This document shows, in pieces, positions 1 through 56,858 of a stretch of 56,858 nt of DNA. Numbering within the stretch: the first letter of the stretch is position 1; each line of letters starts with the position of its first letter. Origin of the DNA: an uncultured Lachnospiraceae bacterium (GTDB lineage Bacteria; Bacillota; Clostridia; Lachnospirales; Lachnospiraceae). The notes under the pieces are model-generated. The model was not told the origin of the DNA and made no database searches. It was given only the letters and a program-made list of their open reading frames with translations. The position numbers were made by a program, and so were the translations under genes. The stretch is taken from positions 1 to 56,858 of the forward strand of contig ONHG01000018.1 in NCBI GenBank assembly GCA_900317585.1, in the 5' to 3' direction.

Positions 1-1
1 G

Positions 2-124
2 GCTGTGTATGAGGATTGCGTGAAGGAAGAATTGGAGATTATAAAGAAAGCCGGTGAGTTTGGAGGCAAACTTTGCAGTAAGGTGACAATGGAAATTATA
101 AAAGATAAATTGAAGATAGGTTGA
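2..124 (+). CDS. 3' end of an unidentified gene (partial)
   Basis: An open frame enters from the left edge and ends at a TGA at 122-124. It reads as about 40 charged, helical residues rich in Lys and Glu with two Cys (…DCVKEELEIIKK…, …GGKLCSKVTMEIIKDKL…). The stop overlaps the TTG start of the next gene as TTGA, which suggests translational coupling. I do not recognise the family and too little is present to assign a function. It could also be an out-of-frame piece of the neighbouring peptidase gene, but it does not look like a signal peptide. Confidence 0.45.
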   Translation, partial: AVYEDCVKEELEIIKKAGEFGGKLCSKVTMEIIKDKLKIG

Positions 125-813
125 CTTTTGAAGATATACCTGACACAAGTATATCTGATACGAGTGTAGCTGATACGAATACACCTGACACGAGTACATC
201 TGAAGCAGATATTCTGGATCCGACCTATGAGAATAATAAAGAGCAATTTTATATATCCGAAATCCCGGATGACATTTTTGAAAAAATGCAGGGCAAATCC
301 TACAAGGCAGATTGTACACTCCCCAGAGAAAATCTGCGATATATACATGTACTGCACGTAGGCTTTGACAATCAGGTACATGAAGGTGAGCTGGTTGTAA
401 ATAAAGATATCGCAGATGATGTACTTGAAATATTTAAGGAGCTCTATGAGTCCGGATATCAAATAGAAAAAGTCAGACTTGTTGATGAATACGATGCAGA
501 TGATGAGGCATCTATGAGTGACAATAATTCATCGGCCTTCAATTTCAGATTTATCTCCCACACTACAAAGATATCGAAGCATGGAATGGGAATGGCGGTG
601 GATATCAACACTCTATACAATCCTTATGTCAAAACAGTCGATGGGGAGCTTTCGATTGAGCCTGCAAATGCCACAGATTATGTTGACCGGAGCAGGGATT
701 TTTCGCACAAGATTGACCATGATGATTTATGCTATAAACTGTTTACGGAGCATGGCTTTGAGTGGGGAGGCGATTGGACGCATTCCAAGGATTATCAGCA
801 TTTTGAAAAATAA
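121..813 (+). CDS. M15-family (VanY/D-Ala-D-Ala carboxypeptidase-like) metallopeptidase
   Basis: Predicted zinc peptidase of the M15 group, which cuts peptidoglycan peptides. Seen: the metal motif SKHGMGMAVD at residues 152-161 (H154, D161 as ligands), NPYV at 167-170, and the C-terminal WTHSKDYQHF with H227 as third ligand. The domain covers about residues 65-230. Residues 1-35 are a low-complexity D-T-S repeat linker. The start is a TTG overlapping the upstream stop (TTGA); the frame is closed just upstream, so no longer form exists. Odd: no signal peptide or membrane helix precedes the linker, although this domain normally acts outside the cell. Either the N-terminus was lost by mutation or the protein is non-classical. 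The catalytic part looks intact. Confidence 0.8.
   Translation: MTFEDIPDTSISDTSVADTNTPDTSTSEADILDPTYENNKEQFYISEIPDDIFEKMQGKSYKADCTLPRENLRYIHVLHVGFDNQVHEGELVVNKDIADDVLEIFKELYESGYQIEKVRLVDEYDADDEASMSDNNSSAFNFRFISHTTKISKHGMGMAVDINTLYNPYVKTVDGELSIEPANATDYVDRSRDFSHKIDHDDLCYKLFTEHGFEWGGDWTHSKDYQHFEK
139..198 (+). repeat. Four 15-bp tandem units in the peptidase linker
   Basis: Four imperfect 15-bp units begin at 139, 154, 169 and 184, each reading roughly (C/T)CTGA(C/T)ACGAGTACA and encoding five-residue blocks of the D-T-S/N-x-x type. This is a slippage-prone in-frame repeat, so linker length may vary between strains. Confidence 0.8.
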
Positions 814-823
814 TGCTGATAAT
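791..823. terminator. Bidirectional terminator-like hairpin
   Basis: Perfect 12-bp inverted repeat ATTATCAGCATT / AATGCTGATAAT with a 9-nt loop, lying between the convergent peptidase and aldo/keto reductase genes. The peptidase stop codon (811-813) sits in the loop and right arm. The T tract is weak on the + strand. Confidence 0.6.
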
Positions 824-825
824 TT

Positions 826-1746
826 CTACGGAAGCAGGTGCCCAGCTGCCAGATACAGCTCATACCATTCCTCGCGAGTCAGAGTAATATCGCATGCCGC
901 GATAATTTCCTTCAGGCGGCTTTCACTTGCAGTTCCGGTAACAATCTGCATATTTGCCGGATGGCGTAAAATCCATGCAGCCGCAATAGTAGTATCGCTG
1001 ACATTATATTTTTCGGCTATCACATGAAGTTTTTTATTCAGTTCCGGGTATTCGTCGCTTCCGAGAAAACAGCCTTTCCATGCCGGCATCTGAAACGGAG
1101 ACCATGCCTGGAGAGTGATATTGTGGAGGCGGCAGTAGTCGAGCAGACTTCCGTCGTGATCAATTGAACCGGGTGTTTCCATATTGACTTCCATGCCATT
1201 TGCAACGAGATTGGAAACAGGAATGCTGAACTGAACCTGATTGACAACGAGTGGTTGGCGGACATATTTCTGTAGCAGTTCAATCTGCATCGGCTTATGA
1301 TTTGAAACACCAAAATGGCGAACCTTTCCGCTTTCAAAAAGAACATCAAATGCAGCGGCAACCTCTTCCGGTTCTACGAGTGCATCCGGACGATGAAGCA
1401 GCAGAAGATCAAGATAATCTGTATGAAGCCTTTTTAAAATACCATTGACAGATTTCAGAATATGCTCCTTTGAGAGATCATAGAAGCCTTGGCGGATGCC
1501 ACATTTTGACTGCAGGTAAATATCTTCACGCTTTAGGGATGGATCGTCTGCAAACGCTTCGCCGAATACGCTCTCACTCATACCGCCACCGTAGATATCC
1601 GCGTGATCAAAGAAATATGCGCCCTGTTCCAGCGCAGCATGAATAAAATGATTCATCTCATCCTTTGATTTTTCAGAAAGGCGCATGCATCCAACTGCAA
1701 CTGAAGGAACCTTTCGTATGTGATTGCCTAAAATTGTTTCTCTCAT
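826..1746 (-). CDS. Aldo/keto reductase family oxidoreductase
   Basis: NAD(P)H-dependent reductase of the aldo/keto reductase superfamily with a TIM-barrel fold, cytoplasmic; substrate unknown. The catalytic tetrad is visible: D47 (FFDHAD), Y52 (DIYGGG), K81 (LQSKCG) and H118 (LLLHRPD). The cofactor-binding region follows near the C-terminus (ILRHPANMQIVTG). At 306 aa it is full length, of the YdhF-like type. ATG start with AAAGGAG upstream. It lies 20 nt downstream of the fliB-like gene on the same strand, so the two are probably co-transcribed. Confidence 0.88.
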   Translation of the reverse strand: MRETILGNHIRKVPSVAVGCMRLSEKSKDEMNHFIHAALEQGAYFFDHADIYGGGMSESVFGEAFADDPSLKREDIYLQSKCGIRQGFYDLSKEHILKSVNGILKRLHTDYLDLLLLHRPDALVEPEEVAAAFDVLFESGKVRHFGVSNHKPMQIELLQKYVRQPLVVNQVQFSIPVSNLVANGMEVNMETPGSIDHDGSLLDYCRLHNITLQAWSPFQMPAWKGCFLGSDEYPELNKKLHVIAEKYNVSDTTIAAAWILRHPANMQIVTGTASESRLKEIIAACDITLTREEWYELYLAAGHLLP

Positions 1747-1766
1747 AGTAAAAATCTCCTTTGTAA

Positions 1767-2978
1767 TTATTTTCTAATTCCAATAATTAGTGCGGCGTAG
1801 CCCCAATCCCATATGAGCTTTGCAAAGCTGTTTTCCAGATATTCGCGTATGTCATCATCATCATATCCTGTCATGCGTGAGATGATGACAATATGCTCTC
1901 TGATGGTTTCATATGTCAACGGACTATTGGTATTGTGACTGTACCACAAGAAAAGACTTTGACGTATAGCAGTGTATTCAATCATAATCCACTGCATTTT
2001 GATAATCATGTGTTCAATAATTTTTTTAGTGGATGCTGCTTCAGGCGATATCAGGTCGGAAAACAGCTCGTTTGCCAGATAATTGCGAAAAACAATGTCA
2101 TAATCTGTGAGCATTGAGCAAAATTGTTTCTGCGATGTTTGCAAGGTGCGGCTCATGGAGTTATTGTCTGACTGTGAATAAATATTGGAGTATCTACAAG
2201 CCTCGGTCAGTACAGGCTGAAGAAAGGCTGTGTATAAACCCTCTTTACGATAATTTACTGATAAATCCTGAAGCAGCTCATTGCATTCGATAAATGTATC
2301 TTCGGCCGGGATATGGATATCTTCCATGGCGGTATTCAGTTCATTAAGCGTATGTCCGGAAAAATATTCCTGTATATGTTCATTGGTGACAGGCTGGTTT
2401 TTATATAATTCCAATAAAATGTAAAGCCCATCAAGCAAAGCCAGCTCCACTGAAAGCCCTTGGTCAGATATCAGTTTAATCAGATTATCACGGATTAAAA
2501 ATGCCGGAGATAAATTATTCTGGGTCTCGGATATTACAGGAAATGTGACAGGTTTTTCGCACCACAGGTCGATAACTGCCGGACAGCACGGCATGAGTGT
2601 TCGTTCCTCATGTCTTGAAAACCGGTGGATTTCTCTGGGAAACAGTGCACATGTTTCTGAAAGCACTTCATCTGAGTATGTCATTACAAGATGACATAGC
2701 TTATCCTTTGAAAGAAACGGACACCGGTGTTTTTCGTCCAGTTTAATAACCAGACTGCCATCCTTATGGCATGTGTATGAGCTTAGATTGACACTTTTTC
2801 CAGACACTTTATCAGCAGAAAAAGGGGCTGTAGATAAAGTATCCGGAGGAGAAAGCTTCTTCCATTTGCGGTTTGTAGCGTCGTCTACTGCAGTTTTCCA
2901 CTCCTGACAGCATGTGATACTGCATTTGTCAGCAATACATTTGAAATTGTTGTAATAGTCCGGTTGATAGTTTTTCAT
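1767..2978 (-). CDS. fliB: Flagellin lysine-N-methylase homologue (FliB family)
   Basis: Homologue of FliB, which methylates lysines of flagellin. Seen: the N-terminal cysteine cluster typical of the family (CIADKCSITCCQEW, about residues 15-28), more Cys around residue 90 (HRCPFLS…LCHL) and a Cys pair near 130 (LMPCCPAV), consistent with a metal or Fe-S cluster. I chose the ATG at 2976-2978 because AAGGAGAACT lies directly upstream; an upstream ATG at 3041 would add 21 residues without a good ribosome site. 403 aa, normal for the family. It heads a probable two-gene minus-strand unit. No flagellin gene is in the window. Confidence 0.8.
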   Translation of the reverse strand: MKNYQPDYYNNFKCIADKCSITCCQEWKTAVDDATNRKWKKLSPPDTLSTAPFSADKVSGKSVNLSSYTCHKDGSLVIKLDEKHRCPFLSKDKLCHLVMTYSDEVLSETCALFPREIHRFSRHEERTLMPCCPAVIDLWCEKPVTFPVISETQNNLSPAFLIRDNLIKLISDQGLSVELALLDGLYILLELYKNQPVTNEHIQEYFSGHTLNELNTAMEDIHIPAEDTFIECNELLQDLSVNYRKEGLYTAFLQPVLTEACRYSNIYSQSDNNSMSRTLQTSQKQFCSMLTDYDIVFRNYLANELFSDLISPEAASTKKIIEHMIIKMQWIMIEYTAIRQSLFLWYSHNTNSPLTYETIREHIVIISRMTGYDDDDIREYLENSFAKLIWDWGYAALIIGIRK

Positions 2979-3103
2979 AGTTCTCCTTTGCCGTCTTATA
3001 GATTTGCGAACAATGCATATTGTAATTGTAAATGAAATCAATCACTATTACAATAGATAGAAAAAATAAGAGGCAAGAGGTAAAGAGATTATCATCAAAT
3101 AAG

Positions 3104-3132
3104 TTGCATAATTGCTTTTAAAACTATATAAT
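3104..3132 (+). promoter_or_regulatory. Promoter of the Wadjet operon
   Basis: TTGCAT (3104-3109), 17-bp spacer, TATAAT (3127-3132), about 47 bp before the jetA GTG start. A close match to the sigma-A consensus and the only good candidate in the gap. Confidence 0.7.
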
Positions 3133-3178
3133 AGGTTTATTATTACAATTTATATTAGAATGATGAAGAGGAATACAG

Positions 3179-4660
3179 GTGCAGGTTTCGGATAAACTAA
3201 TAAAACCATTAACAGAGGCAAAATATTTGAATGCGGATAATATCAGCAGATATCGCTGTATTATGCGCATTTTTTTTGAAAATTATGAAAAGCTCAGGTA
3301 TTGGCTGTATCAGGAGGATGTATATGAGCAGATGATTGCGGATCCATTCTGGGCAGATTACAAGATAGAACAGTGTCAGCAGGATCTTGCTATGCTGACT
3401 GAGTGGAAGAATCTCAATACCATTCAGGATACAAAAAAGGTTTCATCAATAGAAGAGTTTAAAAACAAGAAATACAGATATCAGATGTCAGAGTATAGTG
3501 TAGAGATAGAAAGGCTTGTACTTCGACTGGAAAATCTTCTTGTCGAGGGCGCATCATTAGAGCCTACACTGCTTGAGCGTATTAGAAGAAATGTTGAAAA
3601 AATCCCTGATATAGCTGTGCATGATAAGGATGAGGTTCATACATGGTGGGATGATCTGAACAATGATTTTGTGAGACTGAACCAGAATTATCAGGATTAT
3701 ATCAGAGATTTAAACAGTGTAAAGTCTGAGGAAATGATGCATACAAAAGAGTTTCTTGTATTTAAAGACCGGCTGATAGAGTATCTTCGAAGCTTTATTA
3801 AGGGTTTACAGAGAAATGTTGGGGTTATTGAGGAATGTCTGAGGCAGCAGGAGGAGAATAGGCTTAATCAGATATTTGACAAGGTAGTGGAGTATGAGAT
3901 GTCAATTCCGCGTATGGATACGGTTCTGACAAGGCAGATGATAGAGCAGAATGTTGTTGGAAGATACCAGAGTATGTATGACTGGTTTGTCGGAAGTGAA
4001 GGGCAGGAAAATGAGGCAGGAAAGCTTTTTGATGTAACGAATGACATTATACGGCGAATTACTCGCTATGCTGCTGCATTAAGTGAGAAAAATGCGCTTG
4101 GTGCAAATAGAAAAGAAGAATATAAGAAGGTAGCAGAGCTTTTTATGAGATGTGAGGATTTATCGCAGGCCCATAAAATGTCGGCCATGGTCTTCGGAAT
4201 GGAAAAACCTTTTCATGTTTCAGCGGATAGTATAAGAGAAACGGATAGCATAAATAAAGGCGTTTATGAGGAAAAGCCGTTTTGTATAGATTTGAAGCCC
4301 AGAGTCAGAACATACCGGGAGAAAACCAAACGAAGTTCTATCGTGGAAGCCAGGGAGAAGAAGATTGAAACCAGAAGAAAAATTATTGAGCGTCAGAAAG
4401 AGGAAATGCGCAAAATAAATGAGCTGGAGAAGGATGGCATGATTGATTTTGCAGAGCTGCCTGTTTTAGAGCCGGGAATAAGGGAGATATTGTTGAAATG
4501 GATTTCCGATGCACTGGAATCCGCAGACTTTTCAGCCAGAACCGATGATGGAAGAACGTACAAGCTTTATAAAAGTGACTCGGAAACATGTGTTGTTCAC
4601 TGCGAGGATGGCAATTTTACCATGCCAAGGATGAGGCTTGTATTTGATGAAAATGTCTGA
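3179..4660 (+). CDS. jetA: Wadjet type II component JetA (TIGR02677 / DUF2397 family)
   Basis: First gene of a Wadjet operon, an SMC-like anti-plasmid system. JetA is the kleisin-like subunit that bridges the SMC heads. 493 aa, mostly helical, with predicted coiled-coil around residues 385-420 (long E/K/R run, IVEAREKKIETRRKIIERQ) and a small C-terminal beta domain. GTG start at 3179 is supported by AGAGGA 7 nt upstream; the two nearby ATGs are in another frame. Assignment rests on family recognition plus the order jetA-B-C-D. Unlike the rest of the operon, it is separated from the next gene by 159 bp, which contains an interspersed repeat. Confidence 0.85.
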   Translation: MQVSDKLIKPLTEAKYLNADNISRYRCIMRIFFENYEKLRYWLYQEDVYEQMIADPFWADYKIEQCQQDLAMLTEWKNLNTIQDTKKVSSIEEFKNKKYRYQMSEYSVEIERLVLRLENLLVEGASLEPTLLERIRRNVEKIPDIAVHDKDEVHTWWDDLNNDFVRLNQNYQDYIRDLNSVKSEEMMHTKEFLVFKDRLIEYLRSFIKGLQRNVGVIEECLRQQEENRLNQIFDKVVEYEMSIPRMDTVLTRQMIEQNVVGRYQSMYDWFVGSEGQENEAGKLFDVTNDIIRRITRYAAALSEKNALGANRKEEYKKVAELFMRCEDLSQAHKMSAMVFGMEKPFHVSADSIRETDSINKGVYEEKPFCIDLKPRVRTYREKTKRSSIVEAREKKIETRRKIIERQKEEMRKINELEKDGMIDFAELPVLEPGIREILLKWISDALESADFSARTDDGRTYKLYKSDSETCVVHCEDGNFTMPRMRLVFDENV

Positions 4661-4738
4661 GTCAGACTATGTACATAGAGCCTATACACATATGAGTAAA
4701 ATTAGCTGCATAGCAGCGCGAATCGGAACGGAGTGTAG

Positions 4739-4794
4739 ACAAAGCACAAGTATCGTGCGGTTTTGAGAATGTGCGTGGGGCTGAATAGTTACGA
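4739..4794 (+). repeat. Interspersed intergenic repeat, copy A (between jetA and jetB)
   Basis: A stretch of about 56 bp that recurs at 19264-19324 with only a few changes. Shared blocks are ACAAAGCAC, AGTATCGTGCG, GAATGTGCGTGGG and CTGAATAGTTACGA. It contains an imperfect palindrome (GCACAA-GTA-TCGTGC) and is preceded by another small one (GCTGC-ATA-GCAGC, about 4704). No coding potential. Confidence 0.75.
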
Positions 4795-4819
4795 TATAAG
4801 AATATACAGAGGATAGTCA

Positions 4820-5965
4820 ATGAATGAGATAGAGATATTATTGAATAGAAGGTGGGTTCTCAAATCAGAGGATAAGGAGCTGTATTACAAAGTAAGGGAT
4901 GCGGTTGGAGAACTGAGAAAATATTCGACGGATAAGCTGGGATGCCAGATTATAGACAATTCAACGCTCGTAAAGATGGAAAAAATACCGGTTGTGCCGG
5001 AGCCGTTTATGGGAATAATACAGTTTTCGTCAAAGGAAGAGTATGTTTTTCTGTGTATCCTGCTGATGTTTTTGGAGGATAGGGATGCACAGGAACAGTT
5101 TATTTTATCACAGTTCACAGAATATGCAGCTTCAATTATGCCGGGAGAGATAACGGACTGGACTGTGTACACAAACAGGCGCAGGCTCATAAGAGTTCTT
5201 AGATTTGCAGTGGAGCAGGGGCTTATCAGTGTGACAGATGGAACGGATGAGCTGTTTATGGATGACGCAGGGGGTGAAGTGCTGTATGAGAACACAGGCG
5301 CTTCAAAGTACTTTATGAGAAATTTTCCAAAGGACATTATGGGGTATACATCACCGGATGATTTCAGGGAGAGTGAATGGTTTGATGTCGATGAGGACCG
5401 GGGTTTTGCAAGGCGTCACAGAGTATACAAGAGGCTGCTTTTTGCACCGGCTATGTACAGGGAGGATGGTTCAGATGAAGATTTTGAATACCTGAAAAAT
5501 TACAGAGGCAGGCTCATAGAGGACTTAGAGCAGATGTTTGAATGCCATGTGCACATTCACAGAGGCAGTGCTTATTTACTGTCAGGAGAGGATTGCAGAA
5601 TGGGAACCGTTTTTCCGGGAAACAATTCCATTTCTGATATTCTGCTCATATGCTTTGGGGAAATTCGTAAAAAGATAGAGCAGAAAGAGTGGAAAATATC
5701 GCAGGATGAGATGTGTGTTGTGGATAGAATTGCCTTTGAAGCACTTATAAAGAATGTGAAAAAAGATTTCGGCGCAGGATTTTCAAAAATGTATCGAGAT
5801 ATGCCGGAGGGAGAGTTTGTAGAAAATGTTATAGGTGAAATGGAGCGATGGATGTTTATAAAGATGGAAAATGAAACACATCAGATAAAGATTTGTCCGT
5901 TAACCGGAAAAATACAGGGAAGTTATCCATCGGATTTCATAGGAGGAAGAGACAATGAACAGTAG
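4820..5965 (+). CDS. jetB: Wadjet type II component JetB (TIGR02678 / DUF2398 family)
   Basis: 381-aa subunit of the Wadjet complex, the KITE-like (winged-helix) partner that binds the SMC neck and kleisin. Recognisable family features are the N-terminal helical region (ILLNRRWVLKSEDKELYYKVRD), a Trp/Tyr-rich segment near 110 (DWTVYTNRRRLIRVLRFAVEQGLI) typical of winged helix, and a following acidic segment. ATG start at 4820. Its last codons overlap jetC by 11 nt (ATGAACAGTAG), consistent with translational coupling and fixed stoichiometry. Confidence 0.87.
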   Translation: MNEIEILLNRRWVLKSEDKELYYKVRDAVGELRKYSTDKLGCQIIDNSTLVKMEKIPVVPEPFMGIIQFSSKEEYVFLCILLMFLEDRDAQEQFILSQFTEYAASIMPGEITDWTVYTNRRRLIRVLRFAVEQGLISVTDGTDELFMDDAGGEVLYENTGASKYFMRNFPKDIMGYTSPDDFRESEWFDVDEDRGFARRHRVYKRLLFAPAMYREDGSDEDFEYLKNYRGRLIEDLEQMFECHVHIHRGSAYLLSGEDCRMGTVFPGNNSISDILLICFGEIRKKIEQKEWKISQDEMCVVDRIAFEALIKNVKKDFGAGFSKMYRDMPEGEFVENVIGEMERWMFIKMENETHQIKICPLTGKIQGSYPSDFIGGRDNEQ

Positions 5966-8900
5966 GTGGCAGGCAAACAAAATCGGGCTTATAAACTTTT
6001 GGTATTATGATGAGCAGGAGTTTCCTTTTGTAAAAGGACGAATCCTGCTTCGTGGCTCAAATGGTTCGGGTAAATCTGTTACAATGCAGAGTGTTGTTCC
6101 GTTACTGCTGGATGGAAATATGAGTCCGGAGAGGCTTGATCCATTTGGCTCAAGAGATAGGAAGATGAGCAGCTATCTGCTTGAAGAGGATGACGGCAGA
6201 GATGAGAGAACAGGCTATCTTTATCTGGAATTTAAGAGAAAAGACAGCGAGACATATATGACTGTTGGCATGGGAATCCGTGCCAGAAGAGGGAAACCGC
6301 TGGATAAATGGTATTTTGGGCTGACTGATGGACGACGTGTTGGAAAGGATTTTTATCTCTATAAGGATATGGGGGAAAAGGTTACCTTATCCAAAAAAGA
6401 GCTTGAAAACAGAATAGGCACAGGCGGCAGAGTAATTGACAGACAGGTTGACTATATGGATTATGTAAATCGTCAGATATTTGGTTTTGATACTCCTGAC
6501 GAGTATAAAGAGCTGGTGGATTTACTGATTCAGCTTCGTACTCCAAAGCTGTCTAAGGATTTTAAGCCATCTGTAATAAATGATATTTTAAGTGATTCGT
6601 TGCAGCCACTTTCAGATGAGGATCTTCGTCCTATGTCTGAGGCAATAGAGAACATGGATACGATGAACATGAATCTGAAAAGCCGCAAAGAGGCAAAACA
6701 GGCTGCAGAGAAAATCAATACAGTATTTAATAAATACAATAAGCTTTTGCTTTTTGACAAGGCAGACAGACTGGTGCAGGTGCAGCAGAAGCTTGAGGAT
6801 GCAGACAAGGCAGGAAAAGAACTGCAGAACAGGTATGAAGCGTGTCTGGAAAATATCAAAGACCTTGAAGCAAAAATAATCAGTATCAATGCCAAAAAGG
6901 ATACCTTGGAAAAGGAAAGGGAATCTCTTGGAAAAAGTGACGCTTTTGCACTTAAGGAAAGAGAGGCTAAGCTTGGGAAAGAAATATGTGAGCATGAGAA
7001 AACTATCCGTGAAAAGAATGTATTTCTTTCTTCAAAGGAAGAAAAGTACCGTGATGTAGAGCGTCAGATAAAGGATGAGGAAGACAGGCGGTATGAGAAG
7101 GAGAAGGAACTTAATGCATTGCTTGAGGAAATGCAGGATGAGGCGGAAAGAATGTCATTTCAGGAGTTTTCTTTCATGCAGGAGGAGCTCTGTGAGAATA
7201 TTGAAAACGAGTATAAGTTTGAGCTTCACAGACAACAGTTTGGTATCACAAAAAAGAATATAATTGAAGGAATGAAGCTTCTGGAAGATATCAGACAGCT
7301 TGATATACATAAGGAAGAGCTCGTCCAAAAGAGGGAAAAACAGATTCGAGAGCTTGATATGGTACAAAGAAAGATATCAGAGCTTGAGAGTGTGCTTGTC
7401 CAGGTAGAGAATGAGTGGAAAGAAGCCCTGTATAAATGGAATGAGGAGAATACAGAGCTTAAGTTAGAAAGAGGATTTCTCGGAGAGCTTAGTATATTTG
7501 CAGATGATTATAATGAAAAGTCGGATTTTGCAATAATACGACGGAAAATCAGTGAAAAATGGACGGATAAAGATTCACAGCTTCAGCTTGCACTTAACTC
7601 AAAAAGGGCTGCTATGGATGAAGCTGATTCTGAGCTTGACGAGATAAAAACACAGCTAAAGGAGTGGGAGAATCAGAAGGAACCACAGCCTGAAAGAACC
7701 GAAGCTGTCATAAAAAACAGAAACAGACTAAAAGAAGCAGGTATTCCTTATCAGGAATTTTACAAGGTCATAGAGTTTGACACAGGTCTTTCGGACGAAG
7801 CGTGCAATCATCTTGAGGAAGCGCTTCTTAAGATGGGAATACTCGATGCAATTGTTGTCGATGAGCAGTATAAGGAGCAGGTTTTAAAGCACGCTGCCGG
7901 GTGTGAGGATCACTATCTTTTTGCATCAAAAGCTGTAGAAGGAAAGAGTCTTTTAGATGTTCTTGAATTGAATGATGAGGTCAATGATATATTTTCCAAT
8001 CAGAGGCTTACAAGTATTCTAAGCAATATTTCATATGATGAAGCAAATGATATTTCAGTGATGGCAGATGGAACATATCATATGGGTGTGCTCAACGGAA
8101 CCATCACAGGGGAATATACGGCAGGATTTTTGGGAACTAAGGCCAGAGAGAGAAACAGACAGCTTAAAATTGCAGAATGTAAAAATAAAATTGCAGCTAT
8201 TGAAGCACAGATAGATGCGCTGGATGAAGAATGCAATGTCTTGTCACAGAGAAAGAGAAGTATGAAAGAAGAATATGAAAATCTGCCGGATGACAAGGAT
8301 ATGAGAGAAGCACTCAACCTTCTTCTGGAACAGGAGAGGCAGCACTCACAGATTAGAGCTGAAAATGAAAAACTCGATGAGCAGTTGACTATTCTGATGG
8401 AAGAAATAAAGGATAAAAGAAAAGCTGCACTTGAGATATCAGAGAAGCTTTATTTAACGTGCTCTTATGATAATTTTGCTGATGCAAAGGAAGCTGCAGA
8501 GGAGTATGATAAGGCGTTAGTACGTCTGGCAGCAGTCCATGAGCTGCTTATCAGGAGCATTTCATATATGAAGGAGAGAAGGAGGTATCTTGAAGACCTT
8601 GATTATGATATGGATCAGGTCAGATACGATATCAGGGAGAATGAAAAGCTGCTGGATCAAAAGAAGGCTGAGAGAAAATCTATACTTGAACAGCTTGCGC
8701 TTACGGATTATGAGGAGATAAAGGAAAGACTGGATGCATGTGTTAACTGGCTTGCGGCATATCCGGCTTTATTAGAAAAAACTGTTGGTGAAAATACGCA
8801 GGCGAAGGATGAAGCAGAGGCCATAAAAAATGATAGCCGGGCTATTAATGAAACGATAAGTGATTTAGACAAAAAGATGGTATTCCTTCAAAAATGTTAT

Positions 8901-10052
8901 ACGGATGAATACAATCTGCGTTATGTTACTCTGCCACAGGAGATAACGAATACGGTTAAGGGCATTCGGGATTATCTGAAAACAGATGTTAAGGGAATGG
9001 ATAAGGAGAGTGTGGTCAGCAGTCTGAATCAGGTTTTTTATGAAAACAGAAGCTTTTTGACAGATTATCAGCTTACACAGAATCATTTGTTTGAGGATGA
9101 TGATGCAAATGCCGGTGTGGCCGGTTTTTCCGCTAAGCGTCTTGATATATCTGCCAGATATCAGGGTGTTAAGGTTTCGTTTTCCAGTCTTCTGATACAC
9201 CTGGGTGATGATATTGCAGAGCTTGAAAATCTGATAAAAGACGGAGACAGGGAGCTGTTTGAGGATATTCTGGCAAATACCGTAAGCAGAAAGATCAGGG
9301 GCAAAATCAATGCTTCGAATACGTGGGTTCAGAAGATGAACAGCCTGATGAACGGTATGGATACATCGAGCGGACTTAAGCTCAGTCTCAGATGGAGAAG
9401 TAAGACCGCAGAAAAGGAAGACCAGCTTGATACAAGAGAGCTTGTTGAGCTTTTAAAGAAGGATTACCGCCTTATGAGTGAGGAGGAAGCGGCAAAGCTT
9501 TCGGCACATTTCAGGTCAAAGGTTGAGGAAGCCAGAAGAAATGCGAGAGACAGTGCAGGAATGATATCGTTTTACCAGATTATGAAGGAGACTCTTGATT
9601 ACAGAAAATGGTTTGAGTTCCAATTGTTTTCGCAGAAAAGCGGAGAGCGTCAGAAGGAACTCACAAACAGCGTATTCGGCACATTTAGTGGTGGCGAAAA
9701 GGCTATGTCTATGTATGTGCCTTTGTTTTCCGCTGTTGTAGCAAAGTATCAGGGTGGCAGAGAGGATGCACCGAGACTGATATCGCTTGATGAGGCCTTT
9801 GCAGGTGTTGATAATAAAAATATCAGAGACATGTTCAGGCTTATGACTCAGTTTGAGTTTGACTTTATTATAAATTCACAGGTGCTATGGGGAGATTGTG
9901 ATACACTTGATGCACTTGCAATATATCAGCTTATCAGACCTGAAAATGCAAAGTTTGTGACGGTTATGCCTTATCTTTGGAATGGAAGGAGAAAGGAGCT
10001 CCTGGAGGATGAAGAACAGGTTTCACAGAGAGCGGCTGAATTGAATGGATAA
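5955..10052 (+). CDS. jetC: Wadjet SMC-like ATPase JetC (TIGR02680 family)
   Basis: 1365-aa SMC/Rad50-like motor of the Wadjet system, which extrudes circular DNA loops until JetD cuts the plasmid. Seen: Walker A GSNGSGKS at residues 34-41, long coiled-coil arms (about 250-560 and 750-1010), a hinge-like globular segment around 590-740, ABC signature FSGGEK at 1244-1249 and Walker B LISLDE at 1275-1280. All ATPase motifs are intact. The start overlaps the end of jetB and the stop overlaps the jetD start by 8 nt. The gene is full length with no frameshift. Confidence 0.93.
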   Translation: MNSRWQANKIGLINFWYYDEQEFPFVKGRILLRGSNGSGKSVTMQSVVPLLLDGNMSPERLDPFGSRDRKMSSYLLEEDDGRDERTGYLYLEFKRKDSETYMTVGMGIRARRGKPLDKWYFGLTDGRRVGKDFYLYKDMGEKVTLSKKELENRIGTGGRVIDRQVDYMDYVNRQIFGFDTPDEYKELVDLLIQLRTPKLSKDFKPSVINDILSDSLQPLSDEDLRPMSEAIENMDTMNMNLKSRKEAKQAAEKINTVFNKYNKLLLFDKADRLVQVQQKLEDADKAGKELQNRYEACLENIKDLEAKIISINAKKDTLEKERESLGKSDAFALKEREAKLGKEICEHEKTIREKNVFLSSKEEKYRDVERQIKDEEDRRYEKEKELNALLEEMQDEAERMSFQEFSFMQEELCENIENEYKFELHRQQFGITKKNIIEGMKLLEDIRQLDIHKEELVQKREKQIRELDMVQRKISELESVLVQVENEWKEALYKWNEENTELKLERGFLGELSIFADDYNEKSDFAIIRRKISEKWTDKDSQLQLALNSKRAAMDEADSELDEIKTQLKEWENQKEPQPERTEAVIKNRNRLKEAGIPYQEFYKVIEFDTGLSDEACNHLEEALLKMGILDAIVVDEQYKEQVLKHAAGCEDHYLFASKAVEGKSLLDVLELNDEVNDIFSNQRLTSILSNISYDEANDISVMADGTYHMGVLNGTITGEYTAGFLGTKARERNRQLKIAECKNKIAAIEAQIDALDEECNVLSQRKRSMKEEYENLPDDKDMREALNLLLEQERQHSQIRAENEKLDEQLTILMEEIKDKRKAALEISEKLYLTCSYDNFADAKEAAEEYDKALVRLAAVHELLIRSISYMKERRRYLEDLDYDMDQVRYDIRENEKLLDQKKAERKSILEQLALTDYEEIKERLDACVNWLAAYPALLEKTVGENTQAKDEAEAIKNDSRAINETISDLDKKMVFLQKCYTDEYNLRYVTLPQEITNTVKGIRDYLKTDVKGMDKESVVSSLNQVFYENRSFLTDYQLTQNHLFEDDDANAGVAGFSAKRLDISARYQGVKVSFSSLLIHLGDDIAELENLIKDGDRELFEDILANTVSRKIRGKINASNTWVQKMNSLMNGMDTSSGLKLSLRWRSKTAEKEDQLDTRELVELLKKDYRLMSEEEAAKLSAHFRSKVEEARRNARDSAGMISFYQIMKETLDYRKWFEFQLFSQKSGERQKELTNSVFGTFSGGEKAMSMYVPLFSAVVAKYQGGREDAPRLISLDEAFAGVDNKNIRDMFRLMTQFEFDFIINSQVLWGDCDTLDALAIYQLIRPENAKFVTVMPYLWNGRRKELLEDEEQVSQRAAELNG

Positions 10053-11376
10053 TCATTTAATGAATGAGAAAAAACAGATTAATGAATGTATAGAATATTT
10101 TAGGAATAGCAGTATATGGAAGCGCATATTTAAAGGATTTAAGGAGAAATATTCTTCATATGGACGATTTTCAGGAAAGGTAATTGTCAGAAATCCGGAA
10201 GATAATGATATTGAAGAGCTTGAGGGGTTTTTCGGTCAGAATTTTCATGGAAAAAGGAGTATTACCATATCTGCAGAAAAATTTGAAAAAGCACTGAAAA
10301 ACAGCAGGTTTAAGGAGGTATCTCCCGAAGAAATACTGAATGCATATTTCGGAGAAAGATTACTTGGGAAATCTGAAGTAAAAGCGATACGACAGCAAAG
10401 GCTGTCGGAAATCAGGCAGGAGTTCTTTAACCACTATAGGCAGACAGCTGCATATAATATGTTTGAGCAGCTTGAAGGCTGTGTTAAAAGAGACAGCCGT
10501 TTTTCACAAAATGAAGCTGTAGACAGTATGCTTGAGGCAGTGGAAGAATGGAAAAAAGATATATGGTTTTGCGCTGATGTATATAATAGCCTGCCTTACA
10601 GGAGTAATGACAAAATGTATCTGGCGGTATTTGCGGCAAAGCTTACAGGCAATCCTCATGCATTTGATTCTGGCACAAAAGAGGGAGGTATGCTGTATCA
10701 GGTAATTCTTATTGATTTGATTAACCGCGGTATGCAGGTAGAGACTTCAGAGCTTTTCCATGCATACAAAAGACAAAAGAGTTATTTTTTGGCAGGCATT
10801 ATGATAGATGACATATCAAATTACGCTATGCTTTACAATATACATGCATATAAGCCGGACGGCAGTATACATAAAGGAATAGAAGGATTTTTTGAGGAAA
10901 AAGATATAGTTCAGCTTACATTAAATGTTATTTCAGAGCTAGACACTGTTGAATGTATTGATAATGAGATTTATATTGTGGAAAATCCTTCCGTGTTCGC
11001 AATGCTTTGTGGAAAAAAATCCTGTATGTGTATGAATGGACAGCCGCGTCTGGCTTGTCTCATGATGCTTGAGCTTTTAGCAAAATCCGGTACAAGAGTA
11101 TATTATTCGGGAGACCTGGATCCGGAAGGTCTTTTGATTGCACAAAAATTATCAGGTTTTTATACCGGAGAATTTAATTACTGGCATATGGGAAAATTGG
11201 ATTACGATGAGTGTATTTCAAAAGAGATGTTATCAGACAGGAGAGTTAAGATGCTTGATAATATCTCTGATGAAAGACTTTTGGAAGTTGCCTGTGAAAT
11301 GAGACGATGTATGAGGGCTGGATATCAGGAAAATATAACATATGAGGATTTTCATAATGCGCTTTCTCCTACGTAA
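10045..11376 (+). CDS. jetD: Wadjet nuclease JetD (TIGR02679 / DUF2399, Toprim)
   Basis: 443-aa nuclease subunit of Wadjet, related to topoisomerase VI subunit A, which cleaves plasmid DNA recognised by JetABC. The Toprim acidic residues are visible: E313 (YIVENPSVF) and the D-x-D pair D357/D359 (YSGDLDPEG). The N-terminal helical domain (about 1-200) docks on the complex in this family. ATG at 10045 overlaps the jetC stop. It is the last gene of the operon, followed by a weak hairpin, and converges with the MATE gene. The catalytic residues suggest an active system. Confidence 0.88.
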   Translation: MDNHLMNEKKQINECIEYFRNSSIWKRIFKGFKEKYSSYGRFSGKVIVRNPEDNDIEELEGFFGQNFHGKRSITISAEKFEKALKNSRFKEVSPEEILNAYFGERLLGKSEVKAIRQQRLSEIRQEFFNHYRQTAAYNMFEQLEGCVKRDSRFSQNEAVDSMLEAVEEWKKDIWFCADVYNSLPYRSNDKMYLAVFAAKLTGNPHAFDSGTKEGGMLYQVILIDLINRGMQVETSELFHAYKRQKSYFLAGIMIDDISNYAMLYNIHAYKPDGSIHKGIEGFFEEKDIVQLTLNVISELDTVECIDNEIYIVENPSVFAMLCGKKSCMCMNGQPRLACLMMLELLAKSGTRVYYSGDLDPEGLLIAQKLSGFYTGEFNYWHMGKLDYDECISKEMLSDRRVKMLDNISDERLLEVACEMRRCMRAGYQENITYEDFHNALSPT

Positions 11377-11392
11377 TATATTTTTTAGGAGA
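11365..11392. terminator. Hairpin at the jetD / MATE convergence
   Basis: Perfect 7-bp inverted repeat TCTCCTA / TAGGAGA with a T-rich 14-nt loop, overlapping the jetD 3' end. There is no following T tract, so it is a weak terminator at best. A TCAA/TCAATCAATC tetranucleotide repeat follows at about 11408. Confidence 0.4.
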
Positions 11393-11410
11393 TAGTGATG
11401 TTATTATCAA

Positions 11411-12799
11411 TCAATCAATCACATGATGATTCAGCCATTTTCTTGAGTGGAATCTGGCAGTAAATATAATAGAACGAAGCATCCAGTCACAAGCCATGCC
11501 AATCCACACTGCAATCGGACCAAAGCCCCATACACGGCAGAGGTATATGCACAGGCTTACACGGCAAAGCCACATTGTGCAGCAGGATACAATCATGGAG
11601 AATTTCACATCGCCTGCGGCACGCAGTCCATATGGCGGGATGAAGGATGGTACCCAGCAGATTGGCTTGACAATTGTGATAAAGGTAATCATCTCAAAGC
11701 AGAGTCGTGCACTGGCAGGTTCCATTCCGGCAAGCATTGTAATGGGCTTTGTGAGTATGAAAATAATCAGACAGCTGGCAATGATTACAACCTCAGACAC
11801 CAGTGACAGTTTTTTGATATAGTAGACAGCTTCATCCTTTCTGCCGGCACCCAGACACTGTCCTACAACAGTCATAAGACCTATTCCTATTCCGATAGCG
11901 GCAATACCATTTAAGTTTTCGAGGATATTGGTCATGGCCTGGGCTGCGATGGCCACCGTTCCAAGAGTGGATACAGTAGACTGGATAGCCAGCTTTCCAA
12001 ACTGGAACATGCTGTTTTCGATTCCTGATGGGATACCGATGAGCAGGATTTTTTTAATCAGGCCCCATTCAGGGCGTATAGACATATAGTTCTTTATGAA
12101 AATCGGTTCATTTTCCCTTCGAAGCTGTATGATAACGACAATCGCGCAGAATATTCGGGATATGAGAGTGGAAATAGCAGCTCCCTCAACACCCATGCCG
12201 AAGCCGAAAATCAGAATAGCGTTGCCTCCGATATTCATAAAGTTTGAAATAACAGATATGACCATAGGATTGCGACTGTTATTCTGTGCGCGCATAATGG
12301 ACGCGCCGGCATCATAGAGACCTATAAAAGGAAATGACAGCAATGTAAAAAAGAAATAAACCTGTGAGTTCCTCATTACATCAGCTTCAACAGCGCCAAA
12401 TATGGCACGAAGCAGCAACTTTCCTGTTATCAGACAAAAAGCAGATAAAAGTACAGATAGAAATGCCATGACAAAAAATACCTGTCTTGCAGCATGGCGG
12501 GCACATTTTGTATTGTGACTTCCCAGATACTGTGAACAGAGAATCGCACCACCGGCGGCAAGCGCTGAAAGTGTCTGTATGACAAGGATATTGATTGAGT
12601 CTACAAGCGAGACCGCTGAGATAGCTGCAGAACCTACATTGCTGACCATCATTGTATCCACAGTTCCCATAAGAGAGGCCAATAGCTGCTCTATTATAAT
12701 CGGAACCAAAAGCTTTCGAAGCTGAGTATTTGTATAAATATGATTGGTTGTAGTATGCAGGTTTGCTGTTTTTATTTTATCTGAATGTAAATTTGTCAT
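11411..12799 (-). CDS. MATE family efflux transporter
   Basis: 462-aa inner-membrane multidrug/toxin exporter of the MATE family, normally driven by Na+ or H+. About 12 hydrophobic segments form two homologous halves; recognisable family stretches are the first helix pair (LRKLLVPIIIEQLLASLMG, MMVSNVGSAAISAVSLVDS) and the matching region in the second half (LIKKILLIGIPSGIENSMFQ). ATG at 12799 with AAAGG upstream. It is transcribed toward jetD and appears monocistronic. Substrate cannot be told from sequence. Confidence 0.9.
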   Translation of the reverse strand: MTNLHSDKIKTANLHTTTNHIYTNTQLRKLLVPIIIEQLLASLMGTVDTMMVSNVGSAAISAVSLVDSINILVIQTLSALAAGGAILCSQYLGSHNTKCARHAARQVFFVMAFLSVLLSAFCLITGKLLLRAIFGAVEADVMRNSQVYFFFTLLSFPFIGLYDAGASIMRAQNNSRNPMVISVISNFMNIGGNAILIFGFGMGVEGAAISTLISRIFCAIVVIIQLRRENEPIFIKNYMSIRPEWGLIKKILLIGIPSGIENSMFQFGKLAIQSTVSTLGTVAIAAQAMTNILENLNGIAAIGIGIGLMTVVGQCLGAGRKDEAVYYIKKLSLVSEVVIIASCLIIFILTKPITMLAGMEPASARLCFEMITFITIVKPICWVPSFIPPYGLRAAGDVKFSMIVSCCTMWLCRVSLCIYLCRVWGFGPIAVWIGMACDWMLRSIIFTARFHSRKWLNHHVID

Positions 12800-13046
12800 A
12801 TCTGATTACCTTTATAACTGTATATTTTACGTGTTTAGGTTAGTACGATAAATTCGTAATGTCAATAAGGAATATTTAAAGTGCTGGCAAAGTGTTAGTA
12901 ATAAAATTATTTAAAATGTCAGTAACTTCTATTTTTTGAACAATATTGCACAATCCTCTTTTATTTTGAACCAAAAAGTTATACAATAGTACCATAGTAA
13001 AAGGCATCAAAACTAATTCCAAAATTAAATCACGAGAGGTATCAAC

Positions 13047-13418
13047 ATGAAAAAAGCAAAGAAACCACCTCTGTACAAAAGCTTCGGCTATGCCTTCGAA
13101 GGCATATTTACATGCATCAGAAATGAGCGCAATATCAAGATACACTGCACTGTCGCGATACTTGTAGTGATAGCAGGAACGGTACTTGGGATAACACCGA
13201 CTGAGTGGTGCATCTGTCTGACGCTGTTTGGACTGGTGATAGCCCTGGAGCTGGTCAACACTGCGATTGAGTCAGTTGTAGATTTGGTAACGACAGAGCG
13301 AAAGCCGCTTGCCAAGGCAGCTAAGGACACGGCAGCAGGAGCAGTGCTTGTGGCAGCAATAATGGCTGCGATAGTTGGACTTATCATTTTTGTGCCAAGG
13401 ATTGTTTCTTTATTATGA
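13047..13418 (+). CDS. dgkA: Diacylglycerol/undecaprenol kinase family protein (DgkA-like)
   Basis: Small integral-membrane kinase of the prokaryotic DgkA family; in Firmicutes this type mainly phosphorylates undecaprenol to replenish the lipid carrier for wall synthesis. 123 aa with three membrane helices. The conserved Glu-rich signatures are present: EGI..CIRNERNIKIH near the N-terminus and LELVNTAIESVVDL at about residues 70-83. ATG at 13047 with GAGAGGT upstream. It stands alone, divergent from the MATE gene. Confidence 0.88.
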   Translation: MKKAKKPPLYKSFGYAFEGIFTCIRNERNIKIHCTVAILVVIAGTVLGITPTEWCICLTLFGLVIALELVNTAIESVVDLVTTERKPLAKAAKDTAAGAVLVAAIMAAIVGLIIFVPRIVSLL

Positions 13419-13514
13419 TTAATCATGAATGAGCAGCGAATATTTTTGATGTTCTTTATAAGGAGCTTATTCAGAACAATCAATTTTAAATAACAGGAAA
13501 CGGAGGATTTTACC

Positions 13515-13967
13515 ATGGAAAGACTTACAGACGGATTAAAGAAGATTTTACTTGCAGGAATAGGAACAGTGGCAGTGACTGCTGAGAAATCAAAGGAAGT
13601 GCTTGATGAGATGGTCAAGAGAGGTGAGCTGACTGTCGAGCAGGGCAAGGTGCTCAATCAGGAGCTTAAGCACAATATCAAGGACACAGTAAAGAAAAAT
13701 GTAAATGTATCTGTTAAGCCACAGTCACCGGAGGAGCTTGAGGAGCTTTTGGACAAGATGACACCTGAACAGATACAGGCTTTAAAGAGCAAGCTTGCAC
13801 AGATGGATGAGGCTGACGTGGATCAAGAAGCTGATGAAAGCGTTTTTGAGGATGAGGACATTGTAACAGATACTTCAGCCGATGGAAAAAGTGCTTCCGG
13901 TGGAGAATCACAGACAGCGGATATAAAAATAGAAGCTGAGGACGATAAAGATGAAAGCGTGAACTAG
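13515..13967 (+). CDS. Phasin-like helical protein with acidic tail
   Basis: 150-aa soluble protein resembling the phasin (PhaF/PhaP) family. Residues 1-75 form amphipathic helices (GLKKILLAGIGTVAVTAEKS, followed by a Lys/Glu heptad-like stretch). Residues 76-105 hold a short helix-rich segment (SPEELEELLDKMTPEQIQ), and the last 45 residues are acidic and disordered. ATG with CGGAGG upstream. It ends one base before the ABC1 kinase gene, so the two are coupled. In other Clostridia small phasin-like proteins also precede ABC1 kinases; the role is unknown, possibly membrane or lipid association. Confidence 0.65.
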   Translation: MERLTDGLKKILLAGIGTVAVTAEKSKEVLDEMVKRGELTVEQGKVLNQELKHNIKDTVKKNVNVSVKPQSPEELEELLDKMTPEQIQALKSKLAQMDEADVDQEADESVFEDEDIVTDTSADGKSASGGESQTADIKIEAEDDKDESVN

Positions 13968-13968
13968 T

Positions 13969-15528
13969 ATGGATAGCCGCCTGAAGGAGATGACAGCGGT
14001 ACTTAAGAAGTACAAGCTCACGCATGGACTTACACCCGAAAAATTCAGACTTATATTGCAGGAGCTGGGACCTACCTATATTAAGCTTGGACAGATAATG
14101 TCGCTTCACTCGGATATTCTGCCAAAGGAATATTGTGAGGAGCTTATGAAGCTATGCTCAGATGTGGAGCCGATGCCGTTTGAGCAGGTGGAGGCTGTCA
14201 TAGATGCTTCATTTGGCTATTCATGGAAGGATGTTTTTGCTTCAATAGATAAAAAGCCTCTTGGGGCAGCTTCTATAGCGCAGGTGCACAGGGCCACACT
14301 TAAAACCGGTGAGCAGGTGGTTGTGAAGGTGCAAAGGAAGGGCATTCACGAGGTGATGTCAAAGGATATGGCGCTGCTTCACAAGGCGGTTAAGCTTGTG
14401 CCGCCCATTTCTATAAAGGGCATTGTGGATTTTGACATGGTGCTTGATGAGATGTGGGCTGTGGCACAGGAGGAGATGAATTTCCTGCTTGAGGCATCCA
14501 ATATTGAGGAGTTTGCCAGCAATAACAGGGATGTTGCATTTGTAGCCACACCAAAGCTTTACCACAAGTATACCACATCACATGTACTTGTCATGGAGTA
14601 TATAAAGGGCTTTAATATCGATGACAAGGAGGGGCTTTTAAAGGATGGCTATGATCTTGAGGAGATAGGCAGCAAGCTGATTGACAACTATATCAGGCAG
14701 GTGACAGAGGATGGCTTCTTCCATGCGGACCCGCATCCGGGCAATGTAAAGATAAGGGATGGCAAAATTGTCTGGATTGATATGGGCATGATGGGAAGGC
14801 TTTCTGAGCATGACAAAAAGGAACTGAGCAATGCTGTTTACGGCATCGCCATGAACGATATCGGCATGATAGAGGATGCGGTGCTTGCAATTGGTGACTT
14901 TAAGGGTGAGCCTGACAGGGCAAAGCTGTACAAGGATATCAAAATAATCATAAATAAATACGGCAGTCTGGATATGGGACAGGTCGATGTCGCAGAGTTT
15001 ATTCAGGAGCTTTTGGAGGTAATGAAGAACAACCGCATTGTTATGCCGCATGGTCTTACAATGCTTGCGAGGGGCATCACTCAGATAGAGGGAGTGCTTG
15101 CAGATATTGCACCGGGCGTCAACATGGTTGGGATTGCTTCTGCGAGGATAAAGCAGGAGATGTTTAAGAATTTTGATTTGAAGGGCGAGCTTAAAAAAGC
15201 CGGGAAGACAGCATACAAATCAGCTCACCGTATAGCAGAACTGCCGGAGAGAATGGCGCAGATACTCGAGGAATATCAAAGAGGGCAGACACGCATAAAT
15301 CTTGACATGCATGCTTCTGATGAGCTTGCGAGGCTTTTACACAGGCTGGTGAGAAATATCGTCATGGGCTTATGGGTTATGGCACTTCTAATCAGCTCAA
15401 GCATAGTGTGTACCACAGATATGACACCTAAGATACTTGGCATACCGGCGCTTGGTGTGATGGGATATGTGTTTGCATGCATCATAGTGCTTTATACGAT
15501 TGTGAAGCATTTCATATCCAGACGATGA
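13969..15528 (+). CDS. ABC1/AarF/UbiB family atypical kinase
   Basis: 519-aa member of the ABC1 (UbiB/AarF/ADCK) protein-kinase-like family. In proteobacteria these support ubiquinone synthesis; this organism is probably quinone-free, so the role is open. Seen: the family's KxGQ-type motif (YIKLGQIMSLHSDILP, about residues 30-45), the Ala-rich nucleotide loop PLGAASIAQVHRA (about 91-103), VVKVQRKG with the ATP-binding Lys, HADPHPGN (catalytic loop) and IDMGMMG (metal-binding DFG-like). Two C-terminal membrane helices (about 463-515) anchor it. It is translationally linked to the phasin-like gene with a one-base gap. Confidence 0.88.
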   Translation: MDSRLKEMTAVLKKYKLTHGLTPEKFRLILQELGPTYIKLGQIMSLHSDILPKEYCEELMKLCSDVEPMPFEQVEAVIDASFGYSWKDVFASIDKKPLGAASIAQVHRATLKTGEQVVVKVQRKGIHEVMSKDMALLHKAVKLVPPISIKGIVDFDMVLDEMWAVAQEEMNFLLEASNIEEFASNNRDVAFVATPKLYHKYTTSHVLVMEYIKGFNIDDKEGLLKDGYDLEEIGSKLIDNYIRQVTEDGFFHADPHPGNVKIRDGKIVWIDMGMMGRLSEHDKKELSNAVYGIAMNDIGMIEDAVLAIGDFKGEPDRAKLYKDIKIIINKYGSLDMGQVDVAEFIQELLEVMKNNRIVMPHGLTMLARGITQIEGVLADIAPGVNMVGIASARIKQEMFKNFDLKGELKKAGKTAYKSAHRIAELPERMAQILEEYQRGQTRINLDMHASDELARLLHRLVRNIVMGLWVMALLISSSIVCTTDMTPKILGIPALGVMGYVFACIIVLYTIVKHFISRR

Positions 15529-15530
15529 TA

Positions 15531-15572
15531 AAAAAGCAGGATTCTGAAATTAATCAGAAATCCTGCTTTTTA
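15531..15572. terminator. Intrinsic terminator shared by convergent genes
   Basis: Arms AAAAAGCAGGATT and AATCCTGCTTTTT with an A-rich left flank and T tract on the right. It works in both directions, serving the ABC1 kinase gene and the Na/Pi transporter gene. Confidence 0.88.
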
Positions 15573-15583
15573 ATTACGTTATA

Positions 15584-17368
15584 TTATTTCGATGATTTTT
15601 TACTCTTTGCTTTTTTATAATCCTCATCAAGATGATACTTGTCCTGATACATGGTGAACTGACCTACAAATGCAGGCTCCTGTCCGGCCTTAAGCTCATT
15701 GAGATAATCATGTGTCTCGAATGATGAGTTGTGTGTCTGAATCAGGCATACAGCAATGTTTGAGCAGTGATCCGAAGCTCTCTCACAGTTTGTGATGTAA
15801 TCTGTGAGGAATACGCCGAGTCTGCTGTCACATTTGCCCTTCTGAAGACGATCGATATGATGATTTCTAATCTCCTTGGTGAGATCGTCAATAACCTGCT
15901 CAAGAGGCTCAACCTTGACTGCCTCTGTCAAATCGTTTTTGCTAAATGCCTCTACAGTGAGAGTGAGAATCTCGCGCAGAGCATTATTGAGCACCGTGAG
16001 CTCTTTTCTTGCGTTCTTTGAAAAATCAAGCTTGTTGTCATCAATCTGCTTGGCAAGCTTTGCCATATTTATCGCATGATCTCCGATTCTCTCGAAGTCA
16101 TTGATTGCATGAAGCATCTTTGAAATCTCGTTGTTGCCGTCCTCAGAAACATCCTTTCCGGATAAGTGAATGAGGAAGGTGTCAAGCTGATCCTCTAAGT
16201 AATCAAGTTGCTCTTCCATGACTTCAATATCATCAAACTTTGAATCTGAGTAATTGTCAAAAAGGTCTAAAGCATTCTTGAAGCTGTCTCTTGCAAGCTC
16301 AGCCATCTCGTTTGTCTTCTCAAGACATTCTTTGACAGCAAGTCCAGGTGAGAGTAAAAGTCTCTCGTCGAGTACAACCTGTCCGTCTGCGTTGCCAGTT
16401 GTGACAAGCTTCTTAGCAATCTTTACAAGGGAATTGCTAAACGGAAGAAGGATAATAGTGGTAGCGACGTTGAAGATTGAGTGGAACACCGCAATCATTA
16501 CAGGAGTGATGCTGTCATTAAATAATGCCAGATCAACAGCATAACGTGCGATACAGTATACTACAAGTCCTATTGCTGTACCGAACAGATTGAAGCTGAT
16601 GTGGATGATGGATACTCTCTTGGCGTTTTTGTTTACGCCGATTGACGAAAGCAGTGCAGTCACGCATGTACCGATGTTCTGACCCATGATGATCGGGATA
16701 GCCATGCTATATGAGATAGCGCCTGTCATGGCTAAAGCCTGCAGCACACCAACTGATGCGGCAGATGACTGGATGACTCCGGTAAATACAGCACCTACAA
16801 GCACTCCGAGGAATGGATTGTTAAAGGTGGTGAGCAGTCCGGTAAATTCAGGCATATCTGCGAGTGGTGATACAGCGCCGCTCATGAGCTGCATACCATA
16901 CATGAGTACGGCAAAACCTGCCATGATGATTCCAACGTCCTTGCGCTTTTCCTTCTTGCTTCCCATAATCATAATCACACCGATAAGCGCGATGACAGGG
17001 GAGAAGTTCTCAGGCTTTAACATCGAGATGAACAGATTGTCACTTTCGATACCTGAAAGACTAAGAATCCATGCGGTGAGAGTGGTTCCGATGTTGGAAC
17101 CCATGATGACACCAACAGTCTGGGCAAGCTCCATGATGCCGGAGTTTACGAGTCCGACAAGCATAACAGTAAGTGCGGATGAGGATTGGATTGCAATAGT
17201 GACTATTGCTCCAAAAAATAAGCTCTTGACAGGGTTTGAGGTTACCTCCTTAAGTATCTTTTGGAGATTGCCTCCTGCGAGCTTCTCAAGACTGCCTGAC
17301 ATAACATGCATTCCGAAAAGGAAAAAGGCAAGTCCGCCGCATAACTGCAATATAGAGTAAATGTTCAT
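15584..17368 (-). CDS. Na+/phosphate cotransporter with C-terminal PhoU-like domain
   Basis: 594-aa Na/Pi-cotransporter II family protein. Two homologous membrane repeats carry the QSSSA-type signature: TIAIQSSSALTVMLVGLVNS (about residues 57-76) and TGVIQSSAASVGVLQALAMT (about 195-215). The C-terminal 230 residues form a PhoU-like helical domain (YLEDQLDTFLIHLSG…INDFERIGDHA). It takes up phosphate coupled to sodium at the cytoplasmic membrane, with the PhoU part likely regulatory. ATG at 17366-17368 with CGGAGG. Monocistronic. Confidence 0.92.
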   Translation of the reverse strand: MNIYSILQLCGGLAFFLFGMHVMSGSLEKLAGGNLQKILKEVTSNPVKSLFFGAIVTIAIQSSSALTVMLVGLVNSGIMELAQTVGVIMGSNIGTTLTAWILSLSGIESDNLFISMLKPENFSPVIALIGVIMIMGSKKEKRKDVGIIMAGFAVLMYGMQLMSGAVSPLADMPEFTGLLTTFNNPFLGVLVGAVFTGVIQSSAASVGVLQALAMTGAISYSMAIPIIMGQNIGTCVTALLSSIGVNKNAKRVSIIHISFNLFGTAIGLVVYCIARYAVDLALFNDSITPVMIAVFHSIFNVATTIILLPFSNSLVKIAKKLVTTGNADGQVVLDERLLLSPGLAVKECLEKTNEMAELARDSFKNALDLFDNYSDSKFDDIEVMEEQLDYLEDQLDTFLIHLSGKDVSEDGNNEISKMLHAINDFERIGDHAINMAKLAKQIDDNKLDFSKNARKELTVLNNALREILTLTVEAFSKNDLTEAVKVEPLEQVIDDLTKEIRNHHIDRLQKGKCDSRLGVFLTDYITNCERASDHCSNIAVCLIQTHNSSFETHDYLNELKAGQEPAFVGQFTMYQDKYHLDEDYKKAKSKKSSK

Positions 17369-17497
17369 GTTTACCTCCGTTTGTAAAAATAATTTGTTTT
17401 ACTATTTGCTCCAGTTATACATATTTAGTTTACACAAAACACATATAACATAACATAATTTTTACATTCTATCAATATAATCTGAAATTTTAATAAA

Positions 17498-17596
17498 AAA
17501 AGTGATATTCACTTTTGAACACTTTTGAAAACATTTTAAAATTTATGTATATTTATGTTTTCTTTTGTTTACTTTTGAAGAAAAACGTTGTACAAT
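17498..17596 (+). promoter_or_regulatory. Promoter and operator region of the pentulose kinase gene
   Basis: A perfect palindrome AAAAGTGA-TAT-TCACTTTT (17498-17516) is followed by three copies of ACTTTTGAA beginning at 17511, 17521 and 17571, that is, spaced by 10 and 50 bp and so on one face of the helix. A candidate promoter TTTACT (17568-17573), 17 bp, TACAAT (17591-17596) overlaps the last copy. This looks like repressor sites for a sugar-responsive regulator; the regulator is not in the window. Confidence 0.5.
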
Positions 17597-17656
17597 TACA
17601 GTATAATAATTTCAGGTAATTATTCAGAAATTTACATTACAAGGTGGAGGTATATT

Positions 17657-19255
17657 ATGTCAGACGTAAAAAGTGTTATTGAAAGCGGCAGGGCTGTGCT
17701 CGGAATAGAGTTCGGTTCTACCAGAATAAAGGCGGTGCTTATCGGGGAGGATCATGCTCCTATAGCCACAGGTGCCCATGATTGGGAAAACATGCTTGTG
17801 GACGGCATCTGGACATACAGCCTGGATATGATTTGGGAGGGCATTTCAGACTGCTACAGCAAAATGGCGCAGGATGCAAAGGAAAAGTATGGAGTTACCA
17901 TCAAAAAGCTTGCGGCAATCGGTATTTCCGGCATGATGCACGGCTATCTGCCTTTTGACAAGGAGGATAATCTGCTTGTGCCATTTCGGACATGGAGAAA
18001 TACCATCACAGGTGAGGCTGCAGCAGAGCTTACTGAGGTGCTTGGTTTTAATATTCCGCAGAGGTGGAGCATAGCGCATCTGTATCAGGCTATATTAAAT
18101 AAAGAAGAGCATGTATCAAAGATATCATATTTCACAACATTGGCAGGCTATATTCACTGGCAGCTCACAGGTGAAAAGGTCATGGGTGTCGGTGAGGCAT
18201 CAGGCATGTTTCCTATCGATTCGAAGACCAGGGATTATGATGCGGCAATGCTTGATAAATTTGCAGCATTAGATAAGGTAAAAGAATATCCATGGGATAT
18301 AAGAGACATTCTGCCAAAGGTGCTTACGGCTGGAGAAAAGGCAGGTACGCTGACAGAGGAAGGAGCTAAAAGGCTTGATGTAAGCGGCAATCTGGAGAGC
18401 GGTATATTGCTTGCACCGCCTGAGGGAGACGCAGGCACGGGAATGGTCGCAACCAATTCTGTTGCAGTGCGTACCGGAAATGTATCAGCGGGCACATCTG
18501 TATTTGCTATGGTGGTGCTTGAAAAGGCGCTTAAGGCAGTTCATGAGGAGCTTGATATGGTCACCACACCATCAGGAGATGCGGTAGCTATGGTGCACTG
18601 CAACAACTGTACGTCAGATTTAAATGCATGGGTGGGATTATTCAAGGAATTTTCAGAGCTGTTTGGCATGGATATAGATATGAATGACATATATGGAAAG
18701 CTCTACAACAATGCACTTACAGCCGATAAGGACTGTGGTGGCCTTGTAGCCTTTAACCTTTTCTCGGGAGAGCCTGTTATAGGACTCAACGAGGGCAGAC
18801 CTATGTTTGCCAGAAAGCCGGATGCAAGGATGAATCTTGCAAACTTTATGCGCACACACCTCTATGCGAGTCTTGCAACACTAAAAATCGGCTGTGATAT
18901 TCTCTTTAAAGAGGAAAAAGTAAAGGTAGACACACTTTACGGTCATGGTGGTCTGTTCAAGACAAAGGGTGTGGGCCAGAGCATACTTGCAGCAGCCATG
19001 GATGCACCGGTTGCGGTCATGGAGACAGCCGGAGAGGGCGGCCCGTGGGGCATGGCAGTGCTCGCAGCATATATGGTGAATAAAGCAGATGGAGAGCCTT
19101 TGGAAAAATATCTTTCAGACAGGGTATTTAATGGCGAAAAGGGCATAGTAATGCAGCCGGACCCTGACGATGTAAAGGGCTTTGATGAGTACATAAATAC
19201 ATATAAGGCGGCAATTGAGGCAGAACGTGCCATGGTAAAGGCTCTTCCACTGTAA
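17657..19255 (+). CDS. FGGY-family carbohydrate kinase, probably a pentulose (ribulose) kinase
   Basis: 532-aa FGGY sugar kinase. The N-terminal ATP/Mg motif is [18 protein letters not shown]; the sugar-binding Met/Gly stretch is [15 protein letters not shown]; the C-terminal nucleotide region is [15 protein letters not shown] and [17 protein letters not shown]. The next gene encodes L-ribulose-5-phosphate 4-epimerase, so L-ribulose is the likeliest substrate, but the protein is not the classical AraB and xylulokinase activity cannot be excluded. I chose the ATG at 17657 (GGTGGAGG 7 nt upstream) over one 69 bp earlier that lacks a ribosome site. Confidence 0.82.
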
Positions 19256-19263
19256 TAGCAGTG

Positions 19264-19324
19264 ACAAAGCACGAGTATCGTGCGCTTTTGCGAATGTGCG
19301 TGGGATGGTTCTGAATAGTTACGA
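19264..19324 (+). repeat. Interspersed intergenic repeat, copy B (between kinase and araD)
   Basis: Second copy of the element at 4739-4794. Here the palindrome is perfect (GCACGA-GTA-TCGTGC), and a 5-base insertion follows GTGCGTGGG. The 3' block CTGAATAGTTACGA is identical. Both copies lie in the same orientation between co-directional genes that appear to form operons. Confidence 0.75.
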
Positions 19325-19378
19325 AACTTCAATATAATGAATAGAAATGCAGTAAAAATAATAAGAGAGGAACAGAAT

Positions 19379-20074
19379 ATGCTTGAAGAATTAAAGAAAC
19401 AGGTTTACGAAGCAAACATGGAGCTCCCGAGAAGAGGGCTTATCACATATACATGGGGCAATGTCAGTGGAATTGACAGGGAAACAGGCTATTTTGTCAT
19501 CAAGCCAAGTGGAGTGGATTATGATGTGCTCACCCCTGATGATATGGTAGTCATGGATCTTGAAGGAAATAAGATAGAGGGAAAATACAAGCCTTCGTCA
19601 GACACTGCAACACACTTAGAGCTCTACAAAAAGTATCCGGATATCGGAGGAATTGTACATACGCATTCACCTGAGGCAGTTGCCTGGGCACAGGCCGGCA
19701 GGGATATCCCGCTCTACGGCACCACTCACGCAGACTATTTCCTGGGCTCAATTCCATGTGCGAGAAATCTCACCACAGAGGAAATCAACGAAGCCTATGA
19801 GAAAAACACAGGCCTTGTCATCATAGAGACCTTTGAGAACAGAAAAATCAATCCTGTATACACACCGGCTGTGCTCTGTCAGAATCACGGACCGTTTGCC
19901 TGGGGAAAGGATGCGGCTGAGGCTGTGCACAACGCCGTTGTCCTTGAGGAAGTGGCAAAGATGGCCAGACTCACAGAGTCAGTAAATCCTGACGTTAAGC
20001 CAGCCCCGGACAACATAAAGGAGAAGCATTTCTACCGTAAGCATGGTGCTAACGCATACTATGGCCAGAACTGA
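19379..20074 (+). CDS. araD: L-ribulose-5-phosphate 4-epimerase
   Basis: Converts L-ribulose 5-phosphate to D-xylulose 5-phosphate, feeding arabinose into the pentose phosphate pathway. 231 aa, the standard AraD length. Class II aldolase fold with the substrate motif [10 protein letters not shown], phosphate-binding [11 protein letters not shown], zinc ligands [10 protein letters not shown] and NHGPFAWG, and the C-terminal [15 protein letters not shown] typical of AraD. ATG at 19379 follows AAGAGAGG; an earlier in-frame ATG at 19337 would extend it by 14 atypical residues. It probably shares a transcript with the kinase upstream. Confidence 0.92.
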
Positions 20075-20128
20075 TTTGTAGCTGTTATACGTGGCCTAAG
20101 TGCCGGTTTACGTGGCGCATAACGCCTT

Positions 20129-20155
20129 GCCCCGCCGTTCATGGCGGGGCATTTT
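20129..20155 (+). terminator. GC-rich intrinsic terminator after araD
   Basis: GCCCCGCC-GTTCAT-GGCGGGGC followed by ATTTTT. A strong rho-independent terminator 55 bp after araD. Confidence 0.92.
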
Positions 20156-20353
20156 TGCGTGTGAAGCATAATTCTACAGCCACTTAACAGCAAAGCGTAG
20201 CTCGAGGGGAAGTCCGTGTGCGCCACCGCTTTGCGGGGCTTACGGCCCGTAGTATTAGCCATATTTTAAGGTGTTTTGTGTTTACATAGCACAAAAAATG
20301 TGCTAAATTTTTATGTAAAGTACAGTCTCAAATGACTGTAAATAAGACATAAG
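20156..20353. other. Structured, GC-rich intergenic segment
   Basis: Between the araD terminator and the serine hydrolase gene. It contains a perfect 8-bp inverted repeat GCAAAGCG (20190-20197) / CGCTTTGC (20227-20234) and a second GGGC-TTAC-GGCCC-like hairpin just after. Noticeably richer in GC than its flanks up to about 20255, then AT-rich. No ribosome site with a plausible frame. It may be a relic or an RNA; nothing more can be said. Confidence 0.35.
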
Positions 20354-20365
20354 GTGGTTGATAGA

Positions 20366-22171
20366 ATGGTACTGGCAGTTGAGATAATAGTCTGCTGCTT
20401 AATATTTGGCATATACAGAGTAATACGGATAAAGCGGGATCCGGCATATAAGATAAGTAATATGCCCGAGAAACTGCAGAAAAAGGTCATGCATATGCGT
20501 GGCTACAGAAATCGGAATATCCGTATCATGACAGACTGGGAGAAGTTTGTAAAGAAGCTCCCGGCACTTATATTCTGGACGATAGCGCTTGTCATACTGA
20601 CATCAATAGCAGGGGCAACAAGCTTTTCAACGGGCTTTGTGTTTGCGCTTTTGATATGGATGGCAGTCCTATTGTTTCTTGAACTGGTAGTATACTGTGG
20701 CTGGTATGCACATACACCGAAGGTGTGGATAAAGGGCACCGAGGATATGGCGAAAAAGACATATACCAATTATGCACATTATATCGGACTGATACCACAG
20801 AGAGCTCTGATGGGAATAGTGGTTGCTATTATAGTGGGTTTTGTGATAGATATGATTCCAAGGCTTGATAACAACAATTATTCGCCGAAATATACAGAGA
20901 TAGAGGATACCTTACAGGCAGCCTGTGACAATTACAGGATTCCGGGCATGGCTGTTGAGGTGGTAGATGCAGAGGGCGTTCTTTTCTCCGGTACATATGG
21001 GGATTGCAAGAGCCTTGACACACCGTTTATCACCGGTTCACTCAGCAAGTCGTTTACTGCGGCATGCATCATGAAGCTGTATGAGGGAGGACATCTGAAT
21101 ATTGACAGCCCGGTAAATCCTTATCTGGATGCAGCTGAGGTATTCAAAAATCCAAAGGATGCGACAAGGATTACAATAAGACAGCTGCTAAATCACACCA
21201 GCGGACTTGGCGTGTACCAGCATGTGGGAAATGCAAAGATTGTTGGCAAAAATGGAGAATATACCTATGCGAATGTCAATTATGACATACTTGGGCTTAT
21301 AGTGGAAAAAGTATCAGGTGTTAGCTACAGCGATTATCTGACAGCGACATTTTTTACACCACTTGGCATGACTCACAGCAGCGCATCCTATGCAAAAGCG
21401 AAGGAGGATGGTCTGATTACAGGCCACAACAATTATTTCGGTTTTTCGGTGGAAAGCGATGTGAAGTATCCGCTCAGCGATTCGTGGTCCACTGTACCGG
21501 CGGGCTATATTGCATCCAGCGCAAATGATATGGGAAAATATCTGCAGATGTATCTGCGTGGCGGCTATGGAATACTCTCTGACAAGAGCCTTGGCACAAT
21601 GTTTCGGGTAACAGTTCCTATGGATGAGTCCGGTGAAACAGGCTATGGTATGGGCTGGGTACGTTCGGATAAATATGTCGAGACAGTGTACAATCATACA
21701 GGTCTCACGGAAAACTATATCGCAGATATGTATCTGCTTCCGGAGAGCGGTGTGGGCGTTGTATTCCTTGCAAATACCAATGACTATATGGTCACAAACA
21801 ATCTGATGAACAAGGTAACCTCAAAGGTTGTGATGACACTTATGGGATATGCAACAGACGAGCTTGATCCAAAGGATTATGTCGATGCGCACCTGTTCTA
21901 TGACCTTGTTTTTGCAGCATTTATATTGGTTGCGCTGATGGAGATTATCAAGTCGCACAAATGGAGAACAGACAATAGCGGAAACCTGATAGCAAATATT
22001 TTTCTGCATCTGTTTTTGCCGGTGGGCATAGTTATTGCGCCTATTGTCGGAGGTATACCATACTGGGTAATAAAGGATTATGTTCCTGATTTGTTTATTG
22101 TTTCATGCCTGAGTGTAGTACTTCTTGCAATAGGTGGAATCTTGAAGCTTAAAAACAGGAGAAATTCATAA
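20366..22171 (+). CDS. Membrane-anchored serine hydrolase (class C beta-lactamase fold)
   Basis: 601-aa protein with a penicillin-binding-protein/class C beta-lactamase fold domain between membrane segments. Seen: three N-terminal hydrophobic helices (about 2-18, 66-110, 147-165), catalytic S225-L-S-K228, second motif Y301-A-N303 and third motif H444-T-G, then about three C-terminal helices (about 510-595). The active site probably faces outward; likely an esterase or D-aminopeptidase acting on wall or envelope substrates. ATG at 20366 is preceded by AAGGTGG; a GTG 12 nt earlier overlaps that ribosome site and is less likely. Specific substrate unknown. Confidence 0.82.
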   Translation: MVLAVEIIVCCLIFGIYRVIRIKRDPAYKISNMPEKLQKKVMHMRGYRNRNIRIMTDWEKFVKKLPALIFWTIALVILTSIAGATSFSTGFVFALLIWMAVLLFLELVVYCGWYAHTPKVWIKGTEDMAKKTYTNYAHYIGLIPQRALMGIVVAIIVGFVIDMIPRLDNNNYSPKYTEIEDTLQAACDNYRIPGMAVEVVDAEGVLFSGTYGDCKSLDTPFITGSLSKSFTAACIMKLYEGGHLNIDSPVNPYLDAAEVFKNPKDATRITIRQLLNHTSGLGVYQHVGNAKIVGKNGEYTYANVNYDILGLIVEKVSGVSYSDYLTATFFTPLGMTHSSASYAKAKEDGLITGHNNYFGFSVESDVKYPLSDSWSTVPAGYIASSANDMGKYLQMYLRGGYGILSDKSLGTMFRVTVPMDESGETGYGMGWVRSDKYVETVYNHTGLTENYIADMYLLPESGVGVVFLANTNDYMVTNNLMNKVTSKVVMTLMGYATDELDPKDYVDAHLFYDLVFAAFILVALMEIIKSHKWRTDNSGNLIANIFLHLFLPVGIVIAPIVGGIPYWVIKDYVPDLFIVSCLSVVLLAIGGILKLKNRRNS

Positions 22172-22193
22172 GATAAAAGCAGAAGAAATAGAA

Positions 22194-22229
22194 ATGCGGC
22201 TACTGTAATATGTAGCCGCATAATTTTTT
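22194..22229 (+). terminator. Terminator of the serine hydrolase gene
   Basis: ATGCGGCTA / TAGCCGCAT arms with a 10-nt loop, then AATTTTTT on the + strand. The left arm includes the stop codon of the convergent gene on the minus strand. Confidence 0.85.
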
Positions 22230-22844
22230 GACCATAGCATCGTGGGAGGAGTCACAGCATACTCCGACAGTACATGAAGAGTATAAGCCGGAGGCTTTGA
22301 CAAATTCATTGTCATCTGCTGAAAGCCTGATACCACAAGGATATTCCGTACCATCTATTGTCGCATATGTAAGCCGGTCCTTATATTTTTCAAGGACGGC
22401 TTTATCCAGATATTTGCTTATATCTTCAAAGCAGACATTTTTGGCGTAATAATCAAAGGTCTTATCATCCATAAAGCATATATCGTATTCGTTAGAAGCA
22501 AAGTATGCTGTGAGGACTGCCATGTTCTGATAGTCTAAGCTGTTTTTGTCTACATTGACACAGATATTTTTGTTTAAGACAATTTCATCCTCTGACAAAT
22601 CATAGCCGTTATCTGTGAGAAAGTCATTGAAAATATCGGCGCCGCTGTCCTCTGTGGTGCTGTTTTCTACATTTACGCATAATACGCTCAAAACAGTATT
22701 TTTCTGCGCAAGCCGACCGTGAATAAAGGATGTGACTGCTATGATTCCGATAATGACAAGAAATATCGGTATTTTGTAATAGTCCCATATATATTGTATT
22801 TTCTGACTGAATGTCAGCTCCTTAAAAGGTGTCTTTTGTTCCAT
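22200..22844 (-). CDS. Single-pass membrane protein of unknown function
   Basis: 214 aa. A short cytoplasmic N-terminus (FKELTFSQKIQYIWDYYKIP) leads into one membrane helix (about residues 27-45, FLVIIGIIAVTSFIHG), then an extracytoplasmic domain rich in Asp, Asn and Tyr. That domain resembles the small membrane proteins of Clostridia with a YIWDYYK…P preceding the helix, for which no function is known to me. ATG at 22842-22844 follows GGGAG. It is convergent with the serine hydrolase gene and stands alone. Confidence 0.6.
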   Translation of the reverse strand: MEQKTPFKELTFSQKIQYIWDYYKIPIFLVIIGIIAVTSFIHGRLAQKNTVLSVLCVNVENSTTEDSGADIFNDFLTDNGYDLSEDEIVLNKNICVNVDKNSLDYQNMAVLTAYFASNEYDICFMDDKTFDYYAKNVCFEDISKYLDKAVLEKYKDRLTYATIDGTEYPCGIRLSADDNEFVKASGLYSSCTVGVCCDSSHDAMVKKLCGYILQ

Positions 22845-22956
22845 GATTTTATCTCCCTCTGATATGATGTGCTGCAATTTAAGAATATTATAATGTAATT
22901 TATAGAAATTTACCAATAAACATTCTATTAACTGCCTTTTTCTTTTTAGATTATTA

Positions 22957-22965
22957 TGCTATAAT
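22957..22965 (+). promoter_or_regulatory. Extended -10 promoter of the SH3 gene
   Basis: TGC-TATAAT (TGnTATAAT), about 36 bp before the ATG of the SH3-domain gene; no clear -35 hexamer, as is usual for extended -10 promoters. Confidence 0.55.
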
Positions 22966-23000
22966 GAGCCAAAACACAGATAATACAAAAGGAGAATAAT

Positions 23001-23543
23001 ATGAAAGCAAGCCACAGAAAAGATGTTATAATTGCCAGACTGATTTTTGCAGCAATGTGCCTTTTTCTCATTGCTATAATTGCTGTCATAGTAATCAATG
23101 TTGCGTCCAAAAACGGCAAAAAGAATGAGCCGGGCAATGTAAAGCAGAATGTAGTTAGTGAAAGTGGAAATGAAAGTGAAAATGACACGGAGTTTGAATC
23201 GGCATATCTGCCACAGCAGACAACCGAAAATACCGAAAAGAACTATGTCACCACTACAAGCAGCATAAATATGAGAGAGCAGGCGGACAAAAATGCCAAA
23301 ATCATAACTGTCATCGGTCCGGATGTAAAGCTTGAATTTGTGTCAGAGGATAACGGATGGACACAGGTTGTGTTCCAGGGACAGACAGGTTATGTATGCT
23401 CCGACTACGTCAAGTCAGATATGACTGACGCTGTAGCAGACACAAATACAACAGACACAAACACAACAGATGGTGGAACGGCTGACCAGGGTGCAGCAGA
23501 TGGCAGTGCAGCAGGAGCAGCAGACGGCGCTTCACAGCAGTAG
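23001..23543 (+). CDS. SH3b-domain membrane-anchored protein
   Basis: 180 aa. An N-terminal helix (about residues 12-36) anchors it with the rest outside. Residues 74-138 form a bacterial SH3 domain (TTSSINMREQADKNAKIITV, GWTQVVFQGQTGYVCSDYV), a fold that binds peptidoglycan. The last 40 residues are a low-complexity D-T-N-T-T and G-A-A-D-G tail. ATG with AAAGGAG 6-7 nt upstream. It is followed 23 bp later by a DMT-type permease gene on the same strand. A wall-contacting role is inferred from the SH3 domain. Confidence 0.8.
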   Translation: MKASHRKDVIIARLIFAAMCLFLIAIIAVIVINVASKNGKKNEPGNVKQNVVSESGNESENDTEFESAYLPQQTTENTEKNYVTTTSSINMREQADKNAKIITVIGPDVKLEFVSEDNGWTQVVFQGQTGYVCSDYVKSDMTDAVADTNTTDTNTTDGGTADQGAADGSAAGAADGASQQ

Positions 23544-23566
23544 AAATATTATGAGGTAATACATAT

Positions 23567-24415
23567 ATGACAGGAATTATATGGGCATGCGTTGCAACAC
23601 TTCTTGCAGCGTGTGCGCCTATTTTGGCCAAAGCGGGGACCAAAAAGACTGACCAGACATTGTCAGGCAGTATAGCCGGAATTGTGCTCTGTGTGGTGAT
23701 ATTTTTTTATGCAAAACCACAGATACTTGCAGAAAGCTCAGGCTTACTGGAGCAGAAAAGCATAATATTTGTGCTTTTGGCGGGACTTGCAACAGGACTT
23801 TTTGGAATATGTTTTTTTAAAGCCTTACATGAAGGTGTTACATCAGGCGTTGTGACGATAGTCAGGTGCAGCTATGTGATAACACTTGCAGCAGGAGTGT
23901 TCATTTTTCATAGCAGCATGTCTGTAAAGGATTATATAGTTATTGCGCTTATGATTGCCGGAGCGGTTGTTCTGAATCTGGATGAAAAAAAGGCAGCATT
24001 TTCACTTCTTGCATCAGTATGCGCGGCCGGTGCAGTAATACTTATAAAGTATAGCGGTGTTCAGACAGACCGAAGCGTCATAGCCTTTTGGTGTGTGTTA
24101 ATAGGAGCGGTTGTGCTGGTGATTTACACAATTGCACAGGGAGGCACCAGAAAAATCAAATCGATGTCATTTGTCGATGGAATCTGTCTTATTCTGGCAG
24201 GAATAGCGTTTCCGGTGTCACATGATTTTTATAACAGGGCACTGGGCATGGCAGGAGGTATTGCCACATATATTTTTAATATGGTGCTTCTTGTGATGAT
24301 GATTTGCTCGGCGGTCATTCTAAAAGAAAAGATATCAGGAAAGAAGCTTATCGGAGCAGCTCTTTTCATTTTGGCGCTGTTTGTTATGCAACAAACCACG
24401 TTTTTTGGCATATAA
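23567..24415 (+). CDS. EamA/DMT family transporter
   Basis: 282-aa drug/metabolite-transporter superfamily permease with about ten membrane helices in two EamA repeats (repeat 1 begins GIIWACVATLLAACAPILAK; repeat 2 near residue 140, AAFSLLASVCAAGAVILIKY). An exporter or exchanger of small metabolites in the cytoplasmic membrane; the substrate cannot be told. ATG at 23567. Co-directional with the SH3 gene and with two hypothetical genes downstream. Confidence 0.82.
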   Translation: MTGIIWACVATLLAACAPILAKAGTKKTDQTLSGSIAGIVLCVVIFFYAKPQILAESSGLLEQKSIIFVLLAGLATGLFGICFFKALHEGVTSGVVTIVRCSYVITLAAGVFIFHSSMSVKDYIVIALMIAGAVVLNLDEKKAAFSLLASVCAAGAVILIKYSGVQTDRSVIAFWCVLIGAVVLVIYTIAQGGTRKIKSMSFVDGICLILAGIAFPVSHDFYNRALGMAGGIATYIFNMVLLVMMICSAVILKEKISGKKLIGAALFILALFVMQQTTFFGI

Positions 24416-24435
24416 TAATCAAAAAAGAGGTTTTT

Positions 24436-24777
24436 ATGGTGCCGTTTTATAAGACATTACCGTTTCTTGATTATTATAAAAATGAAGATGAAAATGCAAG
24501 AGACCTTGCGATGACGAAGGAAATGTATCCGGCAGATACATTGCAGTACCAGTCGGCTGTGGAAAACAGACTGGATGAGCTTGAGTATGAGGGAAGCTGG
24601 ATATATGATGAGTATCCCGACAGACAAAGGCTAAAAGCTGAGGCTGATGCGATTGCAGGACATTTTATAAGTGAGCAGAGTGGCGGCTGCTTCATAAAAG
24701 CTGTGGTGGGAATGATTTTTAACTGTGAGCTATGCAGGCGCAGATGCAGATACAGAAGGTACCGAAGATTCTGGTAA
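24436..24777 (+). CDS. Conserved hypothetical protein with Cys/Arg-rich C-terminus
   Basis: 113 aa, ATG with AAGAGG 6 nt upstream. The N-terminal two-thirds is acidic and helical (YKTLPFLDYYKNEDENARDL, DRQRLKAEADAIAGHFI). A short hydrophobic stretch (GGCFIKAVVGMIFNCELC) precedes a very basic tail with repeated R-R-C-R-Y-R-R. The tail may bind nucleic acid or membrane surfaces, but I do not recognise a family. It ends 14 bp before the next gene. Confidence 0.55.
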   Translation: MVPFYKTLPFLDYYKNEDENARDLAMTKEMYPADTLQYQSAVENRLDELEYEGSWIYDEYPDRQRLKAEADAIAGHFISEQSGGCFIKAVVGMIFNCELCRRRCRYRRYRRFW

Positions 24778-24791
24778 AAGGACATAATTAT

Positions 24792-27320
24792 ATGAGTAAA
24801 AAAGTGATAAAACCGATAGTGCTTGTAGTAGTATTTATCGCTGCGTTATTTATTTTTTGTATAACAACAAACAAGGGAAATAAGGACATGACAACAAAGC
24901 TGGCAGATGCTACGCTGCCTGTCATGTGGTTTAACAATGGCGAAAACAAGATAAATGAGCTGCATGGCTATACAAAGGAGATGAATCCGGCACAGATGAG
25001 AGATTCCATTGTGCCGGTAGATGACAGCAGAACGCTGTCCCTGTCAGTTTCAACCTATGGTATGGCAATTGACGGGATATCTTATAAAATCAGAAGCATA
25101 GACGGAAAAAGGCTTGTGGCAGATGACGAGGTGGCGAAGTTTTCAAACAAAAATAACACCATACAGGCAAACGTGACAATTCCCAATGTGCTTAGCGAAA
25201 ATGAAGAGTATCTTATAGTATTTACCATTACAAGCGGCAAGGAAAACATATACTATTACAGCAGAATCATGCAGACTGATGGAGCACAGATTACGAAAAT
25301 GCTGGAGTTTGTCAGAAAATTTCATGATAAAACATTTTTGAAGGATGATAAATCATATTTTTCGACTTACATGGATGCCACAACAGGTGACAGAAATATC
25401 TTGAATTATGTGGATCTTACATCAACAGTCAGCCAGATTACATGGGGAAATCTCAATGCAACACAGTATTCGGAGCCGGAGATAGCATTCGAAGAGATAA
25501 ATGATTATTATGATGTTGTAACCATAGATTATGTGATGAGTAATGTGGATGATGAAGGCCAGACGGAATATTATAATGTGAGAGAGTATTTCAGGCTGCG
25601 CTCTACAGAGAGCCGTATGTATGTGCTCAATTATGAGAGAACGGCAAATCAGATTTTTAACAGTGAGAACAGCTTCCTGTCAGACAAGGGCAATATAATG
25701 CTTGGCATCAGAAATAAAAATCTTGAGTACAGGACAAATGAGGCCGGCAATGTAGTCTGCTTTGTCCAGGAGGGCGATTTGTATTCATATGATACAGCCA
25801 ACGATGAAATTATAAAAGTGTTCAGCTTCAGAGACGCTGAGGGTGTTGATGCGCGTGAAAACTGGAATCATCATGATATAAAGATTATCAGGGTTGACGA
25901 GGCCGGCAGCATTGATTTTGTAATTTATGGTTATATGAACAGAGGTGACCATGAGGGTGAAGTGGGAACCGCGGTATACCATTATGACGGACTTGCCCAT
26001 ACGGTTGAGGAGGAGGCGTTTATCCCATCAGCTTCTTCATATGAGGTGCTTAAGGCAGAAATGGGAAAAATGCTTTATCTGAACGAAAACAGTGAGCTTT
26101 ATCTCATGATGAATGACAGTCTTTATAAGGTGGATCTGGGAAATATGTCCATCAAGAAGATAGTTGAAAATCTGGCAACCGGATGCTATGCGGCATCTGA
26201 CAGTAATCAGTATTTTGCATGGGTTGAGGAAAAAAATCAGTATGCGAGCAACACGATAAATCTTATGGATTTAAAGAGTGGCAAGACCTATGAAGTGAAA
26301 AAGGATGGGGACTGCTATCTGCGTCCGCTTGGCTTTATAGGCGAGGACTTCATATATGGCACGGCAAATGCGGCTGATGTCATAGCTGATGCAGCAGGTA
26401 ATACGACTTTTCCGATGAACAGTGTGACAATTATGAGCTCGTCAGACAGGTCTGAATTAAAGACATATACACCGGCAAGCGGATATGTTGAAAAAATATC
26501 GGTTGACGGTTATACAATAACAATTGATCTTATTGCACCGAATAATGGAGTATATTCAGAGATCGGCCAGGATACAATTATGAACAGGGAGGCTGATTCA
26601 AAACAGAAGGTATCGTTGGAGCAAAGCCAGTCTGATACAAAGCTTACAACACGCGTAATCGCACTGACCGATGCACAAAAGCCGGAAAAGGTAAAGCAGC
26701 TGACGGCGCAGCCGACCATAAGCTCAAAGGATACAACCGTGACGCTTGAGCAGGATGAAAATGTGGAGCGTTTCTATGTGTATGCAAAGGGTGAGGTGAC
26801 GGCAGCAACTGATAATGTATCCGATGCGATAAAGCAGGCTAACGACAATATGGGAGTTGTTGTTGATAATAATCAGCAGTATGTGTGGATGAGAGCCAGA
26901 AAGAATGCGGTAAATGCCTTTACAAATATTTCAGCCAATGAAACAGACAGGGATGCCGGTTCAGTGGTCAAGGCGGTCAGCGCCATGCTTGGATATAATG
27001 ATGTGACAGTGAGTGTGTCAGAGCTTATAAACTCCGGAAACAGTGTGGTTGATGTGCTCAAAAATAATCTGTCCGACAAAGAGATACTGGATTTGCAGGG
27101 AGTAACCTCAGAGGATATTTTGTTTTATGTCAGCCGGGGCAATACGGTGTTTGCGATGACAGGAAATTCATCTGCTGTACTTGTGACAGGATACTCAGCT
27201 ACAGGTACATTGTATTATTATAATCCGGATAACGGAGCTACAGAGGCAAAGAGCTTTGAGGATGCAGATAAGATGTTCTATAACGGGGGGCTGCATTTTA
27301 TCACGTACATGGCCAAATAA
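24792..27320 (+). CDS. Large membrane-anchored extracytoplasmic protein, propeller-like plus degenerate C39-like domain
   Basis: 842 aa. One N-terminal membrane helix (about residues 6-26), no catalytic motif visible. The middle (about 290-600) reads like beta-propeller blades (DLYSYDTANDEIIKVFSF, SELYLMMNDSLYKVDLGN, NTINLMDLKSGKTYEV). Residues about 730-842 resemble a papain-like C39/BtrH-type domain (VVKAVSAMLGYNDVTVS… AVLVTGYSATGTLYYYNPDN), but the positions where the catalytic Cys and His should be are Ala/Val and Ser. So it is probably a binding rather than a cleaving domain. ATG at 24792 follows AAAAGGA. Function unknown; a cell-surface role is inferred. Confidence 0.6.
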   Translation: MSKKVIKPIVLVVVFIAALFIFCITTNKGNKDMTTKLADATLPVMWFNNGENKINELHGYTKEMNPAQMRDSIVPVDDSRTLSLSVSTYGMAIDGISYKIRSIDGKRLVADDEVAKFSNKNNTIQANVTIPNVLSENEEYLIVFTITSGKENIYYYSRIMQTDGAQITKMLEFVRKFHDKTFLKDDKSYFSTYMDATTGDRNILNYVDLTSTVSQITWGNLNATQYSEPEIAFEEINDYYDVVTIDYVMSNVDDEGQTEYYNVREYFRLRSTESRMYVLNYERTANQIFNSENSFLSDKGNIMLGIRNKNLEYRTNEAGNVVCFVQEGDLYSYDTANDEIIKVFSFRDAEGVDARENWNHHDIKIIRVDEAGSIDFVIYGYMNRGDHEGEVGTAVYHYDGLAHTVEEEAFIPSASSYEVLKAEMGKMLYLNENSELYLMMNDSLYKVDLGNMSIKKIVENLATGCYAASDSNQYFAWVEEKNQYASNTINLMDLKSGKTYEVKKDGDCYLRPLGFIGEDFIYGTANAADVIADAAGNTTFPMNSVTIMSSSDRSELKTYTPASGYVEKISVDGYTITIDLIAPNNGVYSEIGQDTIMNREADSKQKVSLEQSQSDTKLTTRVIALTDAQKPEKVKQLTAQPTISSKDTTVTLEQDENVERFYVYAKGEVTAATDNVSDAIKQANDNMGVVVDNNQQYVWMRARKNAVNAFTNISANETDRDAGSVVKAVSAMLGYNDVTVSVSELINSGNSVVDVLKNNLSDKEILDLQGVTSEDILFYVSRGNTVFAMTGNSSAVLVTGYSATGTLYYYNPDNGATEAKSFEDADKMFYNGGLHFITYMAK

Positions 27321-27405
27321 ATCAATAAACTATTGTGAAAATGCCTATTTTATTGTATTAAAAGTAATACATTTAGGTAATGTTTAACAGAAATCTGGTA
27401 AGGCA

Positions 27406-27434
27406 TTGAAAAGCTGATACAATTGGGATATATT
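27406..27434 (+). promoter_or_regulatory. Promoter of the HPr-like gene
   Basis: TTGAAA (27406-27411), 17-bp spacer, TATATT (27429-27434), about 45 bp upstream of the ATG. Confidence 0.65.
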
Positions 27435-27479
27435 AAATAAGTGTAAAACTAGTTTAAACGTGAGTTTTAAGGAGAACGT

Positions 27480-27734
27480 ATGAGTAAGAAAAGTATTGTC
27501 GTAACAAAAGTATCTGAGGGTCATGACAATCCAATTGCAGAGCTTGTTCAGGTGGCGTGCAAGTTTGACAGCGAGATTACATTGGAAAGTGAGAACCGCA
27601 AGATTAATGCCAAGAGTATTATGGGAATTATGGCATTTAATCCTTCAGATGGAATGAATGTTGATATCGTTACAAAGGGTGACGATGAGCAGGAAGCATT
27701 AGTAGCAATTGAAAACTTTTTAGTATGTGAATAA
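27480..27734 (+). CDS. HPr-family protein with altered active-site loop (Crh-like)
   Basis: 84 aa, aligns without gaps to Bacillus HPr up to the end. H15 is kept but the usual HARPA loop reads HDNPI, so the conserved R17 is Asn. The regulatory serine is kept (NAKSIMGIM, S46), the target of HPr kinase, whose gene lies at 42182-43123. Loss of R17 should weaken phosphotransfer from enzyme I, while S46 phosphorylation should remain possible. I therefore think it is a regulatory HPr rather than the sugar-transport one, by analogy with Crh, which lacks H15. Own promoter; followed 23 bp later by a DUF6465 gene. Confidence 0.8.
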   Translation: MSKKSIVVTKVSEGHDNPIAELVQVACKFDSEITLESENRKINAKSIMGIMAFNPSDGMNVDIVTKGDDEQEALVAIENFLVCE

Positions 27735-27757
27735 GTGCGCGTGAGGAGGAAAATAGT

Positions 27758-28234
27758 ATGCGTAAAAAGAATAATTCAAAGACAATGAAGCAGGTAGTAG
27801 CACCGGTTGAGACAAAAAAAGAAGAAGTAAAGACACCTGTAGTGTCAGAGCCAAAGACTGATGTAAAGAATGAAGTAGAAAAAGCCGTAGAGAAGACAAC
27901 AGAGAAGGTTGAGAAGGCAGTAGAGAAGACAACAGAGAAGGTTGCTGAGAAAGCGGCTGAGGTTAAGGCAGATGTCAAGGAAACTGTTAAGAAGACAACA
28001 GCAAAAGCTACAAAGGCTGCAAAGAAAGAGCCTGTAAAGCCTGAAATTATCGTTCAGTACCATAACAGCGAGGTTGACACAGCAGCTATCGAGGAGCGTG
28101 TTAAGGCTCAGTTCGTTGCAGAGGGACATAAGGCAGGTTTCATCAGAAAGCTCAGCATTTACATCAAGCCTGAGGAGTATTCTGCATACTATGTTATCAA
28201 TGATAAGTTTTCTGGTCGTGTAGATTTATTCTAA
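27758..28234 (+). CDS. DUF6465 family protein with 11-residue coiled repeats
   Basis: 158 aa. Residues 20-95 are a Lys/Glu/Val-rich helical region with 11-residue repeats (VEKTTEKVEKA), like LEA or apolipoprotein-type amphipathic helices. Residues 98-158 are the conserved DUF6465 domain (PEIIVQYHNSEVDTAAIEER, LSIYIKPEEYSAYYVINDKF). Cytoplasmic, function unknown. ATG after GAGGAGG. The last gene before a clear terminator, probably co-transcribed with the HPr-like gene. Confidence 0.72.
   Translation: MRKKNNSKTMKQVVAPVETKKEEVKTPVVSEPKTDVKNEVEKAVEKTTEKVEKAVEKTTEKVAEKAAEVKADVKETVKKTTAKATKAAKKEPVKPEIIVQYHNSEVDTAAIEERVKAQFVAEGHKAGFIRKLSIYIKPEEYSAYYVINDKFSGRVDLF
27887..27944 (+). repeat. 33-bp tandem repeat in the DUF6465 gene
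   Basis: The block starting GTAGAGAAGACAACAGAG recurs at 27887 and 27920, a 33-bp period that keeps frame and encodes the 11-residue repeat. Confidence 0.8.
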
Positions 28235-28281
28235 TCAGATATAATCAAATAATCAGAAATACATATTTATCAAGTGCAAAT

Positions 28282-28325
28282 AAAAGCCGATGCATTCGTT
28301 TAAATACGATGTATCGGCTTTTTTG
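28282..28325 (+). terminator. Intrinsic terminator after DUF6465
   Basis: AAAAGCCGATGCATTCG and CGATGTATCGGCTTTTTT form a long stem with one or two mismatches and a T tract. Confidence 0.9.
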
Positions 28326-28405
28326 TATTCTGTGGAGCAGGTTTATTAACAGGGTGTTGTTTAGAGCTTTTATATGAACACGACATAAAAAAAGGGCAGC
28401 AAAAA

Positions 28406-28476
28406 AGCGGGTGATGGGAATCGAACCCACGTATCCAGCTTGGAAGGCTGGTGTTCTACCATTGAACTACACCCGC
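28406..28476 (-). tRNA. tRNA-Gly (anticodon TCC)
   Basis: On the minus strand the 7-bp acceptor GCGGGTG/CACCCGC, D-arm GTTCAATGG and T-loop GGGTTCGATTCCC are all present. The anticodon loop reads TTCCAAG, giving TCC. 71 nt with U as discriminator; no encoded CCA. It lies 26 nt downstream of tRNA-Phe and shares its promoter. Confidence 0.95.
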
Positions 28477-28502
28477 ATAGGAATATTTAATTTGTTGTAT
28501 AA

Positions 28503-28575
<73 letters not shown>

Positions 28576-28594
28576 TTGTCTCACAACAAAAAAT

Positions 28595-28623
28595 ATTTTA
28601 CACGATTTGTATGTGGATGTCAA
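28595..28623 (-). promoter_or_regulatory. Promoter of the tRNA-Phe/tRNA-Gly unit
   Basis: Minus strand TTGACA (28618-28623), exactly 17 bp, TAAAAT (28595-28600), 20 bp before the tRNA-Phe 5' end. Near-consensus. Confidence 0.85.
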
Positions 28624-28653
28624 TATAAAATTTCGAGAATTATTATATTTTAT

Positions 28654-29106
28654 GTCGGTGGACATCTGGGCTTTTCCAAAGAGCAGCTTGCAGATATCAA
28701 GCATATGGATTATGACAGCGAGATTAAGAAAATTATTAATTGTACAAAGACATATGAGGAGAAGTTTAAAAAGCACATTCCGGTAATTGTAGCGGGCGGA
28801 GTGTTTACACACGAGGATGTCATGCACTGCATGGAGCTTGGAGCCGACGGAGTGCAGGTGGCGAGCCGTTTTGTGGCGACAGAGGAGTGTGACGCATCGG
28901 ATGCCTACAAGCAGCCTATCACAAAGTGCTACAATTGTCTTGAGAAATGTAACCCTGCAAAAGTGCCTTACTGTATTACGAAGGCACTGATTGCAGCGGT
29001 TAAAGGAGATATGCAAAATGGTCTGGTATTCTGCGGTGCCAATGTGGGCCACATAAATCGGATTACCACGGTACACGAGCTTATGAGTGAGCTTGTGGGA
29101 GCATAG
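28654..29106 (+). pseudogene. 5'-truncated nitronate monooxygenase-like flavin oxidoreductase
   Basis: The C-terminal 150 residues of an NAD(P)H-dependent flavin oxidoreductase of the nitronate monooxygenase/FabK type. Recognisable pieces are VGGHLGFSKEQL, PVIVAGGVFTHEDVMHCMEL-GADGVQVASRF (flavin phosphate site) and the Cys-rich tail CYNCLEKCNPAKVPYC. Full proteins are about 350 residues, so the N-terminal half is missing. There is no start codon or ribosome site at the break, and the tRNA-Phe promoter lies directly upstream on the other strand. Its last 26 bp overlap the end of the glucosidase gene. It looks like a deletion remnant, not a working gene. Confidence 0.75.
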
Positions 29107-31120
29107 GAAGTACATCCTCGCAGTAGCAGCGGAGTATTTCACCTACGCTCCATGCCTGTGCATAGCAGCCACGGCCGTTGTGAGGGGCATCGCCGTCAAA
29201 TATTTCACATATTGAGCCGATACAGTTGTTAAGCAGATGCTCCCTTACAGGGTCAAGCAGCTTGTCGGCGCATAAAGCGGTCGCCTTCGTGCGGCCGTTT
29301 ACCTTTACATAGGCACTGATAAAAGCACCGAGCAGAAAGCCCCAGGCTGTTCCCTGATGATAGGCGTGGTCACGTTTTGAGAGAGAGCCAATGTAAATCG
29401 GATGGTAATCCTTGTGGTCAGGATCGAGTGAACGCAGTCCACAGCCCACATACAGCTTGTCCATTACCGTATCCACAATTGCTTTTTCGCACTCTTTGTC
29501 CAGCATGGTAAATGGCAGGCTTACGGCATAAATCTGGTTTGGGCGGATAGTATCGTCATCCTCGTCAACCACATCATACAGGCAGCCTGTGTTTTCATTC
29601 CAGAAGCGCTTGTTGAATGAATCCTTTACGAGTGAAGCAAGCTGTCTGTAGCTGTCATCATTATCGCCAAACTTAGCCTGCAGCATATCCATGGTGCAAA
29701 GTGCGTTGTACCAAAGTGCATTTATTTCGACAGGCTTGCCATGACGAGGTGTAGCAACCCAGTCGCCGACACGCACATCCATCCATGTGACCTGGTCGAG
29801 TCCGCTTCCGGCGTGAATAAGCCCGTCGGTATCCATATATATGGAAAAATCAGTGCCTTTTTTGTAGGTAGAGATGATATCCTTTAAGCAAGGATAAATA
29901 TCCTTCTTTATAAATTCATAGGCATCCGGGGTGTTTACATATTCCAGATATTTGTAGACAGCATAAAAATACCACAGTGATGCATCTACAGTGTTGTAAA
30001 GAGGCTTAAGTCCGCTGTCCGGGAACATATTTGGGATGAGCCCGTCTTTACAGTACTTGGCAAAGGTCAGGAGTATATCATGAGCCTTTTCAAAACGACC
30101 GGTGCAAAGAGTCAGACCGGTGTATGAAATCATAGTGTCGCGGCCCCAGTCTGTAAACCAGGGAAGCCCGGCGAGTACAGTGTCATAGCCTGTTGACTGT
30201 CTGTATGCGATGAACTGGTTGGCAGCCACAGCGAGCTTTATGGCAAAGTCATCAGTGAAGCCGCTTCTTTTAATCAGCTCATCGGTGTAGTCAAGCTGCG
30301 CACGTAGTATTTCAAAAGCACTTTCGTTATCAGAAACAAGGTGTTTGGCGAAGGCTGTGCCTGAGTTGTCATTACAGGCTTCAAGCGGTACGATATCGCA
30401 CATTACAGAAAAATGCATTGAAGCAGAGGAAGGAATATCCACACTCACGTCATATGGGCAAAATGCACAGTCAAGACCAGGCACTTCATTGTCCACCTCG
30501 GTCTGGGCCTCAAGGTCGCAGATATATTTGTCGTTTCTTTCAATAAGCTCTCCGCCTGAAAAAGCAATGCGGATACAGTGGTCATCCTGTGCTTTTGGGA
30601 TGAGACTAAAGCCGTGCTCCTGCTTTTGAACCTCAAATTTTAATGAATCGACGGTGGAGCTTTCAGAGTGCTCACGGAAGTTCATAAGAGGCGTAATCAA
30701 AAGCTTAGAGGCCTCTCCCCTGTTGCAAATATCGTATGCCACGGCAGCAAGGTTTCTCCCCTGAGCCAGTGCGATGTGTTTTTTTATGGTGATGTCACCG
30801 GCTTCATATGTAAAGCATATGGTTCCGTCGTATGTGAAATCGCTTATATATTGGATACCGTCGGTGTAGCGTCCGCCCTTGAACTGGTCACTTGAGAGGT
30901 CTAAGGTATGATTTCCTACGACTATTTTTTCGTTTGTCTTTGAGAAGCAGACATATCTTTGCACAGGAGAGCGGAGACTTGCAATCAGATAGCCCTGGTG
31001 CGTGCGGTTTATTGCACCTGTGATTGAGCCGCCGGCGTATCCGCCAAGGCCGTTGGTCAAAGCCCACTCCCTTCTTATGTTGTTTTTGAAATCATTTTGA
31101 AGTTTTATGTTAAATTGCAT
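29081..31120 (-). CDS. Amylo-alpha-1,6-glucosidase (glycogen debranching enzyme family)
   Basis: 679-aa GH133-type debranching enzyme that hydrolyses alpha-1,6 branches of glycogen or related glucans in the cytoplasm. The N-terminal domain begins REWALTNGLGGYAGGS…NRTHQGYL, a family signature. The (alpha/alpha)6 catalytic barrel carries LAGLPWFTDWGRDTMISYTG (catalytic acid region), GSGLDQVTWMDVRVGDW and QGTAWGFLLGAFI. I chose the ATG at 31118-31120, preceded by CGGAGAG; an ATG seven codons upstream overlaps that ribosome site. Monocistronic, convergent with the flavin oxidoreductase remnant. Confidence 0.92.
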   Translation of the reverse strand: MQFNIKLQNDFKNNIRREWALTNGLGGYAGGSITGAINRTHQGYLIASLRSPVQRYVCFSKTNEKIVVGNHTLDLSSDQFKGGRYTDGIQYISDFTYDGTICFTYEAGDITIKKHIALAQGRNLAAVAYDICNRGEASKLLITPLMNFREHSESSTVDSLKFEVQKQEHGFSLIPKAQDDHCIRIAFSGGELIERNDKYICDLEAQTEVDNEVPGLDCAFCPYDVSVDIPSSASMHFSVMCDIVPLEACNDNSGTAFAKHLVSDNESAFEILRAQLDYTDELIKRSGFTDDFAIKLAVAANQFIAYRQSTGYDTVLAGLPWFTDWGRDTMISYTGLTLCTGRFEKAHDILLTFAKYCKDGLIPNMFPDSGLKPLYNTVDASLWYFYAVYKYLEYVNTPDAYEFIKKDIYPCLKDIISTYKKGTDFSIYMDTDGLIHAGSGLDQVTWMDVRVGDWVATPRHGKPVEINALWYNALCTMDMLQAKFGDNDDSYRQLASLVKDSFNKRFWNENTGCLYDVVDEDDDTIRPNQIYAVSLPFTMLDKECEKAIVDTVMDKLYVGCGLRSLDPDHKDYHPIYIGSLSKRDHAYHQGTAWGFLLGAFISAYVKVNGRTKATALCADKLLDPVREHLLNNCIGSICEIFDGDAPHNGRGCYAQAWSVGEILRCYCEDVLPMLPQAHS

Positions 31121-31251
31121 CTTAACTCTCCGAAATTTCACTAAATTTTTATAATATTTTAACCTATAACCATGAAAAAATCTATACGAAACGGCAAAAA
31201 TCTGTTATCATTATAAAGATATATATTTTCAATATGCAAAGGAGAATTATA

Positions 31252-31752
31252 ATGGAAGTATTTACATTGATTGCGCGTAAAAAAAATGTGGCGCTGGTAT
31301 TTGTTTCGTACCTGCTTGTAGCTCTTGCGGCGATAAGCCTTCTGACTATCTGCATCGGCTTTGTACCGGGTATTTTATTGGCAGTAGTATTTGGACTTGT
31401 TGCATATCTTATGATTATGGCACAGAATACTGAGTTTGAGTATTCATATTTTGACGGAGAGCTGCGTTTTGCCAAAATTAAAAACAAGAGCCGCAGAAAG
31501 CGTCTTGGAATATACAGCATGGAGTCTGTAGCAGTAATCGCACCGGCAGGAGACAGAAGCGTATACAATTACGAGAATGGAAATGAGCTCAAGAAAATAG
31601 ACTATACCTCAGGTCAGAAGGATGTACCTTATTATGATATCGTCATCAAATCACCTGAAGAGAATGTGCTTATAAAGGCGGAGCTTGATGACAAGTTCCT
31701 CACAGAGGTGGAGAAAAAATACAGATCAAAGGTTAAAAGAAGAGAGGAGTAA
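31252..31752 (+). CDS. DUF6106 family membrane protein
   Basis: 166 aa. Two adjacent hydrophobic helices (about residues 13-37 and 41-58) follow a short basic start (MEVFTLIARKKN). The rest is a cytoplasmic beta-rich domain (FEYSYFDGELRFAKIKNKSR, YDIVIKSPEENVLIKAELDD) like a small PH-type domain. I recognise it as the clostridial DUF6106 family; function unknown. ATG at 31252 with AAAGGAG. It abuts the next convergent gene with no spare base. Confidence 0.65.
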   Translation: MEVFTLIARKKNVALVFVSYLLVALAAISLLTICIGFVPGILLAVVFGLVAYLMIMAQNTEFEYSYFDGELRFAKIKNKSRRKRLGIYSMESVAVIAPAGDRSVYNYENGNELKKIDYTSGQKDVPYYDIVIKSPEENVLIKAELDDKFLTEVEKKYRSKVKRREE

Positions 31753-32169
31753 TTACTCCTCTCCTTCTAAATGGTACATTTTTGAATTTTGTTTACCGGC
31801 TTCAACACCCTTGGCATAGCCTTTGGTGCCGTTTAACAGGCGAAGGCATTTTGGACAAAGGGTACCAAAGCTGACAGGAGCACCGCAGCGCTGACAGTGA
31901 AGCCCTTCGATGGTGGAACGGTGTTCTGTGGTTTTATATTCGATACGCCCTTCTTTTATCCAGTTTTTTACCTGCCGAAGAGGAATATTAAAATGCTGTG
32001 CCACGTCATACTCATTGACATCGTGGGTACGGATATATTCCTTTACTTCTCGGAAGAGCATCATATCGAGACAGCGCGGACAAAGAGCTTCTGTATAGTT
32101 ATAAGGCAGTGGTCTCTTGCAGTTCTCACATACCTTTACGTTGTCAAAAAGACTTTGAGAATGTTCCAT
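31753..32169 (-). CDS. TIGR03826-type flagellar-operon zinc-ribbon protein (YvyF-like)
   Basis: 138 aa. Two zinc-ribbon knuckles flank a helix-turn-helix-like segment: CENCKRPLPYNYTEALCPRC (residues 14-33), then YDVAQHFNIPLRQVKNWIKE (MerR/HTH-like, about 55-75), then CQRCGAPVSFGTLCPKC (about 92-108). Related Bacillus YvyF lies in the flagellar/flgM region and may regulate flagellar genes; here it is away from flagellar genes. ATG with GGGAGG upstream. It is divergent from murI. Confidence 0.78.
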   Translation of the reverse strand: MEHSQSLFDNVKVCENCKRPLPYNYTEALCPRCLDMMLFREVKEYIRTHDVNEYDVAQHFNIPLRQVKNWIKEGRIEYKTTEHRSTIEGLHCQRCGAPVSFGTLCPKCLRLLNGTKGYAKGVEAGKQNSKMYHLEGEE

Positions 32170-32236
32170 AAATATTACCTCCCAAAAATATAATAACAGT
32201 ATAACATATTTACTATTAGAAAGGAAGTGTGGGCTA

Positions 32237-33013
32237 ATGCCAATCGCAGTTTTTGATTCAGGAGTCGGAGGAATCAGTGTCCTGAAAAACCTGGTGGAAG
32301 TAATGCCACATGAAGATTTTATATATTATGGAGACTCGGCTAATGCGCCATATGGCATGAAAACCTTAGAACAGGTTCGCGCGCTGACACTTGAGCATGC
32401 AAGGCAGCTGCTTGAGGAGCAGCACGCAAAGGGACTTGTGGTGGCCTGCAATACAGCAACCAGTGCGGCTGTCCGTATACTCAGGGAAAAATATCCCGAT
32501 ATTCCGATTGTGGGAATAGAGCCGGCGGTCAAGCCTGCTATGCTTTTTATGAAAAATCCGACAGTGCTTGTGATGGCGACACCTATGACTATCCGTGAGG
32601 AAAAGCTCAAAAAGCTCATGGACAGATACAAAAGCTTAGGCAAGATTATTCCGTTGCCGTGTCCGGGGCTTATGAATTTCGTTGAGAGAGGCGACTTGTA
32701 CGGCGATGACGTGAGACAGTATCTTGAGGAGCTTTTGTATTCATATTCGCATGATGAGATAGATGCAGTTGTACTTGGCTGTACACATTATCCGTTTGTT
32801 CGAAGAATGATACAGGATGTGCTGGGAGATAAGGTGCGCGTGTTTGATGGCGGAAATGGCACAGCACGTGAAATGAAGCGCCGTCTGAAAGAAAAAAATT
32901 TATTGACTGAAAGTACGGAGGCAGGAACTGTGGACTTTCAGAATAGTCTGACAGGTGAACAGCATGAAGCCAAAATTCAGTTATGTAAACAGCTTTTTAA
33001 CAAGGAAATTTAG
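32237..33013 (+). CDS. murI: Glutamate racemase
   Basis: Makes D-glutamate for peptidoglycan. 258 aa. Catalytic residues are visible: D7/S8 in AVFDSGVGGISV, the first cysteine C71 in VVACNTATSAA and the second cysteine C182 in VLGCTHYPF; substrate motif YYGDSANAPYG at 30-40. ATG at 32237 with AAAGGAAG upstream. Monocistronic. Two stacked hairpins separate it from nth. Confidence 0.95.
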   Translation: MPIAVFDSGVGGISVLKNLVEVMPHEDFIYYGDSANAPYGMKTLEQVRALTLEHARQLLEEQHAKGLVVACNTATSAAVRILREKYPDIPIVGIEPAVKPAMLFMKNPTVLVMATPMTIREEKLKKLMDRYKSLGKIIPLPCPGLMNFVERGDLYGDDVRQYLEELLYSYSHDEIDAVVLGCTHYPFVRRMIQDVLGDKVRVFDGGNGTAREMKRRLKEKNLLTESTEAGTVDFQNSLTGEQHEAKIQLCKQLFNKEI

Positions 33014-33198
33014 ATATTATGTCATGAATGTTACAATTCTAAAAAAAGTATAAAATAATATTATTATAATTTATAAAATGTTTTTAAAACGTACATTCTT
33101 AGGACATAATTACCACATATACTTGTTCTTGTAAGAGGAACAAAACCTTTTACATTATTCCCTTTTTATTAATAAACATTTTCATAACTAAACTCCTC

Positions 33199-33282
33199 GA
33201 GAAAGGATCGCGTTGTTACCGAGTGTAACATCGCGGTCCTTTCTCACGTTTTGCAGTAAGGCTGCAAGCCACAGCCTTACTG
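33199..33282. terminator. Two stacked hairpins between murI and nth
   Basis: Hairpin 1 (33199-33245): GAGAAAGGATCGCG / CGCGGTCCTTTCTC with one G-T wobble, and an inner GTTAC/GTAAC stem. Hairpin 2 (33254-33282): perfect 11-bp CAGTAAGGCTG / CAGCCTTACTG with a 7-nt loop. Neither has a long T tract. They lie between convergent genes and probably end both transcripts. The AT-rich stretch 33014-33198 upstream has no gene that I can see. Confidence 0.6.
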
Positions 33283-33284
33283 TT

Positions 33285-33923
33285 TCAAATATGCACGGTG
33301 CTTCCACATATATCGTTCAGCACACACATGTCACAGTGCGGTGTGGTTCGTGCAGTACATACGGCGCGTCCATGGTCCACAAGCCTGTGGCAGAAGTCGT
33401 TGCTCTCCTCGGGCGGTATGATTTTCCAAAGCTCCATCTCTACCTTTTTCGGATCCTTTATTCCATCTACAAGTCCTATACGGTTGCAAAGGCGTATGCA
33501 GTGCGTGTCGGTGACGATGGCAGGCTTGCCGTACACATCACCCATTATCAGGTTGGCACTCTTTCTGCCGACTCCCGGCAGCTTCAGCAGATCGGTCATA
33601 TTGTCAGGCACAAGACCTCCAAAATCGTCGCGAAGCATCCTCATGCAGGCACTTATATCACGGGCCTTACTCTTTCCCAGACCGCATGGGCGCACAATTT
33701 CTTCTATGTCGGAAACATCAGCATCGGCGAGAGCCTCGATGGAAGGATATTTCTTGAACAGATCCACCACGACTACATTTACGCGGGCATCAGTGCACTG
33801 GGCAGCGAGTCTGACTGATACGAGCAGCTTCCAGGCCTCGTCGTACTCGAGAGTACAGTCGGTGCGAGGATATGCGGTCTTTAGTCTTTTTATTACTTCA
33901 AGGGCTAATTTTTCTTTTGTCAT
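33285..33923 (-). CDS. nth: Endonuclease III (base-excision repair)
   Basis: DNA glycosylase/AP lyase for oxidised pyrimidines. 212 aa with the helix-hairpin-helix LPGVGRKSAN (115-124), catalytic K121 and D139 (VTDTH). The iron-sulfur cysteines are C189, C197, C200 and C206, that is C-x7-C-x2-C-x5-C, one residue longer in the first gap than the E. coli C-x6-C pattern. The glutamine of the substrate loop is kept (RLAAQCTD). ATG with AAGGAGG. Monocistronic, convergent with murI. Confidence 0.94.
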   Translation of the reverse strand: MTKEKLALEVIKRLKTAYPRTDCTLEYDEAWKLLVSVRLAAQCTDARVNVVVVDLFKKYPSIEALADADVSDIEEIVRPCGLGKSKARDISACMRMLRDDFGGLVPDNMTDLLKLPGVGRKSANLIMGDVYGKPAIVTDTHCIRLCNRIGLVDGIKDPKKVEMELWKIIPPEESNDFCHRLVDHGRAVCTARTTPHCDMCVLNDICGSTVHI

Positions 33924-34039
33924 ATGAGCCTCCTTATATTTGTTTTGTAATTATTCAGTAACTTTATTTTATAGTATACAAAAATGCGCGGAGATTGTAA
34001 AATGGATTTACGTGGAGCGGATTACGTGAGAGGAACGGT

Positions 34040-34660
34040 GTGAAACTGGAAAATATGAATAACGCATATGCAAATAAAAGATATACAAATATCATATATA
34101 TAAATAACAGATATACAATAAAAGTAACTAGGAAAAGAATAAAAAATATGTATCTTCGCGTGAAGGACACGGATGGCACCCTCTCAGTGAGTGCTCCGTA
34201 TGGCATGAGTGATACGGAAATCAGGAAATTCGTGGAAAGTAAATCAGACTGGATTGAGCGGACCATGCAGGAAATGCTTGTCGCAAGACAGCTTAAGGAA
34301 CAGGAACCGGTTTTGGCACCATTCATGGAGAGGGAGCTGCGTCTGGAGCTTAAAAGGCAGCTACAGAGGCTTATCGACAAATGGGAGCCGGTTATGGGTG
34401 TGAAGTCAGCAGGCTTTACAATAAAGAAGATGAAGACAAGGTGGGGCTCATGCAATGTGAAGTCACATCATTTGAATTTCAACCTCCTGCTGGCTAAGGT
34501 GCCACCGGAGTGCGCAGAGTATGTGGTGGTCCACGAGCTTACACATCTGCTCGAGCCAAGCCACAATGCCAGGTTCTGGTCGCTGATGGAACATTATCTG
34601 CCGGAAAGCAAAAAGCTGCGTAAACAACTAGCTGGCTTTTCTGCGCAGGATATGATATGA
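34040..34660 (+). CDS. YgjP/SprT-like zinc metallopeptidase (DUF45, M48-type)
   Basis: 206 aa. The gluzincin motif HELTH at residues 165-169 (H165, E166, H169) with a third ligand H176 (EPSHNARFW) and the upstream TRWGSCNVKSHHLNFN are diagnostic of the YgjP/DUF45 family, cytoplasmic proteases of unclear target. The N-terminal third is a basic beta domain. GTG start at 34040 with GAGAGG upstream; an in-frame ATG at 34055 is possible. It is 37 bp upstream of the Nudix gene. Confidence 0.85.
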   Translation: MKLENMNNAYANKRYTNIIYINNRYTIKVTRKRIKNMYLRVKDTDGTLSVSAPYGMSDTEIRKFVESKSDWIERTMQEMLVARQLKEQEPVLAPFMERELRLELKRQLQRLIDKWEPVMGVKSAGFTIKKMKTRWGSCNVKSHHLNFNLLLAKVPPECAEYVVVHELTHLLEPSHNARFWSLMEHYLPESKKLRKQLAGFSAQDMI

Positions 34661-34697
34661 TATTATTAAAGACTCACTTAGAGAAAGGAAGCTTCAA

Positions 34698-35201
34698 ATG
34701 GAATTTTGGGATATATACGATAAGGATAAAAAGCCGACAGGCCGTACAATGAAAAAAAACGATTGGATACTTAAGGATGGAGAGTATCATCTTTCAGTGC
34801 TTGGCGTGATTCACAGACCAGATGGCAGATTTCTTATCACACAGCGTGTCATGACAAAGGCATGGGCACCGGGCTGGTGGGAGGTTTCAGGAGGAGCTGC
34901 ACAGGCAGGTGAGAGCTCATTTACCGCAGTCTGCAGAGAGGTGAAGGAGGAGGTAGGCCTTGATGTATCACAGTGTCCGGGAGGGCTTGCCTATACCTAT
35001 CACAGAGAGAATCCGGGCGAGGGTGACAACTATTTCGTGGATGTTTACCGCTTTGAGCTTGATTTCAAGGAGTCTGACGTACAGATTCAGACAGAGGAGG
35101 CACTTGGATTTAAAATCGCCACACTCGATGAAATAAAAGAGCTTGCTGCGCAGGGTGTGTTCCTGCACTATGACAGCATAAAGCAGGTATTTGAAAATTA
35201 A
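34698..35201 (+). CDS. Nudix hydrolase (YfcD/IPP-isomerase-like)
   Basis: 167 aa with a full Nudix box, G66-x5-E72-x7-R80-E81-V-K-E84-E85-x-G-L, which binds the catalytic Mg2+. The N-terminus MEFWDIYDKDKKPTGR and HLSVLGVIHRPDGRFLITQR match the subgroup close to isopentenyl-diphosphate isomerase. It hydrolyses some nucleoside-diphosphate derivative; substrate unknown. ATG with AAAGGAAG upstream. First of three small co-directional genes. Confidence 0.88.
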   Translation: MEFWDIYDKDKKPTGRTMKKNDWILKDGEYHLSVLGVIHRPDGRFLITQRVMTKAWAPGWWEVSGGAAQAGESSFTAVCREVKEEVGLDVSQCPGGLAYTYHRENPGEGDNYFVDVYRFELDFKESDVQIQTEEALGFKIATLDEIKELAAQGVFLHYDSIKQVFEN

Positions 35202-35222
35202 TTGCTATGATTATGATAATAA

Positions 35223-35276
35223 GATAACATAGAATTATAAGATTACATAGAATTATAAGATTACATAGAATTATAA
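35223..35276 (+). repeat. Three 18-bp tandem repeats abutting a ribosome site
   Basis: GATTACATAGAATTATAA occurs three times (35223, 35241, 35259; the first with GATAAC), ending directly at the GGAG of the following gene, so each copy ends in TATAA-G. No hairpin. Copy number could vary by slippage and alter the leader of the DUF4250 gene. Confidence 0.85.
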
Positions 35277-35286
35277 GGAGCAGATT

Positions 35287-35463
35287 ATGGTATTACCAAA
35301 GGATCCGGTTATGCTGCTTAGCTTTGTAAACACACAGCTTCGGGACAATTATTCAGGATTGAAGGAGCTTGCGGCAGCATATGATATTGATGAGAAAGAG
35401 CTTTGCGACAAGCTTGCACAGATTGATTACAAATATGACGAGACTGTCAATCAGTTTAAGTAG
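35287..35463 (+). CDS. DUF4250 family small protein
   Basis: 58 aa, not secreted. It begins MVLPKDPVMLLSFVNTQLRD and contains LKELAAAYDIDEKELCDKL, a helix-turn-helix-like pair, then IDYKYDETVNQFK. This matches the DUF4250 family of Clostridia, for which no function is known to me. ATG after AAGGAG at 35276-35280. The leader consists of the three 18-bp repeats. Confidence 0.8.
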   Translation: MVLPKDPVMLLSFVNTQLRDNYSGLKELAAAYDIDEKELCDKLAQIDYKYDETVNQFK

Positions 35464-35504
35464 ATTTTCAGCATACATATTAAAAGTGATGGAAGGATAA
35501 GATA

Positions 35505-35681
35505 ATGGAGACATGCTGCGATTTTTGTGCATACAATGAATATGACGAGGATGATGAGGAGTATTATTGCTCGGTAAATATGGACGAGGATGATATGGCG
35601 AGATTTGTCCAGAGCAGCTATAAGCGCTGTCCGTTTTACCGCTCAGGCGATGAATACAGGGTTGTCCGTCACCAGATGTGA
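35505..35681 (+). CDS. DUF6472 family small Cys-rich protein
   Basis: 58 aa. METCCDFCAYNEYDEDDEEY is followed by YYCSVNMDEDDMARF and RCPFYRSGDEY, giving a C-C-x2-C … C … C arrangement likely to bind metal. I recognise it as the DUF6472 family of Lachnospiraceae; function unknown. ATG at 35505 with GGAAGGA upstream. 41 bp after the DUF4250 gene. Confidence 0.78.
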   Translation: METCCDFCAYNEYDEDDEEYYCSVNMDEDDMARFVQSSYKRCPFYRSGDEYRVVRHQM

Positions 35682-35722
35682 AGCATTATAACAAAATATA
35701 ATAAATATAATTAAAAAATAAA

Positions 35723-35751
35723 TTGCATTAATCAATTTAAGGCTGTATAAT
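35723..35751 (+). promoter_or_regulatory. Promoter of pyrG
   Basis: TTGCAT (35723-35728), 17 bp, TATAAT (35746-35751), about 65 bp before the pyrG start. The same hexamer pair and spacing as the Wadjet promoter. I see no GC-rich attenuator in the leader. Confidence 0.6.
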
Positions 35752-35816
35752 AAGTTGGTTATTTTAAAAATTAAGAATTTACAAATATACAAAGCATATT
35801 GATAAGGAGGAAAATT

Positions 35817-37421
35817 ATGCCTGTAAAATACGTGTTCGTCACCGGTGGAGTTGTTTCCGGTCTTGGAAAAGGAATTACCGCAGCGTCTCTTGGACGTCTT
35901 TTAAAAGCTCGTGGATACAAGGTGACAATGCAGAAGTTCGATCCATACATTAATATTGATCCGGGTACCATGAACCCTATTCAGCACGGAGAGGTGTTTG
36001 TAACAGACGATGGAGCTGAGACAGATCTTGATCTGGGACACTATGAGCGTTTTATTGATGAGAGCCTGACAAAGAACTCAAACGTCACCACAGGAAAGGT
36101 ATACTGGTCAGTATTACAGAAGGAACGTCGTGGTGACTACGGCGGAGGAACAGTACAGGTTATCCCTCATATCACCAATGAGATAAAGAGCAGATTCTAC
36201 AGGAATTTCACATCTGAGGATACCACAATCGCAATCATCGAGGTGGGTGGTACAGTCGGCGATATCGAGAGTCAGCCGTTCCTCGAGGCAATCAGACAGT
36301 TCCAGCATGAGGTGGGACACGACAATGCCATCCTGTGTCATGTGACACTGATTCCATACATCAAGGCGTCAGGAGAGCTCAAGACAAAGCCTACACAGGC
36401 CAGCGTAAAGGAGCTTCAGGGCATGGGAATCCAGCCGGATATCATTGTATGCCGTTCAGAGCATGAGCTTGATCAGAAGCTTAAGGACAAGATTGCGCTG
36501 TTTTGTAATGTACCTAATTCACACGTATTACAGAACCTTGATGTGGAGTATCTCTATGAGGCACCACTTGCCATGGAGCAGGAGAATCTTGCAAAGGTTG
36601 CATGCGAGTGCTTGAATCTTGACTGTCCTGAGCCGGATCTTGCAGACTGGAAGCAGATGGTTGAGGATCTCCATCATCCTGATAAAGAGGTCAAGATTGC
36701 ACTTGTGGGAAAATATACAGCACTTCACGATGCATACATTTCAGTTGTTGAGGCACTGAAGCATGGCGGTATTCCTGAGCATACTACAGTTGATATAAAG
36801 TGGGTTGACTCAGAGGAGCTTAATGATGACAATGCGGCAGAGGTATTCAAGGGCATTCAGGGAATTATCGTTCCGGGAGGCTTTGGAGACCGTGGTGTTG
36901 AGGGCATGATTGCAGCAGCTAAGTATGCCAGGGAAAACAATATCCCATATCTGGGACTCTGCCTTGGAATGCAGGTGGCAATCATCGAGTATGCGCGCCA
37001 CGTATGTATGTTCAATGATGCACACAGTATAGAGCTTGATCCAAACACTACTCATCCGGTTATCGCACTTATGCCTGACCAGAACGGAATAGAGGATATC
37101 GGAGGTACACTTAGACTTGGATCTTATCCATGTGTACTCGACAAGACATCAAAGGCATACCAGGTATATGGTACAGAGAATATAAGCGAGCGTCATCGTC
37201 ACCGTTATGAGGTCAACAATGACTACAGAACAGCTCTCACAGAGCATGGCATGAAGCTTTGCGGTACATCACCTGATGGCAGAATCGTGGAGATGATTGA
37301 GATTCCGGAGCATCAGTGGTTTATCGCCACACAGGCACATCCGGAGCTTAAGTCACGTCCGAACCGTCCACATCCGCTTTTCCATGGCTTCATAGAGGCG
37401 GCAAACAAGGTGAACAGATAA
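35817..37421 (+). CDS. pyrG: CTP synthase
   Basis: Aminates UTP to CTP with glutamine. 534 aa. N-terminal synthetase domain with the P-loop [15 protein letters not shown] and [16 protein letters not shown]-terminal class I glutaminase with the nucleophile in [13 protein letters not shown] and the His/Glu of the triad near HPEL ([11 protein letters not shown]). I chose the ATG at 35817 because AAGGAGG lies 8 nt upstream; an ATG 18 bp earlier overlaps that site. Monocistronic with its own terminator. Confidence 0.97.
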
Positions 37422-37450
37422 TTTTTCGTTATATTTAATACAATATTTAG

Positions 37451-37480
37451 AAAGTGCGGTTGATTTTGACCGCACTTTTT
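37451..37480 (+). terminator. Terminator of pyrG
   Basis: AAAGTGCGGT-…-ACCGCACTTTTT with T tract. A separate perfect palindrome GTGAAGCTTCAC flanked by ATAAA/ACTTTAT follows at about 37491 and may be an operator for ftsH. Confidence 0.92.
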
Positions 37481-37668
37481 CTTATAATAAAGTGAAGCTT
37501 CACACTTTATATATGGTGAGGAGACGGTTTCATATACAATATATTCCTCAGAAAATAAGAAGTCTGTAATGATATTTTCGGGGATAGGGTTTCATGGGAA
37601 TGACTATAAAAATTACAGGTCAAAATTGCCTTGAAGCTTGTAATAAATAAGAAAAGAACGGAGAAAAT

Positions 37669-39789
37669 ATGGATAATCAGGGACCTAATAACTATAATTA
37701 CAACAATGGCCCGGGCAATAATGGGTCCGGTGGAAACGGAAATAACGGTGGTAACAGACCTGGTGGAAACGGTGGCAGAAACAACCGTGGCGGACAGGGT
37801 ATCATGGCATTTATCCTGCTGACACTCGTGGCATTGTTTGTGTATGCACTTATATCAAACAGCATATCGCATGCCAGCACACAGGAAAAGTCATACAGTG
37901 ATTTTATAAAACAGCTCGACAAGGGTAATGTCAAGAGCGTGGAGTTTGATTCCTACGAGATAGACTACAAGCTTGTGGATGACGGACACAAGGATTATGA
38001 CATCACATATTACACAGGCCGTGTGGCTGATGATGAGCTTGTGCCGACACTCAAAAAAGCAAAGACCTCAGAGGGCAAGTCTATTGAGATAAAGGCAGCG
38101 ATACCTGATAATACATCTACATGGATTTTTAATATATTAAGCTTTATAGTTCCGCTTATACTGCTGTGGATGCTTTTAGCATTTGTTTCAAAGAAGATGG
38201 GTGGCAGCATGGGGATGGGAGTCGGCAAATCGACTGCCAAGGTATATGTGGAGAAGTCCACAGGCGTCAACTTCAAGGATGTTGCGGGACAGGATGAAGC
38301 CAAGGAATCTCTCCAGGAGGTTGTTGATTTCCTTCACAATCCTAAGAGATATACAGATATCGGAGCCAAGCTTCCTAAGGGAGCGCTTCTTGTGGGACCT
38401 CCGGGAACAGGTAAGACACTCCTTGCCAAGGCAGTAGCAGGAGAGGCAGGAGTACCGTTTTTCTCACTTGCAGGTTCAGACTTTGTGGAGATGTTTGTCG
38501 GAGTCGGAGCTTCGAGAGTGCGTGATTTGTTCAAGGAAGCACAAAAGATGGCACCATGTATTATCTTTATCGATGAGATTGATGCAATAGGAAAGAGCCG
38601 TGACAGCAGATACGGCGGTGGCAATGACGAGCGTGAGCAGACACTAAACCAGCTCCTTGCAGAGATGGATGGCTTTGATACATCAAAGGGATTACTTATA
38701 TTAGCAGCAACTAACCGCCCTGAGGTGCTTGATAAGGCGCTTCTTCGTCCGGGACGTTTTGACAGAAGAATCATAGTTGACAAGCCTGACTTAAAGGGAC
38801 GTCTGGAGACCTTAAAGGTACACTCAAAGGATGTCAAGATGGATGAGTCGGTAGACCTCGATGCATTGGCACTTGCAACAGCAGGACTTGTGGGCTCAGA
38901 TCTTGCCAATATGATTAATGAGGCTGCCATCAACGCAGTCAAAAACGGCAGACAGCTTGTAAACCAGGCTGACCTCTTTGAGGCTTTCGAGCTTGTAGCA
39001 GTCGGCGGCAAGGAAAAGAAGGACCGTGTCATGAGCGATAAAGAGAGAAAAATTGTCTCATACCATGAGGTTGGACACGCACTTGTATCAGCCCTGCAGA
39101 AAAACACAGAGCCTGTACAGAAAATCACAATTGTACCACGTACCATGGGAGCACTCGGATATACACTCCAGACACCTGAGGAGGAGAAATACCTTGAGAC
39201 AAAGGATGAACTTCTCGCCAAAATCACAACATATATGGCAGGTCGTGCCGCAGAGGTGCTGGTATTTAACTCAGTCACAAGCGGAGCCGCAAATGATATA
39301 GAAAATGCCACAAAGATAGCCCGTGCCATGGTAACTATGTACGGAATGTCAGATAAATTCGGCATGATGTGCCTTGCAACAGTACAAAACCAGTATTTAG
39401 AGGGAGGAGCAGGATTAATCTGCGGAGAGAATACAGCATCGCAGATAGATGATGAGGTACTCTCAATCATCAACAGCAGCTACGCAGAGGCCATGAAACT
39501 CCTCGATGAAAACAGAGAAATCCTCGACAGTATATCAGATTATCTCTACGAGAAGGAAACAATCACAGGTAAGGAATTCATGAAGATGTTCCGCGATATG
39601 AAGGGACTCCCTGACCCGGACGAGGAAAAAGATGGTGAAAATAACGAAGAGCAGGAAGCCGCACAGAATGATGCACAGAAAGATACGACATCAGCAACCG
39701 ATCCACTCCTCCGTAACGCCACAGACAAGCCTGCAGATACAAATGAATCTTCCGAATATACAGCGCCGGATGATACATCAAATAACTAG
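37669..39789 (+). CDS. ftsH: ATP-dependent zinc metalloprotease FtsH
   Basis: Membrane-bound AAA+ protease for quality control. 706 aa: two membrane helices (about 45-66 and 152-173) around an external domain, Walker A GPPGTGKT at 243-250, Walker B IIFIDEIDAIG, second region of homology TNRPEVLDKALLRPGRFDRR, zinc motif HEVGH at 466-470. Unusual: about 44 cytoplasmic N-terminal residues almost entirely Asn, Gly and Tyr (NNYNYNNGPGNNGSGG…), and an acidic low-complexity C-terminal tail of about 55 residues. ATG with CGGAGAA upstream. Confidence 0.96.
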   Translation: MDNQGPNNYNYNNGPGNNGSGGNGNNGGNRPGGNGGRNNRGGQGIMAFILLTLVALFVYALISNSISHASTQEKSYSDFIKQLDKGNVKSVEFDSYEIDYKLVDDGHKDYDITYYTGRVADDELVPTLKKAKTSEGKSIEIKAAIPDNTSTWIFNILSFIVPLILLWMLLAFVSKKMGGSMGMGVGKSTAKVYVEKSTGVNFKDVAGQDEAKESLQEVVDFLHNPKRYTDIGAKLPKGALLVGPPGTGKTLLAKAVAGEAGVPFFSLAGSDFVEMFVGVGASRVRDLFKEAQKMAPCIIFIDEIDAIGKSRDSRYGGGNDEREQTLNQLLAEMDGFDTSKGLLILAATNRPEVLDKALLRPGRFDRRIIVDKPDLKGRLETLKVHSKDVKMDESVDLDALALATAGLVGSDLANMINEAAINAVKNGRQLVNQADLFEAFELVAVGGKEKKDRVMSDKERKIVSYHEVGHALVSALQKNTEPVQKITIVPRTMGALGYTLQTPEEEKYLETKDELLAKITTYMAGRAAEVLVFNSVTSGAANDIENATKIARAMVTMYGMSDKFGMMCLATVQNQYLEGGAGLICGENTASQIDDEVLSIINSSYAEAMKLLDENREILDSISDYLYEKETITGKEFMKMFRDMKGLPDPDEEKDGENNEEQEAAQNDAQKDTTSATDPLLRNATDKPADTNESSEYTAPDDTSNN

Positions 39790-40248
39790 TACCTTAATCA
39801 GCGTTAAAGATATTTAATCTCTGAACGCTGTACCAGTAACTCTAAATAATGACATAGCAAGTCTCGCATAAACAGGTAAGCAAGCGAGTTTTGAAAAAAC
39901 AAGCTACCAGCAACCAAGCAATTTTCGCGCAGCGAAAGAGCGTATAAAAAATTCGTACAAATAAAAGCGCAGTAGAAAAGAGTTTCGCACATATAAACTG
40001 AAAAAGCCGGAGGGCGCATAGTGTGTTCAGAAGGAAAATATGAACTGCCGCGGGCTTCCAGACAAGAGAATGGACGAAGAAGCCTTGCAAACAAAGAAAA
40101 CCAAACGGAGAGAAACCCCGCGGCTGACTTCATATTTTCCTGAGGAATACACTGTGTGCCATGCCGGCAACCACACAACCTGAAGGTGCGAAACTCCACC
40201 ACGCACCACGAAAAGTGCGAAACTCCACAACAACCCAAAAGAGCGAAT
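39790..40248. other. 459-bp structured intergenic region upstream of uvrC
   Basis: No convincing gene. It contains a CAGCGTT/AACGCTG hairpin with an inner AGAT/ATCT (39799-39830), a large inverted repeat with arms at 40032-40053 and 40118-40141 (AGGAAAATATGAA / TTCATATTTTCCT plus CCGCGG in both), an inner GGCTTC/GAAGCC stem between them, and a directly repeated GTGCGAAACTCCAC just before uvrC. The + strand is strongly A-rich. It may encode a structured RNA or a long uvrC leader. Confidence 0.5.
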
Positions 40249-42123
40249 ATGGAAAAAACATTTGATATCAAAGAAGAATTAAAAAAACTCCCGGATGCCC
40301 CGGGAGTTTATATTATGCATGACAAGGATGATGTAATCATATATATCGGCAAAGCCAAAAGCCTGACGAAGAGAGTACATCAGTACTTTCAGGCGAGCCA
40401 CAATGAGGGCATCAAGAAAAAACAGATGGTAGAGCATATAGATCATTTTGAGTATATAGTCACCGACTCTGAGCTTGAGGCCCTTGTTTTGGAGTGCAAC
40501 CTGATAAAGGAGCATACGCCAAAGTACAATACTATGCTTCGTGATGACAAGACATATCCGTACATCAAGGTGACATTGGGAGAGGACTATCCGAGGGTGA
40601 TGTTTTCGCGTCAGATGAAAAAGGACAAATCCCGTTACTTTGGTCCGTATACGAGTGCCTCTGCGGTGAAAAGCTCGATAGATCTGATAAACAAAATCTA
40701 TAAGCTTCGCACCTGCAACCGCAGGCTGCCGCGTGATATAGGAGCAGACCGGCCGTGCCTCAACTATCATATACACCAGTGCAGTGCACCATGCCAGGGG
40801 TATGTGACGAAGGAAGAGTATGCCATATCTGTAAAGGGCGCGATAGATTTCTTAAACGGCGACTATGAGCAGACAATAAAGGCTCTTAGCGATAAAATGC
40901 TAAAGGCCTCAGAGAGCATGGAGTTTGAGAAGGCGGCTGAATACAGGGATCTGATAAACAGTGTGAAACAGGTAGCACAGAAGCAGAAGATAACAAATGC
41001 CGACGGCGAGGATAAGGATATTATAGCACTGGCAAATGACGATACTGATGCAGTGGTGCAGGTATTTTTCATAAGAAACGGAAAGCTGATAGGCAGAGAC
41101 CATTTCCATGTGAGGGTCGGAAGCGAGGAGGCGGCGGATGATGTGCTGAACAACTTCGTGAAGCAGTTTTATTCCGGAACGCCGTTTATACCGCGAGAGG
41201 TCATGCTGCAGAGCGAGATAGAGGATATGGACGTTTTGGAGCAGTGGCTTAGCGAAAAGCGAGGCAGGCGGGTGAATATAAAAGTGCCGCAGAAGGGCAT
41301 GAAGGAAAAGCTTGTTGAGCTTGCCTACAAGAACGCACTCTTAGTGCTCAGCCAGGATAAGGAGCGGATAAAGAGAGAAGAGGGGCGCACAATAGGAGCT
41401 GTAAAGGAAATCGAGGGACTTTTGGGCTTACACGGCTTAAACCGTATGGAGGCCTATGATATTTCCAATATCAACGGCTTTGAGACCGTCGGCTCCATGA
41501 TAGTGTATGAGAAGGGCAAGCCTAAAAAGAGCGATTACAGAAAGTTTAAGCTTCGCACAGTTACGGGACCTGATGATTATGCGTCAATGCACGAGGTGCT
41601 CACACGCCGCTTTACACATGGCATGGAAGAACAGAAGCAGCTTGAAAAAGATGGCTCTCCACAGGAAATAGGCAGCTTCAACCGTTTTCCGGATATTATA
41701 ATGATGGATGGTGGAAGAGGTCAGGTAAATATATGCCTTCAGGTGCTTTCCGAGCTGGGACTCGACATACCTGTGTGTGGCATGGTGAAGGATGATTTCC
41801 ACCGCACAAGAGGTCTTTATTACAACAATGTGGAGATACCTATCGACCGCCACGGCGAAGGCTTCAAGCTCATCACGAGAATACAGGATGAGGCACACCG
41901 CTTTGCAATAGAGTTTCATAGGTCACTGCGCTCAAAAAGTCAGGTACATTCGGTGCTTGATGATATTGAAGGCATAGGGCCGGCGCGCAGAAAGGCGCTC
42001 ATGCGCCGCTACCAGTCGCTGGAGAAGATAAAGGAAGCAGATGTCGAAGACCTTATGCAGACAGAGACCATGAACGAGAAAGCAGCACAGGCAGTGTATG
42101 CATTTTTCCACTCTGCCACGTAG
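40249..42123 (+). CDS. uvrC: Excinuclease ABC subunit C
   Basis: Dual-incision nuclease of nucleotide excision repair. 624 aa: GIY-YIG domain at the N-terminus ([20 protein letters not shown]), UvrB-binding UVR motif near residue 210 ([18 protein letters not shown]), RNase H-like catalytic domain ([20 protein letters not shown]), C-terminal helix-hairpin-helix ([16 protein letters not shown]). ATG at 40249 has only a weak ribosome site (AGAGCG), unlike most genes here. Upstream lies the structured region 39790-40248. Confidence 0.95.
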
Positions 42124-42181
42124 ATTTTGAAGCCAATCTGTGATATACTAAAAAACAAATATACATCAAGGGGGACCGCGA

Positions 42182-43123
42182 ATGGATGCATTACACTCAG
42201 TATCAGTTGCAAAGGTAGCAGAATTGCTCGATCTCAACAATCTCACAAAAGAGATGAACCTAAAGGAGAGGGCGATAGAGTGCTCGGACGTCAACAGACC
42301 GGCGCTTCAGCTCTCAGGATATTTTGATCATTTTGAGGAGAGACGAATACAGATTATCGGAAATGTAGAGTATACTTATATAGAGAAGATGAGCAACAGC
42401 GAGAAAAGAGAGCGCTACAGCCGCTTTATGGAGTTTGATATACCATGTATCATCTTCTGCAGAGATTTACAGCCGGATGAGATATTTATGGAAGAGGCCA
42501 GAGAGCACAGCATACCGGTGCTGTCAACAGGCCGTTCCACATCAAGCTTCATGGCGGAGCTCATCTATTGCCTTGGTGAGCAGCTCGCACCATGCATCAC
42601 AGTACACGGCGTGCTGGTAGATGTATACGGCGAGGGAGTAATGATCACAGGAGAGAGCGGTATCGGAAAGAGTGAGGCCGCACTCGAGCTCATCAGACGA
42701 GGCCATCGTCTCGTGACGGATGATGTGGTGGAAATCAGAAAGATCAACGAGCATACGCTCATGGGCACATCACCTGAGATAACAAGACACTTTATAGAGC
42801 TTCGAGGCATCGGAATCATCGATGTCAAGACACTTTACGGAGTAGAGTGTGTAAAGGAAAAACAGCAGATAGACCTCGTAATCAAGCTCGAGGACTGGAA
42901 GAAGGAGGCAGAGTACGACAGACTCGGCCTCGAGGAAGAATATGCCGAGTATCTCGGCAACAAGGTAGTGTGTCATTCACTGCCAATCAGACCGGGACGT
43001 AATCTGGCGGTCATCGTAGAGACAGCAGCAGTCAATCACAGACAAAAGAAGATGGGCTACAATGCAGCTCAGGAGCTGTATCGCCGCGTCCAGGCAAATC
43101 TTACAAAAAATTCGGAGGAATAA
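42182..43123 (+). CDS. hprK: HPr kinase/phosphorylase
   Basis: Phosphorylates HPr on S46 and reverses it, controlling carbon catabolite repression. 313 aa. Walker A GESGIGKS at 157-164, the conserved H142, TDDVVEI after it, and the C-terminal family signature RPGRNLAVIVETAA plus NHRQKKMGYNAA. A potential substrate with S46 intact but altered active loop is encoded at 27480. ATG with AAGGGGG upstream. Leads a cluster with the M18 peptidase, murB, rapZ, whiA and a lipid kinase. Confidence 0.95.
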   Translation: MDALHSVSVAKVAELLDLNNLTKEMNLKERAIECSDVNRPALQLSGYFDHFEERRIQIIGNVEYTYIEKMSNSEKRERYSRFMEFDIPCIIFCRDLQPDEIFMEEAREHSIPVLSTGRSTSSFMAELIYCLGEQLAPCITVHGVLVDVYGEGVMITGESGIGKSEAALELIRRGHRLVTDDVVEIRKINEHTLMGTSPEITRHFIELRGIGIIDVKTLYGVECVKEKQQIDLVIKLEDWKKEAEYDRLGLEEEYAEYLGNKVVCHSLPIRPGRNLAVIVETAAVNHRQKKMGYNAAQELYRRVQANLTKNSEE

Positions 43124-43129
43124 TAAATC

Positions 43130-44539
43130 ATGGCAATAGAAAAGAAAAACGCCTGGGAGAAATATCCCCAGGGACCTGAAAGAGAAAAATTATTTGCATT
43201 TGCTGAGGATTACAGAAGGTTCATATCCGGCTGCAAGACAGAGCGCGAGTGCACGGCAGCAGTTTATGCTGACGCCACAGGACACGGCTTTGTGGACCTT
43301 GATGAGCTCATCGAGACAGGAAAGAGCGTAAAGGCAGGAGATAAAATCATAGCAAACAATATGGGAAAGGGACTGGCACTGTTTATCGTGGGCAGTAAGC
43401 CTCTTGAGAAGGGTATGAATATTCTTGGAGCCCATATTGATTCACCTAGAATGGACTTAAAGCAGGTGCCTTTATACGAGGACACAGACATGGCACTTTT
43501 CGATACACATTACTATGGCGGCATCAAGAAATATCAGTGGGTTACACTGCCGCTTGCACTTCACGGAGTCATCTGCAAAAAGGATGGCAGCACAGTGACA
43601 GTCAATATCGGAGACAAGCCAAATGATCCGGTAGTGGGCGTGAGCGATCTGCTTATTCACCTGTCAGGCGAGCAGATGGGCAAGAAGGCCTCAGAGGTCA
43701 TAAAGGGCGAGAGCCTTGATGTGCTGATCGGAAGCATACCGGGACCTAAAAAGGACGAGGACGACAAGGATATCAAGGAGAGAGTAAAGGCCAATATCCT
43801 CACAATACTTTCACAGGAGTACGGTGTGGACGAGGATGATTTCCTCTCAGCAGAGATAGAGGTGGTACCTGCCGGAGAGGCAAGAGACTACGGACTTGAC
43901 AGAAGCATGATCATGGGCTACGGCCATGATGACAGAGTGTGCGCATATCCTTCATACAGAGCTATGCTTGAGATAGAGGGTGCACCGGAATATACAAGTG
44001 TATGCCTGCTCGTGGACAAAGAGGAAATCGGCTCAGTAGGAGCCAGCGGCATGCAGTCACGCTTCTTCGAAAACTGTGTGGCAGAGGTGATGAACCTGGC
44101 AGGAGACTACAGTGAGCTTGCAGTCAGACGTGCGCTTAAAAACTCAAAGGTACTCTCATCAGATGTATCAGCAGCCTTTGACCCGAACTATCCATCGGTT
44201 ATGGAAAAGAAGAACTCAGCATATTTTGGAAAGGGTCTTGTATTCAACAAATATACAGGAGCCAGAGGTAAATCAGGCTCAAACGATGCCAACGCAGAGT
44301 ATGTTGCAAGGCTTAGAAATATCATGGACACAGCAGATGTTTCCTTCCAGACAGCAGAGCTTGGAAAGGTAGACGAGGGAGGCGGCGGAACAATCGCATA
44401 TATCCTCGCAAACTATGACATGAATGTTATCGACAGCGGTGTGCCGGTGCTCAACATGCATGCGCCATGGGAAATCATCAGCAAGGTCGATTTATATGAG
44501 GCATTCAGAGGCTACATTGCATTTTTGAAGGAAGCATAG
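43130..44539 (+). CDS. M18 family aminopeptidase
   Basis: Zinc aminopeptidase I family, cytoplasmic, removes N-terminal residues (often acidic). 469 aa. Metal ligands and active site are visible: GAHIDSPRMDLK, the YYGGIKKYQW segment after it, DKEEIGSVGASGMQS and the C-terminal NMHAPWEIISK. Only 6 bp after hprK, with CGGAGG as ribosome site. Followed 16 bp later by murB. Closest to the bacterial ApeA-like type. Confidence 0.9.
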   Translation: MAIEKKNAWEKYPQGPEREKLFAFAEDYRRFISGCKTERECTAAVYADATGHGFVDLDELIETGKSVKAGDKIIANNMGKGLALFIVGSKPLEKGMNILGAHIDSPRMDLKQVPLYEDTDMALFDTHYYGGIKKYQWVTLPLALHGVICKKDGSTVTVNIGDKPNDPVVGVSDLLIHLSGEQMGKKASEVIKGESLDVLIGSIPGPKKDEDDKDIKERVKANILTILSQEYGVDEDDFLSAEIEVVPAGEARDYGLDRSMIMGYGHDDRVCAYPSYRAMLEIEGAPEYTSVCLLVDKEEIGSVGASGMQSRFFENCVAEVMNLAGDYSELAVRRALKNSKVLSSDVSAAFDPNYPSVMEKKNSAYFGKGLVFNKYTGARGKSGSNDANAEYVARLRNIMDTADVSFQTAELGKVDEGGGGTIAYILANYDMNVIDSGVPVLNMHAPWEIISKVDLYEAFRGYIAFLKEA

Positions 44540-44555
44540 GCTAAAGGAATATAAG

Positions 44556-45515
44556 ATGAATCAGACATTTGTAAAAAGTGTAACAGAACAATTGCCACAG
44601 CTTAGCCTCATGCAGGATGAGCCGATGAAAAAGCACACGACCTTCCGCATAGGAGGGCCGGCAGATTACTACGCAGAGCCTGATGTGAGTCAGATTTCAA
44701 AGCTTATAGAGATGGCTAAGGCATGCGATATGCCGGTTGCAGTGATAGGAAACGGAAGCAATCTGCTGGTAGGAGATAAGGGCATAAGAGGTCTTGTAAT
44801 AGGTATCGGAAAAGGCCTGTCTGCAATCGAGGTGACAGAAGCTGTGGCGCAGCAAAGCACAGCGCAGGACCTCACAGCACAAGACAACGGTCATATCATC
44901 ACAGCGGGCGCCGGGGCTATCCTTGCAGCAGTGGCGGCAAAGGCAGCGGAGGCATCGCTTTCAGGTCTTGAGTTTGCATCGGGCATCCCGGGAAGTGTTG
45001 GCGGTGCGGTAGTCATGAACGCAGGAGCCTACGGCGGAGAGATAAAGGATGTCCTAATCGATGCCACAGTGCTCACAGCAGAGGGAGAGCTAAAGACTGT
45101 CACAAGGGATGAGCTTGACTTATCCTACAGGCACAGTATAGTCCCGGAAAAGGGCTATATAGTGCTGTCAGCCAGATTCAGGCTCACACCAAAGCCTAAG
45201 GATGAGATAAAGTCATATATGGCAGAGCTTCGCACAAAGAGAGTGGAGAAGCAGCCGCTTGAGTACCCAAGTGCAGGCAGCACCTTTAAGAGACCGGAGG
45301 GCTATTTTGCAGGGAAGCTTATCATGGATGCAGGCCTTCGAGGCTACAGCGTGGGAGATGCGCAGGTGTCGGAGAAGCACTGCGGCTTTGTAGTCAATAA
45401 GGGCGAAGCCACTGCAGCGGATGTCCTGACACTCATAAAGGATGTGCAGGAAACAGTTTTAAAGCAGTTTGGAGTAAAGCTCGAACCGGAAGTTAAGATG
45501 ATTGGAGAATTCTAG
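44556..45515 (+). CDS. murB: UDP-N-acetylenolpyruvoylglucosamine reductase
   Basis: Second committed step of peptidoglycan synthesis, NADPH- and FAD-dependent. 319 aa. FAD sites: AVIGNGSNLLVGDKGIRG and FASGIPGSVGGAVVMNAGAYGGE; catalytic Ser in YPSAGSTFKRP. Odd: a low-complexity insertion near residue 95-110 (AVAQQSTAQDLTAQDNG) with a repeated TAQD, which looks like a local duplication in a surface loop. The stop overlaps the rapZ GTG start by one base. Confidence 0.95.
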   Translation: MNQTFVKSVTEQLPQLSLMQDEPMKKHTTFRIGGPADYYAEPDVSQISKLIEMAKACDMPVAVIGNGSNLLVGDKGIRGLVIGIGKGLSAIEVTEAVAQQSTAQDLTAQDNGHIITAGAGAILAAVAAKAAEASLSGLEFASGIPGSVGGAVVMNAGAYGGEIKDVLIDATVLTAEGELKTVTRDELDLSYRHSIVPEKGYIVLSARFRLTPKPKDEIKSYMAELRTKRVEKQPLEYPSAGSTFKRPEGYFAGKLIMDAGLRGYSVGDAQVSEKHCGFVVNKGEATAADVLTLIKDVQETVLKQFGVKLEPEVKMIGEF

Positions 45516-46390
45516 TGAAATTTGTAATAGTGACGGGCATGTCAGGTGCCGGAAAAAGCACAGCAATGAAAATGATGGAGGATATGGGATATTTCTGTAT
45601 AGACAATCTGCCTATACAGCTATTAGATAAGCTCATAGACTTTTCAAACACCTTCCACAGTGATGTGTCCAAGGTGGCAGTCGGCATAGATGTGCGAAAC
45701 GGCTCAGGAATTGATGAGATTCCACAGACGCTCGAGCAGCTCAGGCAGAAAAATTTTCCGTATGAGATACTTTTCCTCGATGCTGAGGATGAGGTGCTCG
45801 TCAAGAGATACAAGGAGACGAGGCGTAATCACCCTCTCGCAGGCAGTGAGCGCATCAATAAGGGCATCGTGCTTGAGAGGGAAAAGTTGCAGTATTTAAA
45901 GGACAATGCTGACTATATCATAGACACAAGCCAGCTTCTCACAAGGGAACTCAAAATTGAGCTTGAAAAGATATTTGTGCAGAATGAGGATTACAAGAAT
46001 CTCTTTATCACGATACTTTCCTTCGGCTTCAAGTATGGCATACCGTCAGACTCTGATATAGTCATGGATGTGAGGTTTCTGCCAAATCCCTACTATGTGG
46101 ACGGCCTACGCGCGAAAACCGGCAATGATAAGGAGATACAGGACTATGTCATGCAGTTTCCGGAGGCAAATGAGTTTATCGACAAGCTTGATGATATGAT
46201 AAAGTTTCTCATTCCAAACTATATCTCTGAGGGCAAGAACCAGCTTGTTATATCTATAGGCTGCACTGGAGGCAAGCATCGCTCGGTAACGCTTGCGAAC
46301 GAGCTGTACAAGAGGCTTAGCGGCTGCAATGACTATGGACTTAAGATAGAGCATCGCGACATAGGAAAGGATGCATTGAGAGGTAAATAA
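45515..46390 (+). CDS. rapZ: RNase adapter/P-loop nucleotide-binding protein RapZ (YvcJ)
   Basis: 291 aa. P-loop GMSGAGKST at residues 8-16, then the RapZ C-terminal domain (IGCTGGKHRSVTLANEL) that binds small RNAs in E. coli; in Firmicutes YvcJ is a GTPase linked to competence. GTG start at 45515 overlaps the murB stop as TAGTG with GGAGA upstream. Followed by whiA after one base. In Bacillus an intervening yvcK is usual; here it is absent. Confidence 0.94.
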   Translation: MKFVIVTGMSGAGKSTAMKMMEDMGYFCIDNLPIQLLDKLIDFSNTFHSDVSKVAVGIDVRNGSGIDEIPQTLEQLRQKNFPYEILFLDAEDEVLVKRYKETRRNHPLAGSERINKGIVLEREKLQYLKDNADYIIDTSQLLTRELKIELEKIFVQNEDYKNLFITILSFGFKYGIPSDSDIVMDVRFLPNPYYVDGLRAKTGNDKEIQDYVMQFPEANEFIDKLDDMIKFLIPNYISEGKNQLVISIGCTGGKHRSVTLANELYKRLSGCNDYGLKIEHRDIGKDALRGK

Positions 46391-46391
46391 C

Positions 46392-47261
46392 ATGTCATTT
46401 TCCAGTGATGTAAAGGAAGAGCTGGCAAAGCAGGTATCAAAGAGCAGGCACTGTCAGCTCGCTGAGCTTGCAGGCATTATAGAGCTTTCGGGCCGTATCA
46501 ATGAAAAAACAAAGGGACTTGAGCTCGACACCGAAAACCTGCTGCTTTTAAATAAATATGCCACACTTATGAAGCGTGCCTTTGGCACAGATACCACAAA
46601 GGCGCTGGATGAGCAGGATACCGGAAAAATACTTGCAGCGCTTAAAATCACGGCACAGCCTGTCAACAGACAGAACGCAGACGGACTGCTTCTTATGCAG
46701 ACATGCTGCAAGAGAGCCTTTATCAGGGGAGCCTTCATGGCAGCAGGCTCGATAAGCGACCCCAACAAAGCGTACCATTTTGAGATAGTGTGTCATACGA
46801 AAGAGCAGGCAAAGCAGCTTCAGGAGCTCTTGTGCGGCTTTGATACGGATGCCAAGATAGTAGAGCGCAAGGGGCACTATGTAGTGTACATAAAGGAGGG
46901 CGCCCACATCGTGGACAGTCTCAACATCATGGAGGCGTATGTGTCACTCATGAAGCTGGAAAATGTGCGCATATTAAAGGAAATGCGCAACAGTGTAAAC
47001 CGTAAAGTAAACTGCGAAACCGCAAACATCAGCAAGACTGTGAATGCGGCTGTAAAGCAGATAGAGGATATCAGACTGATACAGAAAATGAGAGGACTCG
47101 ATGATTTACCGGCGCAGCTTCGGGAGATGGCGCTGCTTCGGCTTGAATATCCGGATGCACCGCTAAAGGAGCTCGGAGGATATCTGGATCCGCCAATGGG
47201 CAAATCGGGAGTCAACCACAGGCTTAGAAAATTATCGGCGATTGCGGAGGAACTGAGATAG
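46392..47261 (+). CDS. whiA: DNA-binding protein WhiA
   Basis: 289 aa. LAGLIDADG-like N-terminal domain with AFIRGAFMAAGSISDPNKAYHFE and a C-terminal helix-turn-helix (EYPDAPLKELGGYLDPPMGKS followed by NHRLRKL). In Gram-positive bacteria it influences division, sporulation or nucleoid organisation. ATG at 46392 one base after rapZ; the following gene starts at the next base after its stop. Confidence 0.95.
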   Translation: MSFSSDVKEELAKQVSKSRHCQLAELAGIIELSGRINEKTKGLELDTENLLLLNKYATLMKRAFGTDTTKALDEQDTGKILAALKITAQPVNRQNADGLLLMQTCCKRAFIRGAFMAAGSISDPNKAYHFEIVCHTKEQAKQLQELLCGFDTDAKIVERKGHYVVYIKEGAHIVDSLNIMEAYVSLMKLENVRILKEMRNSVNRKVNCETANISKTVNAAVKQIEDIRLIQKMRGLDDLPAQLREMALLRLEYPDAPLKELGGYLDPPMGKSGVNHRLRKLSAIAEELR

Positions 47262-48146
47262 ATGAAGAAAAAGCTTTTATTTGTATTTAACCCCAAATCA
47301 GGCAAGGGACTCATAAAGGAGCACCTGGTAAATATCGTGGACATCATGACAAAGGCCGGATACAAAATCATCATTTATCCCACACAGTGTCAGGGGGATG
47401 CCATAAAAAAGGTCAGGAAAAATGCTAAGAAGTATGACCTTGTAGTGTGCAGCGGTGGAGACGGCACACTCGACGAGGTAGTGACCGGCATGGAGCAAAG
47501 CGAGGTAAATGTACCGATAGGATACATCCCTGCGGGCAGCACCAATGACTTTGCAAACTCTCTCGGCATACCAAAAAATATGGAGGAGGCCGCAAGAGTT
47601 GCCGTAAACGGTACTCCATTCCCGTGTGATGTGGGAGGCTTCAACGGAGATACCTTCGTATATGTCGCAGCCTTTGGCCTTTTTACAGAGGTATCCTACC
47701 AGACCTCGCAGCAGATGAAAAATATACTGGGACATGCCGCATATATTTTAGAGGGTGCAAAGCACCTGATGGATATCACCTCGTACACGATGAAGGTGAG
47801 CCATGACGGTGAGATAATAGAGGATGAGTTTATATTTGGAATGGTGACCAACTCCCTTTCGGTAGGAGGCTTCAAGGGCATATCAGGTCCTGACGTACTG
47901 CTTGATGACGGCCTTTTTGAGGTGACACTCATCAAGAATCCAAAAAACCCAATCGAGCTCAACAAGATACTTGCGGGACTGGCAAACCGTGAAAATGACA
48001 ATGAGCTCATCTACTCCTTCAAGACCAGTGAGCTGCATGTGGAGAGTGAGGAGGAGATACCGTGGACACTCGACGGAGAGTTTGGCGGCAGCCACACGGA
48101 TCTGACCATCACTAATCTGAACAAACAGATTACCATTATGTGCTGA
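47262..48146 (+). CDS. Diacylglycerol kinase family lipid kinase (YegS/DgkB type)
   Basis: 294 aa. Soluble lipid kinase of the DAGK catalytic family. FVFNPKSGKG at residues 8-17 and the nucleotide motif SGGDGTLDEVV at about 64-74 are diagnostic, with PAGSTNDFANSLGIP next. It phosphorylates diacylglycerol or a similar lipid to return it to phospholipid synthesis. ATG directly after the whiA stop, so strongly coupled. Last gene of the hprK-murB-rapZ-whiA cluster. Confidence 0.9.
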   Translation: MKKKLLFVFNPKSGKGLIKEHLVNIVDIMTKAGYKIIIYPTQCQGDAIKKVRKNAKKYDLVVCSGGDGTLDEVVTGMEQSEVNVPIGYIPAGSTNDFANSLGIPKNMEEAARVAVNGTPFPCDVGGFNGDTFVYVAAFGLFTEVSYQTSQQMKNILGHAAYILEGAKHLMDITSYTMKVSHDGEIIEDEFIFGMVTNSLSVGGFKGISGPDVLLDDGLFEVTLIKNPKNPIELNKILAGLANRENDNELIYSFKTSELHVESEEEIPWTLDGEFGGSHTDLTITNLNKQITIMC

Positions 48147-48277
48147 TAAATACAAAATCGGACATAAAATAGTAATAGTACACAATTTTTTGTCTGATTG
48201 TGTTAAAAATTTAACTTTATTTTTATAAGGTTATGTAATATAATAACATTAGCTTTTAATTAACAGGAGGAAAAAAT

Positions 48278-49144
48278 ATGTTAGTATCTGCAACAGAAAT
48301 GCTTAAGAAAGCAAAAGAAGGACATTACGCAGTAGGTCAGTTCAACATCAACAACCTTGAGTGGACAAAATCAGTACTTTTAACAGCAGAGGAGCTTAAG
48401 AGCCCTGTAATCCTTGGTGTATCTGAGGGTGCCGGAAAGTACATGACAGGCTTCGGTACAGTAGCAGCAATGGTTAAGGCTATGCATGACGAGCTCGGTA
48501 TCACAGTACCTGTAGCACTTCATCTTGATCACGGCACATACGAAGGATGCTACAAGTGCATCAAGGCCGGCTTCACATCAATCATGTTCGACGGATCTCA
48601 TTATCCAATCGATGAGAACGTTGAAAAGACAAAAGAGTTAGTAGCAGTTGCTCATGCAATGGGCATGTCTATCGAGGCTGAAGTTGGTTCAATCGGTGGC
48701 GAGGAAGACGGAGTTGTTGGAATGGGCGAGTGCGCAGATCCAGACGAGTGCAAGAGAGTTGCTGATCTTGGTGTAGATATGCTTGCAGCAGGAATCGGAA
48801 ACATCCACGGAAAATATCCTGCAAACTGGCAGGGACTCAGCTTTGAGACTCTTGACGCTATCCAGCAGAAGACTGGTGTTATGCCATTAGTACTTCACGG
48901 TGGTACAGGAATCCCAGCTGACATGATTAAGAAAGCAATCGACCTTGGAGTATCTAAGATCAACGTTAACACAGAGTGCCAGCTTTCATTCGCAGATGCA
49001 ACACGTAAATACATCGAGGCCGGAAAGGATCTTGAGGGCAAGGGATTTGACCCTCGTAAGCTTCTTGCTCCTGGTGCTGAGGCAATCAAGGCAACAGTTA
49101 AGGAGAAGATGGAGCTTTTCGGATCAGTTGGAAAGGCTGAATAA
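48278..49144 (+). CDS. fba: Class II fructose-1,6-bisphosphate aldolase
   Basis: Central glycolytic enzyme, zinc-dependent. 288 aa. ALHLDHGTYEGCYK and IMFDGSHYPIDENV carry the catalytic Asp and zinc His; EAEVGSIGGEEDGV, GNIHGKYP and LHGGTGIP complete the site. AGGAGG before the ATG. Upstream, TTAACT-17-TGTAAT (or the overlapping TATAAT at about 48237) is a candidate promoter. Codon use is strongly biased toward a few codons, as expected of a highly expressed gene. Followed by a clear terminator and then the accessory island. Confidence 0.96.
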   Translation: MLVSATEMLKKAKEGHYAVGQFNINNLEWTKSVLLTAEELKSPVILGVSEGAGKYMTGFGTVAAMVKAMHDELGITVPVALHLDHGTYEGCYKCIKAGFTSIMFDGSHYPIDENVEKTKELVAVAHAMGMSIEAEVGSIGGEEDGVVGMGECADPDECKRVADLGVDMLAAGIGNIHGKYPANWQGLSFETLDAIQQKTGVMPLVLHGGTGIPADMIKKAIDLGVSKINVNTECQLSFADATRKYIEAGKDLEGKGFDPRKLLAPGAEAIKATVKEKMELFGSVGKAE

Positions 49145-49244
49145 TATTGCCATAATTTAGTGTGTGGTGGTGCGACAAGCTCGCGGATATGCTCCCGGCT
49201 CGTCTCATAATTCCGCACACAAGTGGCTGTAAGAATTGTATATT

Positions 49245-49277
49245 AAAAAAGCCCTGGCATTCGTGCCGGGCTTTTTT
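49245..49277 (+). terminator. Terminator of fba
   Basis: AAAAAAGCCC-TGGC / GCCG-GGCTTTTTT with T tract. Its last bases overlap the left end of the direct repeat that bounds the accessory island. Confidence 0.92.
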
Positions 49278-49317
49278 GTCATAAAAATACAATTTACATT
49301 GAAAATCTTATTAAGCT

Positions 49318-49419
49318 ATGATAAAATTTAGAAATTTTATCGCAGTGGTAAGTTTCGGCTTAACCTGCTTTGGATTAGGGTATTCCTTTGGTAAGGATAA
49401 CAGTAAGACACAAAAATAG
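49318..49419 (+). pseudogene. Remnant of the small membrane-peptide gene (copy 1)
   Basis: 33 codons that end …FIAVVSFGLTCFGLGYSFGK and a short basic tail, matching 52255-52353. The true leader, ribosome site and start are deleted; a chance ATG (49318) from upstream sequence is now in frame with no ribosome site. The deletion joins two places that in the intact copy share the 9-mer ATTTTATCG, so it probably arose by slippage or recombination there. Confidence 0.7.
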
Positions 49420-49452
49420 TCGCCCCGACCTGCAAGTTGAGCGACTATTTTT
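49412..49452 (+). terminator. Terminator in cassette copy 1
   Basis: Perfect 12-bp stem AAAAATAGTCGC / GCGACTATTTTT. It differs in sequence from the corresponding hairpin of the right copy but has the same position, so the stem is conserved rather than the bases. Confidence 0.8.
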
Positions 49453-49507
49453 AGTTAATTGATTTAATGGGTCAACCGTCTATCGGTGGCACCCTTTTTG
49501 TATAATC

Positions 49508-49536
49508 AATATAACACGTATTGAGTGAAAATTCAA
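49508..49536 (-). promoter_or_regulatory. Antisense promoter in cassette copy 1
   Basis: Minus strand TTGAAT (49531-49536), 17 bp, TATATT (49508-49513), reading left into the decayed cassette. Identical to the antisense promoter of the intact copy, so an orphan antisense RNA may still be made here. Confidence 0.6.
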
Positions 49537-49663
49537 CTAAAAAATCACTTTTGGTAATAGGTGAGTCAATCTGATTTTTCCTTTGGAAGCCTTGGTGTTG
49601 AAATTGGGTTATAGACAAAAGGATACAATATGACATCTATGCAGTAAAAACATGTTTCGATAA

Positions 49664-49720
49664 AATCTAAAACCTAAATCTTTAGATTGAACTTTATTAC
49701 GAAAATCTCTATGGTATAAT
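49664..49720 (+). promoter_or_regulatory. Promoter and operator of island gene A
   Basis: Extended -10 element TGG-TATAAT (49712-49720) about 50 bp before the ATG, with TTTATT at 16 bp as a poor -35. An inverted repeat AATCTAAA / TTTAGATT (49664-49671 and 49681-49688) lies just upstream and would be a fitting operator. Confidence 0.5.
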
Positions 49721-49768
49721 ATGTCTATATTATGTAGGATTTTGCTATTGAAAAATAGGGGGATAGTA

Positions 49769-50677
49769 ATGTTACCAGTTTATTTAGAGGTTCCAAGGGA
49801 AGCAAAAAAAATAATTAACAAAAACGTTGGATATATGTTTGAACTTTTAAAATGTACATGTGAGGGATTGAGTTATGCTGATGTGCTAGATAGTATTTAT
49901 CTTTCTTATATTTTAGATATAAAACTTGAGAAGTGCGTACAAACGATAAAAGAACTGTATAATATGACACAGGATAACTATGAAAGAGAAGCACTGGCGC
50001 CATTTTATGAATGGACATTGTTTCATACTATTTTATGGTGGCTTGATGTAACAGATGAAAATGATTTAGATGAGATTCCAAGGAAGTATTGCACGGATAA
50101 GAGTGGTGAAGACAGATATGGTTATATAAATAATGTTAAAAATTACATTGAGTTTTTGTTTCAAGATTGGGATTTTTTGGATTTGGAAATTATTTATTCA
50201 ATATATAAGAATAACCCGGAGTTATTAGAAAGTTTTTTATACATAGATGTTGAAAATTATCTTGAACTTATGCCGAATGATATAGTAAAAGAATATCAAG
50301 CAATGAAAGAGAGGAGAAAAAGCAGTATGGATGGAAGAAGCAACATGACATTTAATATAACAGGAGGACAGATTAATATTGCAAAAGATAATGGAAATGT
50401 TAATGCAATACAGAATAATGGAACAAATACAAGTGAATTAGCTGATATAATAAAAGGAATTATGGAAAATGTACATGGTTTAGATAACGAGAATGCAGAT
50501 AAGATTAAAGATATAGTAGAATTGGCAAAAGATGAGCTAAATAAGCCAGAACCAAAGTCAAGCAGGTTAAGAAACTGTCTCACTTTGATTGCACCGATGC
50601 TTACAATTGCAAATGGTATCCCTGTCTTGAAGGAAAATTTGTTGAAGCTTAGTGATTTTATCATGAGATATGTTTAA
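49769..50677 (+). CDS. Island gene A: unknown 302-aa protein with Q-I-N-I-x-x-D-N-G motif
   Basis: I do not recognise the family. Residues 1-185 are helical and acidic with several Trp and Tyr (FYEWTLFHTILWWLDVTDEN, NYIEFLFQDWDFLDLEIIY). Then comes a short beta-type motif, FNITGGQINIAKDNGNVNA (196-213), then helices and a weakly hydrophobic C-terminus (LTLIAPMLTIANGIPVL, about 271-287). The same motif occurs in the next gene, so the two probably work together. Start: ATG 49769 with AGGGGG upstream. Clearly more AT-rich in codon use than the flanking housekeeping genes, suggesting transfer. Sits between two cassette copies. Defence is a guess from context. Confidence 0.6.
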   Translation: MLPVYLEVPREAKKIINKNVGYMFELLKCTCEGLSYADVLDSIYLSYILDIKLEKCVQTIKELYNMTQDNYEREALAPFYEWTLFHTILWWLDVTDENDLDEIPRKYCTDKSGEDRYGYINNVKNYIEFLFQDWDFLDLEIIYSIYKNNPELLESFLYIDVENYLELMPNDIVKEYQAMKERRKSSMDGRSNMTFNITGGQINIAKDNGNVNAIQNNGTNTSELADIIKGIMENVHGLDNENADKIKDIVELAKDELNKPEPKSSRLRNCLTLIAPMLTIANGIPVLKENLLKLSDFIMRYV

Positions 50678-50790
50678 ATAGAGAGTATGGAAAAATATAC
50701 AAAGCCAAAGATAAAATTAAAGTTTCGAGCATAGTTGAATATTGTCACTGATTAGTGAAGTGTAAGAAGATGAGATAGTAGAGGTACTAT

Positions 50791-51858
50791 ATGCGGAAAG
50801 ACAGTGAATTGTTGTTAAGGAAAGCATTGCAATATAAAGACAGGACAGGAGAAAATTCGTTTGAACTAGATTTGTCATATTTCTCAGAAATTCCAAATGT
50901 TGAAGTGGAAATAGAAGATATTTTTGAGGAATTAAAAAGTGAGCAATGTATATCAAAAAAAAGTACAATTTTTAAAAATACAATAAAAATATATCTTACC
51001 TTAAATGGTATTACATATTTTGATAATAAAGACAAAGAAAAAAAGCAAGATGGTATTATATATAATTTTAATGGAGAACAAATAAATATTGTAACAGATA
51101 ATGGAAAGATAACGGCTAAGCAATTTTATAGTAAAATGGATGCGCCAAAAAGAAAAGCGCTCAAAACAGATATGCCGAAAACAATTATAGTTGAAGAAAA
51201 CAAACACCAAGCTACAACTAAATCGAGTAAATCAGGGGATGAAATTCTTTGGATTGGCATAGGCATAGCAGTATTAGTCATTACATTTTATTATACTAAA
51301 TATCGGCATCAAGTACAATGTGGGCTGATTGCAGCTTCAATAGTAACAGAAATAGTAACGTGTTTAGTGTATTATTATAGTAAGAAAGTTAAGGTGTTTT
51401 ATGGTAAAAACATAAAAGGAATATTATATTTTAATATAATTTCAATTTTAGGGGTTCCACTATTAATATGGTTTATTAATAGTTCATGGTATACTTCTAA
51501 GATAAAATTTGATTTATTTATGCAAATGGCTGATAATAATGGGATATTGAGTGCATTTTCACACTCTGAATATGGCTATTATGCGCTATTCCAAATGGCA
51601 GGAATGTTTTTTATTGCAATGTTTTTAGTGCATATAATTAGTTCGGATATTTATATTATTGCAGTAACTAATATTACAGCTGGAAGTAGTGGGATGTGGA
51701 TTTGGAATGGCTTATTTAGATTAACATACAAGAGAGGAAAAAGTTGGAAACAGCATTTTAAGGTTGGAATTCTATTTTTGATATTTAGTATATTGTTTGC
51801 AGCTGGTATTTTTCCTTGTGTAATAATCAAGCTGAGTAATGGTAATTTTGGTGTTTAA
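50791..51858 (+). CDS. Island gene B: unknown 355-aa protein, winged-helix-like domain, Q-I-N-I-x-x-D-N-G motif and about five membrane helices
   Basis: I do not recognise it. Residues 1-80 resemble a winged helix ending in IYLTLNGITYFDNK. Residues 90-111 hold IIYNFNGEQINIVTDNGKIT, matching the motif of gene A (identical at 11 of 23 positions by my alignment). The rest carries hydrophobic segments at about 152-168, 176-195, 211-229, 264-290 and 324-345. This is the shape of a sensor domain tied to a membrane effector. ATG with AGAGG upstream; 113 bp after gene A and no strong promoter of its own, so probably co-transcribed. AT-rich like gene A. Confidence 0.6.
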   Translation: MRKDSELLLRKALQYKDRTGENSFELDLSYFSEIPNVEVEIEDIFEELKSEQCISKKSTIFKNTIKIYLTLNGITYFDNKDKEKKQDGIIYNFNGEQINIVTDNGKITAKQFYSKMDAPKRKALKTDMPKTIIVEENKHQATTKSSKSGDEILWIGIGIAVLVITFYYTKYRHQVQCGLIAASIVTEIVTCLVYYYSKKVKVFYGKNIKGILYFNIISILGVPLLIWFINSSWYTSKIKFDLFMQMADNNGILSAFSHSEYGYYALFQMAGMFFIAMFLVHIISSDIYIIAVTNITAGSSGMWIWNGLFRLTYKRGKSWKQHFKVGILFLIFSILFAAGIFPCVIIKLSNGNFGV

Positions 51859-51897
51859 ATTATATTTTGAGAAAAATCTATTGATGATTAATAGACC

Positions 51898-51926
51898 TTG
51901 TCAATATGGTAGGAGCACGTTATAAT
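51898..51926 (+). promoter_or_regulatory. Promoter of the predicted structured RNA
   Basis: TTGTCA (51898-51903), exactly 17 bp, TATAAT (51921-51926): five of six and six of six to consensus. It lies in a non-coding gap with no gene start within 300 bp, so it most likely drives an RNA. Confidence 0.7.
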
Positions 51927-51932
51927 ACCCAT

Positions 51933-52070
51933 ACAAGGTCAAATTCTCCATATCCCAAGGCAATACCCTTTATCCTCAAGGGGCAAAAATCTTTAGCCTA
52001 GGGAATGAATAAAATAACGAGAAAATAAAAGACCTTGTAGAGCGGAAAAACCGTTCTATGAGGTCTTTTT
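51933..52070 (+). ncRNA. Predicted 138-nt structured small RNA
   Basis: From the expected start (7 nt after TATAAT) to the terminator end. The first eight bases ACAAGGTC (51933-51940) are perfectly complementary to GACCTTGT (52031-52038). Inside are TCCCAAGGC (51953) with GCCTAGGGA (51996), one mismatch, and CCCTT-TATCCTC-AAGGG (51966-51982). These stems nest. The outer 3' arm also forms part of the terminator stem, so two folds compete. No ORF. Role unknown; it follows the two island genes directly. No Rfam family is recognised from memory. Confidence 0.6.
52027..52070 (+). terminator. Strong terminator of the structured RNA
   Basis: AAAAGACCTTGTAGAGCGG paired with CCGTTCTATGAGGTCTTTTT around an A-rich loop. 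The following bases CTTTTGTCATAAAAA open the right direct repeat, just as the fba terminator opens the left one. Confidence 0.92.
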
Positions 52071-52090
52071 CTTTTGTCATAAAAATACAA

Positions 52091-52120
52091 TTTACATTGA
52101 AAATCTTATTAAGCTATGAT
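52091..52120 (+). promoter_or_regulatory. Promoter of the small peptide gene
   Basis: TTTACA (52091-52096), 18 bp, TATGAT (52115-52120). Transcription would start near 52127, just before the GGGTGCCACC hairpin. Confidence 0.55.
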
Positions 52121-52166
52121 AAAATTTTATCGGGTGCCACCATAACGGTAGGCGGTTGACCCTCTA

Positions 52167-52245
52167 CGGAGGGACTGTGACCCTCCGATTACATAGAAAC
52201 CCGCAAGGGAATCTGAAGAAGTCAATGATTTCTTGGAAAGGAGGG
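52167..52245 (+). promoter_or_regulatory. Leader with an anti-Shine-Dalgarno switch
   Basis: CGGAGGG (52167-52173) and CCCTCCG (52181-52187) form a perfect 7-bp hairpin. The ribosome site of the peptide gene is also GGAGGG (52240-52245), so CCCTCC can pair with either. Alternative folds could hide or expose the ribosome site, as in known type I toxin messages. Confidence 0.55.
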
Positions 52246-52254
52246 CTGAGCCAT

Positions 52255-52353
52255 ATGAGTATTGTAGATTTTATCGCAGTGGTAAGCTTTGGCTTAACCT
52301 GTTTTGGAATAGGGTATTCCCTTGGCAAAGATAACAACAACACACAGAAATAG
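52255..52353 (+). CDS. 32-aa single-helix membrane peptide, candidate type I toxin
   Basis: Begins MSIVDFIAVVSFGLTCF and ends with a polar basic tail …LGKDNNNTQK. One hydrophobic helix (about residues 3-22) and a charged C-terminus, as in Fst/TxpA-type toxins. AAAGGAGGG is the ribosome site, 9 nt from the ATG. An earlier in-frame ATG at 52156 would put 33 atypical residues in front and hide the helix. The gene sits in a leader-controlled, antisense-flanked cassette. Toxicity is inferred from architecture; it could instead be a small membrane regulator. Confidence 0.65.
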   Translation: MSIVDFIAVVSFGLTCFGIGYSLGKDNNNTQK

Positions 52354-52388
52354 CCGCCCATGTCCTGAGAAAACTGAGCGGCTTTTCT
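52348..52388 (+). terminator. Terminator of the small peptide gene
   Basis: AGCCGC (52352-52357) / GCGGCT (52378-52383) with flanking A and T runs; the right side reads GCGGCTTTTCT. It starts within the stop codon region of the peptide gene. Confidence 0.7.
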
Positions 52389-52438
52389 AAAGCTTAACAA
52401 TTATCGGGTCAACCGTCTATCGGTGGCACCCTTTTTGT
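52348..52438 (-). ncRNA. Predicted antisense (antitoxin) RNA
   Basis: Starts about 7 nt after the minus-strand promoter (52445-52473) and runs left through GGGTGCCACC…GGTTGACCC into the peptide gene's terminator hairpin, so it overlaps the 3' end of that message by about 40 nt. The end is not certain: the AGCCGC/GCGGCT stem is followed by only ATTTCTG on this strand. Convergent transcripts sharing a terminator are the arrangement of the Fst and TxpA/RatA loci. Confidence 0.5.
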
Positions 52439-52444
52439 ATAATC

Positions 52445-52473
52445 AATATAACACGTATTGAGTGAAAATTCAA
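52445..52473 (-). promoter_or_regulatory. Antisense promoter in cassette copy 2
   Basis: Minus strand TTGAAT (52468-52473), 17 bp, TATATT (52445-52450), identical to copy 1. Confidence 0.62.
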
Positions 52474-52535
52474 CTAAAAAATCACATTTAGCTTTTCACA
52501 ATAAGCTAGCAGATCATTATAGCTATAAATAGTCC

Positions 52536-52572
52536 AAAGGCAGATGTGGGACATTCCCACATCTGCCTTTTT
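52536..52572 (+). terminator. Intrinsic terminator between cassette and switch
   Basis: AAAGGCAGATGTGGGA / TCCCACATCTGCCTTTTT with a three-base loop, a near-perfect 16-bp stem. There is no gene directly upstream that needs it except the cassette, so it insulates the downstream locus. Confidence 0.9.
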
Positions 52573-52592
52573 CCGTATTTAAGCATAAAAAA

Positions 52593-52620
52593 TACCACAT
52601 AATAAACATTATGTGGTAAA
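52593..52620. repeat. Left inverted repeat of a candidate invertible segment
   Basis: 28 bp. Arms ACCACATAAT / ATTATGTGGT around core AAAC (52594-52617), with T before and AAA after. Exact reverse complement of 52791-52818. Confidence 0.92.
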
Positions 52621-52790
52621 TTTCTAATTCATCTATATTATTCTACCACTTTATTGCTAAAAAACAAGGAATTTAGTCATATAAAATTCTTTTTTGTCAA
52701 ATCATGACAAGAAAAATGTATCCATTTGATGATAATTATACAATTCAACAGTACTTTAGATACCTTATAAGACCAATAAATCCTCGTTTT
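52621..52790. other. 170-bp segment between inverted repeats, candidate phase switch
   Basis: AT-rich, no gene. On the minus strand there is TTGTTT (52662-52667), 16 bp, and TGG-TAGAAT (52640-52648), an extended -10; it points away from the helicase as sequenced, and would point toward it if the segment were inverted. A weaker + strand pair, TTCAAC-16-TATAAG, ends about 52770. TTGTCA-AATCA-TGACAA (about 52695) is an operator-like palindrome. Confidence 0.55.
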
Positions 52791-52818
52791 TTTACCACAT
52801 AATGTTTATTATGTGGTA
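52791..52818. repeat. Right inverted repeat of a candidate invertible segment
   Basis: 28 bp. Arms ACCACATAAT / ATTATGTGGT around core GTTT (52794-52817). Ends 22 bp before the chosen start of the helicase gene. Confidence 0.92.
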
Positions 52819-52840
52819 CCAGCAGGAAGGTCATGATGCC

Positions 52841-54970
52841 ATGAAATTAGAACTCTTTGAGCACAATCAAAAGGCATATGAAGCAGCCGTTTCTATGATG
52901 GCTGAGACCGGAAAGGCAGCTATTATACATCCTACCGGAACAGGCAAGTCGCTTATAGCGTTTAAGCTGGCGATGGAGCATCCGGACGCGAGTGTGTACT
53001 GGCTGGCGCCAAGCAGCTATATATATCATACGCAGCTTGAGAATCTACAGAAGATTATGAGGCCTGATTCATCAGATAAACAAATACAATCCCCGGACAA
53101 TATCACATTTATCTCATACAGCAAACTCATGCACAATGAGGAACTGATAGAGAAAATACAGCCGGACTACATCATACTCGATGAGTTTCACAGATGCGGC
53201 GCGGCAGAATGGGGAAAGAGCGTCAAAAAGCTGTTGGATGCTCATAAAACAGCAAAAATACTGGGACTGTCAGCCACCAACATACGCTATCTCGACAATC
53301 AGAGAGATATGGCAGAGGAAATATTCGACGGCTGCATAGCATCAGAGATGACACTGGGAGAGGCGATGGCGAAGGGTATACTTTCCACACCAAAGTACGT
53401 CATGGCGATGTACTCCTATGGTGAGGAGCTCAAGAAGCTAAAGCAGCGAATAAAGGCGATGGAAAGCAGAAGTAGCGTCAGACAGAATATGGAGCTGCTC
53501 GAACAACTGCGCCGTGCGCTGGAAAAAGCGGATGGACCTGACAAAATCTTTGAAAAGCATATGCGCGTGGAAGGAAAAATGCATGGTAAGTACATCGTAT
53601 TCTGCTCCAGCCGTGAGCACATGGATGAGATGACAGAGCATATGCACGAGTGGTTTGACAATGTGGATATGAGCCCGCACGTATATGTGGCATACTACAG
53701 CAACCCGGAGACCTCAAAGGCATTTGCACAATTTAAAGCAGATAAGAGTGAACATCTAAAGCTCTTGTACTGCATAGACATGCTGAACGAGGGCGTACAT
53801 GTGGATGACGTGGACGGAGTCATACTGCTTCGACCGACGGTGTCACCAATCATCTATATGCAGCAGATAGGCAGATGCCTCTCGGCAGGTACTAATAAGA
53901 CACCAATCATATTTGATCTGGTGGATAACTTCGAGAGCCTCTACAGCATCGACTGTCTGACAGAAGAGATAGACCAGGCATTCTCACTCATGCCATGTAC
54001 ACAGGTGGAGAGAGAAAAGTTTAAGGATAGATTCCGAATATACGACGAAGTGAAGGAATGCCGTCAGCTGTTCGGACAATTGCAGAGCAGTCTGTCATCA
54101 ACCTGGGACAACTACTATCTGGCAGCCTGCGCATACCACAGAGACCACGGCAACCTCAAGGTGCCAAAGGACTATGTGACAGACGATGGACTGACACTGG
54201 GAAGCTGGATACAGACCCAGCGCAAGGTGTACTCAGGCAAGATAGCCGGAGGACTCACCGCCGACAAGATAGAAAAGCTGAACCTGATAGGCATGATATG
54301 GAATGTCAGGAAAAACAGCTTTGATACAGCATATGAAGAGCTGGAAAAATATCATGAACAGCATGGAAATCTGGATATCAAGTCAAGATACGTCACAGAA
54401 AGCGGATATCCGCTGGGTAAATGGATTAACAACATCCGTGTGTCAGCCAAGAAAAAGGGCAAGGAAGCAGTACTCAACAAAGAACAGCTCAAAAAGCTCG
54501 AAGCACTTGGCATGATCTGGGACAAAAACAGCGAGATATGGGATGTCTATATCAATGCTGCAAAGAAATATTACGAAGAAACAGGTGATTTGCGCATACC
54601 GGTAAGGTATGTCACCGAGGACGGTGTGGCACTCGGCAACTGGCTTTCATCCATCAAGAATGGAAAGAGCGGCAGGAAAATGAGAGCGGAAACACTGACC
54701 GATGAGCAGAAAGCACAACTCAAAAAGCTGGGTATCAATCTGGAAAACACCAATAATACGGTGTGGAACAGCAAGTATGAGCTGGCAAAGGAATACTACA
54801 CCGAGCACGGTAATCTCAATATCCCGGTGGCATATTGCGTGGATGGAGTGAAGCTGGGCAGGTGGATATCAAATATACGAAGTAAAAGAAAAAATCCAAA
54901 TTCATCAGGGATGATGCTGGACGAGAGCAGAATAGCAATGCTCGACAGCATTGGGATGGATTGGAAGTAA
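52841..54970 (+). CDS. DEAD/DEAH-type helicase with helicase-associated repeats
   Basis: 709-aa superfamily 2 helicase. Walker A PTGTGKS at 31-37, DEFH at 114-117, SAT at 144-146, and a motif VI-like QQIGRCLSAG in the second RecA domain. The C-terminal 280 residues carry about four helicase-associated (HA) repeats, each with Y…HGNL-x-(I/V)P-x-x-Y…G-x-x-LG-x-W. Function unknown; similar proteins occur beside surface-polysaccharide loci in Lachnospiraceae as far as I recall. ATG at 52841 with AGGAAGG 11 nt upstream; a start at 52802 inside the right repeat is possible. Confidence 0.82.
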   Translation: MKLELFEHNQKAYEAAVSMMAETGKAAIIHPTGTGKSLIAFKLAMEHPDASVYWLAPSSYIYHTQLENLQKIMRPDSSDKQIQSPDNITFISYSKLMHNEELIEKIQPDYIILDEFHRCGAAEWGKSVKKLLDAHKTAKILGLSATNIRYLDNQRDMAEEIFDGCIASEMTLGEAMAKGILSTPKYVMAMYSYGEELKKLKQRIKAMESRSSVRQNMELLEQLRRALEKADGPDKIFEKHMRVEGKMHGKYIVFCSSREHMDEMTEHMHEWFDNVDMSPHVYVAYYSNPETSKAFAQFKADKSEHLKLLYCIDMLNEGVHVDDVDGVILLRPTVSPIIYMQQIGRCLSAGTNKTPIIFDLVDNFESLYSIDCLTEEIDQAFSLMPCTQVEREKFKDRFRIYDEVKECRQLFGQLQSSLSSTWDNYYLAACAYHRDHGNLKVPKDYVTDDGLTLGSWIQTQRKVYSGKIAGGLTADKIEKLNLIGMIWNVRKNSFDTAYEELEKYHEQHGNLDIKSRYVTESGYPLGKWINNIRVSAKKKGKEAVLNKEQLKKLEALGMIWDKNSEIWDVYINAAKKYYEETGDLRIPVRYVTEDGVALGNWLSSIKNGKSGRKMRAETLTDEQKAQLKKLGINLENTNNTVWNSKYELAKEYYTEHGNLNIPVAYCVDGVKLGRWISNIRSKRKNPNSSGMMLDESRIAMLDSIGMDWK

Positions 54971-54998
54971 GAATACAAGCTAAGGAGCTATAGAAATA

Positions 54999-56447
54999 AT
55001 GTACAGGAAGAAAGGAAGAGGGTGGACCAAGCATGTTGATTTCATGCTGTTGGACATCGTATGCATATTAATAGCATTTTTTGTTTCATATGTGATACGT
55101 TTTGGGTTCGATAATCCATACGTGGATAAGGATTACCGTACACTTGGAGTTGCCTTCCTTCTGATAGATTTCTTTGTAGAGATAATGGCAGACTCCTTCA
55201 AAAATGTCTTAAAACGAGGATATCTCGATGAGTTTATATCGGTCTGCAAGCATGCAATGCTGGTGTTTCTGGTCACAGCGCTGTTTCTGTTCACCACACA
55301 GATGGCAGATATATATTCCAGATTATCGTTTTACATCATGTTTCCAATATATGTGACCATCACATATATCTGCAGGCTGGCACTAAAGAGCTTTCTTAAA
55401 AAGAAAGATTTTACAGCATCGAAGAAGTCACTGCTTGTTATAGCACCTGAGGCACTGCTTCGGGATACACTGCGCACAGTGGAGAAAAGCTGTATGGGTT
55501 ACACACAGATAGTGGCAGCTTCGCTGGATTCAGACCTGAAGGGTAAAACAATATATAAAATTCCTGTCGTAGCAAATCATGATGGCATAGCAGATTATGC
55601 GTGTGATGAGTGGGTGGATGAGGTGCTCATACCGCCTTGCAGCGAGAAAGAATATCCGGACAAGCTGGCAGATATGTTCTTGGAAATGGGAATTGCTGTA
55701 CACACAGGAATTGCCAAAAATGGAACAGACCAGGGCGGTTATAAGCAGATAGAAAAGATAGGCGACTACACAGTGGTTACATCTAGTGTCAACTATGCAA
55801 ACACCAGCGCTCTTCTGGTCAAGAGGGGCATGGATATAGTCGGAGGTCTGATAGGCTGTCTGTTTACACTTATTATTATGATATTCGTCGGACCAATGAT
55901 ATACATAGCATCGCCGGGTCCAATATTCTTCGCACAGGAAAGAGTGGGCAGGAACGGCAGAAAATTCAAGATGTATAAATTCCGCAGCATGTATATGGAT
56001 GCCGAGGAGAGAAAGAAAGAACTCATGGCGGAAAACAAAATAGGTGACGGAATGATGTTCAAGATGGACTTTGATCCGAGAATCATCGGAAACAAAGTGC
56101 TGCCAAACGGAAAGAAGAAAACCGGAATTGGACAGTTTATCAGGAAAACGAGCCTGGATGAATTTCCACAATTTTGGAATATTTTTAGAGGGGATATGAG
56201 CCTGGTAGGCACCAGACCACCGACACTCGATGAGTGGGAAAAGTATGAACCACACCACAGAGCCAGAATGTCATTCAGACCGGGACTGACCGGCCTATGG
56301 CAGGTGAGTGGCAGAAGTAATATCACGGACTTCGAGGAAGTGGTGAAGCTGGATACTAAATATATTAGTGAGTGGAGTGTTAAAAATGATTTGAAAATTA
56401 TTTTTAAGACTGCAGTAGGTGTATTAAAGAATGATGGAGCAGTGTAG
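54999..56447 (+). CDS. Polyprenyl-phosphate sugar transferase (WbaP/EpsE-like)
   Basis: 482-aa initiating phosphoglycosyltransferase that moves sugar-1-phosphate onto undecaprenyl phosphate, the first step of capsule or exopolysaccharide synthesis. About four N-terminal membrane helices (13-140), a CoA-binding-like Rossmann region (140-250), and the bacterial sugar-transferase domain from residue about 270 (KRGMDIVGGLIGCL, PGPIFFAQERVGRNGRKFKM, KTSLDEFPQFWNIFRGDMS, RPGLTGLWQVSGRS). ATG with AAGGAG 11 nt upstream. 28 bp after the helicase and 3 bp before the next gene. Confidence 0.93.
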   Translation: MYRKKGRGWTKHVDFMLLDIVCILIAFFVSYVIRFGFDNPYVDKDYRTLGVAFLLIDFFVEIMADSFKNVLKRGYLDEFISVCKHAMLVFLVTALFLFTTQMADIYSRLSFYIMFPIYVTITYICRLALKSFLKKKDFTASKKSLLVIAPEALLRDTLRTVEKSCMGYTQIVAASLDSDLKGKTIYKIPVVANHDGIADYACDEWVDEVLIPPCSEKEYPDKLADMFLEMGIAVHTGIAKNGTDQGGYKQIEKIGDYTVVTSSVNYANTSALLVKRGMDIVGGLIGCLFTLIIMIFVGPMIYIASPGPIFFAQERVGRNGRKFKMYKFRSMYMDAEERKKELMAENKIGDGMMFKMDFDPRIIGNKVLPNGKKKTGIGQFIRKTSLDEFPQFWNIFRGDMSLVGTRPPTLDEWEKYEPHHRARMSFRPGLTGLWQVSGRSNITDFEEVVKLDTKYISEWSVKNDLKIIFKTAVGVLKNDGAV

Positions 56448-56450
56448 TAA

Positions 56451-56858
56451 ATGAGAAGGAAAAATAATAAAGATAATATGAAAATATGTTTAGTAGGATC
56501 ATCTGGTGGACATTTAACACATCTTTATATGCTCAAACCATTCTGGAAGGACAAAGACAGATTTTGGGTAACATTTGATAAAGAGGATGCACGCAGCATT
56601 CTTGAAGGTGAAAAAATGTATCCGTGCTATTATCCGACAAACAGAAGTTTGAAGGCATTGATCAAAAATACAAAAATAGCCTGGAAGGTCTTAAGAAAAG
56701 AAAGACCGGATGTAATTATCTCAAGCGGTGCGGCTGTGGCTGTTCCATTTTTCTACTTGGGAAAAATATTCGGAGCTAAACTGGTTTATATAGAAGTGTT
56801 TGACCGTATAGATAAACCAACAATGACTGGAAAAATGGTATATCCAATAGTTGATAAG
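56451..56858 (+). CDS. Alg14-like glycosyltransferase subunit (partial, runs off the right edge)
   Basis: 136 codons of the N-terminal part. MKICLVGSSGGHLTHLYML and RPDVIISSGAAVAVPFFYL are typical of the Alg14/PssD/CpsF membrane subunit that recruits a GT28 catalytic partner for the second sugar of a polysaccharide repeat. ATG at 56451 with GGAG upstream; an internal ATG (56478) lacks a good ribosome site. Directly follows the sugar-transferase gene in the same operon. Confidence 0.82.
   Translation, partial: MRRKNNKDNMKICLVGSSGGHLTHLYMLKPFWKDKDRFWVTFDKEDARSILEGEKMYPCYYPTNRSLKALIKNTKIAWKVLRKERPDVIISSGAAVAVPFFYLGKIFGAKLVYIEVFDRIDKPTMTGKMVYPIVDK

Follow-up and report, generated by a model that had tools for sequence, protein, structure and literature searches.

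Most of what is known about invertible promoters comes from Bacteroides and C. difficile. The polysaccharide operons of Bacteroides have an invertible promoter and an antiterminator as their first gene, and Mpi is a serine recombinase. In the fimS/FimB system of E. coli, a tyrosine recombinase, short inverted repeats, and an internal promoter turn a surface structure ON or OFF. Mpi has been described as the inversion enzyme of B. fragilis, and in C. difficile the tyrosine recombinase RecV is needed for several small invertible segments located before surface or regulatory genes (PMC5903667). The hCom2 study places UpxY next to invertons at Bacteroides polysaccharide loci and describes, in its passages on inverton group 139 and invertase group 35, a set of 33 invertons, 32 of them from Clostridia; nearly all the group 139 invertons have a nearby tyrosine recombinase of one group, and reads show orientation shifts of these invertons with the linked tyrosine recombinase (PMC11892184). 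One example, from Clostridium sp. D5, has 26-bp repeats separated by 231 bp from start to start, and another has 14-bp repeats as given (PMC11892184).

The window analyzed here is an entire contig (G000:C8, 56858 bases) of a draft genome of 2.57 Mb in 52 contigs with 86.6% completeness. Its features are listed in Table 1; the contig end falls inside the third gene of the helicase operon. The best explanation for the 226-bp segment, to which we give a probability of roughly 0.8 on the sequence evidence, is an invertible promoter (inverton) of the tyrosine recombinase type, located ahead of a helicase-led exopolysaccharide operon and flipped by a recombinase acting in trans. The enzyme would bind the 11-bp palindromic arms and exchange strands in the central core; this step needs the same core in both sites and would flip the segment. 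In one orientation, the internal promoter would drive the helicase-led operon; in the other, it would point left, and its transcript would end at the left site (a palindrome with an outward T-run), making the exopolysaccharide phase variable. Such a switch would resemble fimS/FimB in its recombinase type, its short inverted repeats, its internal promoter, and its ON/OFF control of a surface structure. It would also resemble the Bacteroides loci in having an invertible promoter before a polysaccharide operon that does not begin with a gene for a sugar enzyme, but the recombinase would be of the tyrosine type instead of the serine recombinase Mpi, and the first gene is a helicase with HA (helicase-associated) repeats instead of an antiterminator. 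RecV serves several switches (PMC5903667), whereas this genome has a single pair of window-type sites. By its description, group 139 is the nearest known set (PMC11892184), but we do not assign the window to it.

Table 1. Features of the predicted switch and the genes next to it (positions in the window)
Feature	Position	Strand	Basis
Probable terminator between upstream genes and switch, perfect 16-bp hairpin	52536-52570		Repeat search, folding
Left site with outward T-run (7 T of 8), terminator-like	52585-52618	-	Folding, T count
Predicted invertible segment, 226 bp, 170 bp between arms	52593-52818		Inverted repeat
Predicted left recombination site, TACCACATAAT-AAAC-ATTATGTGGTA; arm extends to 52620	52593-52618		Sequence, repeat search
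Candidate promoter, TTGTTT-16-TAGAAT, TG before -10	52640-52667	-	Consensus match only
Predicted right recombination site, TACCACATAAT-GTTT-ATTATGTGGTA; arm begins at 52791	52793-52818		Inverted relative to left site
Likely ribosome-binding site, AGGAAGG	52824-52830	+	Sequence
Target gene 1, SF2-type helicase (ResIII, Helicase_C) with four HA stretches; ATG at 52841	52841-54970	+	Pfam
Target gene 2, exopolysaccharide polyprenyl glycosylphosphotransferase (EPS_sugtrans)	54999-56447	+	Pfam; above NCBIfam cut-off
Target gene 3, Alg14-like, cut by contig end	56451-56858	+	Pfam

An earlier note on this DNA, made from the letters alone, had reported perfect 28-bp inverted repeats flanking 170 bp, and both arms are indeed 100% complementary over 28 nt. 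The note had also divided each repeat into a 10-bp palindrome around an asymmetric 4-bp core; the core stands, the right one (GTTT) being the exact reverse complement of the left one (AAAC), but the palindromic arms measure 11 bp rather than 10. The 28-bp repeat is not a chance product. The site pattern, allowing up to 3 mismatches, had no match in 100 dinucleotide shuffles of the window, and the longest perfect repeat at distances of 100 to 600 bp was 14 nt in 300 first-order Markov sequences of local composition. Within 3 mismatches, the whole draft genome contains only two sites, both in the window. The codirectional helicase starts 22 nt past the right site. PADLOC gave no whole-length match of this helicase to any described defense protein, and only partial matches to the helicase core, the best of them to PbeA (1.1e-23, residues 70-360). 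A 2.2-kb query around the switch matched no phage and three plasmid records, the latter in the helicase gene only, and the viral contigs contained no relative of the helicase and no match to the exact site pattern. Rfam produced two matches over positions 50000-56858, both under gathering scores.

Sites of the form TACCACATAAT-N4-ATTATGTGGTA with up to 2 mismatches are present in 33 of the 397 genomes of the family, the window's own included. A reversed control pattern had no matches in the same 397 genomes at this stringency, and one in each of G015 and G314 at 3 mismatches. Regions were retrieved from 26 of the 32 other genomes with sites, 40 regions in all, and pairs of sites located 60 to 800 bp apart were counted in them. 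The 4-nt cores are exactly reverse-complementary in 39/40 site pairs outside the window, with start-to-start spacings of 187 to 768 bp. Taking one pair per left site, 37 of 38 follow the rule, with 26 distinct cores, and within those 37 pairs mismatches affect 0/148 core positions and 103/814 arm positions. The core is, hence, the most variable part of the site between loci and its invariant part within a locus, a behavior that points to strand exchange by a site-specific recombinase, unlike that of operators or terminators. No mention of such a private core rule is found in the passages of PMC11892184 on group 139. The exception (L122:8051-8494, in G210) is a recombinase fragment flanked by identical, directly oriented sites, an arrangement that looks like a partly duplicated unit. 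The same genome (5.7 Mb, same family) has 34 sites within 3 mismatches, some with recurring cores (TGGT, GAGT), and a recombinase of the L078-type clade (see below) in all eight regions fetched. None of the five orthologous or duplicate inverton pairs from other genomes whose orientation could be judged was inverted, all being colinear; the pair comparisons from G210 and G012 are not counted among these five.

Many of the target genes elsewhere are surface related, like the targets of known phase switches. A Pfam scan of the target-side open reading frames (ORFs) identified DUF7601 (5), signal peptidase (4), the FctA pilus domain (2), SpaA (2), CpsB/CapC (2), a polysaccharide synthesis protein, and others. 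The scan covered 31 of the 33 picked ORFs (L112:10069 and L116:11066 were omitted), and the ORF caller favors long ORFs, so that some of the ORFs taken as targets or controls may not be real.

Of the 40 fetched regions, 37 have a tyrosine recombinase whose end is no more than 600 bp from a site (tblastn check included); in most of them the distance is about 50 bp or less, or the two overlap. Together with the matching cores in 39/40 pairs, this association bears out the earlier suggestion of an invertible promoter ahead of a polysaccharide locus. The window's sites have no recombinase nearby, unlike these relatives and unlike nearly all the invertons of group 139 with its invertase group 35. 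The observation that the window lacks a recombinase gene held up: a tblastn search of positions 47001-56858 with two recombinases found no relic (best E value of 5), and the 13 places where a recombinase domain is listed in this genome are all on other contigs. However, the window might not be the only case of action in trans, since L101 and L104, which have site pairs, are without a recombinase in the stretch fetched (about 10 kb to each side); none was found in that of L105 either.

To look for the enzyme, we compared the recombinases found near sites with a set of 12 from the window's genome (a 94-aa fragment was omitted from the 13 places). All 41 recombinase ORFs, which come from 36 fetched regions and two Oscillospiraceae-type helicase loci and include fragments, had their best match in L078 (285 aa, G000:C46:51608-52462), with a mean of 224 bits versus about 48 for the next one. 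The earlier note had proposed a search for a recombinase farther along the polysaccharide locus, where the contig ends; in the draft genome, a single recombinase of the fitting clade turned up, namely L078 on contig C46. Its neighbors, as read from the ORFs, are a putative glutamine synthetase and a putative ATPase-like gene, and there is no site beside it in this neighborhood. It scores higher with Xer-type profiles than with two DNA-invertase profiles, all of them below cut-offs. Its closest relative in the genus is a recombinase of G029 (54% identity), placed as its sister in a quick tree with an SH-aLRT of 97. In G029, the order is recombinase, a degenerate site pair (core CAAT / ATTG, read by eye), and a truncated homolog of the window's helicase; compared with this arrangement, the window has the switch and the helicase, with the enzyme presumably elsewhere. 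It seems likely that the window is an orphan copy and that L078 is its enzyme, acting in trans. The pairing of enzyme and site is loose, since a relative of L078 is present in 12/62 genomes of the genus and the site in only 4/62; arm position 4 is A in the nearest relatives of L078 with known sites and C in the window. Another recombinase may also be missing from the assembly, given that the genome is a draft with the completeness mentioned above.

The absence of an adjacent recombinase or relic, in contrast to 37/40 comparable regions, could also mean that the window contains a once-active switch whose recombinase gene was lost from the locus and whose segment no longer flips. The end branch of L078, 0.83 versus 0.34 for its G029 sister, would fit such a locked state, and so would the left-hand neighborhood, which looks rearranged, with two copies of a small-ORF module flanking the stretch from 49.3 to 52.5 kb. 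However, we consider this scenario unlikely: the window's two sites match over all 28 bp, whereas the arms of other pairs differ at 103/814 positions, an intact recombinase of the same clade is present in the genome, and the pairs of L101 and L104 likewise have no recombinase within about 10 kb on each side. Much less probable still is a pair of palindromic repressor-binding sites serving the helicase operon with no recombination involved. The palindromic form of both sites and the position of the right one directly before the start codon would fit this reading, but operators need neither a reverse-complementary, locus-specific core nor an adjoining tyrosine recombinase. A duplicated terminator and a small mobile element bounded by inverted repeats are equally improbable: the stretches holding the sites do fold as hairpins (-15.3 kcal/mol for the left and -16.9 for the right), and the left one has a T-run, but cores that match at 148/148 positions within pairs while the arms vary are not expected of them, and the presence of only two sites in the whole draft genome argues against a dispersed element. 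The core rule, the recombinase association, and the site count led us to reject these last candidates. The earlier note had itself named a duplicated terminator as what would overturn its reading; the contrast between cores and arms defeats this objection, although the left site is still a terminator-like hairpin.

Returning to the invertible promoter, its direction is the weaker part of the prediction. The earlier note had described an extended -10 promoter pointing away from the helicase. The element is there, with minus-strand hexamers at 52667-52662 and 52645-52640 that point away from the helicase as assembled, but the sequence does not support a confident direction: a simple score ties at 9 versus 9 with a plus-strand match (ATGACA-18-GATGAT), so that the direction is only suggestive. 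With the segment flipped, a transcript from the candidate promoter would have a leader of about 62 nt before the helicase ATG. Considering the hairpin and the T-run of the left site, it may serve to terminate the misdirected transcript in the OFF orientation. Across 34 inverton loci, T accounts on average for 5.2 of the 8 bases, read outwards, that lie beyond the recombinase-side site, and for 2.3 to 2.6 at the other three flanks. When the recombinase is placed on the left, the better-scoring promoter match is directed away from the target in 25 of these loci and towards it in 5, with ties in 4; most assemblies thus appear to be OFF. For the window as assembled, OFF is only a better guess and a weak call. 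The hairpin between the small-ORF module and the switch has a T-run on each strand and is a candidate bidirectional terminator.

Homologs of the helicase were gathered from genome contigs (14 loci), from the genus (8/62 genomes), and from the family (15/397 genomes), the last two counts including the window's genome. Inverted repeats were scored when the arms were at least 18 nt long and at least 90% identical, with 100 to 1600 bp between them and one arm ending no more than 200 bp from the start. Such repeats lie just upstream of the helicase in 13/26 loci of a first set, which includes the window that prompted the question (12/25 without it), and in 13/18 loci of a second set, several loci in these counts sharing a genome; the same scan was negative for all 109 other genes used as a control, which were drawn from the window and L026-L039 only. 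The arm threshold was initially at least 20 nt, at which 12/26 and 11/18 loci are positive, and it was lowered to 18 nt ahead of any look at the second set, with the control re-run. Loci with too short an upstream stretch or no N terminus were dropped (7/33 and 4/22).

The sites upstream of the helicases are dissimilar in their letters, being of the TACCACATAAT type, GTAATGAAGTA-like, TTTCGCAGAT-like, or one of a few others. In 11 loci, a recombinase of 327 to 392 aa that is closest to L075 of the window's own genome is located upstream of the helicase, and in 10 of them it lies between the repeats, the exception being L222, where no repeats were found. In L026 and L038, an L078-like recombinase is located upstream of the helicase, with no clear repeat found; at many further helicase loci, repeats are present but the 3 kb upstream contain no recombinase. 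Judging from these sequences, two recombinase clades appear to be involved in helicase-upstream switches, with the L075-like clade perhaps serving both the GTAATGAAGTA-like and the TTTCGCAGAT-like sites. In most cases, the helicase heads an exopolysaccharide operon: of the 21 loci whose sequence extends over 7.5 kb or more, 18 have a sugar transferase downstream within 8 kb on the same strand, which is absent in L214, L219, and L227. The window's genome has a second operon of this kind (L124, contig C19), whose helicase (50272-52329) is 60% identical to that of the window. Perfect 26-bp inverted repeats are located at -1997 and -45 around L075, and a sugar transferase follows the helicase; this locus was scored as negative in the repeat count because only 1500 bp upstream was taken in.

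Tentatively, and with somewhat less than even confidence, we propose that many exopolysaccharide operons of Lachnospiraceae-type bacteria are headed by an HA-repeat helicase under switch control and that inversion switches were acquired there at least twice. Two recombinase clades would be involved, L078-like enzymes encoded outside sites of the TACCACATAAT type, and L075-like enzymes, whose genes often lie within the segment and whose sites are TTTCGCAGAT-like, GTAATGAAGTA-like, or different again, and G000 would have two such operons with different inversion systems. The helicase may act like the Bacteroides UpxY, helping to decide the sugar coat. Searches of titles and abstracts in the open-licence literature found no paper linking HA-helicases with inversion switches and, among the matches listed, no description of such switches in Lachnospiraceae or Clostridia; the word "helicase" is absent from the main text of PMC11892184. 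The switch follows a familiar principle, but the literature searched has no description of its orphan layout, of cores private to each locus, or of such switches recurring ahead of a helicase-led exopolysaccharide operon.

The sequences suggest that bacteria may have repeatedly evolved random on/off control of helicase-led sugar-coat operons. If this is true, the combination of fixed palindromic arms and a locus-private 4-nt core would allow switches to be found and paired in draft genomes without reads, and a poorly understood helicase family would gain a context as the leader of switchable sugar-coat operons. Gaining unlike switches at a single gene again and again would be a sign that mixed populations are strongly selected for, which is likely to matter in escape from phages and in interaction with the host.

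The small-ORF module to the left of the switch is present in two copies (49274-49552 and 52072-52489) encoding peptides of 32 to 33 aa, with repeated stretches 87 to 100% identical between the copies. Its two small ORFs have no Pfam match, and we take the module to resemble a type I toxin-antitoxin pair. The copies flank two ORFs, the first of which (49721-50677) has C-terminal similarity to the PADLOC candidate defense family PDC-M14B (3.6e-20), and the second (50791-51858) shares with it a 53-nt repeat at 77% identity.
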